Shown here one piece after another: positions 1 through 64,000 of a stretch of DNA of 64,000 nucleotides. The position numbers and the translations under genes were made by a program. The number at the start of each line of letters is the position of its first letter. The stretch's first letter is position 1. This DNA is from Acidocella sp. Lineage in GTDB: Bacteria; Pseudomonadota; Alphaproteobacteria; Acetobacterales; Acetobacteraceae. The DNA is taken from NCBI GenBank assembly GCA_031291755.1, contig JARLIK010000017.1, forward strand, positions 62,001 to 126,000, in the 5' to 3' direction. The notes beneath the pieces were generated by a model that saw only the letters and a program-made list of their open reading frames with translations, made no database searches and was not told the origin of the DNA.

Positions 1-769
1 CGTGGGTGAGGTGGAATGGGGTGAACTGGCCGGTGCGGGAGCTGCGTTGGGCGAGGAAGAAATAGAGGTTGGCGGGCAGGAAAATGGCGATGCCGAGGGC
101 CGCGGTAAAAGTCGAGGTGAGGCGGTTCCCGCTTTCGCGGGAATGACGCGAAAAAGGGTGAATGAGGAGGTGGCTGGTTAACAGGCCGAGGGGGGTGAAG
201 ATGGCGAGGTAGTTGGTGAAGCTGGCGGCGCCGAAGGCGAGACCGGCTGCGAAGGTGAGGAGGTTCCTGCTTGTGCGGGAATGACGGATGTATAAGGCGA
301 AACCGAGGAGGTTGAGGGATTGGGCGAGGGCGAAGCCGCGGGCGGTGATGCTGGTGTAGGCGAAGCCGTAGGCCAGTACCGTGATCAGAATGGTGGGGAT
401 GACCGGGATTTTCATCAGGCGGGCGGCGCTGGCCAGGGCGGTGAGGCCCGCCAGCGAGATTAGCACCGAGAATAGGCGGGCAGCGAACCAACTGGGGTTG
501 GTGAGGTGGCGCCATTCATTGAGGAGACAGAAATACAGCGGCGGGTGGACATCGCCGCTGCGCAGATTATTGGCGATTTGGGTGAAGCTGGGGTGGCCGG
601 TGAAAAGTGCCGTGACATCGACGGGGGTGAAGATGCCGGTTGGCCAAGGCGGGCGGGCATGGGCGGTGGTGAGGAAAATGGAATAGGCTTCGTCGTACTC
701 AGGGGGGCGCAAGGCAGCGATAGTGGTCAGCAGCGCGGCGGCGAAGAGGAAGGTGGCTGCTAAGCGCAT
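1..769 (-). CDS. Glycosyltransferase family 39-like membrane protein (ArnT/PMT-like), 3' end beyond window start
   Basis: Manual reverse-strand translation from ATG at 769: MRLAATFLFAAALLTTIAALRPPEYDEAYSIFLTTAHARPPWPTGIFTPVDV..GDVHPPLYFCLLNEWRHL..; DEAYS and DVHPPLYF are GT39/PMT-like motifs. Open to base 1, so absent from the ORF track. Confidence 0.75.
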   Translation of the reverse strand, partial: MRLAATFLFAAALLTTIAALRPPEYDEAYSIFLTTAHARPPWPTGIFTPVDVTALFTGHPSFTQIANNLRSGDVHPPLYFCLLNEWRHLTNPSWFAARLFSVLISLAGLTALASAARLMKIPVIPTILITVLAYGFAYTSITARGFALAQSLNLLGFALYIRHSRTSRNLLTFAAGLAFGAASFTNYLAIFTPLGLLTSHLLIHPFSRHSRESGNRLTSTFTAALGIAIFLPANLYFFLAQRSSRTGQFTPFHLTH

Positions 770-871
770 ACAACCGAAGGTAGTGACTTTGCGTTAAAGG
801 GGCAAGAAAGGAAAACAAGAAGATCATTGCATACGCGAGGATGACGGGGTGACGAGGATGGCGGGGGCGGG

Positions 872-1978
872 TTAGCCCAACAGGCGGCCTATGACTCTGG
901 CGGTGTAGTCCACCACTGGGATGATTCTGCCGTAGTTGATGCGGGTGGGGCCGATGACGCCGATGGCGCCGACGATACGGTCCTGTGCGTTGCGGGCTGG
1001 GGCCACCACCATTGAGACGCCGGCGGCGCCGAACAGGCCGGATTCCGCGCCGATGAAAATCCGCACGCCGTCGGAGGTTTCGGCGAGGTCGAGCAGTTTC
1101 AGCATGGTTTCCTCGGTTTCGAGGCGCTCGAATAGCGCCTGGATGGCGCCGAGCTTTTCAAGCTGGTCAACATCGGCGAGCAGGCGGCCCTGGCCGCGCA
1201 ATATCAGTGAGCCTGCGCGGCCCTCGCTGCTCCAGGTCGCGAGGCCCGAATTGATGACATTGTTGGTGAGGTCATCGAGCGCGGTGCGGTCGGCGCTGAT
1301 GTCGGCGGTGACATGGGCCCGCAGTTCGCTCAGCGAGAGGCCGGAGAGCTGGGCGTTGAGATAGTTGCTGGCTTGTTGCAGGGCCGAGGGCGGCAGGCCG
1401 GGCGGGGTATCAATGATGCGGTTTTCCACCTGGCCGTCGGCGGAGACCAGCACCACCAAGGCGCGGCCGGGGGAGAGTGGTACGAATTCGATGTGCTTCA
1501 CGGGGCCATCGCCTTTGGGGGCCAGCACCAGCCCGGCGGCGGCGGACAGGCCAGACAGCATGGTGCTCGCCTGGGCCAGCGTGTCCTGCAGGGAGCGGCC
1601 CGATTGCGCCAGGGCCGCGTTGATAGTGCCGCGCTCGTCTTCGGAGAGTTCACCAAATTGCAGCAATCCATCCACGAACAGCCGCAAGCCACGGTCAGTC
1701 GGCAGACGTCCCGCCGAGGTGTGGGGCGAAAATAATAACCCGGCGTCGGTGAGGTCGGCCATCACGTTGCGGATGGTGGCGGGTGAGAGGTTGAGCGGCA
1801 GCAGGCGCGATAACGTGCGGCTGCCGACCGGCTCGCCGGTTTCGACATATTGCTCGACGATTTCGCGTAACACCGCGGCCGAACGGACATCGAGGCCCAG
1901 CGGCAGGCGGGGTGGAGATTTCGGCGGTGGGCGGTTCCTATGGTCCATGGGCACAGCCTCGTCTAATAGCACGTCCAC
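872..1978 (-). CDS. hrcA: Heat-inducible transcription repressor HrcA
   Basis: Full-length HrcA-like protein: [60 protein letters not shown]. Confidence 0.95.
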
Positions 1979-2001
1979 GACAGGATTTACAGGAGAGAGA
2001 C

Positions 2002-2718
2002 ATGCGGCCTTCAGGACGGAATTTTGACCAGCTACGCAGCGTAAGCATCACCACCGGATTTTCACATCATGCCGAGGGTTCGGCATTGATCAAGATGGGC
2101 GGGACGGAAGTGCTGTGCACCGCCAGCGTGGAGGGCAAGGTGCCGGGGTTCATGCGCGGCCAGGGTGAAGGCTGGGTGACGGCGGAATACGGCATGCTGC
2201 CACGGGCGACCCATACGCGTGGTGACCGCGAAGCCGCGCGTGGCAAACAATCAGGCCGCACGCAGGAGATTCAGCGATTGATCGGGCGCAGCCTGCGCGC
2301 CGTGGTGGACCGTAAATTGCTGGGCGAGATGACCATTACGCTGGATTGCGATGTGCTGAACGCCGATGGTGGCACGCGCTGCGCTTCGATCACCGGGGCT
2401 TATGTGGCGCTGGCTTTGGCGGTGCGCAAATTGCAGGCGAATAATGTTTTGAAGGCGAACCCAATTGTCGGGCAGGTTTCGGCGATTTCCTGCGGGATTT
2501 ATAATGGCGTGCCGGTGCTGGATTTGGATTACGCTGAGGATTCCGCGGCGGATGCCGATGCGAATTTTATTTTAACCGGCGGCGGCGGGATTATTGAAAT
2601 TCAGGCGACGGCGGAAAAGGCGACATTTGATGACGCGGCGTTTGCGTCACTGATGGCGCTGGCGCGTAAAGGTACGGCGGAATTGTTTGCCGCCCAGGAT
2701 GCGATTTTGAAAGGTTGA
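2002..2718 (+). CDS. rph: Ribonuclease PH
   Basis: [44 protein letters not shown]; start moved to the ATG at 2002 behind AGGAGAG. Confidence 0.96.
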
Positions 2719-3299
2719 GTAATATGCAGCGGATTCTGGTGGCGACTCATAATAGGGGGAAGCTGGCGGAGTTCGCTGGTCTGCTGGGGCCGCTGGGGTA
2801 TGCGGTGGTCTCGGCGGGGGCGATGGGGCTGGCGGAGCCGGAGGAAACCGGGGCCAGTTTTGCGGAGAATGCGAAGCTCAAGGCACGGGCTGCGGCTTTG
2901 GCCTCGGGCCTGCCCGCGCTGGCGGATGATTCCGGGCTGTGTGTGGCAGCGCTTGGCGGGGCGCCGGGGATTTATTCGGCGCGGTTTGCGGGCGGGGATT
3001 ATGCCAGCGCGTTTGCCCGGATTATCGCGGCCTGTGCTGAGGCGGACGAGTGGCGGGCGCGGTTTGTGTGTGCGCTATGTTATGCGCAGCCGAATGGCGA
3101 GACCGCCACCTATATCGGCCAGGCGGATGGGGTGATTGCGAAAGCCCCTGAAGGTGCCGGGGGGTTTGGCTACGACCCGGTATTTGTGCCGCTCGGGTAT
3201 GAGCAGAGCTACGCGGTGCTGGGGGCGGCGGTGAAGGATAAAATCAGCCACCGGGCGCGGGCGCTGGCGCAGATGGTGAGTGCGCTGGCCGTTACTTAA
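2715..3299 (+). CDS. rdgB: XTP/dITP diphosphatase (RdgB/HAM1)
   Basis: [64 protein letters not shown]; start 2715 (TTG) or 2724 (ATG). Confidence 0.95.
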
Positions 3300-5085
3300 G
3301 CGCGTTCAGCACAATCTGCGGCGTGAGTATTTGCGGCAGCGTGACCGGGGCGGCGTTGTTCGGCGGGTAGTAGAGATACAGCGGCACGCCGTCGCGGTGG
3401 TTGGACTGCAGGAAGGCGGTGATGTCGGGGTTGCGATTGGTCCAGTCGCCGACAAGGGTTTTGATGTGGGCAGAATTGAAGGCGGCTTGCACATCGGGGT
3501 TGGTGAGCGAGCTGTGCTCGTTCACCAGGCAGGTGACGCACCAGGCGGCGGTGAGGTCGATGAATACCGGCTCGCCCGCAGCGCGGTCCTGCGTGAGGGC
3601 GGCGGCTGAGAAGGCTTGCGCGTTGGGCAGGCTCAAGGCCGGGGCGGCGGGGTTGAGCTGTGTTGCGAATACCCAGGCCAGCCAGATGAAGGTGGCGAAC
3701 ATCGGCAGGCTGAGGATGCGTTGCAGATTGCGCATCCAGGCGCCGGGGCGCGGCAGTTTGGATGCGAGGCTGGGGATGAGGGCGACCAGCAGGAAGGGGG
3801 CGGCGAGGCCCAGGCCAAGGGCGAGGAAAATGCCGAAGGCCACATAAAACGGTGCGGCCAGCGCGGCGGCGATGGCACTGCCCATGAACGGCGCGGTGCA
3901 GGGTGTGGCGACCGCGACGGCCAGCAGCCCGGTGAAGAAACTGCCTTTGCTGGCCAGCGAACTGCCGACATTCTCAAGCCCGGAGATGGTGAATAATCCA
4001 GCGAGGTTGAGGGCGATGGCGAGGATCAGCAGCGCCAGCACGCCCACGAATATGGGTGATTGTAATTGGAAGCCCCAGCCGATCTGGTCGCCCAGCGCGC
4101 GCAAGCCCAGCAGCAGCCCGCCGATGAGGGTGAAGGCCACCAGCACGCCGAGCGTGTAGCCGTAGGCCTCATGGCGGATTCTGGCGTGGTCCTGGCCGCC
4201 GAGACGGGCGATGGCCAGCGCCTTCATCGCCAAGATCGGGAACACGCAGGGCATCAGGTTCAAAATAATGCCGCCGAGGAAGGCGAGGCCGAGCCAGACG
4301 ATGGCGGCGGTGGTGACCGGGGCGGCGCCTTGGGTGGCGGTGATATTCAACGCCTGCATCGCGCCAGAAGGGTCGGTGAGTTCGAGAATGCCGGTGAGGC
4401 CGGAGGGAGTGAAGCCGGGGCCGGGTTGCAGATGCAGGGTGAGGCCGGTGCTGGTGAATGCCAGGGTTTGCGGGGCGGCGTTGATGATGGCGTCAGGCTT
4501 GGTGGGGAAGAAATGCGCGGACTTCACCTGCGCCTGGGTGGGGCCGGTGACGATGAGGGTGCCGTTCGGTGTGATGGTGGTGGTGAAAGGGGAATTTACG
4601 ATCGGGGACGGGGTGAACAGGGCGGCTTGCGCGGAGGGTGAGCCGTCGAGGGTCAGGGTAAAACTGGCGTGCTCGGGGATGCAGACATCCGAGCAGACCA
4701 GCCAGTTGGCGGTGGCGGTAACGGTGGCGCCCGCGTTGCGGGCCGTGAATGGCAGCAGCACATCGCCGGAGAGCACATAGGCGCCGACCGGGCCTTGCAA
4801 CAGAAATTCCGGCGGTGGGAAGCTGATATCGCCGGCGCTGGCGGGCGGGGCGAGCTTGATGGTGGGGGCGAAGCCGGCGTCACCGGGGTTGGACCAATAA
4901 ATATGCCAGCCGGGGTTGAGGTGGAATTGCAGGGCCAGTTGTACGGTGCCGGGGCTGTTGGATTGGCTGATGAGCGCCACGGAATCGCGCTTTGAGGTGA
5001 CCACATTGCTGGTGGCGGCGTGTGCCAGGCTGGGGGCAAAGCTGGGGAGTAGCAGCAGGCCGAGGAGCAGGACGAGGATGCGCAT
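3292..5085 (-). CDS. Protein-disulfide reductase, DsbD/ScsB-like
   Basis: N-terminal DsbD-like domain, multi-TM core with MPCVFPILAMK and VATPCTAPFMG, C-terminal thioredoxin-like domain with WCVTCLVNE. Confidence 0.88.
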   Translation of the reverse strand: MRILVLLLGLLLLPSFAPSLAHAATSNVVTSKRDSVALISQSNSPGTVQLALQFHLNPGWHIYWSNPGDAGFAPTIKLAPPASAGDISFPPPEFLLQGPVGAYVLSGDVLLPFTARNAGATVTATANWLVCSDVCIPEHASFTLTLDGSPSAQAALFTPSPIVNSPFTTTITPNGTLIVTGPTQAQVKSAHFFPTKPDAIINAAPQTLAFTSTGLTLHLQPGPGFTPSGLTGILELTDPSGAMQALNITATQGAAPVTTAAIVWLGLAFLGGIILNLMPCVFPILAMKALAIARLGGQDHARIRHEAYGYTLGVLVAFTLIGGLLLGLRALGDQIGWGFQLQSPIFVGVLALLILAIALNLAGLFTISGLENVGSSLASKGSFFTGLLAVAVATPCTAPFMGSAIAAALAAPFYVAFGIFLALGLGLAAPFLLVALIPSLASKLPRPGAWMRNLQRILSLPMFATFIWLAWVFATQLNPAAPALSLPNAQAFSAAALTQDRAAGEPVFIDLTAAWCVTCLVNEHSSLTNPDVQAAFNSAHIKTLVGDWTNRNPDITAFLQSNHRDGVPLYLYYPPNNAAPVTLPQILTPQIVLNALK

Positions 5086-5133
5086 GGCTTGGTATATCGC
5101 ACGGCGTGGGGTGGAGTGGTACGGGCTATAGTT

Positions 5134-7554
5134 ATGTCTGATTTGTCATTGTTTGATTTGCCGGTGGCCGAGGTGCTGCCGGATTTGCTGGAAAGTTTGG
5201 GTACGCGGCCCAATGCGGTGCTGGTGGCACCGCCCGGTGCTGGCAAGACCACGCTGGTGCCGTTGGCTTTGATGCAGGCGGGCTATGGGAAAATTCTGTT
5301 GCTGGAGCCGCGCCGGCTGGCGGCGCGGGCGGCGGCAACGCGGATGGCGAGCCTGCTGGGTGAAACTGTGGGGCAGCGAGTGGGGTTTCGCACCCGGCTG
5401 GAGAGCGCGGTATCAGGGGCCACGATCATTGAGGTGATCACGGAAGGTTTACTCACCAGCCGGCTGCTGGCGGACCCTGGGCTGGAGGGCGTGGCCTGCG
5501 TGATGTTCGATGAGGTGCATGAGCGCAGCTTGGAGGCGGATTTGGCGCTGGCGATGGTGCTGGATTTGCAACGCGGGCTTCGGCCGGAATTGCGGATTGT
5601 GGCGATGTCAGCCACCGCCGATGCCGGGCCGCTGGCGGCTCTGCTGGACGCGCCGGTGATTGCGAGTGACGGGCGGATGCACCCCGTAAGCGTGCAGCAT
5701 GTGGCGCGGGATATTCCAACGGTGCGGGAGTTGCCGGAGGCGGCGGCGAAGGCGGTGCGGGAGGCGCTGGTGGCACATGCGGGCGATGTGCTGGTGTTTC
5801 TGCCGGGCATGGCGGAGATAAGGCGGACCCAGGCGGCGCTTGAGGGGTGTCCGGCTTTGGTGCTGCCATTGCATGGGGATTTGACGCCGGAAGCGCAGGA
5901 TTTGGCGCTCCGGCAACATGAGCGGCGGCGGGTGGTGCTGGCGACCTCGATTGCGGAAACCTCGCTCACCGTGCCGGGGGTAAGGGTTGTGATTGATGGC
6001 GGGTTTCGGCGTTCGCCCCGGTTGGATGTGAGTTCCGGGTTGACCAGGTTGACGACCTTGCGGATCAGCCGGGCGGCGGCGGTGCAGCGCTCGGGCCGGG
6101 CGGGGCGGGAAGCGCCGGGGGTGGGGATACGGTTGTGGTCGGAGGCGCTGCACCGGGGGCTGGCTTCGTTTGAGCGGCCGGAGATTTTTGAGGCGGAGCT
6201 GTCGGGGCTGGTGCTGGCCTGCGCGGCGTGGGGGGCGCGGTGTGAGGATTTGCCGTTTATCGATGCGCCGCCGCCGGGGGCGGTGAAGGCGGCGCGGGCG
6301 TTGCTGGTGGATTTGGGGGCGCTGGATGAGGCGGAAAAACTCACCGCGCTGGGCCGGGCGATGGCGAAATTGCGGGCCACGCCAAGGCTGGCGGCGATGA
6401 TGTGCGCGGCGGCCTCACCGCAGGAACGCGCACTGGCGGCGGATTTGGCGGCCTTGCTGGAGGAGCGCGACCCGCTGGCACGCTCAGGTGATGCGCCGGC
6501 GGATATTATGCTGCGGCTGGAGGCGCTGGCGGGGCGGGGTGAGGGTGCGGCTCAGGCCGATCGCGGGGCGTTGGCGCGGATACGCCAAGCGGGCAGGATT
6601 TATCGCAGCCGGTTGGGGTTGCCGAAAAACGCCGCGGCGCTGGGGGATGCCGGTGGGCTGCTGGCGGCGGCGTTCCCGGACCGGGTGGGGCAGAGCCGGG
6701 GCGAGCCGGGGTCGTATCGGTTGTCGGGTGGTGGGAGTGGCAAGTTGAACCCTACGGACCCGATGGCGCGGCATAAATTGATCGTGGTGGCAGCGCTGGA
6801 TGCCAAGGGCTCGAAGGTGAAGCTGGCGGCGAAATTGGATGCGGATGATCTGCCGGGGCCGTTGCGGGCGCGGTTGAAAAGCACGCGCGAGACGGCATTT
6901 GATGCCGTGACCGGCGGGGTGGCGACGCGCGAGCGGTTACGGGTGGGGGCGCTGGTGCTGTCGGATAAATCATCGCCGCCCGCGCCGGATGAAGTGCAAG
7001 CGGCGTTGGCAAAAGCTGTGGCGGCAAGGCTGGATATTCTGGATTGGTCAGATGCCGTATTGAACTTGCAGGCGCGGGCCATGGTGATGCGGGGGATTGA
7101 GGCCGCGTTTCCGGATATTTCGCGCGAGGCTTTGGCGGGGACGAGTGATGTTTGGCTGGCACCGTATCTGGCCGGGATGAGCAATATCCGCGAGGTGAAA
7201 AACCTGGACCTCGTGGATATTTTGCGGAATTTTCTAGGGTATGAGAATGCACGGGCCTTGGATAAGGCGCTGCCGGTGTCGTTGGACTTTCCAAACGGTT
7301 CAGTGCGCGTGGATTATACCGGGCCGGTGCCGGTGGCATCAGCACGGGCGAAGTTTTTCTACGGGTTGGATGCCACGCCGAAGCTGGCGGGAGGGCGGGT
7401 GGCATTGCAAATTGCGCTGCTGTCGCCTGCAGGACGGCCAATTGCGATTACTGGCGATTTAGCGTCGTTCTGGCGCAATGGATGGGTGGATGCCAGGCGC
7501 GATATGCGTGGGCGGTACCCGAAGCACGATTGGCCGGAGGAGCCTTGGAAGTGA
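5134..7554 (+). CDS. hrpB: ATP-dependent RNA helicase HrpB
   Basis: APPGAGKTTLVPLAL, DEVHERS, SATAD, RSGRAGR helicase motifs; HrpB-type C-terminus YPKHDWPEEPW. Confidence 0.93.
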   Translation: MSDLSLFDLPVAEVLPDLLESLGTRPNAVLVAPPGAGKTTLVPLALMQAGYGKILLLEPRRLAARAAATRMASLLGETVGQRVGFRTRLESAVSGATIIEVITEGLLTSRLLADPGLEGVACVMFDEVHERSLEADLALAMVLDLQRGLRPELRIVAMSATADAGPLAALLDAPVIASDGRMHPVSVQHVARDIPTVRELPEAAAKAVREALVAHAGDVLVFLPGMAEIRRTQAALEGCPALVLPLHGDLTPEAQDLALRQHERRRVVLATSIAETSLTVPGVRVVIDGGFRRSPRLDVSSGLTRLTTLRISRAAAVQRSGRAGREAPGVGIRLWSEALHRGLASFERPEIFEAELSGLVLACAAWGARCEDLPFIDAPPPGAVKAARALLVDLGALDEAEKLTALGRAMAKLRATPRLAAMMCAAASPQERALAADLAALLEERDPLARSGDAPADIMLRLEALAGRGEGAAQADRGALARIRQAGRIYRSRLGLPKNAAALGDAGGLLAAAFPDRVGQSRGEPGSYRLSGGGSGKLNPTDPMARHKLIVVAALDAKGSKVKLAAKLDADDLPGPLRARLKSTRETAFDAVTGGVATRERLRVGALVLSDKSSPPAPDEVQAALAKAVAARLDILDWSDAVLNLQARAMVMRGIEAAFPDISREALAGTSDVWLAPYLAGMSNIREVKNLDLVDILRNFLGYENARALDKALPVSLDFPNGSVRVDYTGPVPVASARAKFFYGLDATPKLAGGRVALQIALLSPAGRPIAITGDLASFWRNGWVDARRDMRGRYPKHDWPEEPWK

Positions 7555-7557
7555 GGG

Positions 7558-8265
7558 TCAGGCGGGTTTCAGGGCGCGGGTGAGTAATCGCGAGAGATGG
7601 ATGGTGAGGACCAGGGTGGCGGCGGCGCCCAGGATGAGCAGCGCGGTGCGGATGTGGGTTTCGCTGCTGAGGCTGGAGCTGCCAAGTTTGCCGATGGTGA
7701 CATAACCAAGCAGCGCCGGGAGCGAGGCCATGGTGCCGATGATATAGGCGCGTAGCGTGATGCCCGAGAGGCCGAGCACATACGAGGTGAGGGAAAACGG
7801 CATCACTGGTGACACCCGCAGCAAGGCCACCAGGCGCCAGCTATCGTTTGCAAGGAGTTGGTCAAGAGCAGCGAGTTTGGCGCGGCGGCCGGCGAAGCTC
7901 GCGATGAAAGGCCGGGCTAGTGAGCGGCTGAGTGAAAAAGCGATGATGGCGCCAAGGAGAATACCAAGGGCGCTGGTGATGAAGCCGATGGTGATACCGT
8001 AAACCGCACCCGCCGCGATGCCGAGCAACGAGGCCGGGAGAATGCCGATGAGTGCTACCACCGCTTCAGCGGCGATGAAGATCAGCCAGCCGAGCGGGCC
8101 GAGGTTGCGTAAGGCTTGGGTAACACTGGTGATGCGGCTGGTGAGGCTGTGCGGCAGGAAGACGCTGATGATGATGGAAAGAATGACGATGATGGCGATG
8201 ATAAGAGGAATTGCCTTGCGCGACGATGGGTGGCTCTGCGCCGCTTGCAATGACGGGGTGCTCAT
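7558..8265 (-). CDS. TVP38/TMEM64 family (DedA-like/VTT domain) membrane protein
   Basis: Multi-TM protein: GILPASLLGIAAGAVYGITIGF..RVSPVMPFSLTSYVLGLSGI. Confidence 0.82.
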   Translation of the reverse strand: MSTPSLQAAQSHPSSRKAIPLIIAIIVILSIIISVFLPHSLTSRITSVTQALRNLGPLGWLIFIAAEAVVALIGILPASLLGIAAGAVYGITIGFITSALGILLGAIIAFSLSRSLARPFIASFAGRRAKLAALDQLLANDSWRLVALLRVSPVMPFSLTSYVLGLSGITLRAYIIGTMASLPALLGYVTIGKLGSSSLSSETHIRTALLILGAAATLVLTIHLSRLLTRALKPA

Positions 8266-9011
8266 GATGGGGATTTAGAGAAAAGCGCAGACGGACGCCA
8301 GCCCCAGCGCGCCAGCCGATAATCGAGCGCGGTTTGCAGCACGCCTAAACCGTAAGTGACAGAGCGCGAAAAATTGATCGAGGAGGCTTCATCGAAATAG
8401 CGCGTCGGGCAGGAGATTTCGCCGATGGAGAAATCGGCGAAGGCCGCCTGCGCGATCATCTGATTGTCGAACACGAAATCATCCGAGCAGCGATCGAGCG
8501 GCAAGGTTTCAAGCACGCGCCGCGACCATGCGCGGTAGCCGGTATGATATTCGGATAGATTAAGGCCCAGCAACAGGTTTTCGGAAACCGTGAGAAACCG
8601 GTTGGCGATGTATTTATACAGCGGCATGCCGCCGGACAATGCACCGTGGCCGAGAATGCGCGAGGCCAGCACCACATCGTAATGACCAGATGCCACCATC
8701 GAAGCCATGGCGGTCACCAGCTTGGGGGAATATTGATAATCCGGGTGCAACATCACCACAATATCAGCACCGCGCGCTAACGCCTCGGCGTAGCAGGTTT
8801 TCTGGTTGGCGCCGTAGCCTTTGTTGGTGTCGTGCCGCAGCGTGTGGATGCCGAGTTTTTGCGATAATGCCACAGTGCCATCGCGGCTGGCGTCGTCGGT
8901 TAAAATCACCTCATCCACAACATCATGCGGAATTTCGGCGTAGGTGCGTTCCAGCGTTTTGGCGGCGTTATAGGCAGGCAGAATAACCGTGACGCGCTGG
9001 CCGGAGATCAC
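8262..9011 (-). CDS. Glycosyltransferase family 2
   Basis: VILPAYNAAKTLERTYAEIP..EVILTDDASRDGT..VVMLHPDYQY. Confidence 0.88.
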   Translation of the reverse strand: MISGQRVTVILPAYNAAKTLERTYAEIPHDVVDEVILTDDASRDGTVALSQKLGIHTLRHDTNKGYGANQKTCYAEALARGADIVVMLHPDYQYSPKLVTAMASMVASGHYDVVLASRILGHGALSGGMPLYKYIANRFLTVSENLLLGLNLSEYHTGYRAWSRRVLETLPLDRCSDDFVFDNQMIAQAAFADFSIGEISCPTRYFDEASSINFSRSVTYGLGVLQTALDYRLARWGWRPSALFSKSPS

Positions 9012-9016
9012 CTGGC

Positions 9017-9667
9017 TTAAGCGGCCCGGCGCAGGCGCTTGATGAAGGCCGAAACATGATGCCGCCCCATCTCATAACGCGCCTTGCCGCTGGTGGTCAT
9101 GTAATTCATCTGCACCACGTAACGCTGGCCCACGAATGGCTTATGGCCGTGCCAGGTGGTGGGGCCGTTTGGGAACACCAATAACGCACCATCCGTCGGC
9201 GGAACCTCCACCGCGTAATCTTCCAAATCAGTGCCGTTGCGCAACAGCCGCAAACACCCGGCCTGGCTGGTCCAGGGCTTATCCGACGCCGGATCGCTCG
9301 GGTTCAGATACAATAAAATCGTCACCCGCTTGGTCAGGGAATCCCGGTGAATTTGCCCGTCTCCCGCACCCGCATTGCCCCGCAAGGTGGACATCACCGG
9401 GGCACCCGCCAAATCCAGCCCAAATTTCTCCGCCACAATGGCGCGGAACTCAGGCCCCTCCAGCGCCGTAAACAGCGCCTTCGCCGCCGGGCCAATGCGA
9501 ACCGCCCCCACCGGAAACGACCCCCTGCCCTTCATCACCGGCAAAGCCGCTACAACCTCACGCAACGCCTCCGGCTTCACAAATTGCGGCACCAGCACAT
9601 GCGCAAACGGATCAGCCGACACCGGCGTCTCCCGTAACTTCCCAAAATCCAGCGCATCCGTGCTCAT
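9017..9667 (-). CDS. 2OG-Fe(II) oxygenase family protein (prolyl-4-hydroxylase-like)
   Basis: QIHRDSLTKRVTILLYLN (HxD) with WHGHKPFVGQRYVVQ (distal His); start placed at MSTDALDF. Confidence 0.7.
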   Translation of the reverse strand: MSTDALDFGKLRETPVSADPFAHVLVPQFVKPEALREVVAALPVMKGRGSFPVGAVRIGPAAKALFTALEGPEFRAIVAEKFGLDLAGAPVMSTLRGNAGAGDGQIHRDSLTKRVTILLYLNPSDPASDKPWTSQAGCLRLLRNGTDLEDYAVEVPPTDGALLVFPNGPTTWHGHKPFVGQRYVVQMNYMTTSGKARYEMGRHHVSAFIKRLRRAA

Positions 9668-9699
9668 GGGCTTGGTGTAACGCAAAATTTGGGGGTGGG

Positions 9700-9785
9700 G
9701 CAAGCAAGGCCAGGGAGCTCTGCTCCCTGGACCCTCGCCTAAGGGCTATGCCCTTAGTGGGGGTTCGGGGGCAAAGCCCCCTGAT
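9700..9785. repeat. Compound palindromic repeat (three consecutive hairpins)
   Basis: CCAGGGAGC-TCT-GCTCCCTGG (9710-9730), CTAAGGGC-TAT-GCCCTTAG (9739-9757), GGGGGC-AAA-GCCCCC (9767-9781). Confidence 0.85.
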
Positions 9786-9845
9786 CCTACCAGCCCTGCC
9801 CCCAGATTATTGCGTTGCACAAGGCCGTGGAGTACGGGCGGAGGG

Positions 9846-10973
9846 ATGGTGGATGTGATTGGCACGTACCGGGAGCGGGTGGCGTCGGGGCAGATTTTGT
9901 CTGATCCGGCGCAGGCCAGTGCGGCTGAGCGGTTGCAGGGCCTGTGGGTGAAGTTGCGGGGGTATGACCCGAAGCCCAAGGAGGCGCCGAACGGCTGGGT
10001 TGGGAAGTTGTTACGGCGCAAGCAGGTGGATGAGGCGGGCGAGCATCCGAACGGGCTGTATTTAGTGGGGGATGTGGGGCGCGGTAAGTCCATGTTGATG
10101 GACTTGTTTTTTGCGGCGGCGGATGTGCCGCGCAAGCGCCGGATTCATTTTCATGAATTCATGCAGGAGACGCACCGGCGGTTTCATCAGATCAAGCGGG
10201 ACAATCCGGAGATTGATGATCCGATTCCGCCGCTGGCGGACATGATTGCGGGCGAGGCGGCGTTGTTATGCTTCGATGAATTTCAGGTGCATGACATTGT
10301 TGATGCGATGATTCTGGGCCGGCTGTTTGAGGCGTTGTTTGCCCGGCTGGTGGTGGTGGTTGCCACGTCGAACACGCTGCCGGATGATTTGTTCAAGGGC
10401 AAGCCGGGGCGCGATGCGTTTTTGCCGTTCATTGGGTTTTTGAAGAAAAATCTCGATGTGCTGGTGCTGGATGCGGCGCGCGATTACCGGCGGCAGCGGG
10501 TGCATGGGCTGGCGGCTTGGTACACGCCGATAGGCCGCTGGGCGGATGCCGCGATGCAGCGGGTGTTTGATGAGTTGACCGGTGATATGCCGGCGCATGC
10601 TGAGACTTTGTTGATTTCGGGCCGCACGGTGGTTGTGCCGCTGGCGGCCAACGGGGTGGCCTGGTTTGATTTTCATGCGTTGTGCGGGGTGGCGTTGGGG
10701 CCGGGCGATTATCTGGCGCTGGCGACGCATTATCATACGGTTTTGATTGACGGGATTCCGCTGCTGTCGCCGGATAATTATGATGAGGCGCGCCGCTTCG
10801 TGACGCTGATCGATGCGCTGTATGAGCACCGGGTGAAATTGTATGTGTCAGCGGCGGCGCTGCCGGATGATTTATACCGCAAGGGCGAGGGCGCAAGAAT
10901 ATTCGAGCGCACAGCATCGCGGCTGGAAGAGATGCAGAGCGAGGCATATCTGGCGCTGCCGCATTTAACCTGA
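9846..10973 (+). CDS. zapE: Cell division protein ZapE (AFG1-like ATPase)
   Basis: GLYLVGDVGRGKSMLMDLFF Walker A; RIHFHEFMQETHRRFHQ; LCFDEFQVHDIVDAMILGRLFEALF. Confidence 0.94.
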   Translation: MVDVIGTYRERVASGQILSDPAQASAAERLQGLWVKLRGYDPKPKEAPNGWVGKLLRRKQVDEAGEHPNGLYLVGDVGRGKSMLMDLFFAAADVPRKRRIHFHEFMQETHRRFHQIKRDNPEIDDPIPPLADMIAGEAALLCFDEFQVHDIVDAMILGRLFEALFARLVVVVATSNTLPDDLFKGKPGRDAFLPFIGFLKKNLDVLVLDAARDYRRQRVHGLAAWYTPIGRWADAAMQRVFDELTGDMPAHAETLLISGRTVVVPLAANGVAWFDFHALCGVALGPGDYLALATHYHTVLIDGIPLLSPDNYDEARRFVTLIDALYEHRVKLYVSAAALPDDLYRKGEGARIFERTASRLEEMQSEAYLALPHLT

Positions 10974-11378
10974 GATCTCGCGTTTCAGCAGGAACCAGGC
11001 GAGCAGGCCCAGAGCCGGGTCGAGAATGCTGAAGGTGTAAAATACATGCGGAAAGACACCGCTGATGGCGGTAGGGATGAGGACCAGCGGCACGATGGTC
11101 AGGCGGTCAAACACCGAAGCGGCGACGATTTGACGTCCACCCGAGCGGCCGCCGATGATGTAGAACCAGCCAATGACCGCGAGCAGCATGCCGATAACGC
11201 GCATGAGGGCTTCGTCGTGACCCATAAAGGGTTGATCGAGGAAAATGCTTTGGGTGAGGCCGGGCCAGACGGTCATACCGAGACCGTTGACCAGATAAAA
11301 CGCGCCGCTCCAGGCGGTGTATTTTGAGGCGGTGGAAAGCTGTGCGGGTTTGTCGAGCAGAGCTGAGATGAGCGGCAT
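10965..11378 (-). CDS. Hypothetical membrane protein
   Basis: 137 aa with about four hydrophobic helices; no shadowing gene on the other strand. Confidence 0.65.
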   Translation of the reverse strand: MPLISALLDKPAQLSTASKYTAWSGAFYLVNGLGMTVWPGLTQSIFLDQPFMGHDEALMRVIGMLLAVIGWFYIIGGRSGGRQIVAASVFDRLTIVPLVLIPTAISGVFPHVFYTFSILDPALGLLAWFLLKREISG

Positions 11379-11489
11379 TTATAATCCCTCCTGGCAGATC
11401 AGGCTTTTGGTTAGCCTGGCTCGGATACGAGAAAGCAGCCTTTTAAGTTATTCATGAGCCGATTGCCCCGTGAAATACGGGGCCGGTGA

Positions 11490-12095
11490 TTACTCGGTGA
11501 TGCCGCCGCTGCCCATGCCATCGGTGCAGGGGGTGCCGGGTGGCAGCGGGGTGACGCCGGCGACGTGGGCGAAGCTCTGGGTCTGGCCGGCTTTTTCACC
11601 CATCAGATAGTGACAGGCGAGGCCGGCGCCTGCGAACACCGGGGCGGCGGCGTTGTCATTCAGCGGTTTGATATTGCCGAACGGCGTGGGGCTGAAGAAA
11701 TCGGCGATGGTGACGCCATAATCGCCCATCCGGTCAGTGCAGCGCGAGCCGATCGGCAGCGGTTGCATGTTCGGGATGCCGACGAAGCTTTGGGTGTAGC
11801 CGGCCTTGCGACCGGTGGTATATTCGCAGGTGAGCGAGGTGCCGGGCGACAATGGGACGATGGAAGCCGCGACGGTGACGCCATAGGAGCCGTTACCATC
11901 CGCGCAGGGTGAGCCGAGCACGAAGGGCGGCGCGCCATGTATCATCGAGTAGCTTAACATCTGTCCAATTAACGGGCCGCTATAGAAGCTGCACACCAGC
12001 GAGGGCTGGGCGGCGGCGGCGGGCGGGACGCGGATGAACGAACTTGCTGCGATCAGCAGGGTAAAAACCGCAAGAACTTTGAAAAAACGGCGCAT
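11490..12095 (-). CDS. Hypothetical secreted protein with three internal repeats
   Basis: Signal peptide MRRFFKVLAVFTLLIAASSFIRVPPAAAA; three repeats of about 44 aa ending C(A/T)D..G..G(V/I)T. Confidence 0.7.
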   Translation of the reverse strand: MRRFFKVLAVFTLLIAASSFIRVPPAAAAQPSLVCSFYSGPLIGQMLSYSMIHGAPPFVLGSPCADGNGSYGVTVAASIVPLSPGTSLTCEYTTGRKAGYTQSFVGIPNMQPLPIGSRCTDRMGDYGVTIADFFSPTPFGNIKPLNDNAAAPVFAGAGLACHYLMGEKAGQTQSFAHVAGVTPLPPGTPCTDGMGSGGITE

Positions 12096-12270
12096 CCTGG
12101 AGTCCTATCAGTCACCGGCATTATTACGATAGCCCGTTGGTTGTTAATACCCAATGAAGCGGCTTTATTCAAGCGCGATGGGGATAGCCGCACGAAGAGG
12201 TGAGCGGTGCTGCTGCGTTGCGGAAGGTCCCGCTTGCTTGGGGGCCGGGGCCGCGATAGCGTGCGCCCTA

Positions 12271-12732
12271 TTGGAGACCTCTTTGCCGCAACTATCGCTT
12301 CATTCGCCGGTTGGTGACCTGACCATCTCTGAGGAGGCGGGGGAAATCGTGTCGCTGGACTGGGGCTGGGGGCGTGACCAGGAGCCAACCCCGTTGTTGC
12401 GCCGAGCGAAGGCAGCACTCGATGATTATTTTGACGGCAAGCCCCTGCCCCGTGATCTGCCGCTGGCGCCGCACGGCACGCCGTACCGGCTGAAAGTGTG
12501 GCAGGCTTTATGCGAGATCCCGGCGGGCGAAACGCGCAGCTATAAAGATATCTCGGCGGTTGCCGGCGGCTCGGCGCGGTCGGTCGGCGGGGCCAATGCG
12601 GCCAACCCGATCCCGATATTTATTCCCTGCCACCGGGTAGTGGCAACTGATGGCCTGGGCGGCTATTCCGGCGGCGATGGGCTGGAAACCAAGCTCTGGC
12701 TGCTGGAATTGGAACGCGGCGGCAAAACTTGA
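12271..12732 (+). CDS. ogt: Methylated-DNA--[protein]-cysteine S-methyltransferase
   Basis: Active-site IPCHRVVATDGLGGYSGG; GTPYRLKVWQALCEIPAGETRSYKDIS. Start uncertain: the ORF extends upstream to 12154. Confidence 0.9.
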   Translation: METSLPQLSLHSPVGDLTISEEAGEIVSLDWGWGRDQEPTPLLRRAKAALDDYFDGKPLPRDLPLAPHGTPYRLKVWQALCEIPAGETRSYKDISAVAGGSARSVGGANAANPIPIFIPCHRVVATDGLGGYSGGDGLETKLWLLELERGGKT

Positions 12733-12749
12733 ACCTTTGGAGCAGATGA

Positions 12750-13721
12750 ATGTCTAAGGCGATCCGGATGCATGAGGTCGGCGGCCCCGGCGTGTTAAAA
12801 TGGGAAAGCGTGCCGACGCCTCAGCCCGGGCCGGCCGAGGCGTTGATCCGCCATGCGGCGGTGGGGCTGAATTACATCGATGTGTATTTCCGCACCGGGC
12901 TTTATAAGGCCGCCCTGCCCGCTACCCCTGGCCTGGAAGGTGCCGGGGTGGTGCTGGCGGTAGGCTCTGAGGTGAAGGACCTCGAAGTGGGTGACCGGGT
13001 GGCGTATCAGGGCGGGCCGCTGGGCGCTTACGCCACCGAGCGGGTGATCCCGGCGGACCGGCTGGTGAAGCTGCCGGACAGCATCGACTTCAACACCGGG
13101 GCGGCGATGATGCTGCAAGGCATGACCGCGGAATATTTGCTGCTGCGGACCTTCAAGGTGCAAAAAGGCCAGACGATTCTGGTGCATGCCGCCGCTGGTG
13201 GCGTGGGGCTGATATTGTGTCAGTGGGCCAAGCATCTGGGCGCTAATGTGATCGGGGTGGTCTCGACGCCCGATAAAGCCGAGCTGGCGAAAGCCCATGG
13301 CGCGCATCATGTGATTATCGGGCACGCAACGTTGGCTGCGGATGTAAAACGCATCACCGAAGGCGCGATGGTGCCGGTGGTGTATGACGCGGTCGGCAAG
13401 GACACTTTTATGGCCAGCCTCGATTGTTTGGCTCCGTTGGGGATGATGGTAACCTACGGCAGCGCCTCCGGCCCGGTGCCGCCGGTGGACACCGCTATGC
13501 TCGCCGCCAAGGGCAGCCTCTTCCTCACCCGCCCGACGCTGGCCACCTATACCGCCTCGCGCGCCGATATTGTAAAATCCGCCAATGCGCTGTTTGATGT
13601 GGTGGCCTCCGGCGCCGTGAAAATCCGGGTCAACCAGACCTTCCCGCTGGCGGAAGCCGCTGCTGCCCATACCGCATTGGAGGCACGGCAGACCACCGGC
13701 AGCACGGTGTTAATTCCCTAA
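12750..13721 (+). CDS. Quinone oxidoreductase (zinc-independent MDR family)
   Basis: MSKAIRMHEVGGPGVLKWESVPTPQPGPAEALIRHAAVGLNYIDVYFRTGLY; HAAAGGVGLILCQWAKHLGA. Confidence 0.93.
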   Translation: MSKAIRMHEVGGPGVLKWESVPTPQPGPAEALIRHAAVGLNYIDVYFRTGLYKAALPATPGLEGAGVVLAVGSEVKDLEVGDRVAYQGGPLGAYATERVIPADRLVKLPDSIDFNTGAAMMLQGMTAEYLLLRTFKVQKGQTILVHAAAGGVGLILCQWAKHLGANVIGVVSTPDKAELAKAHGAHHVIIGHATLAADVKRITEGAMVPVVYDAVGKDTFMASLDCLAPLGMMVTYGSASGPVPPVDTAMLAAKGSLFLTRPTLATYTASRADIVKSANALFDVVASGAVKIRVNQTFPLAEAAAAHTALEARQTTGSTVLIP

Positions 13722-13725
13722 CCCC

Positions 13726-14325
13726 ATGCACGCGCTTAAAATGGTGGCGATCAACGCGCTGATCTGCGCGGCGCTGGTGGCGCTGTGCGCCGAGTTTGTC
13801 GATCAACCCGTCGCGCTGTTCGTTCACCAAACCATCACCAACCCCCTGCCCTTCCAGATCATGGCGGCCCCCTCGCTGCTGGCGCTGCCGCTGGCGCTCG
13901 CTTTCCTCGCCGCCGCCGCTATCAACCACGCCGCCGGTAAACCGCCGCTGCCGCATCATAGCCTGCTGCTGCGCCTCAGCCTCGCTACCCTCGCCGCCAC
14001 CACTGCCAAAGACGAACTCAAATTTATCTTCGGCCGCGCCTGGCCCAGCGCCCTGATCAACGAAAATATCTTCGGCTTCTTCCCCTTCACCTTCGGTCCC
14101 AACTACGGCAGCTTCCCCTCCGGCCACACCGCCTACATCAGCGCTCCGCTGCTGATGCTCGCCATCCTCAAACCAAAATACGCCACCATCTGCCTCGTCA
14201 TCATCCTGCTCGTCATGGCCGGACTCATCGGCGGCGGATACCACTACCCCGGCGACACCATCGCCGGCTTGTTCACCGGCTTCGCCGCCGCTGCCGGGGT
14301 GCGGGTGTTGATGCGGGAGCGTTAG
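13726..14325 (+). CDS. PAP2-family phosphatase
   Basis: KDELKFIFGRAWP, SFPSGHTAY and GGGYHYPGDTIAG phosphatase signatures. Confidence 0.87.
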   Translation: MHALKMVAINALICAALVALCAEFVDQPVALFVHQTITNPLPFQIMAAPSLLALPLALAFLAAAAINHAAGKPPLPHHSLLLRLSLATLAATTAKDELKFIFGRAWPSALINENIFGFFPFTFGPNYGSFPSGHTAYISAPLLMLAILKPKYATICLVIILLVMAGLIGGGYHYPGDTIAGLFTGFAAAAGVRVLMRER

Positions 14326-14334
14326 GATCAGGCG

Positions 14335-15594
14335 ATGAGCATGTGGCGGCTGCTGGGGTCGAGGCGGTTTGGGGCGCTGTTTGTGGCGCAAGCGCTGGGG
14401 GCGGTGAACGATAATTTGTTCAAGAATGCGCTGGTGGTTTTAGCGCTGTACCGGCTGGCGCATGTGGGTCCAGTGGTGGTGGCGCTGGCGGGCGGGATTT
14501 TTATTTTGCCGTATGCGTTGTTTTCCACGTTGGCGGGGCAGGTGGCGGATAGGTTTGAGAAGTCGCGGGTGGTGCGGCTGACCAAGTGGTGGGAGCTTGG
14601 GTTGATGGTGTTGGCGGCGGCGGGGTTTTTGAGCGGGAGCATTGCGGCGCTGCTGGCGGTGCTGTTTGGACTGGGTGTGCAGGCGGCGTTTTTCTCGCCG
14701 GTGAAGTACGGGATTTTGCCGGATTTGCTGTCTGAGGCGGAGCTGGTGGGTGGCAACGGCTTGATCGAGGCCGGGACGTTTTTAGGGATTTTGGCAGGCA
14801 CGGTGGCGGGCGGGGTGCTGGTGGTGCTGCCGCATGGTCCGGTGCTGGCGGCGGTGGCGTGCATTGTGGTGGCGCTGGGGGGACTGGTGGCGGCGTATCA
14901 GGTGCCGGCGGTGGCGGTGGCAGCACCGGGGTTGCGGCTGGAGTGGAATATTATCCGCGAGATACGGGTGCTGGTGGCGGATGCGCGGGCCAACCGGCCG
15001 GTGTGGCTGGCGATTTTAGGGATCAGCTGGTTCTGGGCGATGGGGGCGACGGTGCTGGCCGAGTTGCCGACGGTGGTGCGCGATAATCTCAGCGGCTCCG
15101 GGCCGGTGGTGACCTTGTTGCTGCTGGTGTTTTCGGTGGGGATTGGCATTGGCTCGCTGTTGTGCGGCGGGCTGATGCGCGGCGGCGTTTCGGTGCGGCT
15201 GGTGCCGTGGATGGGGCTGGGAATTTCGGTGTTCATGCTGGCGTTTGCGCATCAGGCGGGGGCGGCGGGGGTGCTGCCGGGGGTGGCGGCAGTGCTGGGC
15301 AGTGGCGATGGCCGGTTGATGCTGCTGGAATTGCTGGGGCTGGCGGCGTGTGGCGGGGTCTTTTCGGTACCGTTATATGTGGTTTGCCAGGAAAAATCCG
15401 CGCCCTCGCATCGCTCGCGGATGATTGCGGCGAATAATATTTTGAACGCGGCGGCGATGGTGGCAGCGGCTGTGGTGGCGGCTGGGATGTTTGCGGCGAT
15501 GGGGTCAGCGCCGGTGATTTTGGCGGTGACGGCAGGATTGAATCTGCTGGCGGCAGGAATTTTGGCGAAGTTGTTGAAAAATTTGCATTTGTAA
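14335..15594 (+). CDS. MFS transporter (LplT-like)
   Basis: FGALFVAQALGAVNDNLFKNALVVLALY; LAGQVADRFEKSRVVR. Confidence 0.82.
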   Translation: MSMWRLLGSRRFGALFVAQALGAVNDNLFKNALVVLALYRLAHVGPVVVALAGGIFILPYALFSTLAGQVADRFEKSRVVRLTKWWELGLMVLAAAGFLSGSIAALLAVLFGLGVQAAFFSPVKYGILPDLLSEAELVGGNGLIEAGTFLGILAGTVAGGVLVVLPHGPVLAAVACIVVALGGLVAAYQVPAVAVAAPGLRLEWNIIREIRVLVADARANRPVWLAILGISWFWAMGATVLAELPTVVRDNLSGSGPVVTLLLLVFSVGIGIGSLLCGGLMRGGVSVRLVPWMGLGISVFMLAFAHQAGAAGVLPGVAAVLGSGDGRLMLLELLGLAACGGVFSVPLYVVCQEKSAPSHRSRMIAANNILNAAAMVAAAVVAAGMFAAMGSAPVILAVTAGLNLLAAGILAKLLKNLHL

Positions 15595-15693
15595 TGCGGA
15601 AAAATTTGCTATCGAGCGGTTAAGCCCCTGTGCGGCTGCAACAAATGCGTCTAGACAGAGGATTACACTCATTTTTTCTGGAGATTCGCGCCG

Positions 15694-16581
15694 GTGATCA
15701 GGTTATCGGTCCCGCTTAGACAGGCCCTATCCCGGCTGACGCTTCCGGTGATGCTGGTGCTGTCTCTGGGGGCCGTGCTGGTTGGCCGGGCTGACCAAGG
15801 TCTGGCGGACCGGTTGCGTGGCGCGCTGGATGATGTGCTGGCCCCGGCCTACGCGCTGGTGACCGCGCCGGTGACGGCGCTTGAGCATGGCAGCGGTGTA
15901 ATCGGGCAATTATTCAGCCTGGAAGCGCAGAATCAGCAATTGCGGGCGGAGAACGCCAAGCTGCTGCAATGGCAGTCGGTGGCGATGGCGCTGGAGGCGC
16001 AGAATGATGCGCTGAAGACCGCGCTGAATTATATCCCCACCCCAACCCCGGAGTTTTTCACCGCTCATGTGGTGGCTGATCTAGGGGGGGTTTATGCGCG
16101 CTCGGTGCTGGTGTCCCTACCGCCAGGGCTGGCGCAGAGCGGCACCAATTTGGTGGGCGCGATTGCGATGGATGGCCGCGGTGTGGCCGGGCGGGTGGTG
16201 GAAGCTGGGGACCGCAGTGCGCGGGTGTTGCTGATTACCGATTTGAACAGCCGGATTCCGGTGGCGCTAGGCGCGCATGGGCTGCCGGCGCTGATGGCTG
16301 GAACCAACGGGGCTGACCCGGCGTTGCTGTATTGGGCGCCAGGCAAACCGCCGGCAGAGGGTGACGTGGTGCTGACCAGTGCCGAGGGCGGGGCGTTTCC
16401 GCCTGGCTTGCCGGTGGGGGTGGTGCATTATGATGCCCAGAACGACCCTGTGGTGTTGCCGCTGGCTGACATTGACGGGCTGCGGCTGGTGCGGCTGTTT
16501 TGTTATCCCAGCAACCAGCCGGTGCTGGCGCCCGAGCATGAAACGCCCAAAACTTCGGCGAAGTCTCACAGGAGACACTAA
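15694..16581 (+). CDS. mreC: Rod shape-determining protein MreC
   Basis: N-terminal TM, coiled coil LEAQNQQLRAENAKLLQWQ, MreC-like beta domain; followed by mreD and mrdA. Confidence 0.92.
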   Translation: MIRLSVPLRQALSRLTLPVMLVLSLGAVLVGRADQGLADRLRGALDDVLAPAYALVTAPVTALEHGSGVIGQLFSLEAQNQQLRAENAKLLQWQSVAMALEAQNDALKTALNYIPTPTPEFFTAHVVADLGGVYARSVLVSLPPGLAQSGTNLVGAIAMDGRGVAGRVVEAGDRSARVLLITDLNSRIPVALGAHGLPALMAGTNGADPALLYWAPGKPPAEGDVVLTSAEGGAFPPGLPVGVVHYDAQNDPVVLPLADIDGLRLVRLFCYPSNQPVLAPEHETPKTSAKSHRRH

Positions 16582-16583
16582 GC

Positions 16584-17129
16584 GTGGCGCGTAGAGCAAG
16601 TGTCCGGCGGGATATGAATATCTGGCGGCGGCTGGATATGGCGTCGCGCTATATCTGGCCGGCAGCACTTACGGTGTTCGGGCTGCTGATTATCGGGGTG
16701 CCACTGGGGTTGCCGGGGCTGGCGGCGTTGCGGCCGGCTTATGTGATGGCCTGTGTGTATTTCTGGTCACTGTACCGGCCGAGTTCATTGCCGGCGCCGG
16801 TGGTGGCGCTGACCGGACTGCTGCTGGATTTGCTGGGCATGTCGCCATTGGGGATGTGGGCTGTGCTGCTGCTGCTGTTGCAGGGCGCAACTTTGCTGGC
16901 CCGGCGGCGCTTGATCAGTTTTAGTTTTCTGCAGAACTGGCTGGCCTTCAGCGGCCTTGCCGCGGTGGTATCGCTGCTGGCCTGGGCGCTGCAATCGCTG
17001 CTGGATTTGCAGGCCTTGCCGCTGCTGCCGCTGGGCGTGCAGATTTTTGTAGCGATTGGGGTTTACCCGCTGCTGGCCTGGATGTTTATTAAGGCGCACC
17101 GCGGGGCCGCGGCCGTGGAGCTGGCGTGA
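16584..17129 (+). CDS. mreD: Rod shape-determining protein MreD
   Basis: Multi-TM; RPAYVMACVYFWSLYRPSSLPAPVVALTGLLLDLLGMSPLG; position in mre cluster. Confidence 0.87.
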   Translation: MARRASVRRDMNIWRRLDMASRYIWPAALTVFGLLIIGVPLGLPGLAALRPAYVMACVYFWSLYRPSSLPAPVVALTGLLLDLLGMSPLGMWAVLLLLLQGATLLARRRLISFSFLQNWLAFSGLAAVVSLLAWALQSLLDLQALPLLPLGVQIFVAIGVYPLLAWMFIKAHRGAAAVELA

Positions 17130-17142
17130 TGACTGGGTTGTG

Positions 17143-19011
17143 ATGAAGCGTGACACCAAGAAGCAACCGGGGTTTACCAAACGGGCTTTGTTGATCGGCA
17201 CGGCGCAGGCGGCGATTTTTGGCGCGATTGGCACAAGGCTATATAAATTACAGGTTGATGAGCACAGTAAGTACCAACTGCTGGCCCAGCATAACAGTAT
17301 TTCGGAACGGCTGACGGCACCGGAGCGCGGCTTGATCACCGACCGTTTTGGCGTGGTGCTGGCGGGGAATCAGCAGCATTGGCGAGCGTTGTTCATGGCG
17401 GCCCAAGCACCGGACCCGGCCTCGGTGCTGGATAATTTTGCCAAGCTGGTGCCGCTGGATGACGACGAGCGGGCGCGGATTGCCGCCGATATCAGTGGCC
17501 GGCCGGGTTATATTCCGGTGCTGCTGAAGGATTATCTGGAATGGCCAGAGATGGCAGCGCTGGAGGTGAATACGCCCAACCTGCCGGGGGTGATTGTGGA
17601 GGTGGGCACCAGCCGGGTGTATCCGTTTGGTGACGGGTTTGCACATCCGGTGGGGTATGTGGCGCGGCCTGACCAGGCTGAGGCGAAAGCCAATAATGTG
17701 CTGGCGTTGCCGGGTATGCGGGTGGGGCGTTCAGGTGCTGAGGCCGCCAATGATGACGTGCTGCGCGGCTCACCGGGCTATGTGCAGACCGAGACCAATG
17801 TGCATGGCGAGGTGGTGCGCCAGGTGGCGCATGATAACGGGATTCCGGGCCAGACGGTGGCGCTGTCGCTTGATACCGGGTTGCAGAATTTGGCGGTGCA
17901 GGCGCTCGGCACCCAGGCCGGTGCGGCAGTGGTGCTCGATGCGCTGACTGGCGAGATTTTGGCGATGGCCAGCAATCCGGGGTTTGACCCGGGACTGTTC
18001 GATAAGGGGATTCCGGCGGATGTGTGGAAGGGCTGGATGGCCGACCCGATGCACCCGTTGCAAAACAAGGCGATTGCGGGGCTGTTCGCGCCAGGCTCCA
18101 CCTTCAAGCCGACGGTGGCGCTGGCGGCGTTGAAATATGGCTCGTTGACGCCGGAGAAAATTCTCACCTGCACCGGCTCGCTGCAATTGGGCGACCATGT
18201 TTTCTGGTGCGACAACCATATCGCGCACGGCAGCATTAACGTCACCACCGCCTTGCAGGTGAGTTGCGACGTGTTTTTCTATCAGGTGGCGCTGGGCGTG
18301 GGCGTGGATCGGATCGCCGAGATGGCGCACACGCTGGGCATCGGCGTGGATTTGCAACTTGATATTCCGCACGCCGCCCCTGGTTCGGTGCCGACAATTG
18401 CCTGGGCGGCGGCGCGCGGGGTGCATTGGGCGCCGGGCAATACCGTGGTGCAGGGCATCGGGCAGGGCTACACGCAGGTCACGCCGATGGCGCTGGCCAC
18501 CATGATCGCGCGGGTGGCCACCGGCATCGAGGTAGGGCCGCATATGGCGCGGCGGATTGATGGCAATTTGCAGGACGGCTCGGATGTTGGTGACTGGCCG
18601 GCGCTGGATGTGGATGACCGCCATCTGGCGGTGATACGGCAGGCGTTGTTCGAGGTGGTGAATACGCCGAGCGGCACCGCCTATGCGTCGCGGCTGGATT
18701 TGCCGAATGTGCAGATGGCCGGCAAAACCGGCACGGCTCAGGTGCATGATAATACCGCGGCTGAGAAGCAGAAGAATTTTAATGACGCCACGATGCCATG
18801 GGCGGACCGGCCGAACGGTTTGTTTGTGGCGTTCGCGCCTTACGCCGCGCCGCGCTATGCCTGTGCTGTGATTGTGGAGCATGGTTTGTTTGGCGCCCAG
18901 GTGGCGGCACCGATTGCCAAGCAATTGATGACTTATGCGCTGACCAACGACCCTGCCGGACGCGATACCCCGTTGACCACCAAGGTCTCGGATGCGGGGA
19001 TGCCTTTATGA
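17143..19011 (+). CDS. mrdA: Penicillin-binding protein 2 (peptidoglycan D,D-transpeptidase)
   Basis: APGSTFKPTVALAAL (SxxK), KTGTAQV; start moved to ATG 17143 (MKRDTKKQPGFTKRALLIG). Confidence 0.95.
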   Translation: MKRDTKKQPGFTKRALLIGTAQAAIFGAIGTRLYKLQVDEHSKYQLLAQHNSISERLTAPERGLITDRFGVVLAGNQQHWRALFMAAQAPDPASVLDNFAKLVPLDDDERARIAADISGRPGYIPVLLKDYLEWPEMAALEVNTPNLPGVIVEVGTSRVYPFGDGFAHPVGYVARPDQAEAKANNVLALPGMRVGRSGAEAANDDVLRGSPGYVQTETNVHGEVVRQVAHDNGIPGQTVALSLDTGLQNLAVQALGTQAGAAVVLDALTGEILAMASNPGFDPGLFDKGIPADVWKGWMADPMHPLQNKAIAGLFAPGSTFKPTVALAALKYGSLTPEKILTCTGSLQLGDHVFWCDNHIAHGSINVTTALQVSCDVFFYQVALGVGVDRIAEMAHTLGIGVDLQLDIPHAAPGSVPTIAWAAARGVHWAPGNTVVQGIGQGYTQVTPMALATMIARVATGIEVGPHMARRIDGNLQDGSDVGDWPALDVDDRHLAVIRQALFEVVNTPSGTAYASRLDLPNVQMAGKTGTAQVHDNTAAEKQKNFNDATMPWADRPNGLFVAFAPYAAPRYACAVIVEHGLFGAQVAAPIAKQLMTYALTNDPAGRDTPLTTKVSDAGMPL

Positions 19012-19024
19012 TGCGAAGGCTGCC

Positions 19025-20179
19025 ATGAGCGGCTCCACCCTCTCTCTGCACCGGCCGTTCAAGGACCGCTCGTTTGGGCTGGTGCGCAAGTTTTTGCGGA
19101 TCAACTGGTTGTTCGTGATGTGCGTGTGCGCGCTGGCCGGAATTGGTTACGTGGCGCTGTATTCGGCGGCGGGGGGTTCCACCACGCCCTTTGCCAACAG
19201 CCAGTTGATCAGGTTTTGCACAGCGCTGATCATGATGTTGGCGATTGCGATGGTGGACATCAGGATCATCGCGAAAGCGGCGTGGCCGAGTTATGTGCTG
19301 GGGATTGTGCTGCTGGTGGTGGTGATGAAGTTTGGTCATACCGGGCTGGGGGCCAAGCGCTGGATGAGCGTCGGTGGGGTGGAGATTCAGCCGAGTGAGT
19401 TGATGAAATTGTTTTTGGTGCTGGCGCTGGCAGCGTATTTTCATAAGGCGAGCCATGAGCGGATCGGCAATGTGTTCTTTTTGTTGCCGGCGGTGGCGGC
19501 CATCGCGTTGCCGGTGGGGTTGATTTTGAAGGAGCCGAATCTGGGCACGGCGGTGATCACCGCCGCGATTGGCGCCACCGTAATGCTGGGGGCGGGCGTG
19601 CGCTGGTGGAAGTTTGCGATTGTGATTGCGGTGATCGCGATTGCGGCGCCGGTTTTGTATCATCATTTGCATGACTATCAGCGGGCCCGGATTATTACGT
19701 TTTTAAATCCTGGCAGTGACCCGCTGGGGGCGGGCTATAATATTATTCAGTCGAAAATCGCGCTGGGGTCGGGCGGATTTTCCGGCCAGGGGTTTTTGCA
19801 CGGTACCCAGAACCAGTTGAATTTTTTACCGGAAAAACAGACCGATTTTGTGTTCACCATCATCGCCGAGGAGTTTGGCTTCATCGGCAGCATCGCCACG
19901 CTGGCACTGTTGTTCATGATCGTGGTGATCGCGCTTTATACGGCGATGCGTTCGGAGAATCAGTTTGGGCGGCTGGTGGCGCTGGGGATCGCGACGAACT
20001 TCTTTTTATATTGTTTTGTGAATTTATCGATGGTGATGGGGCTGATCCCGGTGGGCGGCGTGCCGCTGCCCTTGATTTCCTACGGCGGGTCGGCTCTGAC
20101 GGCGGTGATGCTGGGGTTTGGGGTGCTGATGTCGGTGCATGTGCACCGGGATGCCGAATTCGCGGTTGATGAGTTCTGA
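19025..20179 (+). CDS. rodA: Rod shape-determining protein RodA (SEDS glycosyltransferase)
   Basis: GAKRWMSVGGVEIQPSELMKLFLVLALAAYF; FTIIAEEFGFIGS; GLIPVGGVPLPLISYGGSALTAVMLGFG. Confidence 0.96.
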   Translation: MSGSTLSLHRPFKDRSFGLVRKFLRINWLFVMCVCALAGIGYVALYSAAGGSTTPFANSQLIRFCTALIMMLAIAMVDIRIIAKAAWPSYVLGIVLLVVVMKFGHTGLGAKRWMSVGGVEIQPSELMKLFLVLALAAYFHKASHERIGNVFFLLPAVAAIALPVGLILKEPNLGTAVITAAIGATVMLGAGVRWWKFAIVIAVIAIAAPVLYHHLHDYQRARIITFLNPGSDPLGAGYNIIQSKIALGSGGFSGQGFLHGTQNQLNFLPEKQTDFVFTIIAEEFGFIGSIATLALLFMIVVIALYTAMRSENQFGRLVALGIATNFFLYCFVNLSMVMGLIPVGGVPLPLISYGGSALTAVMLGFGVLMSVHVHRDAEFAVDEF

Positions 20180-20198
20180 CATTTAAGTTTGGTATTGT

Positions 20199-20972
20199 AT
20201 GATCCTGGTATTTGACTCCGGCATTGGCGGCCTGGGCGTGGTGCGGCAGATCCGGCGGCATACGCCGCAATTGCCGCTGGCGTATCTGGCCGATAACGGC
20301 TTTTACCCCTATGGCGAAAAATCTGACGAGTTGTTGCTGAACCGGGTGGTGAAGCTGATCGGCGAGGCCATTAATATGCTGCAGCCGGGGGCGGTGGTGG
20401 TGGCCTGCAATACCGCAAGCACGATTGCGCTGGCAGCGTTGCGGCAGACCTACCGGGTGCCGTTCATCGGCTGTGTGCCGCCCATCAAGCCGGCGGCGGC
20501 GGCGAGCCAGACGCGCCACCTCGGACTGCTGGCCACCCCGGCGACGATCAGGCGGCCGTATTTGCAGGATTTGCTGGATAAATTTGCCGATGACTGCACC
20601 GTGCACAGCCTGGGCACGCCGTTGCTGGCCGATATGGCGGAGGCGAAATTTCGCGGCGAGGCGGTTGATTTGGCAGCACTGGAAGCCGCCGTGGCACCGA
20701 TGTTCATGGCCGGGCCGACAATTGACGCGGTAGCACTGGGCTGCACCCATTATACGTTTTTGCTGAATGAGCTGAAGGTTCTGTATCCCGGCGTCATGTG
20801 GTTCGATCCCGCCGGGGCGGTGGCCCGCCAGACCGAGGCGGTGGTGGCGCGTCAGGAGCAGGTGGCGGATGGCCCGGAGCGGGCGTTTTTCACCGGCAAG
20901 CTGCCGGATTTGGAGATTATGAAGGCGGCGCTGGCGGACTATGGGTTTAGTGAGGTTATGGTGGCGGGCTGA
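20199..20972 (+). CDS. murI: Glutamate racemase
   Basis: VFDSGIGGLGVVRQIR; VVACNTASTIAL; VALGCTHYTFLLNEL. Confidence 0.95.
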   Translation: MILVFDSGIGGLGVVRQIRRHTPQLPLAYLADNGFYPYGEKSDELLLNRVVKLIGEAINMLQPGAVVVACNTASTIALAALRQTYRVPFIGCVPPIKPAAAASQTRHLGLLATPATIRRPYLQDLLDKFADDCTVHSLGTPLLADMAEAKFRGEAVDLAALEAAVAPMFMAGPTIDAVALGCTHYTFLLNELKVLYPGVMWFDPAGAVARQTEAVVARQEQVADGPERAFFTGKLPDLEIMKAALADYGFSEVMVAG

Positions 20973-21036
20973 GGCCGCATTGCCATGCGTGAAGTGGGGC
21001 GGTTAAACAGGGCCCAAGTTTGTAGAGAGTGTTTTT

Positions 21037-23619
21037 GTGACCGAATTGCCCGAACGACCCGCCGAAACCGTCGCCCCCAAATATGATTTTGCCCATGCGG
21101 AGCCGGCCTGGCAGGCGGCGTGGGACAAGGCCGGGTGCTTTACCGCGGCGGATGTGCCAACCGGCGATAGACCGAAATATTATGTGTTGGAGATGTTTCC
21201 CTACCCCTCGGGCAAAATCCACATGGGACATGTGCGCAATTACACGCTGGGCGATGTGGTGGCGCGTTATAAGCGGGCGCGCGGGTTTGATGTGTTGCAC
21301 CCGATGGGTTGGGATGCATTTGGTCTGCCCGCTGAAAATGCGGCGCGGCAGCGCAAGACTGACCCGGCGAGCTGGACCTATGAGAATATCGCCACCATGC
21401 GGGGCGAGCTGAAGCGGATGGGGCTGTCGCTCGACTGGAGCCGGGAGTTCGCCACCTGCGATCCAGAATATTACGGCCAGCAGCAGCAATTGTTTTTGGA
21501 TTTTTGGGCCGCGGGGCTGGTGGAGCGCAAGCAGAGCGCGGTGAACTGGGACCCGGTGGATAACACCGTGCTGGCCAATGAGCAGGTGATCGACGGGCGG
21601 GGTTGGCTCTCGGGCGCGTTGGTCGAGCGCAAAATTCTCTCGCAGTGGTTTTTGAAGATCACCGATTTTGCGCCGGAGCTGCTGGCAGGCTTGGGCGAGC
21701 TGCCGCGCTGGCCGGAGCGGGTGAAGCTGATGCAGGAGAACTGGATCGGCCGCTCCGAAGGTGCCGAGGTGACCTTCCCCGTGGCCGGTATGGATGAAGG
21801 CATCACGGTTTATACGACGCGCCCGGATACGTTGTTCGGGATGAGCTTTCTGGCGATTGCGCCGGAGCATCCGGTGGCCAAACAGGTGGCGGCGCAGAAT
21901 GCGGCGGCGGCAGCGTTTGTGGCGGAATGTGCCAGCCAGGGGACATCTGAGGCGGCGATTGAGACCGCCGAGAAGAAGGGCTTTGATACCGGCCTTGAAG
22001 TTGTTAATCCGTTTAACGGCGAAAAATTCCCGGTGTGGATCGCTAATTTTGTGCTGATGGAATACGGCACCGGGGCGATTTTCGGCTGCCCTTGCGGCGA
22101 CCAGCGTGATTTGGATTTTGCCCGGAAATATCATTTGCCGGTGCCGGTAGTGGTCTCGCCGAAAGCCGGTGAAGTTCCCGAGATCGGCAATAAGGCGCTG
22201 GATGGTGATGGGTTTATCGTCAATTCCGGGTTTTTGGATGGCATGAGTACCAAGGACGCCAAGGCGGCGGCGATTGCCAAATTGGAAGAAATTGGCGCGG
22301 GGAAATCGGTGGTGAACTGGCGGTTGCGCGATTGGGGTATTTCCCGGCAGCGCTATTGGGGCTGCCCGATCCCGGTGATCCATTGTGACGCCTGCGGGCC
22401 GGTGGCGGAGACGAATTTGCCGCTGGTACTGCCGAACGATGTGACCTTTGATAAGCCCGGCAATCCGCTCGATCATCACCCTAGTTGGAAGCATGTGAAT
22501 TGCCCCCAATGCGGGGCTAAGGCGGTGCGCGAGACCGATACGTTTGATACGTTCATTGATAGCTCGTGGTATTTTGCGCGCTTTACCGCACCGAAGTCCG
22601 CCACCCCGACTAATTTGGCGGCGGTAAATCATTGGCTGCCGGTGGACCAGTATGTGGGCGGCATCGAGCACGCCATTTTGCATCTGCTGTATGCCAGGTT
22701 CTTTACCCGCGCGATGCAGAAAACCGGGCATCTGGCGGTCTCGGAGCCGTTTGCCGGGTTGTTCACGCAAGGCATGGTCACGCATGAATCCTATAAGGAT
22801 GCTGATGGCAACTGGTTATATCCTGAGGAGGTAACCAAGCATGCTGATGGCACGGCAACTTCTGCCGATGGCCGGACGGTCACGGTGGGGCGGATTGAGA
22901 AAATGTCGAAATCCAAGCGCAACACCGTGGACCCTGGGGTGATTATTGAGCGGTTTGGGGCGGATGCGGCGCGTTGGTTTGTGCTGTCGGACAATCCGCC
23001 GGAGCGTGATGTGGAGTGGACCGAGACGGGGGCGCAGGGGGCGTTCAGGTTTGTGCAGCGGATTTACCGGCTGGCCGAGACCATTGCGGCTGAACCGAAG
23101 GAGCCAGAGCCGGCGGCGTTTGAGGGTGAAGCCAAGAAGCTGCGGCAACTCACACACCGGAGCATCGTGGCGGTGACCGAGGCGTTGGAGACTTTTGCGT
23201 TCAATTTGGCGGTGGCGCGGGCCTATGAGCTTTCCGGTGCGCTGGTGGGCGACAGCCCAACGGATGCGACGTTGTTATGGGCACGGCGGGAAGCCATTGA
23301 GATTTTGGCGCGGCTGGTGGCGCCGATGATCCCGCATGTGGCCGAAGCGATGAACGCGCTGCTGAACCCTGGCAGCGGGTTGGTGACCATGCAGCCATGG
23401 CCGGAACCCGAGCCTGCCTTGCTGGTGAAGGATGAGGTGACGGTGGCGGTGCAGGTGAACGGCAAGCTGAAGGGTACCGTGACCATTCCCACCGCCACTG
23501 AGGCGGCCCAGGCCATTGCGATTGCCAAAGAGGCGGTGGCTGGCGCATTAAAGGGCCAGACCATTGTGAAGGAAATTTATGTGGCGGGCAGGATCGTTAA
23601 CTTTGTCGTCAAACCGTAA
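21037..23619 (+). CDS. leuS: Leucyl-tRNA synthetase
   Basis: [25 protein letters not shown] (HIGH); [12 protein letters not shown] (KMSKS); GTG start. Confidence 0.97.
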
Positions 23620-24127
23620 ATTTTTACCCCTGCTGGGGTTGCTGGCGCTTGCCGGTTGCGGGTTCACGCCGCTGTATGGCGGTGATGACGGTGCCGCCGT
23701 GCAAGGGCAGCTTGAGCAGGTGAAGATCGCCAATATTCCGGAACGCCCAGGCCAGTTGCTGCATGAGGCGCTGGAAGCGCAGATGCAGCGTCAAGGCAGC
23801 CCGACCCAGCAGCTTTATGTATTGAATGTGGATTATGTGATCACGCCGGACGCGGTGGGCGTGCAGGCTGATAGTTCAGTGTCGCGGGTGCGTTATGATG
23901 CGACGGCGAAATGGACACTCAACCCGATCGGCGCACCCACCCACAAGCTGGCCAGTGGTCAGGCGGTGACGTCGGACGCGCTGAACGTGATCGACCAGCA
24001 ATATTTTGCCCAGTCGCTGGAGGCCAGCACGGTCAACCGGCAATTGGCTGATCAGATCGCTGCCCAGATTGCGGAGCAGGTGGCGGTGTATTTCAGAACC
24101 CATCCTGCGGCACCTGCGCCGGGATGA
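23579..24127 (+). CDS. lptE: LPS-assembly lipoprotein LptE
   Basis: Lipobox [14 protein letters not shown]; position between leuS and holA. Confidence 0.87.
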
Positions 24128-25131
24128 AGATTGATGCGGGCCGGGTTGAGGCGTTTTTAAAAACCCCCGGGTCTAGCAATGTTGTCTTAATCTATGGTCC
24201 GGACGGCGGGCTGGTGGCCGAGCGGGCGATGGCGCTGGTGAAGGCCGGGCTGGCCGGCGCTGATGAGACCTTTAATTATGCCGAGCTTTATGATGCCGCG
24301 TGGCTGCTGGAGGAGGCAACGGCGGTTTCGCTGCTGGGTGGCCGGCGGGTGGTGCGGCTGCGCGATGCGGGCGAGAGTGCTGTGAAACCCATTGAGGCGC
24401 TGCTGAAAACCAAGTCGGATGCGCTGGTGGTTCTGGAGGGCGGTGAGCTGACCCCGAAGTCGAAATTGCGGGCGTTGGCGGAGAAATCGCCGCAGATGGC
24501 GTGCATCGCCTGCTACGCGGTGGATGCGGCGCGGTTGCCGCGGGCGCTGAGCGAGCGGCTGCGCGCACTGGGCGTGGCGATTGATAGCGAGGCCGCGGCT
24601 TGGGTGGGTGCAAACCTGGCCGGGGAGGAAGGCGCAATCCGGCAGGCGGTGGAGCTGCTGTATTTATACGCGGGCGAGACCCGGCGGCTGAGCCTGGCCG
24701 ATGTGCAGGCAGCCCTGGCCGATGGCGGCGAGACCTCGATGCAGGAGGCGATCGACGCGACGCTGACCGGCGATACCGCGGGCACGGACCGGGCCTTGGC
24801 GCTGGCGTTCGAGGCCGGGGATTCACCGGTGGCGGTGGTGCGGATATTGCTGGGCGAGCTGATGCGGTTGCGGGTGCTGGCGGCGCAGATATCGCCGGGG
24901 GCATCGATCTCGGAGGCGGTGGCGGGGATGCGCCCACCGGTATTTTTCAAGCGGGTGCCGGTGGTGACCAAGGCGCTGGGGCTGTGGAATGTGGGGTCGC
25001 TGACCCAGGCGATTACGGCGGCGCTGACCGCCGAGGCGGCGTGCAAAACCACCCATGTTCCTGATACCGCCTATTGCCGGCAGATGATGCTGGGGCTGGC
25101 CTCGCGCGCGCGTAATGCCGGGCGGCGTTGA
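24124..25131 (+). CDS. holA: DNA polymerase III subunit delta
   Basis: NVVLIYGPDGGLVAERAMALVK; GRRVVRLRDAGE; AVVRILLGELMRLRVLAAQI. Confidence 0.92.
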   Translation: MKIDAGRVEAFLKTPGSSNVVLIYGPDGGLVAERAMALVKAGLAGADETFNYAELYDAAWLLEEATAVSLLGGRRVVRLRDAGESAVKPIEALLKTKSDALVVLEGGELTPKSKLRALAEKSPQMACIACYAVDAARLPRALSERLRALGVAIDSEAAAWVGANLAGEEGAIRQAVELLYLYAGETRRLSLADVQAALADGGETSMQEAIDATLTGDTAGTDRALALAFEAGDSPVAVVRILLGELMRLRVLAAQISPGASISEAVAGMRPPVFFKRVPVVTKALGLWNVGSLTQAITAALTAEAACKTTHVPDTAYCRQMMLGLASRARNAGRR

Positions 25132-25792
25132 GGTGACTGAGGATTGGATGGCGGAGGTTCCGGCGCTGGCGGGGTTGGATACGCCGGGCCGGGCGCTATT
25201 GGGGTCGCTGAGCCATGCGATGACCGCCCCCGCCGGGATGCGGGTGTTTGGCGAGGGCAGTCCGTGCAAGGCGTTTTTGATTGTGCGCTCCGGCCAGATA
25301 CGGGTGTGTAAAACCGGCGAGACCGGGCGTGAGATTGTGTTGTACCGGGTGGGGCCGGGCGAGACCTGCATTGTCACCACCGCCTGTTTGATGACCAGTA
25401 CCGATTACGACGCCGACGGTGTGGCCGAGAGCGACATTGTGGCGCAGGCGCTGCCGTTGCCGGGGTTCATGAGTTTGCTGGCGCAGTCCGCCGGGTTCCG
25501 GCAATTCGTGTTTGCCGCCTATGGCGCCCGGATTGCCGATTTGCTGCTGCGGATCGAGGAGGTGGCGTTTGGCAAAATCGACCAGAGGCTGGCGGCAATG
25601 CTGGGCGAGCGGGCCGATGCCAGCGGGCTGCTGGAAATGACGCATTACGACATGGCGGTGGAGTTGGGCACGGCGCGGGAAGTGGTGAGCCGGCAGTTGA
25701 AGGAATTTGAGCGTAACGGCTGGGTGCGTCTGGGGCGCGGGCAGATGCAACTGATGGATGCCAAGGCGCTGGCGGCGCTGGCGCAAAAATAA
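25115..25792 (+). CDS. Crp/Fnr-family transcriptional regulator
   Basis: cNMP-binding-like domain (SGQIRVCKTGETGREIVLYRVGPGETCIVTT) and HTH (MAVELGTAREVVSRQLKEFERNGWVRLGRGQMQLMD). Confidence 0.9.
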   Translation: MPGGVEVTEDWMAEVPALAGLDTPGRALLGSLSHAMTAPAGMRVFGEGSPCKAFLIVRSGQIRVCKTGETGREIVLYRVGPGETCIVTTACLMTSTDYDADGVAESDIVAQALPLPGFMSLLAQSAGFRQFVFAAYGARIADLLLRIEEVAFGKIDQRLAAMLGERADASGLLEMTHYDMAVELGTAREVVSRQLKEFERNGWVRLGRGQMQLMDAKALAALAQK

Positions 25793-25796
25793 TGTT

Positions 25797-25856
25797 GCGA
25801 TGTGTGACTAGATCACAGACATCGCGGCAGGCCTATCGTATCGCGATGAAACGATA
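25797..25856. promoter_or_regulatory. Candidate Crp/Fnr-type operator(s) upstream of the DUF2892-like gene
   Basis: GCGATGT-N15-ACATCGC (25797-25825) enclosing TGTGA-CTAGA-TCACA (25803-25817); then TATCGT-N11-ACGATA (25834-25856). Confidence 0.55.
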
Positions 25857-25873
25857 AGCAAAGGAACTTAAAA

Positions 25874-26062
25874 ATGATGAAGAACGTGGGTGGACTTGAC
25901 CGGATTTTGCGGGTGACCGTGGGGTTGGTGCTGATTATTGCCACCGGAATGCATGCGCTGCCGGTGTGGGGCTATATTGGCGTGGTGCCGTTGATGACCG
26001 GGCTGATCGGCTGGTGCCCGGCCTATATGCCGTTTGGCATAAAGACCTGCAGCACCAAGTAA
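25874..26062 (+). CDS. DUF2892 (YgaP-like TM) family small membrane protein
   Basis: MMKNVGGLDRILRVTVGLVLIIATG..WGYIGVVPLMTGLIGWCPAYMPFGIKTC. Confidence 0.88.
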   Translation: MMKNVGGLDRILRVTVGLVLIIATGMHALPVWGYIGVVPLMTGLIGWCPAYMPFGIKTCSTK

Positions 26063-26067
26063 GCGGT

Positions 26068-27132
26068 TTACGCCGACACCAGCGTGATCACGTTGCGGAT
26101 GGTGCCGATCTGAGCGATTTCGGTTTCCAGCACGTCGCCGGGTTTTAAAAACTCCGGCGGGGTGCGGGCGGCGCCGATGCCCGAAGGTGTGCCGGTGGCG
26201 ATCATGTCGCCGGGTTCTAGCGTGAGTCCGAGCGAAAGTTCGCTGACGATACGCGGGATTTTGAAATACATTTTGCTGGTGTTGATGCTCTGCTTGACCA
26301 CGCCGTTGACGCGGGTTGAGAGGTCGAGGTTGTTGTAATCAAGGTCGCTGGCGGGGATGATCCAAGGGCCCATCGGGCCGTGGCCGTCGAGGCTTTTGCC
26401 TTTGAACCATTGGCCGCCGTGGTCCATCTGGATGTCGCGGGCGGTGGTGTCGTTAATGACCGTGTAGCCGAACACGTAGTTCATTGCGTCGGCTTCCGTG
26501 ACGTTGCGGCCGCGCTTGCCGATGATGACGGCCAGCTCGCCCTCCCAGTCAATTTTAACCGAAACCGCCGGGTTATAGGGGATGGTGCCGAACGGGGCGT
26601 TCACGGTGTGGGTGTCCTTGGTGAAGAACACCGGGTGCGCGGGTAATGGCGCGGCGGCTTTTTTAGCGGTCAGGCTTTCCTCGAAATGTTCCAGATAATT
26701 CCAGCCGACAGCGTAAACATTGCGAGTCGGGGTAGGAATGGGGGCAAGTAGGGTGACATTGGCCAGGGTATGATGCGCACCGGTGCTGGCGAGGTGGCGG
26801 GCTTGCGCGAGGCCGGTTGCCCCCGAGGCGGTGAGCGAGACCATGCTGGCGGGGTCAAACGCCAGACGGATGCCTGCGGCGTGTGCGGCCTGGCCGAAAT
26901 CAACCACGCCGCCGGCATCATTCACCGCGCCGACGCGGGTGGCGCCGCCGGATTTTGGGGTGAAGCTGACCAGCCGCAGTGTGGCGGCTTTACCGGCGGG
27001 CGATGCCGGTATGCTGGGCGTGGACGCGGCATCCGGTGTGTCGGCCATCGCAGCCTTGGTCTGGGCGGCTAGCAGCGTGCCGGCAGCGACGCCGGTGCCG
27101 AGCTTGAGAAATTTGCGGCGTGAATCTTCCAT
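26068..27132 (-). CDS. Fumarylacetoacetate hydrolase-family protein with predicted Tat signal
   Basis: Tat-like SRRKFLKLGTGVAAGTLLAAQTKAAMA; FAH core VYAVGWNYLEHFEES..DWEGELAVIIGKRGRNV..GYTVINDTTARDIQ..MIATGTPSGIG. Confidence 0.9.
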   Translation of the reverse strand: MEDSRRKFLKLGTGVAAGTLLAAQTKAAMADTPDAASTPSIPASPAGKAATLRLVSFTPKSGGATRVGAVNDAGGVVDFGQAAHAAGIRLAFDPASMVSLTASGATGLAQARHLASTGAHHTLANVTLLAPIPTPTRNVYAVGWNYLEHFEESLTAKKAAAPLPAHPVFFTKDTHTVNAPFGTIPYNPAVSVKIDWEGELAVIIGKRGRNVTEADAMNYVFGYTVINDTTARDIQMDHGGQWFKGKSLDGHGPMGPWIIPASDLDYNNLDLSTRVNGVVKQSINTSKMYFKIPRIVSELSLGLTLEPGDMIATGTPSGIGAARTPPEFLKPGDVLETEIAQIGTIRNVITLVSA

Positions 27133-27202
27133 GGTACTTTCCTCCGGTTTTTTATGAGTTGGTTGGCGTTTTTAAAATTGTTAATGAACTCTATAAAACT
27201 TT

Positions 27203-28018
27203 TTATTTATCCTCAATGAAATTGATCATCGCGCTGACTGCCTGATTTTCCACGCCCAAATAGCCGTGGTAGGACAGCGGGTCGCACGGGCCAGATATTG
27301 GCGTATCGCCGCCGTCGATGAGGATAGATTTGGTGCGTGGCGAGGCGGTCATGCGCGATGCCAGGACGCTGGCGTTGCCGGGTGGGCTGGAACGGCAGGC
27401 GTCCTCGGTGTCGTCCATCACCAGAGCTGGCACGGTGATGGCGGCGAGGTTGAGGCTGCCAATACCACCGCCGGGAGCATTGCGGCTGGTGATACTGACC
27501 GATGAGGTGAGGATGACGCCAGCGATTTTATTTTGCAGGGCAATGGCGTTAGCCGCTGCCGAGATGCTGCCCATGCTGGTGCCCACCAGCCAGACCGGTA
27601 CGCTGGTATGCTGCGTAATCCAGCCGAGCACATCGGCAATATCCTGCGCATGTTCAGGGCTTTTACGAAATGCTTCGTCGAAGCCATCGGGGCGGTCAGA
27701 CGGGGTATCGACCAGCACGGTGGCGATGTTGGCGGCGGTGAACATCTGGCGGGTGCGGATCAGGAAATTTTTGTTGGTGATGGTAAGGCTGCCGTCCGGG
27801 TTGGCCTGGGCGGTGAACACGCCGTCGCCGCCGGGGAACAATATCACCACCGCAACCGGGTTGGCTTGGATGTTGGCAATGAAGGATTGTGTGACGCTGG
27901 GGCGGGTGGCGATGGTGACGGCAATATCGTCAGCCCGGGCGATGCTGGTGCTGAGCAGCAGCGCGAACACGCCAAGGCAAATGGCTTGATACTTTGCAGC
28001 GGCACGCAGGATAGACAT
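27203..28018 (-). CDS. Secreted alpha/beta hydrolase
   Basis: Signal peptide; VVILFPGGDGVF; nucleophile elbow WLVGTSMGSISAAANAI. Confidence 0.75.
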   Translation of the reverse strand: MSILRAAAKYQAICLGVFALLLSTSIARADDIAVTIATRPSVTQSFIANIQANPVAVVILFPGGDGVFTAQANPDGSLTITNKNFLIRTRQMFTAANIATVLVDTPSDRPDGFDEAFRKSPEHAQDIADVLGWITQHTSVPVWLVGTSMGSISAAANAIALQNKIAGVILTSSVSITSRNAPGGGIGSLNLAAITVPALVMDDTEDACRSSPPGNASVLASRMTASPRTKSILIDGGDTPISGPCDPLSYHGYLGVENQAVSAMINFIEDK

Positions 28019-28038
28019 GCGAGGTCTCCAAACGGAGC

Positions 28039-28953
28039 CTAATTCTGCAATGAAACTTCAAGCTGGTCCAGTAGCCAGCCGGTGCCGTGCTCGCGGGTGC
28101 TGGCGTCGTCAAAGCCGTCGAGAAATGCGCCATGTTCGGTAACGCTAAGGTTTGTGCCGTTAGCGCTGGGGTGCAGCTCGATGGTGGCGAGTGAGATCGA
28201 TATTTTCTGGCCGCCCAGATGCATTTCGTAACAATAAATCAGGCGCTGGTTTTCGATCACGTCGTAATACAGCGCATCAAACATATGCTCGCTGTCGTCG
28301 GGCCAGCGGCCGGTGAGGTGTTCGCGGCCGCCGGGACGCACATCCATGCTGCGTTGCAGAATTGTGCAGGCGGGGTTTGATTCAAACCATTTGGCCTTGG
28401 CGGCGCGGTCGGTGAAGGCGTGGAAGATGGTGGCGGGGCTGGCGTTGTAATGGCGCTTGATGGTGAAGCTGCCGTGGCTGACATTGCGCGGGCGGGTCGC
28501 GGCGAGATGCGCCTGTAATTTATCGAGCGTGGAGGCCCAGCCGATGGGGGCGCCGTTGATATGCATGTAGGCGGCGGCATCGAAAATTTTGTAGCTCTGC
28601 TCGACATTCATGCGGGTGCCGTGCTGCAGATGCTCGAAGGTGACGATGGTGTGGGCGGTGAACAGAATTTTGCCGTCGCGTGGAATATCCAGGGTAAATA
28701 CCAAACGCTCAGGTGCGGTGATTTCGATGAAATTTCCGTGCGCTGGGTATTCAGTGCCGTCTGGTGCTTGCATGGTAAATGAGAAAACGCCGCCGGGCGT
28801 GAAGTCGACCTCGGCGGTAGGGATGGTGAGGCCTTCGGGGCAGAACCAGTTTTTAATATGGGCGGCGCTGCTCCAGGCGGCAAATACCTGGGCCGGTGGT
28901 GCGGCGTAAACGCGCGAGAGTTTCAGCGGGGCTGGACTGATTTCAACTTTCAT
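28039..28953 (-). CDS. Tandem SRPBCC (AHSA1-like) domain protein
   Basis: Two AHSA1-like units: SRVYAAPPAQVFAAWSSAAHIKNWFCPEGLT and IKRHYNASPATIFHAFTDRAAKAKWFES. Confidence 0.85.
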   Translation of the reverse strand: MKVEISPAPLKLSRVYAAPPAQVFAAWSSAAHIKNWFCPEGLTIPTAEVDFTPGGVFSFTMQAPDGTEYPAHGNFIEITAPERLVFTLDIPRDGKILFTAHTIVTFEHLQHGTRMNVEQSYKIFDAAAYMHINGAPIGWASTLDKLQAHLAATRPRNVSHGSFTIKRHYNASPATIFHAFTDRAAKAKWFESNPACTILQRSMDVRPGGREHLTGRWPDDSEHMFDALYYDVIENQRLIYCYEMHLGGQKISISLATIELHPSANGTNLSVTEHGAFLDGFDDASTREHGTGWLLDQLEVSLQN

Positions 28954-29287
28954 TGGCGTTTCCTTGAGATTTTAGAGTGTCGAGATAACTGCCCAGCCGG
29001 TCCAGCCGTTGCTCCCATTCAGTGCGCCTGGCGTTCAGCCAGGTTTCGGCTTGGCTCAAGGCAGTGGGATTCAGGCGGCAGGTGCGGGTGCGGCCGGTTT
29101 TTTCGGAGAGCACCAGGCCGGAGCCGGTGAGTACATCGAGATGCTGCATCACCGCCGAGAGTGACATGGCGAGCGGGCTGGCGAGTTCGCTCACCGAGGC
29201 CGGGCTGCGGGTGAGGCGCTCCAGCATCGCGCGGCGGGTGGGGTCGGCCAGGGCTTGGAAGGTGAGGTCGAGCTGTTGGTTAAGCAT
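28943..29287 (-). CDS. ArsR-family HTH transcriptional regulator
   Basis: LDLTFQALADPTRRAMLERLTRSPASVSELASPLAMSLSAVMQHLDVLTGSGLVLSEKTGRTRTCRL; start moved to ATG 29287. Confidence 0.92.
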   Translation of the reverse strand: MLNQQLDLTFQALADPTRRAMLERLTRSPASVSELASPLAMSLSAVMQHLDVLTGSGLVLSEKTGRTRTCRLNPTALSQAETWLNARRTEWEQRLDRLGSYLDTLKSQGNANES

Positions 29288-29393
29288 GTGCTTAAGTATC
29301 AAAGCATGGCAAAAACCGCAAGCAAATAAAATCAGGCGTTTGATGGTGGTGGGCTGCCCGATGCAAATCAGCACCGGGCAGCGGATCACCTAG

Positions 29394-29600
29394 TTATTTA
29401 GCGTGCGCAGGCTGCGGGGCAGATTTCTGCGCGGCCTGGGTGGATGTTGCATGGGCTTTTTCAGACAGGCTCTGCGCCTTGTGTGAGCTATCGACAGCCG
29501 CTTTGGTGTCGGACTTGCCGTGCAGAGTAGCGGCGTCGTGATGAGCCTTGGCGGCGTCTTCGTGCAGTTTTGCAGCTTCGGTATGAGTTGCTTGAGCCAT
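29394..29600 (-). CDS. Small Ala/His-rich hydrophilic protein
   Basis: MAQATHTEAAKLHEDAAKAHHDAATLHGKSDTKAAVDSSHKAQSLSEKAHATSTQAAQKSAPQPAHAK; GGAAACC precedes ATG 29600. Confidence 0.55.
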   Translation of the reverse strand: MAQATHTEAAKLHEDAAKAHHDAATLHGKSDTKAAVDSSHKAQSLSEKAHATSTQAAQKSAPQPAHAK

Positions 29601-29826
29601 GATGGTTTCCTTGATTAAGGTTATGCGCATTGCGTGTGCAATGCGTTTGCGCTGATGAAGGTAACTGCGCATGATGTGCGGCTCCGACATCGGCCAACAA
29701 CAGATTATGCATAGCCGGCTTGGAAACAACCCAGAAAACAATTAATAAGAATTAAACGCATCGACAGATGTTGCGTTGTTTATCAGAGAATCATTTATAT
29801 TACGTTATTGTATCATTTTAACTGTG

Positions 29827-30285
29827 CTACAGGGCCTCGTGCGTGTGCGGTGGCGCGCCGGGTTCGTGGTGGTGGCTGTGCGCGGTGAGTTTTAGCGGCA
29901 CGATGTGCAAATTGGCGTGACGGACGCCGCGCTGGGCGGTGAGTTCGTCCGCCATTTTTTTAATCGCATCGATGGGGCCGCGCAGGATGGACACTTCCAG
30001 GCAGCTTTCATGGTCGAAATGCACATGGGTGGTGGCGATGCCGAGGTCGTGGTGGTCGTGCTGGGCGTTGACCAGGCGCTGCGCCAGGTCGCGGGTGGAA
30101 TGGTCGTACACATAAGTAAGCGTGGCGACGCAGGGGGCGCGGCCGGCGGTGGCGTAGTCGTTTTTGGCCGCCTCGCGTACCAGCTCGCGGATGGCTTCCG
30201 AGCGGCTGGGGTAGCCGCGTTTTTCCACCAGGGCGTCAACCGAGGCGAGCAGGTCGTCGTCGATGGTGATGGTGATGCGTTCCAT
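29827..30285 (-). CDS. nikR: Nickel-responsive regulator NikR
   Basis: RHH domain MERITITIDDDLLASVDALVEKRGYPSRSEAIRELVREA; metal domain HDHHDLGIATTHVHFDHESCLEV. Confidence 0.95.
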   Translation of the reverse strand: MERITITIDDDLLASVDALVEKRGYPSRSEAIRELVREAAKNDYATAGRAPCVATLTYVYDHSTRDLAQRLVNAQHDHHDLGIATTHVHFDHESCLEVSILRGPIDAIKKMADELTAQRGVRHANLHIVPLKLTAHSHHHEPGAPPHTHEAL

Positions 30286-30383
30286 GGCTTTGCTCCAGCG
30301 GCTGGCGTTGGGGTATTCTGGCGGGTTGTGGCGCGTGGTGCAATGTTCGTTTAGCGGACAAAAAGTTCATTGATTGACGGACC

Positions 30384-30411
30384 GTATGATAGATTGTAAA
30401 GAAGATCATAC
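30384..30411. promoter_or_regulatory. NikR operator (GTATGA-N16-TCATAC)
   Basis: GTATGATAGATTGTAAAGAAGATCATAC, exact match to the E. coli-type NikR consensus half-sites and spacing, between nikR and the nickel permease gene. Confidence 0.85.
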
Positions 30412-30434
30412 CAAATTTGGAGGGGGTGAAGCCT

Positions 30435-31496
30435 ATGCTGGCGAGTTTGCGGCATGTTTTGAGCAATAGCAGCCAGAATCTGCGCGGCAAGATCACCCTC
30501 ATGTACGTGTTTTTGATAGCGGCCAACGTGGGTTTATGGGCTTTGGCGGTGGTTACTTTCCGGCATTACCCGGTGCTGCTGGGAACCAGCTTTTTGGCCT
30601 ATAGTTTTGGGCTGCGCCATTCGGTGGATGCTGACCATATTGCCGCCATCGATAATGTGACCCGTAAATTGATGGGCCAGGGCAAGCGGCCGGTGGGCAT
30701 TGGGCTATATTTCTCGCTGGGTCATTCCAGCGTGGTGTTTGCGCTTTCCGCCGCCGTGGCGCTGGGGGCAGTGGCCTTGAAAAACCATTTTGGTGATTTG
30801 GAAAATTTCGGCAATATTGTTGGCACTTTGGTCTCGGCGCTGTTTCTGTTCGCGATCGCGCTGATGAATTTGCTGGTGCTGGCCGGCATTTTCAAAACTT
30901 TTAGGCACGTCAAGGCCGGTGGGCTGTACGAGGATGAGGATTTAAATCTGCTGCTGGCCAAGCGCGGGTTTTTTGGGCGCATCTTCCGCGGGTTGTTTCA
31001 TTTGGTGGACCATAGCTGGCAGATGTATCTGGTGGGGTTTTTGTTCGGGCTGGGGTTTGATACCGCCACTGAGGTTGGGCTGCTGGGGATTTCTGCAGCT
31101 GAGGCCTCGCATGGGTTGCCGATATGGTCGATCATGGTGTTTCCGGCGTTGTTTACCGCCGGCATGGCGCTGATCGATACCACCGACAGTATTCTCATGC
31201 TGGGCGCCTATGGCTGGGCTTTCGCCAAGCCACTGCGCAAACTTTATTATAATATCACCATCACCTCGGTTTCGGTGCTGGTGGCGGTGATCGTGGGCGG
31301 GCTGGAAACTTTGGGGCTGGTGCAGGGGGAGATGAATTTCTCGGGGCCGTTCTGGGGGGCGATTGCTAATTTGAACAATAATTTCGGCATGCTGGGTTAT
31401 GTGATTATTGGAATTTTCATGGTGAGCTGGCTGGTTTCCGTGATGGTTTATAAGTTCAACGGCTATGACGATATTGAGGTCCGTGCGGCTGAGTGA
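30435..31496 (+). CDS. Nickel/cobalt permease, NiCoT (HoxN/HupN/NixA) family
   Basis: RHSVDADHIAAIDNVTRK signature; GLGFDTATEVGLLGISA; ALFTAGMALIDTTDSILMLGAYGWAF. Confidence 0.93.
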   Translation: MLASLRHVLSNSSQNLRGKITLMYVFLIAANVGLWALAVVTFRHYPVLLGTSFLAYSFGLRHSVDADHIAAIDNVTRKLMGQGKRPVGIGLYFSLGHSSVVFALSAAVALGAVALKNHFGDLENFGNIVGTLVSALFLFAIALMNLLVLAGIFKTFRHVKAGGLYEDEDLNLLLAKRGFFGRIFRGLFHLVDHSWQMYLVGFLFGLGFDTATEVGLLGISAAEASHGLPIWSIMVFPALFTAGMALIDTTDSILMLGAYGWAFAKPLRKLYYNITITSVSVLVAVIVGGLETLGLVQGEMNFSGPFWGAIANLNNNFGMLGYVIIGIFMVSWLVSVMVYKFNGYDDIEVRAAE

Positions 31497-31574
31497 GGGC
31501 GGAGGGCAGATTTGTTGTAACATTTCCTGGCGCGGCCATTAACCAATGCCGGTAAACTACCTATAATAAGGGGC

Positions 31575-32171
31575 ATGATGAAACGGCGGATGCTGATGGT
31601 TTCGGTGCTGGCGTTGGCAGGCTGCGCCGGGGTGCAGGGGTTCAATAGCGACCTGCCGGCGCGTGAGGTGGGCAGTTTGCCCACCGATGCGTTTGGCGAT
31701 GCGGTGGTGGGGGAAGACCCGGCGATCGCGGCGATGAATGCGGCGACCTATGCGTTTGCCCATCCGGGTGCGATGCAGGGCCAGCCGGCGGATATGGCGC
31801 TGGCGATTGCGTCGCTGGAGGCGATGGCCGGACAGTTTGCGACCGGCGGCCGCTGGAGTGACATGAATAATCTGGCGAAAGTGCAAATGCTGGATGCCAG
31901 GGCCAAGGTGCGGGTGGTTCTGGGCGTGACGCCGGATGCTGATTGCCAGGATGTCATCGACGGGCTGGTGGGGGCAGCGCAGGCGATCAAGCGCGGCGAT
32001 GCGAACGGCGCGCGGCTGGCGGTGGCGGGGGCCGAATTCACCAAGGGGCCGGATGCTACGCTGCAACTGCTGGCGCATTTTCCAGCAGTACCGGCGGCGA
32101 ATGTGGCGACCCAGATGGCCAGCCCGTATTTGTATCCGATGGGTGGGGATGGGTTTGGGAATATGATGTGA
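31575..32171 (+). CDS. Hypothetical lipoprotein
   Basis: MMKRRMLMVSVLALAGCAG lipobox; TATAAT-like box at 31561-31567 upstream. Confidence 0.68.
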   Translation: MMKRRMLMVSVLALAGCAGVQGFNSDLPAREVGSLPTDAFGDAVVGEDPAIAAMNAATYAFAHPGAMQGQPADMALAIASLEAMAGQFATGGRWSDMNNLAKVQMLDARAKVRVVLGVTPDADCQDVIDGLVGAAQAIKRGDANGARLAVAGAEFTKGPDATLQLLAHFPAVPAANVATQMASPYLYPMGGDGFGNMM

Positions 32172-32220
32172 GTGGGGGGGGGTGAACGCCCGCCCTATGC
32201 TCACAGACCGGCGGTTTTGT

Positions 32221-32520
32221 TCAAAGCTGATCCGCAATGAAGATTTCAACGTACTTAATCATATCCAGCACATCGTTATCGTTAAACTGTTCATAATGGC
32301 CGTTATGCGCTTTTGTATCAGAAGATTGTAAACCCCAGCCTTGGCAAGGTCTGCATTCATTTTATCAAGCTTATCCTTGTTTCCGGTAGTAATTCCAGCG
32401 CCGACGCAGAGTTGTCTGATGGTGGTCTCCAAGACTAGGTGTCTTTTATGTACTGTACCGTCGCCTCGACAGTTTCTAATTGTTCTGAAAGCTCTGAAAA
32501 GCGCCTCGCTAAAATGGATA
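32221..32520 (-). pseudogene. Decayed AT-rich gene remnant (HEPN/abortive-infection-like C-terminus, frameshifted)
   Basis: Reverse strand: ..SEALFRAFRTIRNCRGDGTVHKRHLVLETTIRQLCVGAGITTGNKDKLDKMNADLAKAGVYNLLIQKR | frameshift | KAHNGHYEQFNDNDVLDMIKYVEIFIADQL*. Confidence 0.5.
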
Positions 32521-32603
32521 TGTTAGCCACGTTGATTCCCCTAAATAAAGATCGGCGGACGGGCGTAACTTACACATATTCTAGAAAGTCGCATGAGGCA
32601 TGA

Positions 32604-32735
32604 TATCAAAATCCGCTGCTCGAGAAACTTCCTATCCGGATTAATTTTGTTGACAATTCAACTATTAAGGAAGCTCGTGTCCTAGTCGAACAGCTTGATA
32701 AGAATGTGCAAATGCGGCGCTTTATGGCGACCTAA
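32604..32735 (+). pseudogene. C-terminal fragment of an unidentified gene
   Basis: Open reading without start: YQNPLLEKLPIRINFVDNSTIKEARVLVEQLDKNVQMRRFMAT*. Confidence 0.35.
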
Positions 32736-32774
32736 AGGACTAAATTGTCATAAAAAGGTCCACTGGACGCGCTC

Positions 32775-32936
32775 CTAAATGGCCTGAAATAGCATAATCA
32801 AACCCATGGCGGTGAAGGCAACGAGCATTGCCTGGTCGAATTTCCGGCGGCGGTCTTCGCTTTTGAATTGCCTCGCCATGGCCTTGGTGATTGGTTTTTT
32901 GGTGCGTGGTTTTGCTGGGCGGCTGTAAGTGAACAT
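32775..32936 (-). CDS. Small basic single-TM protein (53 aa)
   Basis: MFTYSRPAKPRTKKPITKAMARQFKSEDRRRKFDQAMLVAFTAMGLIMLFQAI; strong SD ATAGGAGGAGGATTG-ATG. Confidence 0.6.
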   Translation of the reverse strand: MFTYSRPAKPRTKKPITKAMARQFKSEDRRRKFDQAMLVAFTAMGLIMLFQAI

Positions 32937-33145
32937 CAATCCTCCTCCTATCGAGGGTCGCTTATTTAACCGCGCCGCCATAAAATCTCGCCAGGCAAAG
33001 CGGGGCCGGCGCATAAAGCCGGTATAAAGCCCCGCCTTCCTCACCCGGCCCAAAAGCCTGGGGGCGGGAGAAGGGGGCTAAGTTGCTTTTAGGCTCACAC
33101 ATCCTACGTTGCTGGGATCGCTGATTGCGTGATGGAGGCCTTAAA

Positions 33146-33331
33146 ATGGCGATTTCCGCTGGAATGGGCAGACAGGTGGTCATCGTGCTGTACGTCATGG
33201 CGATGGCGGCCGTTATTATCGGGGTCGATATTGCCTTCTTCAGACACCGCATTTGGGAACGGTTGATGGTGAATATCGGCCTTGTTCTTGTGTTCGGGGC
33301 CTTTTACCTGAGATTTCTTAAGTTCCCATAA
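33146..33331 (+). CDS. Small membrane protein (61 aa)
   Basis: MAISAGMGRQVVIVLYVMAMAAVIIGVDIAFFRHRIWERLMVNIGLVLVFGAFYLRFLKFP; GGAGG upstream. Confidence 0.62.
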   Translation: MAISAGMGRQVVIVLYVMAMAAVIIGVDIAFFRHRIWERLMVNIGLVLVFGAFYLRFLKFP

Positions 33332-33415
33332 CGGGCCGACGGCGGCTCCTGAGCCTGGTGCGCCGGCGGGTTGACGGCGGGGAGCGGATGGCGCAAAGGC
33401 TGGCCTCTAAGTTGA

Positions 33416-33445
33416 CGCCGTGCTGCGAGGGTTCGCACCACGGCG
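33416..33445. promoter_or_regulatory. Long hairpin in the ffh leader (attenuator, terminator or ncRNA 3' end)
   Basis: CGCCGTGCTGCGA-GGGT-TCGCACCACGGCG (13-nt arms, one mismatch), then CGTTTTGCGTTGTTT; ffh ATG at 33473. Confidence 0.6.
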
Positions 33446-33472
33446 CGTTTTGCGTTGTTTGGGGGTATCTGC

Positions 33473-34843
33473 ATGTTCGACTCGCTGTCGGGCAAGTTTT
33501 CTGAGGTTTTTGACAGGCTCCGCCGCCGCGGGAGCTTGAGCGAAGCTGATGTGACCGAGGCGCTGCGGGAAATCCGGGTGGCGCTGCTGGATGCTGACGT
33601 CGCCCTTTCGGTGGTGAAGGACTTCATCAACGATGTCCGGGTGAAGGCGGTGGGCGCGGAAGTGCTGCGCTCGGTCTCGCCCGGGCAGATGGTGGTTAAA
33701 ATCGTCAATGACGCGCTGGTGGCCGCCCTCGGCGGGACCGCCGTGCCGATCAATCTGCTGGCCCCGGCGCCGATACCCATTCTGATGGTGGGGCTGCAAG
33801 GCTCGGGTAAAACCACCACATCCGGCAAGCTGGCTTTGCGGTTGCGCACCAAGGAGCGCAAAAAAGTGCTGCTGGCGAGCCTGGATACCCAGCGGCCGGC
33901 GGCGCAGTTGCAGTTGGAGCAGTTGGCGCAGCGGGCTGAGGTGGTGAGCCTGCCGATCATCGCCGGACAAACGCCGTTGCAAATCGCCCAGCGGGCGATG
34001 GATACGGCGCGGCGCGAAGTCTATGACGTGGTGATTTTGGATACCGCCGGGCGGCTGTCGATCGACATGGCGTTGATGGAGGAAGTCAAAGCCATCCGCC
34101 GGGCGGTGAACCCGGTGGAAACCCTGCTGGTGGTGGATGCCATGACAGGCCAGGACGCCGTGGCCACCGCCACCGCCTTCAACGAGGCGCTGGGCATTTC
34201 CGGCATCGTGATGACGCGCCTGGATGGTGATTCACGCGGCGGTGCGGCGCTCTCAATGCGGGCTGTGACCGGAGCACCCATTAAACTGGTTGGCACCGGC
34301 GAGAAGCTGGACGCGCTGGATAATTTCGACCCTGAGCGGGTGGCCGGGCGGATTCTCGGCATGGGCGATATCGTCGGGCTGGTGGAACGCGCGGCGGAGA
34401 ATATCGACCAGGCGGAAGCTGAGAAGCTGGCCAAGCGGATGGCCAAGGGCAAGTTCGACCTGGAAGATTATGCCAGCCAGCTTAAGCAGATTTCCAAAAT
34501 GGGCTCGATGTCGGGCATTTTGGGGATGCTGCCGGGTGTGGGCAAAATTAAAAAACAGATCGAGGATGCGAACCTTGATGTGACGATGTTCAAGCGTCAG
34601 GCCGCGATCATTGGTTCAATGACCAAGGCCGAGCGCAAGAACCCGGATTTGCTGAAGGCAAGCCGTAAGAAGCGGATTGCGGCAGGTTCGGGAACCTCCG
34701 TGCAGGATGTGAATAAATTGCTCAAGCAGTTTGATGACATGTCCACCATGATGAAGCGGATGAATAAAATGGGCGGCCAGGCTGCGATGATGCAGCAGAT
34801 GCAGGCCGCCATGAACCAAAAGGGCGGGCGTCGTCCGTTCTGA
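33473..34843 (+). CDS. ffh: Signal recognition particle protein Ffh
   Basis: GLQGSGKTTTSGKLA, DTQRPAA, DTAGRL, M domain GSMSGILGMLPG. Confidence 0.97.
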   Translation: MFDSLSGKFSEVFDRLRRRGSLSEADVTEALREIRVALLDADVALSVVKDFINDVRVKAVGAEVLRSVSPGQMVVKIVNDALVAALGGTAVPINLLAPAPIPILMVGLQGSGKTTTSGKLALRLRTKERKKVLLASLDTQRPAAQLQLEQLAQRAEVVSLPIIAGQTPLQIAQRAMDTARREVYDVVILDTAGRLSIDMALMEEVKAIRRAVNPVETLLVVDAMTGQDAVATATAFNEALGISGIVMTRLDGDSRGGAALSMRAVTGAPIKLVGTGEKLDALDNFDPERVAGRILGMGDIVGLVERAAENIDQAEAEKLAKRMAKGKFDLEDYASQLKQISKMGSMSGILGMLPGVGKIKKQIEDANLDVTMFKRQAAIIGSMTKAERKNPDLLKASRKKRIAAGSGTSVQDVNKLLKQFDDMSTMMKRMNKMGGQAAMMQQMQAAMNQKGGRRPF

Positions 34844-34873
34844 AAACCTTTAACGTTTAACTGGAGAAAAACT

Positions 34874-35215
34874 ATGGCTGTAAAAATTCGTCTAGCGCGC
34901 GCTGGGGCTAAAAAGCGTCCGTTCTATCATATCGTGATCGCTGATGCGAACAGCCCGCGCGATGGCAAGTTCATCGAGCGCGTTGGCACCTATAACCCGA
35001 TGCTGCCGGCTGACCATGCTGACCGCGTGACCCTGGTGACCGAGCGTTTGACCCATTGGATTGCCAATGGCGCACAGGCGACCGACCGGGTGGCGCGTTT
35101 CCTCGGTAAGGCCGGGTTGATCAAGATGCCGGTGTATGCCGCGCAGCCGGTGCAGTCCGCGCCGAAGAAGAAGGCGCAGGAACGCGCTGCTGAACGCGCC
35201 AAGGCGGCTGCGTAA
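34874..35215 (+). CDS. rpsP: 30S ribosomal protein S16
   Basis: [43 protein letters not shown]. Confidence 0.98.
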
Positions 35216-35223
35216 AGCATAAA

Positions 35224-35736
35224 ATGAATGAGCGGTTGGTACTGATGGGCGTGATCGGCAAGCCACATGGCGTGCGGGGATTGGTGCGGGTGAATGCCTT
35301 CACTGAAGACCCGGCGGCATTGGCTGATTACGCGCCGCTGACTGACCGCACAGGCCGGAAATTCGCGCTGGAATGGGTGATGGAGAGTGTCGCCCAGCTT
35401 AGCGAGATAACCGGTGCCACCAAGCGCAAAATTGCCGACCGCAATGAGGCGGAACGTCTGACCAATATGGAACTATTCGCGCCACGCTCGGCCTTACCGG
35501 CAACTGATGAGGAGGAATTCTACCTCGCGGATTTGATCGGGATGACGGCGCTGGGGGCGGATGGGGAGAAATTGGGCAGCGTGGCGGCGGTGCATGATTA
35601 TGGTGGCGGTACGAGTTTGGAGATTTCTCCGGGTGCGCTGCTGGTGCCGTTCACCAAAGCCGCCGTGCCGGAAGTGAATATCGCCGCCGGGCATATTGTG
35701 GTGGTGCCGCCTGCTGAAGTGTTGGTGACACCATGA
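35224..35736 (+). CDS. rimM: Ribosome maturation factor RimM
   Basis: [36 protein letters not shown]. Confidence 0.95.
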
Positions 35737-36434
35737 CCTGGCGGGCGGATGTTCTCACCATTTTCCCCACTATGTTTCCGGGGCCGCTGGGTGAAAGTCT
35801 GGCGGGCAAAGCCCTGGAGGCTGGCACCTGGTCGATCAAAGCCACCGACATCCGGGATTTCGGCTTGGGTAAGCATCGCAGTGTTGACGACACCCCGTTT
35901 GGTGGTGGTGCTGGCATGGTGATGCGCCCTGATGTGCTGGATGCGGCGATTGCTTCAGTGGCGGATGAGCGCCCGTTGATTGTGCTCACCCCGCGCGGCG
36001 TGCCGCTGACCCAAAAACGGGTGGCGGAACTTAGCGCAGGGCCGGGCGTGATTTTGCTGTGCGGGCGGTTTGAGGGGATTGATCAACGTGTGATCGACGC
36101 CCGCAACGCCGAGGAAATCTCAATCGGAGACTATGTGCTCTCAGGTGGTGAAATCGCCGCCCTCGCCCTGCTGGACGCCGCCGTGCGGCTGCTGCCCGGC
36201 GTGATGGGGACAGCCGCCAGCGCCGATGAGGAAAGCTTTGCCACCAATCTGCTTGAATACCCCCACTACACCCGCCCGGCCGTCTGGGCGGACCGGGCCG
36301 TGCCGGAAACCCTCACTTCCGGCAACCACCAGGCCATCGCCGCCTGGCGCCACGCCGCCGCCGCCGACATCACCAAAAACCGCAGACCCGACCTTTATAA
36401 CCAATATGTTGCATCCGGGGCGCAAGCCCCCTAA
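35733..36434 (+). CDS. trmD: tRNA (guanine37-N1)-methyltransferase TrmD
   Basis: [65 protein letters not shown]. Confidence 0.97.
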
Positions 36435-36461
36435 ACACCTCGCCGAAAAGGACCTCTCACT

Positions 36462-36845
36462 ATGAACATCATCCAAACCATCAACGCCGAGCAAATCGCG
36501 AAGCTGACCGAAGGCAAACCAATCCCCACCTTCGCCCCCGGCGATACGCTGCGCGTGTCCGTCAAGGTGAAGGAAGGCGAACGCTCGCGTATCCAGGCCT
36601 TTGAAGGTGTGTGCATCGCCCGCTCCAACCGCGGCATCAACTCCTCCTTCACCGTGCGGAAAATCTCCTACGGCGAAGGCGTGGAACGTATCTTCCAGCT
36701 GTACGCCCCCACCATCTCGGAAATCCACGTCATGCGCCGTGGCGACGTGCGCCGCGCCAAACTCTACTACCTCCGCGGCCGTCGCGGTAAGTCCGCCCGT
36801 ATCGCCGAAAAAGCCCGCGAAGTTGAAGCGCCGGCTGCTGAGTAA
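36462..36845 (+). CDS. rplS: 50S ribosomal protein L19
   Basis: [58 protein letters not shown]. Confidence 0.98.
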
Positions 36846-36853
36846 GGCAAGAC

Positions 36854-37033
36854 CCAGGGGGCTTTGCCCCCTGGACCCCCACTAAGGGCTTAGCCCTTAG
36901 AACCTATTAGGAATAAGAAAAGGGGGCGCTCAGCGGTGTTGGAAACACCTCGGGCGCCCCCTTTTCTTATTCCCAACTAACGGATTCCAAAGGCTCAGCC
37001 TTTGGCGGGGTTCCAAGGGGCAGAGCCCCTTGG
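36854..37033. repeat. Cluster of five consecutive hairpins between rplS and leuC
   Basis: Perfect stems at 36854-36874, 36882-36900, 36910-36973 (20-bp arms), 36987-37005 and 37013-37033; the first two match the 9.7 kb element. Confidence 0.9.
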
Positions 37034-37057
37034 TCTTCCTTAACTAAGGAGACGGCG

Positions 37058-38464
37058 ATGTCAGCTTCACGGACTTTGTTCGACAAGATTTGGGATGCGC
37101 ATGTGGTGGACCGGATGGGGGACGGGACATGCGTGCTCTATATTGACCGGCATTTGGTGCATGAGGTGACGTCTCCGCAGGCGTTTGAGGGGTTGCGTCT
37201 GGCGGGGCGGAAGGTTCGCCGGGTGGATGCGACGATTGCGGTGGTGGACCATAATATTCCGACCGAGGACCGGCGCAGCGGGATTAACGAGCCTGAGAGC
37301 AAGCTGCAGATTGAGACGCTGGAGAAGAATGTCGCGGATTTTGGCGTGCCGTATTTTCCGGTGCTGGATGACCGTCAGGGGATTGTGCATGTGATTGGGC
37401 CTGAGCAGGGGATTAGCCTGCCGGGGATGACGATTGTGTGTGGGGATTCTCATACCAGCACGCATGGCGCCATGGGCGCGCTGGCGTTTGGGATTGGGAC
37501 TTCGGAAGTTGAGCATGTGCTGGCGACGCAGACTTTGTTGCAGAAGCCGGCGTTGAACATGCTGGTGCGGGTTGATGGCGCAGTGGGGCCGGGTGTGACG
37601 GCCAAGGATATTATTCTGGCGGTGATTGGCGAGATTGGCACCGCCGGCGGCAATGGCCATGTGATTGAGTATGCCGGTGAGGCGATACGGGCACTGGACA
37701 TGGCGGGCCGGATGACGGTTTGCAACATGAGCATCGAGGCGGGGGCGCGGGCTGGATTGATTGCGCCGGATGATGTGACGTTTGAGTATATCAAAGGCCG
37801 CCCGTATGCGCCGAAGGGCGATGATTTTGCAAAGGCCGTGGCATATTGGCGCACGTTGCCGAGCGATGACGGTGCCAAGTACGATAAAACCGTGGTGCTG
37901 GACGCCGCTTCGATTATGCCACAGGTGAGTTGGGGCACGAGCCCAGAGGCGGTGCTGCCAATTTCCGGCGTGGTGCCTGATCCGGCTTCGGAGCCTGATG
38001 AGGCCAAGCGCGCGCAGATGCAGCGGATGCTGGATTATATGGGGCTGACCGCTGGGCAGAAGCTGGCGGGCACCAAGGTTGACGTGGTGTTTATCGGCTC
38101 CTGCACCAATTCGCGCATCGAGGATTTGAGGGCGGCGGCGGCTGTTGCGGCGGGTAAGCATGTGGCTGCGGGCGTGCGGGCGTTGGTAGTGCCGGGTTCG
38201 GGGTTGATTAAGAAGCAGGCCGAATCTGAAGGTTTGGACAAGGTGTTTTTGGATGCCGGGTTTGAGTGGCGGGAGGCTGGGTGCTCGATGTGTCTGGGGA
38301 TGAACCCCGATAAACTGACACCGGGGCAGCGTTGCGCCAGTACCTCGAACCGCAATTTTGAAGGCCGGCAGGGGCCGGGTGGGCGCACGCATTTGCTCTC
38401 CCCTGCGATGGCGGCGGCGGCGGCGGTGACGGGCGTGCTCACTGATGTGCGGGAGCTGGCATAA
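37058..38464 (+). CDS. leuC: 3-isopropylmalate dehydratase large subunit
   Basis: [68 protein letters not shown]. Confidence 0.97.
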
Positions 38465-39078
38465 TGGATAAATTTACCGTTTTAACCGGTGCCGCAGCAC
38501 CTTTGAATATGGCGAATGTCGATACTGACAAGATTATTCCGGCGCGGTTTTTGAAAACCATCAAGCGCACCGGGTTGGGCAAGGATTTATTCTCCAACCT
38601 GCGTTATAACGATGATGGTTCGGAGAAGCCGGATTTCGTGCTGAACCAGCCGAAGTACCGCAAGGCCGAGATTTTGGTGGCGGGTGAGAATTTTGGCTGT
38701 GGCTCCTCGCGCGAGCACGCGCCGTGGGCGCTGCTGGATTTTGGCATCCGCTGCGTGATCGCACCCAGCTTTGCCGATATTTTCCATGGCAATTGCTTCA
38801 AGAACGGCATTCTGCCGGTGGTGCTGCCCGCCGAAGCTTGCGAGCAACTGATGGCCGATGCAGCCCTTGGCACCAATGCGCGGCTGACGGTGGATTTGGC
38901 GCGCCAGGTGGTGGTGCGCCCCGACGGCCAGGAAATTCATTTCGAGGTTGATGCATTCCGCAAGCATTGTTTGCTGAACGGGCTGGATGATATCGGCCTG
39001 ACATTGGAGCATGTGGCGGCGATTGACACTTACGAGAAAAACGAACCGGCCTGGATGCCGGTGATTGCGGGAGTTTAA
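38464..39078 (+). CDS. leuD: 3-isopropylmalate dehydratase small subunit
   Basis: [43 protein letters not shown]. Confidence 0.97.
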
Positions 39079-40193
39079 TGTCTATGATTGCGAATAAAAC
39101 GATTCTCATGCTGCCGGGTGACGGCATTGGCCCGGAAGTGATGGCGCAGGCCAAGCGCGTGCTGGGCTGGTTGCAGGAGACCAAGCGGGCCAGTTTTGAG
39201 ATCACCGAAGACCTCGTGGGCGGTGCTGCGGTGGATGTGCATGGCGTGCCGATCACCGAAGCCACCATGGAAAAAGCGCTCTCAGTTGATGCGGTGCTGT
39301 TTGGCGCAGTCGGCGGCCCGCAATATGATAAATTGAGCTTTGATATCCGCCCGGAAGCCGCGTTGCTGCGGCTGCGCAAAGATTTAGGTGTGTTCGCCAA
39401 TTTGCGCCCCGCCAAAGTGTTTGACGCGCTGGTGGATTCCAGCTCGTTGAAGCCCGAACTGGTGCGCGGGCTCGATATCATGATCGTGCGCGAATGCATC
39501 GGCGGCGTGTATTTCGGCGAGCCGCGCGGCATTGAAACATTGCCGGATGGCAGCAAGCGCGGTGTGAACACCGAAGTTTACACCACGATGGAAATTGAGC
39601 GTGTCGGCCGGGTGGCGTTTGAACTCGCCCGCAAGCGCAACAATATCGTCTGCAGCGTGGAAAAAGCCAATGTGATGGAAAGCGGGCTGCTGTGGCGCCA
39701 GACCATGCAGGCTTTGCGCGATGCCGAATATCCGGATGTAACGCTCAGCCATATGTATGCCGATAATTGCGCGATGCAGCTGGCCAAAAACCCCAAGCAG
39801 TTTGACGTGATCGTCACCGGCAATCTGTTCGGCGATATTTTATCCGACCTCGCCGCCATGCTCACCGGCTCGCTCGGCATGCTGCCCTCGGCCACTTTGG
39901 GCGCGGTGGATGCCTCAGGCCGCCGCCATGCGTTCTATGAGCCGATCCACGGGAGCGCACCGGATATCGCCGGCAAGGGCCTGGCCAATCCGCTGGCGCA
40001 AATCCTCAGCCTGGCGTTGCTGTTGCGCTATTCGTTCGACATGGAGGAGGATGCCGCCGCGATCGAGGCGGCGGTGGAACGGGTGCTGGCCACCGGTGGC
40101 CGCACCGCTGACATCCCCGCCGAGGGCCGCCCGCGCCTCAGCACATCGCAAATGGGTGACGCTTTACTGGCGGAATTGGCCAAAGCCGCCTGA
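39078..40193 (+). CDS. leuB: 3-isopropylmalate dehydrogenase
   Basis: [58 protein letters not shown]. Confidence 0.97.
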
Positions 40194-40259
40194 GTGGCGG
40201 GTATGTAAGCCTCGCATATTGCCGTATGATGTCGCTTCGGCTACATCACGCGGCGTGCT

Positions 40260-40336
40260 GCACCCGTAGCTCAATTGGATAGAGCACCAGACTACGAATC
40301 TGGGGGTTAGGGGTTCGACTCCCTTCGGGTGCGCCA
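40260..40336 (+). tRNA. tRNA-Arg(ACG)
   Basis: GCACCCG acceptor arm paired with CGGGTGC; anticodon loop CTACGAA in stem CCAGA/TCTGG; T-loop GGTTCGACTCC; encoded CCA. Confidence 0.96.
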
Positions 40337-40362
40337 TTTTATTTCCCATGAACAGAATTTTG

Positions 40363-40397
40363 CGGCCATTTGCCATCAGGGTAAGTGGCCGTTTTGT
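40363..40397 (+). terminator. Possible terminator downstream of tRNA-Arg
   Basis: CGGCCATTTGCC..GGGTAAGTGGCCG imperfect stem followed by TTTTGTTT. Confidence 0.5.
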
Positions 40398-40471
40398 TTG
40401 GCTTTGAGATAGATCAAAGCCCTCCATGCCTGTCTCTGTTTTGTGGAGTGTCCTGCAAGACGAGAGTGAAT

Positions 40472-40858
40472 ATGACCGCTGAGACCGTGACTCCCTATGA
40501 AAAAATCGGCGGGGCTGCTGCCGTGCGGCGGTTGGCCGAGGCGTTTTACGATGTGATGGACACGCCGGAATATACACAATTGCGGGCCATGCATGAGCCA
40601 GACCTGGGGCCGACGCGCGAAGCGCTGGCGGGGTTTTTAACGGCCTGGCTGGGCGGGCCGCGTGACTGGATCACCAGCCAGGGCGGGTTCTGCGTCATGT
40701 CCCGCCACGCCGGCATGGGCATTACAGAAGGCACCAGGGCGCAATGGATGGCGGCGATGCAATGCGCTTTGGCGCAGGCCGAAATTGCGCCGCCATGGGC
40801 GGATAAAATGATGCAGGCGCTGGAGCCTGTCTCGCGCGCCATGCTGCGGCGCAGATAA
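40472..40858 (+). CDS. Group II truncated haemoglobin
   Basis: TPYEKIGGAAAVRRLAEAFYDVMDT..FLTAWLGGPRDWITSQGGFCVMSRHAGMGITEGTRAQWMAAM; start at ATG 40472. Confidence 0.88.
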   Translation: MTAETVTPYEKIGGAAAVRRLAEAFYDVMDTPEYTQLRAMHEPDLGPTREALAGFLTAWLGGPRDWITSQGGFCVMSRHAGMGITEGTRAQWMAAMQCALAQAEIAPPWADKMMQALEPVSRAMLRRR

Positions 40859-40909
40859 TTATTTCATTACGGTCTTTTCAGGAGGCCCACTTCGCCGCAG
40901 TGTAAGCGC

Positions 40910-42229
40910 ATGGTGATGGCGCGCTCGGCTCAGTTTGACGCGGTGGTGATCGGGTGTGGCACCATCGGCGCGGCGGTAGGGGTGGCGCTGGCAAGTGCTG
41001 GCTGGGCAGTCGCACTCTATGATGCTGATCCTCGGCGCCGGGCCACATTGCGGGAAGGCGGCGGGTTCCATGAGGCGGCGCTGGCGGGCGCGATTTCCGA
41101 GGCGATGACAACCGGGCACTTGCAGGTGGTTGACCAGCTTGTGCGGCAACCGGGGGCTGCAAAGTTTATCATTTGCACGCCCACGCCGGTAGCTGCCGAT
41201 GGTGGCTTTGACCGCGCTCCGCTGGAGCGGGTGACCGATGACATTGCAGCGGTGGCGCAGGATGGCGATGCGGTGCTCGTGCGCTCAACCGTGCCGGTGG
41301 GCACCACGCGCGCCCTGGCGGAACGCTTGCGTGGGCGCGGGCGAAATTTGCATTTTGCCGCGGTGCCGGATCGTTCAGTAGAAGGCCGCAGCTTTGCTGA
41401 CCAGTTTAGCGTGCCACATTTGATCGGCGGGGTGGATGCGGGCTCGGCGATGTCTGCAAAAACCTTGCTGACGCGGCTTGGGCCGGTGGTTGATTTAGGC
41501 GTGGCCGAAGCCGCGGAGGCGGCCAAGCTATTTGCCAATGGCTGGCGGGCGGCGCTGTTTGCGCTTTCCAACGCCATGGCTTCGGTGTGCGAGACGCATG
41601 GGCTGGATGTGCGTGAGATATTTGCAGGCGCGGCCAAGAATTATCCGCGTTTCGCGCCGCCGCGCCCAGGGCCGGTGGCGGGGCCTTGTTTGCCGAAGGA
41701 TTTGCAATTGCTGGCCGCCAGCGTGCCGGGGGAGGCAGGTGTTTTGTTGCGCGGCGTGATGATGAGCGAATCGCAAATTATGTTGCGGATAACGGATACA
41801 TTGGCAACGCATCTGGCAGGCCGCCCGGGCGCAAAAATTGCCTTGCTGGGCATCGCCTTTAAGGGCCAGCCGGAAGTGGATGATGCGCGAGGCGGGGTGG
41901 CGCTGGCGCTGGCGGCGCGGCTGCAAGCCGCCATGCCGGGGGCTGAGCTGGTGGGCTGGGATGCCGCGATGCCACCCGGCCAGACTGCAAAGCTCGGCAT
42001 CAAGCCTGCGGAAACATTATGGGCGGCGGCAGCGGCGGCCGATATTGTGGTGCTGTGCAATGATCATCCGGTGTTTGCCCAAACCGATGCCGCACGGCTG
42101 GCGCACAGCATGGCCGCGGGCGGGTTGATTTATGACGTGGCCGGCGGTGCGGCGCAGTGGCCGCATGAGCTGCCTAATAATGTAACACTGCGGGTGTTTG
42201 GCCGCGGGGTGGCACACCATGCCGAGTAG
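40910..42229 (+). CDS. UDP-glucose/GDP-mannose (WecC-like) dehydrogenase family protein
   Basis: VIGCGTIGAAVGVALASAGW; IICTPTP; RSTVPVGTT; EAAKLFANGWRAA; GPCLPKD catalytic Cys; GIAFKGQPEVDDAR. Confidence 0.87.
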   Translation: MVMARSAQFDAVVIGCGTIGAAVGVALASAGWAVALYDADPRRRATLREGGGFHEAALAGAISEAMTTGHLQVVDQLVRQPGAAKFIICTPTPVAADGGFDRAPLERVTDDIAAVAQDGDAVLVRSTVPVGTTRALAERLRGRGRNLHFAAVPDRSVEGRSFADQFSVPHLIGGVDAGSAMSAKTLLTRLGPVVDLGVAEAAEAAKLFANGWRAALFALSNAMASVCETHGLDVREIFAGAAKNYPRFAPPRPGPVAGPCLPKDLQLLAASVPGEAGVLLRGVMMSESQIMLRITDTLATHLAGRPGAKIALLGIAFKGQPEVDDARGGVALALAARLQAAMPGAELVGWDAAMPPGQTAKLGIKPAETLWAAAAAADIVVLCNDHPVFAQTDAARLAHSMAAGGLIYDVAGGAAQWPHELPNNVTLRVFGRGVAHHAE

Positions 42230-43064
42230 GCGCGGGTCTGATACCATCGTGATTCAAACCTTCCGGCAGCATGATATTCCGCCCTGGATCGCGCGGTGCC
42301 TCGCCAGTGTACGCGCGTGGGCACTGCTGCACGGGCATGATTATGTGCTGGCAGGTGATGAGTTTTTTGAATTATGCGGGCCGGAATATCTGGCGCGGGG
42401 TAAAAAAAATCCGCAGGCAATAACCAATCTGGCGCGGCTGGTGGCCACCCGCCAGCGGCTGGATGAAGGCTATCAGAAGGTGATCTGGCTGGATGCCGAT
42501 ACGCTGGTGTTTGACCCCGAACGGCTGGTGCTGGATTTTCCGGCGGATCAATTGAAAGTTGGTTACGCCTTTGGCCGCGAAATGTGGTTGCGGCAGCATT
42601 CGCTACATGAATTGCAAATATCGCCGCCGATGCCGCATAATGCCGCCACCTATTTCACCCCGGCGGCGGTGGATTTGGATATGCTGATCGATCTGATCCG
42701 CCATATTGATGCGCAGCGCCAACTGGTGAGTAACTTCCAGGTGGGCGTGCGGCTACTGAAGGGTTTGCAATATTCGCTGATGTTTCCAACATTTTCGCAT
42801 TGCGCAATGTTTTCACCGGCGCTGCTGGGATATCTGGCGGCGCAGAATCCGCAGGCGCTGGCGATTTACGGCAGAGCGTTCAAATTTCAGTCCTGCGCCG
42901 GGAATTTATGTCTCTCAGTGAAAGGCGAATTACCGCTGCCCCTGCTCAACCGGGCGATGGACATACTGCTGACAAGCCGGGGTGAGGCGCTGAATCGTTA
43001 CGCCGCCGAACCACGGCTGGATTTAACGCCGTATGATGAGGTGCTGGACGAGTCCCACGGCTAA
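42219..43064 (+). CDS. Putative glycosyltransferase
   Basis: MPSRRGSDTIVIQTFRQHDIPPWIARCL..; DXD-like VIWLDADTLVFDPER; co-oriented with upstream sugar-nucleotide dehydrogenase. Confidence 0.6.
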   Translation: MPSRRGSDTIVIQTFRQHDIPPWIARCLASVRAWALLHGHDYVLAGDEFFELCGPEYLARGKKNPQAITNLARLVATRQRLDEGYQKVIWLDADTLVFDPERLVLDFPADQLKVGYAFGREMWLRQHSLHELQISPPMPHNAATYFTPAAVDLDMLIDLIRHIDAQRQLVSNFQVGVRLLKGLQYSLMFPTFSHCAMFSPALLGYLAAQNPQALAIYGRAFKFQSCAGNLCLSVKGELPLPLLNRAMDILLTSRGEALNRYAAEPRLDLTPYDEVLDESHG

Positions 43065-43492
43065 GCAAACGGCTTACGCAGGAAAATCCGCCGGGCATTG
43101 TTGGGGTAGTTGGGCAGCTCACCGAAACTCTCAAAGCCGTGGCGTAAATAAAACGCCAGGGCTTCGGGGTTCAACGTATCAAGCCAGAGGCCGGTGCAGC
43201 CGCGCTGTTTCGCCTCGGCCTCGGCGCTGGCGAGCAGCAAATGGCCAAGCCCCTGGCCGCGCCGCGCCTGGGGCACAAACAGCAATTCGATGAACAGCCA
43301 ATTTTGCCAGCTCCGCCCCACCAGCCCGCCCTGCCACGCGCCAGCATCATCGCGCAGCATGATCGCGAGCGGCAGGCTGCTGACCGGCGGCAGAAAATCC
43401 GCATGGTGAGCGGTAATGCCGTCAACGAGGTAATTGCGGAACTCAACATCCGGCGTGGTGGTGAGGCTGAGCGTGAGGCCGGGCGGCAGCAT
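43061..43492 (-). CDS. GNAT-family N-acetyltransferase
   Basis: LFVPQARRGQGLGHLLLASAEAEAKQRGCTGLWLDTLNPEALAFYLRHGFESFGEL. Confidence 0.93.
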   Translation of the reverse strand: MLPPGLTLSLTTTPDVEFRNYLVDGITAHHADFLPPVSSLPLAIMLRDDAGAWQGGLVGRSWQNWLFIELLFVPQARRGQGLGHLLLASAEAEAKQRGCTGLWLDTLNPEALAFYLRHGFESFGELPNYPNNARRIFLRKPFA

Positions 43493-43494
43493 CT

Positions 43495-44241
43495 TTATAC
43501 GCGGGTGATTTCGGTGAGCCGCACAAAGCGGGTGCCGCTATTGTGCAATGCCACCAGGCCAACGGCGATGCCCGCACCGGATTCGCGCTTAGGCTGGTTG
43601 ATGTGGCCGATGATGACATCGCCGTTGCGGGCGTTGGCCATGCGCATCGCCACCACGCGCATTGGCAGGGAAGCCCCTTCATCGGCGCTGAGCGAATAGC
43701 CACCGATGCGAAACCCCATTGATTCGATCAGGGGAATCGCTGAGGGGCTGTAAATGGCGGCAGCCCCCCGGTACCAGCTGGGTGCGCGGCCGGTGGCGGC
43801 ACTGATGGCGGCAGCGCCGTTTTGCACCTCGGCGCGGATGGCCTCCAGCGTGCCGGCATTGGCGAGGCCAAATAATTTCCCCTCGCCCAAAACCGGTGGC
43901 AGATGCTTCGCGCCATGGTTCTCCAGCGTGAAAATATCAGGACGTGCCTTCAGGAACGCCAAGCCCTCAGGATTGTAGCGCATCCATACTTCAGTGACGA
44001 AGATGGTGGCTGGGATGTTATATTGCACCAGCGTATCGGCAATGCGGTGGTCAAAATGACCGGGGCAGGCATCGAGCGTGATGGCGACGGTGCGGGTGGT
44101 GATGCTGGTATCGGTGAGGCGCAGTTGCGGGTTAAGCAGCCCGGCGGCCGGGGCTTGCCGGTGCGCAATGCGGCTGAGCGGCAGCGTGAGGGCGCCGCCG
44201 CAAAAGAAGCGCCGGGAGAGATTTGTGCAAAGCTCGCACAT
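43495..44241 (-). CDS. Polysaccharide deacetylase family protein (NodB homology)
   Basis: VAITLDACPGHFDHRIADTLVQYNIPATIFVTEVW..ENHGAKH..YRGAAAIYSP; N-terminal signal-like segment. Confidence 0.83.
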   Translation of the reverse strand: MCELCTNLSRRFFCGGALTLPLSRIAHRQAPAAGLLNPQLRLTDTSITTRTVAITLDACPGHFDHRIADTLVQYNIPATIFVTEVWMRYNPEGLAFLKARPDIFTLENHGAKHLPPVLGEGKLFGLANAGTLEAIRAEVQNGAAAISAATGRAPSWYRGAAAIYSPSAIPLIESMGFRIGGYSLSADEGASLPMRVVAMRMANARNGDVIIGHINQPKRESGAGIAVGLVALHNSGTRFVRLTEITRV

Positions 44242-44307
44242 GCAGGCATTTCCTAAAGGTTTTGGCTGCTTTGCGCGGGGCGCGCCGTTGCGTCAATCCC
44301 GGTTTGG

Positions 44308-45249
44308 TTATTCCAGCCACGCCACTAAAGCGGAGACGGTGACCAGCGACAGCACCGTGGAGACCAAAATGGCGCGCGAGGTGACGGCAGCCTCGCGGTT
44401 ATATAATTTGGCCAGCATGAACGGCCCGGTGCCGATGGGCAGGGCGCTGAGGATGAGTGCGGTGTGCGACCATACCGCCGGCATGCTGAACAGCCGGAAC
44501 GCGATGAGGTAGGTAAGGGCCGGCTGCACCAACAATTTCAGCCCCACCAGCCGGGCGATGAGCGCGGTATCATCAGCCGCTTCTGATTGCGCGAGGAACA
44601 GCCCGATGGTGACCAAAGCGCAGGGTGAGGCGGCGTCGCCCAGCAGGCTGGTGTAGCGCAGCACGGGGGCGGGCAAGGTGAAGCCGATTTGCGCATGCAG
44701 CACCGCCACCACCATGCCCAGCACCGGCGCTATCAGCAGCGGGTTGCGCGCCAGCGAGCGTGCCACTTTGCGAAGCGTGGCGGAAAATTGCGGAGTGTGG
44801 GCAAGGTCTGTCTCGATCAGAATAATGGCGGCGGCGAATAATACGCAGGCGGTGAGGATGGTGGCGATGATGGATGGCACCAGCGACGCCTGCCCCAGCG
44901 CTGCCAGGCAGAGCGGAATGCCCATGAAGCCGGTGTTGGCATAGGCGGCATCCAGCCCCTCGATGCTGCGGTCCGCCAGGCGATGATGCACGCGGCCGCC
45001 CAGCAGGAACGAGAGCACGAAGGTGACCATCATGCCGCCGGTAAAGGCCACCAGAAACCCCGGCTCCTCAAACGCGGCGGCGGTGATGCCCGCCATGCCC
45101 TGAAACAGCAGCGCGGGGAGCGCGAGCCAAACGACGAAATTATTCAGGCTTTCGGTGGCGGCCGTGCCCAGGATGTTGCGCCGCGCGCAGACATAGCCGG
45201 TGAGAATCAGCGCGAAGATCGGGAATACCGAGGTAAAGACAATTTCCAT
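44308..45249 (-). CDS. AEC (auxin efflux carrier) family transporter
   Basis: FTSVFPIFALILTGYVCARRNIL; NTGFMGIPLCLAALG; ALILSALPIGTGPFMLAKLYN. Confidence 0.9.
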   Translation of the reverse strand: MEIVFTSVFPIFALILTGYVCARRNILGTAATESLNNFVVWLALPALLFQGMAGITAAAFEEPGFLVAFTGGMMVTFVLSFLLGGRVHHRLADRSIEGLDAAYANTGFMGIPLCLAALGQASLVPSIIATILTACVLFAAAIILIETDLAHTPQFSATLRKVARSLARNPLLIAPVLGMVVAVLHAQIGFTLPAPVLRYTSLLGDAASPCALVTIGLFLAQSEAADDTALIARLVGLKLLVQPALTYLIAFRLFSMPAVWSHTALILSALPIGTGPFMLAKLYNREAAVTSRAILVSTVLSLVTVSALVAWLE

Positions 45250-45337
45250 GCGGTGTTTTCCCGCATGGCGGGAAGGGCGGCAAGAGCCTGGACTCCGGAT
45301 GGCGCTAATGTATTAATTACGCAACCGGAGGGATTCC

Positions 45338-46225
45338 ATGATGCTTCGAGCCGCTTATGTTTCAGCCGTGCTTGCCGCTGTCAGTTTGGGGCCGGGTGCG
45401 GCACTGGCGCAGACTGACCCGAACGCCGCCGCCATCGCCGCCCTGAAAACCTATGAGCTGCCTGACCATACGGCATCGGTGCGGCTGCCGGCTTCATGGA
45501 AGGTGGTGGCAACCGGGGTGGGGTTTATTCAGGCCACGGGCCCGCATGGTGAGCTGGCTTTGTTTGGCGTGATGATCCCCGCCAAGGATGCCAGCCCCGC
45601 TGGTCTTTCAGCCGGCGGCATCATCCAGCCTTATGCGGCTGATGCCACCCAGCGGTTTTTGGCCTCGGTGGATTGGGTGCGGGCACATAATGGCAAGCCC
45701 GCGGTGCAGGCGGTGTTTTACAGCAACACGCCGATTACCGCACCGCCGGCCTTCGGCAATTGCGCCAACATAACGGCGGTGCTGAACGGTGTGGCGGCGG
45801 TGGAGAGCGATTTTTGCTCGCTGCCGGTTGATAATGCCGGTAACTACCGGAATTTTTTTAAAGCTGTGGGGCTGCCGGTGGCGGTGGCCAAGCAGGAGCG
45901 CAGTTTGATGGAGGCGATTCTCGCCAGCTACCGGCTGAACATCCAGGCCATTTCGCAACAGCAGGCGGTGCAAACCAAGGCACCCGCCGCACCGGCGCCG
46001 GTGGCGAACGCGCGCGGCAGTATGTCAGCCACCGTGAGTGCGCAAAATTCGCTGGTGGCCGGGCAATTGATGATGGCCGAAGCCAACGCCATTAGTGCGC
46101 AAACGGCTGCCATGCAGCAGGTTGTTAATAATTCGGTGAGTGATTTCGACCATGGCGTGCTGCGTGGTGACACACCCGTGTACCGCGAGGGTGACCCCGA
46201 GCCGCTGTTCTGGGTGGGGAATTAA
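45338..46225 (+). CDS. Hypothetical secreted protein
   Basis: Signal peptide MMLRAAYVSAVLAAVSLGPGAALAQ; 295 aa; GGAGGG upstream. Confidence 0.72.
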   Translation: MMLRAAYVSAVLAAVSLGPGAALAQTDPNAAAIAALKTYELPDHTASVRLPASWKVVATGVGFIQATGPHGELALFGVMIPAKDASPAGLSAGGIIQPYAADATQRFLASVDWVRAHNGKPAVQAVFYSNTPITAPPAFGNCANITAVLNGVAAVESDFCSLPVDNAGNYRNFFKAVGLPVAVAKQERSLMEAILASYRLNIQAISQQQAVQTKAPAAPAPVANARGSMSATVSAQNSLVAGQLMMAEANAISAQTAAMQQVVNNSVSDFDHGVLRGDTPVYREGDPEPLFWVGN

Positions 46226-46311
46226 GTTTGGGGGCGTAAAGCGCCCTCCCCGCCCCCGCTTTCATTACGAGATCCGCGTAAGCGGGGTGCGGCAATGACG
46301 GGTAGGGAATT

Positions 46312-46392
46312 GTAGGGTGGGTGAGCGGAGCGTAACCCACCATTCGTGCCGCCGCATAAAAACGATGGGTTGCGCTGCGGTTGCCCATCGTA
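46312..46392. repeat. Intergenic palindromic repeat (TAGGGTGGG..CGTAACCCACC type)
   Basis: TAGGGTGGGTGAGCGGAGCGTAACCCACCA followed by GATGGGTTGCGCTGCGGTTGCCCATCGTAC. Confidence 0.65.
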
Positions 46393-46398
46393 CATTTG

Positions 46399-47880
46399 CT
46401 AGTGTTTTGTCGGAGGTGATTTAACACCATTTTTTTTTAGTGTGGAAGGTGGTGCACCTACCTTAGAAGTGCTCGACCGTATGAAAGGTGTGCCGAATAT
46501 ATCTTCATATACTTCGGTAAACTGAACACTGTTTGAAACTTCTCTAAATACGGGCCATTGTCGATAATCTTCAGCATTTGGGTTTCCGTCTTTTCCGATC
46601 ACCTTCATAAGTTTTATGACAGTACTAATATCTTCGTTCACTGAGGCAACACTTATCTGATAAACTAATGCACAGGCAGACCAATCTTCTGTATTCAAAA
46701 TTAATCTTGCTTGCTCTTTTTTGCCTTGGAGTCTAACCGCATTTGCATAGTTAATTACGAGCATCAGCCGTGTTCTCTCGTCCATGCCCCGCGCTGGAAT
46801 TTTAGTCGCAAAGCTGAGCAGCGACTCAGCTAGAGGGTAGGCTTCACGAAAAATTAAATCGAAGCATAGTTCATTAAGAAATTTATCTGCTTCTTTTGAC
46901 TCTGATTTCAAAAACTTCTTCCATAAAACGTAAGTTAACTTTATACCAATTTCATAAATTATATTGACAGCCTTGGAAAAATAATCTGTATCTACATGAA
47001 GTTTTTGTCCGATTGTGATATTTTCGAGATCAAAATTTTGGCTCTTTCCAATGGAAATATATTGTTCTGAAACCATACCACCAGTATGTGTTAGGAGATT
47101 TCTACGTTCACAAATTTCTAGAAATTGTGGCCAAATGGACAGTCCTTCCCTCAATTTTACTGAAAACTTCTTCTCCATCCAGGTAAAATGCTCATGATGG
47201 CTTTCTCGAATAACACTTTCGACTTCTTTATCAATTATCGCTTGCCGTGCGTCTTCTATAGAAGCATAATCTTTAAGATCGGAATATTTTATTGATTTTT
47301 CTGATGTAAGTATTATTTCTTGGTGAATGTTCAGAACTACTTTTAGTAGGCGCGATAAAAAAGCATCATAGCAGCTAATTAAACCAATTATCATGACTTC
47401 AGGAAGATGACGCACTCCCTCTGCTGCAGATGCAGCTTCATTTTTGTGGATGGTAAACTCACGAAAGCAATCAAGGTCTAGTTCGTATATAGTTTTATCA
47501 TCGCGTGATATATCGTCCCTCTTTTTTCCCTTCGAAATGGCAAAGTCTCTGATTTTATTGGGTCCCATTACGATAGAAAGTATGGGAGCAAGCGTAAGAG
47601 TCACGGGAATAAATGTTCGATATAAAGCCATTGTTGAATTGAAAGACAAAAACAACTCTCGAAAGTTCGGATTTTCGGGCTGTGTAATTTCAGGAGGTTT
47701 TTCTTTGTGTTTTGTTTCGCCGCCAAATAATTCAGTGACCGATCCAGCGGTGCTATAAGCAACGACATGAGAATCTTTCTCCTGAATTCCAATATAAAAG
47801 CTTGGCCTATTTGCCTTCAGCGAAGCTACCAATTTTGTCTTGGATTTTACTGTTTTCTGATCGACCATTGTGACTTTCAT
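46399..47880 (-). CDS. Orphan HEPN-like domain protein (putative RNase), AT-rich, probably horizontally acquired
   Basis: About 493 aa from ATG 47880 (508 aa from GTG 47925); ICERRNLLTHTGG at 47086-47103 is an RN-x3-H motif in a helical context; C-terminal part looks TPR-like. Confidence 0.72.
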   Translation of the reverse strand: MKVTMVDQKTVKSKTKLVASLKANRPSFYIGIQEKDSHVVAYSTAGSVTELFGGETKHKEKPPEITQPENPNFRELFLSFNSTMALYRTFIPVTLTLAPILSIVMGPNKIRDFAISKGKKRDDISRDDKTIYELDLDCFREFTIHKNEAASAAEGVRHLPEVMIIGLISCYDAFLSRLLKVVLNIHQEIILTSEKSIKYSDLKDYASIEDARQAIIDKEVESVIRESHHEHFTWMEKKFSVKLREGLSIWPQFLEICERRNLLTHTGGMVSEQYISIGKSQNFDLENITIGQKLHVDTDYFSKAVNIIYEIGIKLTYVLWKKFLKSESKEADKFLNELCFDLIFREAYPLAESLLSFATKIPARGMDERTRLMLVINYANAVRLQGKKEQARLILNTEDWSACALVYQISVASVNEDISTVIKLMKVIGKDGNPNAEDYRQWPVFREVSNSVQFTEVYEDIFGTPFIRSSTSKVGAPPSTLKKNGVKSPPTKH

Positions 47881-48293
47881 AAAAATTCGGTGGTGATTGA
47901 GAATCTGTTGCTGAAGAAAAGCCACTGTATTGGTTTTGTTGGAAAATTTTAAATGTTAACAAAATTGTCTTGCTTACCAAACTACTGAAACTAACTATTA
48001 GCGTGAGGTCATCTTCTGCCGATCTCCTAGGTAGTCTTTCTTAGATTTACTTGGTTGTAAATGACCGTTCACAATTCGTTCTATATTGAGGAGGTCACCG
48101 CGAATATGCGGGCTAAGCCTTTTCGAAAAAGTTTGTGGCGTTCGATTTTATGAACCCAAAAGTTGATGAGCTCACCCCCGTCCGCCCCACCAATCTGCGT
48201 ACCAGCCTCCCAATCGGCTATAATTGCCCCCTGCCCCGCCGGGTTGTATGACCCCAGCCGGAACAAACCACCGCCAACAGGGGAACCCGCGCC

Positions 48294-49688
48294 ATGGCTG
48301 ACCAGAATTTTGATGTGATCGTGATCGGCTCCGGCCCTGGCGGCTATGTGGCGGCGATCCGGGCAGCGCAGTTGGGGCTGAAGACCGCCTGCGTCGAAAA
48401 ACGCGCCACCTTGGGCGGCACCTGCCTGAATATCGGCTGCATCCCCTCGAAGGCGCTGTTGCAATCCTCTGAGAATTTCCAGGAAATCAGCCATTCGGCG
48501 GCGGATCATGGCATCAATGTCGGGTCCATCAGCCTGGATCTGGCCCGGATGCAGGCCCGCAAGGGTGAGGTGGTGGGCGTCAATACCAAGGGCGTGGAAT
48601 TCCTGTTCAAAAAGAACAAGGTCACCTGGATCAAGGGCGAGGCGAAATTCACCAGCCCCACCGCCATCGAGGTAGCGGGCGCGGCCTATACCGCGAAAAA
48701 CTTCATCATCGCCACCGGCAGTGATTCCGTGCCGTTGAAGGGCGTTGAGGTGGATGAGCAGCGCATCGTTACCTCCACCGGCGCGCTGGAACTGAACGCG
48801 GTGCCGAAGCATCTGGTGGTCATCGGCGGCGGGGTGATCGGGCTGGAGCTGGGCTCGGTGTGGCGGCGCCTGGGCGCGGAAGTGACGGTGGTGGAATTTC
48901 TCGACCGCATTACCCCCACCATGGATAGCGAGATTTCCACCGCCTTCCAGAAAATCCTCGCCAAGCAGGGGTTTGTGTTCAAATTAGGCGCAAAGGTGAC
49001 CGGCGCGAAAGTGACCGGCAAGGGCGTGACCCTGACCGTGGAGCCGGCCAAAGGCGGGGCGGCGGAGACCATCGAGGCGGATGTGGTGCTGCTGGCCATC
49101 GGCCGTTACGCCTACACGGCGGGGCTGAACCTGGAAGCTGCCGGGGTGGCCGTTGATGAGCGTGGCCGGGTGAAGACCGATGCGCATTTTGCCACCAATG
49201 TGCCGGGCATCTATGCCATCGGCGATGTCATCACCGGCCCGATGCTGGCCCATAAGGCCGAGGATGAGGGTGTGGCCATCGCCGAGCGTCTGGCAGGGCA
49301 AGCCGGGCATGTGAATTATGATGCCATCCCGAGCGTGGTTTACACCTGGCCGGAAGTGGCCTCGGTGGGCAAAACCGAGGAGGAGCTGAAGGCGGCTGGC
49401 GTGGCGTATAAGGTGGGCAAATTCCCCTTCACCGCCAATGGCCGCGCCCGCGCCATGGGGGCTACCGATGGGTTTGTGAAAATCCTGGCCGATGCTGGCA
49501 CTGACCGTCTGTTAGGCGCGCATATTCTGGGGCCGGATGCCGGCACGCTGATTGCGGAGCTTACCACCGCCATCGAATTTGGTGCCTCGGCTGAGGATGT
49601 GGCGCGGATCTGCCATGCTCACCCCACGTTGAGTGAATCAGTAAAGGAAGCCGCCCTGGCGGTTGAGGGCCGTGCCCTCCATATCTAA
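48294..49688 (+). CDS. lpd: Dihydrolipoyl dehydrogenase
   Basis: [50 protein letters not shown]; redox CxxxxC; HAHPTLSE. Confidence 0.97.
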
Positions 49689-49691
49689 GCC

Positions 49692-50414
49692 ATGACAAAT
49701 TATATCCGGCTCGGCGTTAATATCGACCATGTGGCCACCCTGCGGAATGCGCGGGGTGGCACGCACCCTGACCCGTTTACCATCGCGCAGGCGTGCGTGG
49801 CGGCGGGGGCGGATGGCATCACCATCCATCTGCGCGAAGACCGCCGGCATATCCGTGATGCCGACGCCATTAAAATCTGCGCGGAAATTCCAGCGCCGAT
49901 TAATTTGGAAATGGCCGCCACTGAGGAGATGACCAGCATCGCCTGCCAGTTGAAACCGCACGGCGTCTGCATCGTGCCGGAGCGCCGCGCCGAGATCACC
50001 ACCGAGGGCGGGCTGGATGTGGTGTCGCATCAGGCGGAGCTAAAACCCCTCATCGCGCGGCTGAACGCGGCGGGGATTGTGGTGTCATTGTTTGTGGACC
50101 CGGAGCCTGCGCAGTTGCAGGCCGCCGTGGCGGTGGGGGCCGCCGTGGTGGAGTTGCACACCGGCGCTTATGCCAACCACAAGCCGGGCGAACTCGCCCG
50201 CCTGACCGCGGCTGCCGCGTTGACCACCAAGCTGGGGCTGGAATGTCATGCCGGGCACGGGCTGACCTATGAGAACGTCACGCCGGTTGCCGCGTTGCCG
50301 GAAATCCGCGAGCTGAACATCGGGCATTATCTGATGGGCGAGGCGCTGCTGGTGGGTCTGCCGGAAACCATCCGCCACATGAAAGGGCTGATGGAAGCGG
50401 CGCGGCAGGGTTAG
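49692..50414 (+). CDS. pdxJ: Pyridoxine 5'-phosphate synthase
   Basis: IRLGVNIDHVATLRNARGGTHPDP; GADGITIHLREDRRHI; GLECHAGHGLTYENV. Confidence 0.97.
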   Translation: MTNYIRLGVNIDHVATLRNARGGTHPDPFTIAQACVAAGADGITIHLREDRRHIRDADAIKICAEIPAPINLEMAATEEMTSIACQLKPHGVCIVPERRAEITTEGGLDVVSHQAELKPLIARLNAAGIVVSLFVDPEPAQLQAAVAVGAAVVELHTGAYANHKPGELARLTAAAALTTKLGLECHAGHGLTYENVTPVAALPEIRELNIGHYLMGEALLVGLPETIRHMKGLMEAARQG

Positions 50415-51370
50415 GATTTACCGCCGAACAGGGCTGCCTGGGCGGCGGGTGATTCGAACACGCAGGCTATATCATGGGCGCAGCCCGGCACCACGGTGAG
50501 GTGGTGCGCGCCCTTCGCCAGCATTTTGTTGTCATAGGCTTCGTAAAGCTGGCCGCGCTGCAGCCGGTACGGGCCTTGCAATTCGTCGCCGCATTTTTTG
50601 GCGAGCAGTTTGTAGAATGTGCCTGGGCCGGAACTGTCGTCGAGCGCGCCTTCCAGATATTGCACATCGGCTTTGATATAGGCGGCGCGAGCGGCGGCAG
50701 GGCTGCGTGTCAAATCGGGAGGTAAATTCGCGAGGCCGAGCTTCCAGTCATTATAACCGGGGCAGATGGCGCTGCCGGGCTCGGGCCGGTAATTATCAAA
50801 ATACAGCCAGGAGCCTGGGTCGGCGGCAACATAGCGCAGTTTTACACCGCCCGGCGGCGGGGCTGCGAAGCCCACGTAGTGCTGCACAAACTGCCCGCCG
50901 GCGGAAAACCCGGCGACGGTGATCACGCGCACGGTGGGAAATTGCTTGTGCAGGGCTGCAACAAGTGCGTCCATGGCGCTGAAGGAGGTGATAGCGCCGT
51001 TCTGCGCGGCATCGCCATCGAGCCAGGTGGGGCATCGCCATACGGCGTTGCTAGCTTGCGCGGCGGGCACGCCGGCGTATTGGCATTTGGTCGATTCATC
51101 GGCTGCGACGGCGAAGATGGGTGCTACCAGCACCAGGCTGGTTTGGTGCGCGGCGCTGGCGGCGGCCTGGGTGGCATCGAAGGTGCGGTTGGCATCACGC
51201 TTATAGCCATGCACCGCGATGATGATGCCGGTGGGGGCCGCGGGCGCGGGAGAGATATAATAATTCATCGTCAGGCCATGGCCGAGTTGCAGCGTGGCAA
51301 GCTGCGCCGGGGCCGCCTGCGCAAGCTGGCAGACCAGCAGCGATACCAGCGCGAGGATGATTCGTTTCAT
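50411..51370 (-). CDS. Secreted alpha/beta hydrolase-like protein (paralog A)
   Basis: Signal peptide MKRIILALVSLLVCQLAQAAPA; GIIIAVHGYKRDANRTFDA; GFSAGGQFVQHY; GCAHD. Confidence 0.77.
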   Translation of the reverse strand: MKRIILALVSLLVCQLAQAAPAQLATLQLGHGLTMNYYISPAPAAPTGIIIAVHGYKRDANRTFDATQAAASAAHQTSLVLVAPIFAVAADESTKCQYAGVPAAQASNAVWRCPTWLDGDAAQNGAITSFSAMDALVAALHKQFPTVRVITVAGFSAGGQFVQHYVGFAAPPPGGVKLRYVAADPGSWLYFDNYRPEPGSAICPGYNDWKLGLANLPPDLTRSPAAARAAYIKADVQYLEGALDDSSGPGTFYKLLAKKCGDELQGPYRLQRGQLYEAYDNKMLAKGAHHLTVVPGCAHDIACVFESPAAQAALFGGKS

Positions 51371-52275
51371 AGCGGACTCCTGGTGGGCGTGGTTGCAAAC
51401 AGCGCGCTGGCAGCACTGGGGTGGCTGAACATGGCGGTCATGTCATGGCCTGTTTGCGGAACGATGATGAGATTATGCCGTAAGGCGCTGCTAAATTTTT
51501 GGGTCAGGTAGCGCCAATGATTTTGTCCGCGCTCCAGCCGGTTGGCACCTTGGGGCCGTGCTGCCGGGCGCTTGTCGAGGGCTGCGGCATCGGGGTCGTT
51601 ATCGAGCGCGCCGAGAAGATAGGTGATGTTGTGCTGGGCGTAGCTGGCCGACACGCGGGGGAGGAACGCCGGGCGATTTTGCAAGCCATATTTCCAATCA
51701 TCAAAGCCAGGATACTGCGCTGCATCGGGGATTGCGAAACCGTTGGAGGCGGGGCGGATGGGGTCGAGATATAAATACGAACCAGGATTGGCGATGACGA
51801 AGCTGACCGGCAGACGGCTCGACGAGTTTTCAAAAAACACAGCATAACGCTGCAATAATTGCCCCCCGGCGGAATGCCCGGCAAGCGTGATGTGGCGCAA
51901 TGCCGGGAAGCGCGTGCGATCAGACAGCATGGCGATGAGTGTATCGAGCACGGTGAAGCTACTGATGCCCGATGGCCCGCACGCGGCTTCCGCGGCCATC
52001 CATTGGGCGTCAGGCCAGTGCAGAGTCTCCGGTGTTGCGGGACTGTCAGCCGGGCTGATGAATAGCGGCGCGATGATAAGCTGTGGCAGATTGACCTGGG
52101 CGCAGATTGTTTGCGCGGTGTCCAGGCATTTTTGCGCATCACCCCGGCGTCCATGAATCATGATGATGGCGCTGGTGTGATTGATACGCGGACGGGCAGG
52201 ATCATCATTGGCAAACACCCGAAGCGGATGATTTGCGATGCTGATGACCTGCCCGCCTGACGTTAGAGCCGTCAC
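51367..52275 (-). CDS. Alpha/beta hydrolase-like protein (paralog B)
   Basis: SAIIMIHGRRGDAQKCLDTAQ; GHSAGGQLLQRY; ANPGSYLYLDPIRP; QTGHDM; aligns by eye with the adjacent gene. Confidence 0.75.
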   Translation of the reverse strand: MTALTSGGQVISIANHPLRVFANDDPARPRINHTSAIIMIHGRRGDAQKCLDTAQTICAQVNLPQLIIAPLFISPADSPATPETLHWPDAQWMAAEAACGPSGISSFTVLDTLIAMLSDRTRFPALRHITLAGHSAGGQLLQRYAVFFENSSSRLPVSFVIANPGSYLYLDPIRPASNGFAIPDAAQYPGFDDWKYGLQNRPAFLPRVSASYAQHNITYLLGALDNDPDAAALDKRPAARPQGANRLERGQNHWRYLTQKFSSALRHNLIIVPQTGHDMTAMFSHPSAASALFATTPTRSPL

Positions 52276-52287
52276 GGCTGGCTCAGA

Positions 52288-53529
52288 TTACCACTTTAGC
52301 GCGGACCCAATGCCGATGGCATTCTGATGGCTGTTGCCTTCTGGGCCGACGGAAGCGCTGCCATGGTCATGCTCCTGACCGTACAGATATGAGATGAACA
52401 CAGCGAGGTTTTTATTCACCTCATAAGTCGCACCGAGCGCCGCGCCGATTGAGCTATAGGTTTGGCCAACGGTGTGGGTGGTCGCGGAATGTGATGCCGC
52501 GGCCCAATCCTCGAAAATACTGCCGCCGAAGACAAGATGATGAATCCGGTAGGTAGCGCCGACAATATAGTCGAGCCCCTTGCGCTGGCCCGGTTGCAAG
52601 ACTTCATAGTCGTGATTCGTCTGGCCATATTTAATGTTGGCTCCTAACGTGAGAGCCCCGATATCAACCGTGGTGCCGAACTGTGTGACTTCAAGTTGCT
52701 TACGGTAAACAGTGGTGGTTGTGTTGCCCAACGGCGAGCCGATTAACTCACCGCCCGAAGTCTTGATGCCAACGCCATCAAAATGGCCGGTGTACTGGAT
52801 CATGCCATCGAAGGTATTGATCCGGCGGTCTGCGTTGGATCCAGGAATAGAGGTCTCTGCCGAGGTATCGCTCGCCCCTTCATTCAAGCCGTTTGAGTTC
52901 GGCTCGTACGACACCGCAAAGTTAAAATTATCGAAAGATGGTGAAAGATAAACGATCTTTGACGTTGTATAAAGCTTTCCGGTGTCCGCATAGATGAAAT
53001 GCGCGGGTGAGCCGCCAGGTATATAGCTAGCCAATCCGCCGTCGGAATTCCATTGCTGACCGTCACCGAAGTCGCCGATCACGCCATCCTGCAGCAAGCC
53101 AAAGGCGCCGTCGGTCTGGCCAAAACGGATGTAACCATATTCGGACGTGCCGACATACGCATAGGCGCGCCGGACGTAGAGGTTAACCGTGCCGTTGGTG
53201 GATGTAGAGTTGCTGTTGACGCCTGCACCATTGGCGGCAGCCGACGTGTCGCGGATTTCGGAAGCCACGCCGTATTGCAGGCCGTTTTTCGTGGTTGCGT
53301 CAAACCCTGGGTACAGGCGGAAGAATCCAAAATCGGTCAGTGAGCCGGTTTTTGTTCCGGTCGAACCTGTGGTCACCAGCGGGTTGGTCAAACCGATCTG
53401 GAATTGAAATTGGCCGTTCAGATGAACCACCAATGTACCGGGCGCCGGCGCCTGGTCCGGCTGTGCGGCAGCGACGCCGGCGGAGCCAAGAGTCAACAGC
53501 CCAGCAAGTACAACTTTATTATTTATCAT
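52288..53529 (-). CDS. Porin (Gram-negative porin family)
   Basis: Signal peptide MINNKVVLAGLLTLGSAGVAAAQ; YVRRAYAYVGTSEYGYIRFGQTDGAFGLLQDG; terminal aromatic-type strand QNAIGIGSALKW. Confidence 0.82.
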   Translation of the reverse strand: MINNKVVLAGLLTLGSAGVAAAQPDQAPAPGTLVVHLNGQFQFQIGLTNPLVTTGSTGTKTGSLTDFGFFRLYPGFDATTKNGLQYGVASEIRDTSAAANGAGVNSNSTSTNGTVNLYVRRAYAYVGTSEYGYIRFGQTDGAFGLLQDGVIGDFGDGQQWNSDGGLASYIPGGSPAHFIYADTGKLYTTSKIVYLSPSFDNFNFAVSYEPNSNGLNEGASDTSAETSIPGSNADRRINTFDGMIQYTGHFDGVGIKTSGGELIGSPLGNTTTTVYRKQLEVTQFGTTVDIGALTLGANIKYGQTNHDYEVLQPGQRKGLDYIVGATYRIHHLVFGGSIFEDWAAASHSATTHTVGQTYSSIGAALGATYEVNKNLAVFISYLYGQEHDHGSASVGPEGNSHQNAIGIGSALKW

Positions 53530-53780
53530 CAGTAAATCTCCCAGTTCGTGATTTTAATTCTGTAACTGAAGGTATACATTGTACGCAGTGTGTAACCGAG
53601 ATAGTGAAACGATAAAGTTGATAAGCTGAGGCTATCAGTTAGCAGACCGTTACATTTTATAGGGGCGCTGCTTGCCAGATTGTCAGTGATAAAAATCCAA
53701 TTTTGCACAGGCATAAAACCGCCGCCCTTGCAGGGTCGCGTTTCCTACTGATACGGCGGCTGCCAACGGCTGATGCGTAT

Positions 53781-55136
53781 TTATATCTCGGCGGCGCGGC
53801 GGCGCGCGGTGGCCACCATGCCGTGGGTCATTGCCACACTCAGGCCAGTATAGGTCGTGGCATCAAGTGCAGCCGTAATGATGTCAGGTGAAACGGCCGC
53901 CTGCACCGCCGGGTCTTGCATCAGCACGGCGGATAGTTTGGCACCTGATTGCAAAGCCGCGGTGACGGCTTCATGCACCAAATCATGCGCGTGGGTCCGG
54001 CCGATCAGTGGTGCCAGCACCATCATCGCCCGCTCCGAGGCAATGAATTCGCCGGAAAGATCAAGGTTGCGACGCATCCGCGCAGGATCGAGGCGCAGAT
54101 TATCGATCAGCTCATGAAACGTATCAAGCAGCTCATAGGCCAGCGGGCAGCTTTGGTCGATCAATGCCGAGATCATCTGGTTATGCGCGCCATCACCCTC
54201 AAAGCTTGGCTGCATGGCTTCAAGTGCTAACGGCATCTGGGTGCGCAATTGCGCCGCCAATGAGATGACATGCACGGCGATTTTGGAATTCACTTTATGC
54301 GGCATGGTGCTGGAGCCGATCACGTCGTCGCCGAGCGCTTCGTAAACTTCGCTGGTCTCATCAGTCATTAACATATATAAATCACGCGCGATTTTGGCGC
54401 AGGTGGCGCTGAATAAAGCCATCAGCATGATATATTCGGCAAAATAATCCATGCCCGCGCGCGACGGCACCGCCAGCGGATGCAGCCCCAGCCGTTGTGA
54501 GAGGCGGCGGTTCAATTCGGGTCCATCATCGCCAAACGCATGCATGGCACCCACCGCCCCACCCCATAATGCCGAGAACACCCGCGGTTCAGCGCCGGTG
54601 AAACGGTCAAGATGGCGCAGCCATTCCTCGATCCACGCGGCCACCTTGAAGCCGAAGGTGATCGGCAAGGCGTGCCGGCCATTGGTCCGCCCGGCGATCG
54701 GCATCTCGGCACTCATCTCGGCCAGGTCAGCGAGTTTTAAAAGCACGTCGGTAAACCGCAGCATGAAGGCGCGATGCGCCCGGCGCATGATGATGGAGCG
54801 GCCGGTTTGTATTACATTCTGGGTGGTGGCGCCCCAATGCACGTAACCGCCGGCATCACCTTCACAGGCTTCCGACAATATCCGCACGATTGAGACAATC
54901 GGTGCACGGGTTTTAGCGATGTCAGCCGCGATTTCGGCTTCGTTGAGACATTTAAGACTGGCTTTGGCCACAATCTCGCGGGCGGCGGCTTCTGGAATCA
55001 TGCCCAGCTCGGCTTGTGATTCCGCCAAGGCGGCTTCCACATCCAGCCATGATTGCCAGATGGCGTTGCGCGAAAACAACGCCCTCACTTCGGCACGGGT
55101 TGCACGCATTTGGGAACCTGCAGGCGAGTAAGGCAT
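53781..55136 (-). CDS. Adenylosuccinate lyase/cycloisomerase (fumarase-aspartase superfamily) protein
   Basis: Signature GSSTMPHKVNS; GYVHWGATTQNVIQTG; AGRTNGRHALPITFGFKVAAW. Confidence 0.87.
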   Translation of the reverse strand: MPYSPAGSQMRATRAEVRALFSRNAIWQSWLDVEAALAESQAELGMIPEAAAREIVAKASLKCLNEAEIAADIAKTRAPIVSIVRILSEACEGDAGGYVHWGATTQNVIQTGRSIIMRRAHRAFMLRFTDVLLKLADLAEMSAEMPIAGRTNGRHALPITFGFKVAAWIEEWLRHLDRFTGAEPRVFSALWGGAVGAMHAFGDDGPELNRRLSQRLGLHPLAVPSRAGMDYFAEYIMLMALFSATCAKIARDLYMLMTDETSEVYEALGDDVIGSSTMPHKVNSKIAVHVISLAAQLRTQMPLALEAMQPSFEGDGAHNQMISALIDQSCPLAYELLDTFHELIDNLRLDPARMRRNLDLSGEFIASERAMMVLAPLIGRTHAHDLVHEAVTAALQSGAKLSAVLMQDPAVQAAVSPDIITAALDATTYTGLSVAMTHGMVATARRRAAEI

Positions 55137-55182
55137 CGAGACTTATCCTAATAGTATCGTAAACATGAATGGCTGGCGGTGT

Positions 55183-55935
55183 TCATAGCACTTGTTCCAG
55201 AAAATATTTCAGACGCGGTGTTTGCGGCGCATCGAACATCTGCGCAGGGGCACCAGTTTCAACAATCTGGCCGTGGTCCATGAAAATAACCTGCCCCGCC
55301 ACTTCTCGCGCAAAGCGCATCTCGTGCGTTACCACCAGCATTGTCATGCCGGCGAAAGCGAGGTCACGCATGATGGCGAGCACGCCTTTTACCAGCTCCG
55401 GGTCAAGCGCCGAGGTGGCTTCGTCGAACAGCATGACATGCGGCTCCATCGCCAGAGCGCGGGCAATCGCAACGCGCTGCTGCTGGCCGCCGGAGAGGTC
55501 GGAGGAACGGCGGTGTTCAAAACCCTTCAGGCCAATGGCGGCAATTTGCACGGCGGCCCGGGCTTCGGCCTCGTCCTTCGGCAGCTTGCGGACCTTTTGC
55601 AGCGCCAGCGCGACATTTTCGATGACGCTGAGATGCGAGAACAGATGAAAATGCTGAAACACCATGCCCACCCGCACCCGCAACTTGTCGATATCGACGC
55701 CAGGTGCGGTGATGTCGTTGCCTTCGATGAAAATTTTGCCGCGCTCGGGCCGCTCGAGCAGGTTGGTACAGCGCAGCAAGGTGGATTTACCCGAGCCGGA
55801 CGGGCCGATGATGCAGGTTGTCATGCCGCGCGGCACGCTGGCGGAAACATCCTTCAGCACATGCACATGCCCGAATGATTTGCTGATGTTTTCGAAGCGG
55901 ACGCTGATCTCCGCTGGTGCTGATGAGCCTGTCAT
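55183..55935 (-). CDS. Polar amino-acid ABC transporter ATP-binding protein
   Basis: [54 protein letters not shown]. Confidence 0.96.
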
Positions 55936-56664
55936 TTATGCGGCGACCTTACCGCGCTGGCTGCCGCGCTGCATGCGCCGTCCCCAGGCGGCCACCGCAT
56001 AGGTCATCGGCACGGTCAGCGCGAGGTACAATAATCCAGCGGCGGTGAGCGAGGAGAGGTTGGCATTATTGATGGAATTATCTTGCGCAATAGAAAATAT
56101 GTCGCGCTGCGAGGCGGTGAGGCCCAGTAAAAATACCAAGGCGGTGCCTTTGATCACCAGAATGAACTGGCCGGTCAGCGGTGGCAGCACGCGGCGGATG
56201 CCTTGTGGCAGAATCACGAAGAGCATCGCCTGCCAGCGCGTCATTCCCAAGGTGCGTGCCGCTTCCACCTGGCCGCGCTCAACGCCCTGAAACCCGGCGC
56301 GGAAAATCTCCGCCATATAGGCGCTCTCAATCAGCCCGATTGAAAACGCGGCATAGGCATAGGTGCTTTTGCCGAAGATGCTCAAGCCCGCCAGCGGCAA
56401 TCCCTGGCCGATGAGATAGACGGTGAGGATGTGCGGCAGGCCGCGCAGCAAATCCACATAACCGCGGCAAAAAAACCGCACAGGGCGTTGCGTGGCAAGC
56501 AATCCGGTGGCGATCACCAGCCCAAGCGCGATGCCGATGATAGTGGCGATGACCGAGAGCAACAGCGTGTTGGGCAGGCCCACGGTCAATAGCTGCGGCA
56601 TCACACCGGCGATGATTTGGGGATCGAAGAAGGTCTCTCCGATCCTGCGCAATCCTTCAAACAT
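55936..56664 (-). CDS. Polar amino-acid ABC transporter permease
   Basis: VDLLRGLPHILTVYLIGQGLP; YMAEIFRAGFQGVERGQVEAARTLGMTRWQAMLFVILPQGIRRVLP. Confidence 0.95.
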   Translation of the reverse strand: MFEGLRRIGETFFDPQIIAGVMPQLLTVGLPNTLLLSVIATIIGIALGLVIATGLLATQRPVRFFCRGYVDLLRGLPHILTVYLIGQGLPLAGLSIFGKSTYAYAAFSIGLIESAYMAEIFRAGFQGVERGQVEAARTLGMTRWQAMLFVILPQGIRRVLPPLTGQFILVIKGTALVFLLGLTASQRDIFSIAQDNSINNANLSSLTAAGLLYLALTVPMTYAVAAWGRRMQRGSQRGKVAA

Positions 56665-56679
56665 GCTGGTTCCTAATGG

Positions 56680-57504
56680 TTAGTTGGCAGCGCTGCGGTT
56701 GAGATGCGGCATGCCCGGATAATCCTGATATAGCTGGTCCGGGAGCGTCATGGAGGGGTCGCTCCATTTGGCGAAAATTTTAGTGAAGGTGCCGTCTTTC
56801 ATAATCCCGGCAATCGCGCCGTTCACAGCCTTCAATAATTGCGGATTATCCTTGGCCACCGGAAATGCGATCTCGCCGGAGGTGACGGTCTGTGAGGTGG
56901 CAAATTCCGGATGTTTCGCCAGCAGTTGCGCGGTGGTTTCCTGGCCGGTGAACAACCCGTCAACCTGGCCTGCCAGCAGCGCATTGGCGCTGGAGGCAAT
57001 GTTCGGGAAGGTTTTCACGGTCACGCCCGGCGCGATTTGCTTGAGCACCGGGATCAAGGCGCTGCCGACGGTCACGGCAATGGTCTTGCCCTCTGCACCA
57101 TTCACCTTGGCGATCGGTGCGGTTTTCAGGCTGATCAGCTCGGCCTGCGAATAGCCGACCGGCGTGGTGAAATCCACCACCGCCTGCCGCTCCGGTGTCA
57201 CCAGCACGCCAAACGCCGCGGTGTCGTACTGATGGTTGCGCACCGCCGGCAGCATGGCGGCGAAACTGGTTGAAATGAAGGTTACCTTCAAATGCAGGCG
57301 GGCGCCGATGGCGTTTTCAAAATCAACGTAGAGCCCGCTCGGCACGCCGTCCTGAATGAAGGAGACCGGTTTGTCGTCGGTGCGGTACGCCACGGTCAGT
57401 TGGCCTGGCGTGACCAGAGTCATGCCGCTGGCCGCAGCAGGGCTTGGGCTCAAGCCAAGCCAGAGAGTCAGGCCGGCGCAGGCAGAAATAAGCATTGAAC
57501 GCAT
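56680..57504 (-). CDS. Amino-acid ABC transporter substrate-binding protein
   Basis: Signal peptide; PVSFIQDGVPSGLYVDFENAIGARLHLKVTFISTSFAAMLPAVRNHQYD; adjacent permease and ATPase. Confidence 0.93.
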   Translation of the reverse strand: MRSMLISACAGLTLWLGLSPSPAAASGMTLVTPGQLTVAYRTDDKPVSFIQDGVPSGLYVDFENAIGARLHLKVTFISTSFAAMLPAVRNHQYDTAAFGVLVTPERQAVVDFTTPVGYSQAELISLKTAPIAKVNGAEGKTIAVTVGSALIPVLKQIAPGVTVKTFPNIASSANALLAGQVDGLFTGQETTAQLLAKHPEFATSQTVTSGEIAFPVAKDNPQLLKAVNGAIAGIMKDGTFTKIFAKWSDPSMTLPDQLYQDYPGMPHLNRSAAN

Positions 57505-57603
57505 AACGTAACCTTCCTTTTTGAACGGCGATGCAGCATCGCTCTTTAATCTTGGTGTCTTGTTTTATCCGAATTGGCGCCGTCTCTGAAGTGAATCCTC
57601 CGA

Positions 57604-58548
57604 TCATTTCGATAAGTTCAGCTTATCGTTTAATCCACGCGCAAGCTTCAAAATGGCGCGCAGGGCGGGTGAGGTGTCACTGCGGCGGTATAGCAGGATC
57701 AACTCGGTGGTAACCGGATCGTGCAATTCGCAATAGGCCACCCCCGGCAGCGCCAGCCGCATCATGGATTGCGGCACCAGCGCCACGCCGGTGTGGGCGC
57801 CCACCAGGCACAGCATGGTGGCAATCTGCGGTACTGTATGGGCGATGCGCGGCTCAAACCCGGCCTGCCGGCAAGCGGCTTCCACCTGACCACGCAGCCC
57901 GCCGCTGCGCTGCTGGATATATTGAATGAACGGATCGCCGGCGAAATCCTTAAGCTGGCATACAGGCTGAGCGGCGCGGATATCATCAGCGGGCAGCGCC
58001 AGAACCATGGATTCGGTATGGATCGGCAAGATCATCAGCGCCGGGTCGAGGATTGGCAGCGGTGAGCGGATCATCGCGAAATCCAGCGTTTGTTCCACCA
58101 GTCGCTGCACCTGCTGGGAGGCGGTAAGCTGATTGAGCTTCAAGGTGACCGGCGGGCGCATCTTGATGGCGGCGCTGATCAGCGCGGTAAAACTTGGATG
58201 AAACGCTGCCGAGCCAACATAACCCGCCGTCAGCGTCCGGGTTTCACCACGGCTGATGGCGCGCCCCACCATCTCGGCCCGCACCGCCTGGCTGAGCGCC
58301 ATCTGGGCTTCCGGCAGCAAGGCCTCACCGGCGGCGCTGAGTTTGATCCGGCGGCCTTGCCGGTCAAACAACCGGCTGCCGAGATTGGTTTCCAGCGTGC
58401 GGATAAGTTGGCTGAGCGCCGGCTGGCTGATGCCCAGCAACTCGGCAGCGGCGTGGAAATGCTGGGTCTCGGCGGCGGCGGCAAAGGCGCGCCAATGCCG
58501 CAGATCGGTCTGCATATCGGCTAGTACCGGCCAATCAAGATGATTCAT
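57604..58548 (-). CDS. LysR-family transcriptional regulator
   Basis: LRHWRAFAAAAETQHFHAAAELLGISQPALSQLIRTLETNLGSRLFDRQGRRIKLSAAGEALL. Confidence 0.95.
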   Translation of the reverse strand: MNHLDWPVLADMQTDLRHWRAFAAAAETQHFHAAAELLGISQPALSQLIRTLETNLGSRLFDRQGRRIKLSAAGEALLPEAQMALSQAVRAEMVGRAISRGETRTLTAGYVGSAAFHPSFTALISAAIKMRPPVTLKLNQLTASQQVQRLVEQTLDFAMIRSPLPILDPALMILPIHTESMVLALPADDIRAAQPVCQLKDFAGDPFIQYIQQRSGGLRGQVEAACRQAGFEPRIAHTVPQIATMLCLVGAHTGVALVPQSMMRLALPGVAYCELHDPVTTELILLYRRSDTSPALRAILKLARGLNDKLNLSK

Positions 58549-58617
58549 CGCTAGGGCACTTCCCTGCCGTTGTTATGCTCAGGAGACTATGTTGTCAGGT
58601 CGTTGGCAATGCCAAGG

Positions 58618-59493
58618 CTAACCCGTCAGCAGAGCGCTCTGGGCTTTCATGCCATTGACCAGGGCGGCGGAGAGAGCCTTGAAGCGAGGGGTTTCCCTGG
58701 TGTCGCGATGTTGCGCCAGCCAGACCTCGCGCTTGGCATCGCAGCCCGGCAGCCTTACCAGCCCCTGTGGTGCGGCCAGATAATGCGCGAGGCAAGCCAC
58801 CCCGAGGCCCGCCATGCAGGCTTTAAGCTGCACGTAGCGGCTGTCACTGCGCAAGCCCACCTCGGCGTGCGAAAAATACTGCGCCATGACGACATATTCG
58901 GGGAAGTTGGGGGAATCATCCTCCATCAAAATCACCTTATGGCCAGCGCCGCCCTGGGTGGGCAGGCCGTGCTGGGCGATGTAGGCGGGGCTGGCGTAAT
59001 GGCCGTACCCAATGTCCCCCAGCTTGCGGATGACCAGGTCGCCACCCAGCGGTCTGGCCATGCGCACCGCTAAATCGGCCTCCCGCGCCGCCAGGCTGAG
59101 GGTGCGCTGGCTGCAAATCAGCTTCACCAGAATGCCCGGATAATCGGCGGAAAACTGCGCGATAATCGGCATCAGCACCTCGGCGGCCAGGGTCTCGATG
59201 GTGGTCAGGCGCACTTCCCCGGCGAGGCGGGTATCCTGCCCGGTGATGGCGCGTTCAGCGGCCAGAGCGGCGGTTTCCATGGTTTCGGCCTCCGCCAGCG
59301 CGGCCTCACCCGCCGGGGTGAGCACATAGCCGCGCGGGGTTTTTTGCAGCAGCAGCACCCCGGCCCGCGCCTCGAACGCCGCCAGCCGCCGCCCCATGGT
59401 GGATTGCCTGATCCCCAGGGTGCGGGCCGCACCCGAGAGCGTGCCAGCCCGCGCCACCGCCAGAAAACTATGTAAATCCTCCCAATCCAGCAT
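58618..59493 (-). CDS. LysR-family transcriptional regulator
   Basis: LHSFLAVARAGTLSGAARTLGIRQSTMGRRLAAFEARAGVLLLQKTPRGYVLTPAGEAAL. Confidence 0.95.
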   Translation of the reverse strand: MLDWEDLHSFLAVARAGTLSGAARTLGIRQSTMGRRLAAFEARAGVLLLQKTPRGYVLTPAGEAALAEAETMETAALAAERAITGQDTRLAGEVRLTTIETLAAEVLMPIIAQFSADYPGILVKLICSQRTLSLAAREADLAVRMARPLGGDLVIRKLGDIGYGHYASPAYIAQHGLPTQGGAGHKVILMEDDSPNFPEYVVMAQYFSHAEVGLRSDSRYVQLKACMAGLGVACLAHYLAAPQGLVRLPGCDAKREVWLAQHRDTRETPRFKALSAALVNGMKAQSALLTG

Positions 59494-59503
59494 CGAGGCC
59501 TCC

Positions 59504-59519
59504 TATGCGTAAACGCATA
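59504..59519. promoter_or_regulatory. Candidate LysR operator between divergent lysR-type gene and doxX
   Basis: Perfect inverted repeat TATGCG-TAAA-CGCATA in the divergent intergenic region. Confidence 0.5.
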
Positions 59520-59603
59520 ATGACTGTGCTATAATTCGGGCTGTCTGCCTAGGTTTTGCATAGATATATCCGTCCCACTGAGTGAATTTTATGGAGTACC
59601 CCA

Positions 59604-60011
59604 ATGATCGATACCAAAACGGCGCCCTATGCGGCGCTGCTGCTGCGCGTGAGCCTCGGCGGCTTGCTGCTGGCCCATGCCGGGCTGAAGTTTTTCGTGT
59701 TCACCCCGGCGGGCACCGAGAAATTTTTCGCGAGCCTGGGCCTGCCGGGCTGGTTTGGCCTCGTGGTGATGGCCGGAGAGACCATTTGCGGTCTGGCGCT
59801 GATTTTGGGCGTGTATGCCCGCATCGCCGCCGTGCTGATGGCGCTGGACCTGCTGGGCGCGGTGTTTCTGGTGCATATCCACAACGGGTTTTTCTTCACC
59901 GACACCGGCGGCGGCTGGGAATATCCTGGCTTCTGGGCGGTGGCGCTGCTGGTTGTGGCGCTGCTGGGCGAGGGCGCCTACGCCCTGCGGCCAACAGTCA
60001 AAGCGCTATGA
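59604..60011 (+). CDS. DoxX family membrane protein
   Basis: LLLRVSLGGLLLAHAGLKFFVFTPAGTEKFFASLGLPGWFGLVVMAGETICGLALILGVYARIAAVLMA. Confidence 0.9.
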   Translation: MIDTKTAPYAALLLRVSLGGLLLAHAGLKFFVFTPAGTEKFFASLGLPGWFGLVVMAGETICGLALILGVYARIAAVLMALDLLGAVFLVHIHNGFFFTDTGGGWEYPGFWAVALLVVALLGEGAYALRPTVKAL

Positions 60012-60019
60012 TTGGTTGA

Positions 60020-61900
60020 TTATTTCCCCGCAAACGCCTCGGTGATCTGCTCCAGCACCGCCGGGTCCTCGATGGTGGCGGGCACCGTGACCACTTCGCC
60101 GTTGGCGATTTTGCGCATGGTGGCGCGCAGGATTTTACCGGAGCGGGTTTTCGGCAGGCGCGGCACCACCAGGGCATCCTTGAACGCCGCCACCGGGCCG
60201 ATCTTCTCGCGCACCAGGGCCACCAGTTCGCGCTGCACATCCTTCGGGTCGCGGTTGCAACCGGCTTTCAGCACCACCAGCCCGAACGGGATTTCGCCCT
60301 TCAACGCATCGGCCCGCGCGATCACGGCGCATTCCGCCACGTCAATATGTCCCGCCAGAACTTCTTCCATGGTGCCGGTGGAGAGCCGGTGGCCGGCGAC
60401 GTTGATCACATCATCGGTGCGGCCCATCACCCATACATCGCCATCCTCATCCACCATCCCGGCGTCGCCGGTGCGGTACCAGCCGGGGAAGCTGTTGAGG
60501 TAGGCGTTGCGGTAGCCGTCCTCGTTCTCCCACAAGGTCGGGCCGCAACCGGGCGGTAGCGGCAGTTTGATCGAGAGATTGCCGATGGTGCCGGGGGCAA
60601 CCAGCTCGCCCGCATCATCAAGCGCATGCACATCATAGCCGGGGCAGGGGCGGCCACCGGAGCCGGGTTTGAACGGGGTAAGACCAAGGCCCAGGAAACG
60701 AGCGGTGATCGGCCAGCCGGTTTCGGTTTGCCACCAATTATCGATCACCGGTTTTTGCAGCAGCTCCTGAATCCAAATGGCTGTCGGCGGGTCACAGCGC
60801 TCGCCCGCCAGGAACAGCGCCTGCATGCCGGAAATATCATATTGGCTGATTAGCTTGCCTTCCGGGTCCTGCTGCTTGATCGCGCGTAGCGCGGTCGGCG
60901 CGGTGAACAGGGTTTTCACTTTATGTTGTGCCGCCACGCGCCAAAAGGCGCCAGCGTCCGGCGTGCCGACCGGCTTGCCCTCATACATCACGGCGGTGAC
61001 ACCGGCGAGGAACGGCGCATAGACGATATAGGAATGCCCCACCGCCCAGCCCACATCGGCGGCTGCCCACAGCACTTCGCCGGGTTTGACGCCGAATACC
61101 ATGTCCACCGTGTGCACCATCGCCACCGCATGGCCGCCATTGTCGCGTACCACGCCTTTGGGGCGGCCGGTGGTGCCGGAGGTGTAGAGGATATATAGCG
61201 GGTCGGTAGCGGCTACGCTCACCGGCCCATGCGGCGCGGCGGCGGCTTCGGCCGCGATGAAATCATGGTCCAGCCCCGGTACCATGCTGGCCCGGCCTTG
61301 CTCGCGCTGGAAGATCAGGCAGGCGGAAGGTTTGTGAGTGGACAGCCCGATCGCCATGTCCAGGATCGGTTTATATTCAACGGTGCGTCCCGGCTCCAGC
61401 CCGCAGGAGGCGGCCACAATCACCTTGGGCTTAGCATCATTGATGCGGGCGGAAAGTTCCGGGGCGGCAAAGCCTCCGAACACCATCGAGTGAATCGCGC
61501 CCAGCCGCGCACAGGCCAGCATGGTGAAGGCCGCTTCCGGCACCATCGGCATATAGCCCACCACGCGGTCGCCTTTGGTGACACCGAGTGCGGTCAAAGC
61601 CCCGGCGATTTTCTCGACCCGGGCCAGCGCCTGATTATAGGTGATGTGTTCGAGCCGCCCTTCCATCGGGCTATCCCAGATCAGCGCCACACGCTCGCCG
61701 TTGCCCGCCTGCACATGGCGGTCGAGGCAATTATATGAGGTGTTGAGCATCGCGCCGGGAAACCAGGCGCCGTAAGGGCCGGTTGTTGGCTCAAAAATTT
61801 TTGTGGGGGGAACATCCCAGTCGATCAGCTTGGCACACTTAGCCCAATAGGCTTCGGGTTCGCGCTGCCATTGCGCATAAAGCGTGGCGTAATCGGCCAT
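60020..61900 (-). CDS. prpE: Propionyl-CoA synthetase-type acyl-CoA synthetase
   Basis: YNCLDRHVQAGNGERVALIWDSP; YTSGTTGRPKGVVRDNGGHAVA; DNWWQTETGWPI; RTDDVINVAGHRLSTG; TRSGKILRATMRKIANG; start at ATG 61900. Confidence 0.9.
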   Translation of the reverse strand: MADYATLYAQWQREPEAYWAKCAKLIDWDVPPTKIFEPTTGPYGAWFPGAMLNTSYNCLDRHVQAGNGERVALIWDSPMEGRLEHITYNQALARVEKIAGALTALGVTKGDRVVGYMPMVPEAAFTMLACARLGAIHSMVFGGFAAPELSARINDAKPKVIVAASCGLEPGRTVEYKPILDMAIGLSTHKPSACLIFQREQGRASMVPGLDHDFIAAEAAAAPHGPVSVAATDPLYILYTSGTTGRPKGVVRDNGGHAVAMVHTVDMVFGVKPGEVLWAAADVGWAVGHSYIVYAPFLAGVTAVMYEGKPVGTPDAGAFWRVAAQHKVKTLFTAPTALRAIKQQDPEGKLISQYDISGMQALFLAGERCDPPTAIWIQELLQKPVIDNWWQTETGWPITARFLGLGLTPFKPGSGGRPCPGYDVHALDDAGELVAPGTIGNLSIKLPLPPGCGPTLWENEDGYRNAYLNSFPGWYRTGDAGMVDEDGDVWVMGRTDDVINVAGHRLSTGTMEEVLAGHIDVAECAVIARADALKGEIPFGLVVLKAGCNRDPKDVQRELVALVREKIGPVAAFKDALVVPRLPKTRSGKILRATMRKIANGEVVTVPATIEDPAVLEQITEAFAGK

Positions 61901-62012
61901 GTTGATGTCCTCCAATTTTTGGAAACCCGGGGTGGTTGGTTCCACCTTACCTTATAACGAAAAACGGGGGCGGTATTGCACCGCCCCCGGGTATCATTAG
62001 TCGCAGGTTAGA

Positions 62013-62561
62013 TTAGCGTGCGCCGATCGGCAGCACGGTTTTGCCATGCGCTTCGTTGATCACTTCAGCAGCGCCCAGATAGAAGGCGAGAGCCGCGGTG
62101 ATCAGGCCGCCGTAGCCGCCCAGCACGCCGAGGCTCGGGATGCCCAACAGGTCTTTGCCGGCCAGCAGGAAGAAGGTGGGGACCAGCGCGGTGAACACCA
62201 GGAACAAAGCGCGGTTAAGCGCCAAGGTGCCAACCCACATGACGGCGGTAAACAGACCCCAGGCGACCAGGTACCAGCCCACGGCCTCGCCGGTGACGCC
62301 GGTTGCGAAGAAATGCACGAATGCAGCGAAGCTCCACCAGAAAGCGCCATACGAGCAAAATGCCACGAAGCCGAAGGTGTTGCCTTTGACCATTTCCATC
62401 AGTCCAGCAAAAAATTGTGCGGTGCCGCCGAAGGCAAATGCCATCGCCAGAACGATGCCGAGGCCGGTCGGCGCCATGTTGCCGGAATTGATCATGCTCA
62501 AGAGAAAGGTTGTCAGGGCGAAGCCAAACAGTCCGAGCGGTGCCGGATTTGCGAGTTTCAT
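62013..62561 (-). CDS. GPR1/FUN34/YaaH (SatP) family acetate/succinate transporter
   Basis: NPAPLGLFGFALTTFLLSMINSG (NPAPLGL signature); FGGTAQFFAGLMEMVKGNTFGFVAFCSYGAFWWSFA. Confidence 0.95.
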   Translation of the reverse strand: MKLANPAPLGLFGFALTTFLLSMINSGNMAPTGLGIVLAMAFAFGGTAQFFAGLMEMVKGNTFGFVAFCSYGAFWWSFAAFVHFFATGVTGEAVGWYLVAWGLFTAVMWVGTLALNRALFLVFTALVPTFFLLAGKDLLGIPSLGVLGGYGGLITAALAFYLGAAEVINEAHGKTVLPIGAR

Positions 62562-62744
62562 GTGTATCCTCCAGTTAAAATTTTATTCTTCATAAACGCT
62601 CGGTCACCGAAATAACGTGGCGCGGTTAGTTGTTTACCGAAAAGATTCTGGTTCCGCAAATCCCATATTAAAAAAACTTTTGGGGTGACTCAGTTATATT
62701 ATATCTGTTTGAGGTCTGCGATATGGCAGGACAACGAGGCTGCA

Positions 62745-64000
62745 CTAATGTCCCGGCTCTCCCGCAGTGGCCACGCTAGATGTGGCTTTGCGCAAGCAGA
62801 TGGTAGCGGCAATGGCGGCCAGCATGCCGAAGCCGAGCAGCCCGAAGGCATCGCCATAGGCAAAATAATATGATTGCGCCTGGATGATATGCCCGATGGC
62901 CTGCACCGCCTGGGTATGCGCCGCGGCGGTGCTGGCGGTACCGTGCATTTCAAAATAATGCTGCAGTGCGCTCAATCGAGCCTGGGTGGCGGGTGCCAGC
63001 AGGCTGACCTCCGGCGTGATGATAGCGGAATGAAATTTTTCCCGGTTGGTAATGAATGTCTCTACCACCGCGATCCCCACCGCACCGCCAAGGTTACGCA
63101 TCATGTTAAATAACGATGACGCCGAGCCGGTATCCTTGCGGGCAATGCCGGTGGTGGCGATGGCGGAGATCGGCGGAAACACAAACGCCTGCCCGACCGC
63201 GCGAATGAGATTGGGGATGAGCATTTGCGGGCCGCTGTCATTTGGGCCGAGTGATAGATTCATAAAACAGCTAACCGAAAACAGTGCAAAGCCGAAACCA
63301 AGCAGCCAGCGCAGGTCGAACCGCTTCATGAACCAGGGCATAAACGGGATGATGAGCAATTGCGGTAAGCCGATCCAGGCCATCACCTCGCCGGCCTGGC
63401 GGGCGCTGTAGCCGTGTGCCTGCGAGAGATAGATCGGGATGAGGTAAACCGCCGCGTACAGCACAAACCCCAGCATGACATTGGCGACGGCGGCAAAGGA
63501 AAAATTACGCTCCTTGAACAACCGCAGGTTCACCAGCGGGGTTTTATGGCGCAGCTCGTTATAGATGAACGCACCTAGTGACAGTACCGAAATGATCGAT
63601 AGCCTGGTTATCAGGGGTGAGCCAAACCAGTCATCCTTGTTGCCTTCCTCCAGCACCACCTGCAGGCAGGCGAGGCCCACCGCGACCGTAATAATTCCCA
63701 CCCAGTCACCTTGCCGGATTTTATGCAGCCGCATCGGCGAGGGGTCCAGCCCGGCGAATAGCGCTGGTAACATCACCGCGCCCGGAATCAGATTCAGGAA
63801 AAAAATGTAACGCCAGCCATATAAATCGGTGATCATGCCGCCGATGGTGGGACCGATGGCGGGGGCCATGGTGGCGGTGAGCGCAAACATTGAGAAGCCC
63901 ATCGGCCGGGCGCGTTCGGGCAGCAAAGTGATGACGGCGGTGAGTGAGAGCGGGATCAGCACGCCGCCGGCAAAGCCCTGGATGGCACGCAGCGCCACCA
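62745..64000 (-). CDS. DHA2-type MFS transporter, 5' end beyond window
   Basis: ALRAIQGFAGGVLIPLSLTAVITLLPERARPMGFSMFALTATMAPAIGPTIGGMITDLYGWRYIFFLNLIPG. Confidence 0.92.
   Translation of the reverse strand, partial: VALRAIQGFAGGVLIPLSLTAVITLLPERARPMGFSMFALTATMAPAIGPTIGGMITDLYGWRYIFFLNLIPGAVMLPALFAGLDPSPMRLHKIRQGDWVGIITVAVGLACLQVVLEEGNKDDWFGSPLITRLSIISVLSLGAFIYNELRHKTPLVNLRLFKERNFSFAAVANVMLGFVLYAAVYLIPIYLSQAHGYSARQAGEVMAWIGLPQLLIIPFMPWFMKRFDLRWLLGFGFALFSVSCFMNLSLGPNDSGPQMLIPNLIRAVGQAFVFPPISAIATTGIARKDTGSASSLFNMMRNLGGAVGIAVVETFITNREKFHSAIITPEVSLLAPATQARLSALQHYFEMHGTASTAAAHTQAVQAIGHIIQAQSYYFAYGDAFGLLGFGMLAAIAATICLRKATSSVATAGEPGH

Follow-up and report, generated by a model that had tools for sequence, protein, structure and literature searches.

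Introduction

A lone AT-rich gene lying between a secreted-protein gene and lpd in the GC-rich genome of an Acidocella sp. raises the question of what its product is, where it came from and whether it serves in defence against phages. A preliminary description, made from the letters of the 64,000-nucleotide stretch analysed here (the window), had taken it for an acquired RNase-type effector. The homologues, predicted structure and genomic settings examined in this article indicate that the gene is probably a self-contained, horizontally transferred anti-phage effector with a HEPN endoribonuclease domain, and the strongest evidence for the earlier interpretation is the position of prophage relatives in the CI operon together with the defence genes that neighbour other copies.

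The Locus and Its Surroundings

The open reading frame is intact and has 508 codons counted from its GTG. Its GC content of 0.36-0.38 contrasts with 0.60-0.65 in both flanks (surroundings of about 62% GC), and the shift has sharp edges near 46.4 and 48.1 kb, in agreement with the AT-rich ORF between two core-like neighbours that had been reported. The features of the locus are:

45338-46225, plus strand: secreted-protein-like ORF, neighbour of the gene
46312-46393, no strand assigned: dispersed palindrome-containing repeat of ~80-100 bp, abutting the 3' end of the gene
46399-47925, minus strand: HEPN-TPR-like protein, 508 aa from GTG, start codon uncertain (ORF list, homologues, alignments A3 and A6)
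48294-49688, plus strand: lpd, neighbour of the gene

Possible starts are GTG 47925, ATG 47880, ATG 47868 and TTG 47835. Comparison with close relatives points to a start nearer residue ~30: L023, from a prophage, and the alphaproteobacterial L074 both begin close to the segment that matches residues ~30-43 of the window protein. Residue numbers below are nevertheless counted from the GTG. Past lpd, two tandem hydrolase-like ORFs (50411-52275, minus strand; 319 and 302 aa) overlap by 4 nt and are apparently paralogous.

The lpd side, which the preliminary description had singled out for comparative genomics, differs among relatives: a close one (G031) has a different, short ORF between the carrier gene and lpd, in another (G006) the gene immediately preceding lpd encodes an intact Mrr-type restriction endonuclease (L070:5155-6081), and a third (G017) has a TonB-receptor-like gene. 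Since the order of the genes ahead of lpd is for the most part poorly preserved past the closest relatives, the region is regarded as a variable site and not as a proven defence hotspot. The repeat at the 3' end of the gene has further copies on genome contigs C1, C3, C34 and C37, and is possibly a REP/MITE-type element involved in insertion.

A Rare and Mobile Family

Against Pfam, NCBIfam, PHROGs and PADLOC the window protein gave no match above cut-off, and an NCBIfam scan of 20 family members gave nothing relevant. About 30 relatives were recovered from at least eight phyla, from plasmids and from prophages. Translated searches located them on cyanobacterial plasmids (Crinalium and two Nostoc, 36-38% identity) and, more distantly, on a Parageobacillus plasmid. 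A single-sequence scan of genome contigs found no relatives; the alignment-guided scan yielded 15 loci, distributed over Pseudomonadota, Kiritimatiellota, Acidobacteriota, Bacteroidota, Sumerlaeota, Moraniibacteriota, Planctomycetota and Cyanobacteriota, together with 11 viral contigs. Three queries against the phage GenBank collection returned no relatives; the evidence from prophages therefore comes from IMG/VR contigs.

The family is rare. In its own genus the gene occurs in one of 38 genomes and is absent from the other 37 searched, which speaks against strict vertical inheritance; the corresponding figures are 2 of 100 genomes for the family Acetobacteraceae and 8 of 399 for the phylum, the latter count including shorter HEPN-only relatives. 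In the phylogenetic tree the window gene has the prophage gene L023 as its sister (support 100/99), and two Acetobacteraceae genes come next. In all loci examined, the gene has a lower GC content than its flanks, the difference reaching as much as 31 GC points. Judged by this composition, phylogeny and patchy distribution, the gene is foreign and the family widely transferred, as its preliminary classification as an acquired gene had anticipated.

Prophage Copies and Defence Neighbours

On six viral contigs representing four or five lineages (L023, L025, L027/L028, L032 and L033) a CI/S24-type repressor immediately precedes the gene on the same strand, and in the five cases tested the repressor belonged in every one to phrog_4 (transcriptional repressor). 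Other viral copies follow umuDC (L026), an integrase with a 4-bp overlap (L030) or a portal gene (L029), or adjoin GmrSD_N (L031). The CI-operon position holds for the prophage relatives; the window copy itself lies outside any prophage. In two related isolate prophages (L032:7513-8780 and L033:4663-5930) the gene is split, just upstream of the motif, into two ORFs with a 4-nt overlap, which reflects either a frameshift common to both or a form made of two proteins; these copies are 98% identical, yet stand behind different CI repressors.

Defence genes accompany a number of further copies among the neighbours that were hand-picked for annotation. A CAP12/Pycsar-type TIR protein adjoins the gene in Kiritimatiellota (L009:9169-9987) and in Bacteroidota (L017:6936-7850), on different sides, and a functional pairing of the two proteins is possible. 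A NACHT protein neighbours the gene in L019, an Eco57I-type methylase and a PLD/SNF2 helicase in a DISARM-like arrangement on the Nostoc plasmids (L003/L004), and a type I restriction-modification system on the Crinalium plasmid (L002/L037). Roughly half of the copies on chromosomes have only ordinary genes around them and lie in no defence island. Because relatives sit in the prophage immunity operon and beside defence genes, the gene is most likely a single-protein, prophage-disseminated abortive-infection RNase that shuts cells down upon phage infection.

The preliminary description had seen no partner and allowed for a single-gene system, and this part of it held: ~30 loci contain no conserved partner, and clustering of neighbours recovered only phage repressors, one TIR pair and sharing between near-identical relatives. 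The same result bears on the alternative that survives best, in which the protein serves as the HEPN toxin in an addiction or toxin-antitoxin module. The antitoxin would be a small RNA, a host factor or a distant gene, and the toxin would act mainly to maintain the mobile element. HEPN toxins are common in toxin-antitoxin systems, AbiF-type HEPN proteins are RNA-controlled, relatives are borne on plasmids and a small unknown ORF lies beside some viral copies (e.g., L023 7493-7834); however, apart from the repressors and the TIR pair no neighbour family recurs. An MNT antitoxin was found neither at the window gene, whose neighbours are the secreted protein and lpd, nor as a recurrent partner in other loci. 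An RNA antitoxin at the window locus was rejected, as there is no Rfam match and the upstream leader is no stabler than its shuffles (z = 0.02). Such a module is considered unlikely.

A still less probable role is that of a HEPN domain in host or phage RNA processing or in the regulation of lysogeny, for instance by modulating phage transcripts, instead of defence. The place of the gene in the prophage CI operon would fit such a role, and some HEPN proteins are RNA-binding regulators, but orphan chromosomal copies occur in about eight phyla without phage genes, defence neighbours recur, and the catalytic triad is strictly conserved, not lost.

The Predicted HEPN Domain

The assignment of the abortive-infection RNase proposed here to the HEPN superfamily depends on its active-site motif and on the fold around it. 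AlphaFold2 (AF2) modelling and the alignments delimit the following parts of the protein:

47662-47925, minus strand: residues 1-88, N-terminal extension modelled at low confidence and containing a short beta-hairpin at ~42-56 (AF2)
47326-47664, minus strand: long helical hairpin, residues 88-200 (helices 88-132 and 151-200; AF2)
47200-47260, minus strand: HEPN helix-2-like segment, residues 222-242, K-E-x-E236-x3-R240-x-S242-H243 (alignment, AF2)
47086-47103, minus strand: RNLLTH, R-N-x3-H motif (R275, N276, H280), at the C-terminal end of helix 265-281 (alignment, AF2)
46465-46905, minus strand: C-terminal TPR-like helical solenoid, residues 341-487 (AF2 with pLDDT mostly >90, Foldseek)

HEPN RNases are defined (PMC3710099) by an Rx4-6H motif located where helix 3 ends and the following loop starts, a polar residue (N, D or H) directly after the arginine and, in helix 2, an acidic residue that forms part of an Ex3[KR] element. 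All of these sequence elements are present in the family. The reverse complement of 47086-47103, AGAAATCTCCTAACACAT, encodes RNLLTH, in which R is residue 275 and H residue 280, as had been read from the window, and R275-x4-H280 and the polar N276 are retained in 28 of 28 aligned sequences. These three residues are the sole identical positions in an alignment so divergent that overall identity to the window protein falls as low as 15-40%, which argues that RNLLTH is more than a chance occurrence and disposes of the concern that R and H might be poorly conserved in homologues. The preceding helix bears K233-E234-x-E236-x3-R240-x-S242-H243, its Ex3R element falling within helix 223-239, with E or D at position 236 and R at position 240 each in 26 of the 28 sequences.

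Profiles of known HEPN families match several members at 1e-2 to 2.5e-4, under their curated cut-offs. RTasHEPN (PADLOC) weakly matches 5 of 20 members across the motif region (best 4.2e-4, below the curated cut-off), and two Pfam models match one member each below their gathering thresholds: HEPN_RiboL-PSP in L007 (2.5e-4; residues 97-227, motif at 212) and HEPN_Cthe2314 in L011 (6.7e-3; residues 166-229, motif at 202).

The full AF2 model, built on 17 sequences, has a mean pLDDT of 79, with residues 89-480 mostly above 80 and many above 90; a model of the domain alone reached 91. A disordered N-terminus and a short hairpin are followed by the long helical hairpin 88-200, helices 223-239 and 243-254, helix 265-281 with the motif at its end, helices 287-296 and 313-338, and helix pairs up to 477. 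The secondary structure thus describes an all-helical domain in which the motif ends helix 3, as in HEPN, and the model yielded no indication that RNLLTH is buried or lies outside such a bundle. Of the HEPN four-helix bundle that had been put forward, the helices and motif placement agree with the model, but Foldseek retrieved no HEPN structure: the isolated domain gave nothing relevant, and searches of PDB sequences with the window protein and two profiles produced no relevant match and no HEPN. With the full model, Foldseek returned only TPR and solenoid proteins at insignificant E-values (KLC1 TPR with probability 0.77, PilF and P58IPK), in line with the TPR-like tail proposed earlier. The N-terminal extension resembles, by eye, sequence in the prophage homologue L023 and in L074, and this region may act as a sensor.

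Membership in the HEPN superfamily is very likely on sequence motifs, structure comparison having given no proof. That R-N-x3-H instead plays a structural part in an all-helical fold unrelated to HEPN, as the missing fold-level match to HEPN structures and the sub-threshold status of all family matches might suggest, is highly improbable given that R, N and H are the only fully invariant residues in 28 sequences, that N follows R and Ex3R lies in the preceding helix as in HEPN, and that three unrelated HEPN models match members at the right position, if below cut-offs.

Comparison With Known Systems

ApeA and other single-protein defence effectors combine a HEPN effector with extra helical domains in one protein, an organization predicted for the window protein as well; the Pfam models HEPN_Apea, Abi_2, AbiV and AbiU2 matched neither it nor 19 other members. 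Genes for lysogenic conversion of the RexAB/BstA type (BstA, PMC8585504) are likewise prophage-encoded (Rex in the CI operon) and exclude other phages, but their proteins are unrelated to the present family. The RTasHEPN proteins of DRT systems show weak profile similarity across the motif region but at 4e-4 at best, and no reverse transcriptase lies beside the window gene or among the neighbours annotated in other loci. HEPN_RiboL-PSP and HEPN_Cthe2314 cover the helix-2-to-motif region of members with weak matches, but these lie under the gathering thresholds and the two families have other flanking domains.

The closest functional parallel is Tha of Staphylococcus aureus prophages, a single protein encoded in the CI operon with the HEPN motif RNSIMH, whose RNase is switched on by a tail protein of the infecting phage and causes abortive infection (PMC11087260). 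The family described here shares the single prophage protein in a CI operon and a similar motif (RNLLTH in the window protein), and activation of the RNase by a component of the infecting phage, leading to abortive infection, is proposed for it as well. Tha differs in having 301 aa with a C-terminal HEPN domain and no TPR-like tail, and its system includes an antisense inhibitor gene, Ith. Profile comparison detected no homology to Tha: hhalign of Tha-1 of 80alpha against alignment A6 gave a probability of 0.1. With no profile homology and a different architecture, the family would work like Tha without being Tha.

Proposed Mechanism and Implications

In an uninfected cell the HEPN domain would be kept inactive by its own flanking helical regions and/or the C-terminal TPR-like solenoid. 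Upon infection, the TPR-like or N-terminal region may bind a phage-derived component or sense a phage-induced change, and the activated HEPN domains, which usually act as dimers, would then cut host and phage RNA at the predicted active site R275/N276/H280, supported by E236/R240. Growth would stop and no phage would be released. Temperate phages would carry the gene for lysogenic conversion, expressed with the CI repressor, and the family would also be deposited alone in chromosomes and plasmids. A more specific version has about equal chances of being right or wrong: an unnamed one-protein family of HEPN-TPR-like phage sensors and RNases, found in phages as CI-operon cargo, on plasmids and in at least eight phyla, in which the tail recognizes a conserved phage component and unleashes the RNase by a Tha-like logic of independent origin.

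If the reading as an anti-phage effector is correct, this is an unnamed and uncatalogued family of single-protein effectors among the libraries and open papers searched, which hold no family model or naming paper; a literature search with homologue accessions likewise retrieved no paper, and supplementary tables or paywalled work could mention the family. Ordinary defence-island mining would miss it, as many of its members are carried as prophage cargo or stand by themselves on chromosomes. Its recurrence behind CI in several unrelated prophages would offer a clean setting in which to test how lysogens are armed by their prophages and how a single protein both senses phage and kills, and would add evidence that HEPN RNases are repeatedly recruited into CI operons.

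Three shorter relatives (L005:722-1510, L036:1285-2073 and L076:987-2030), two of which were tested against Pfam with no match, have no TPR-like tail and keep the R-N-x3-H motif; they seem to form a sister family of stand-alone HEPN proteins.
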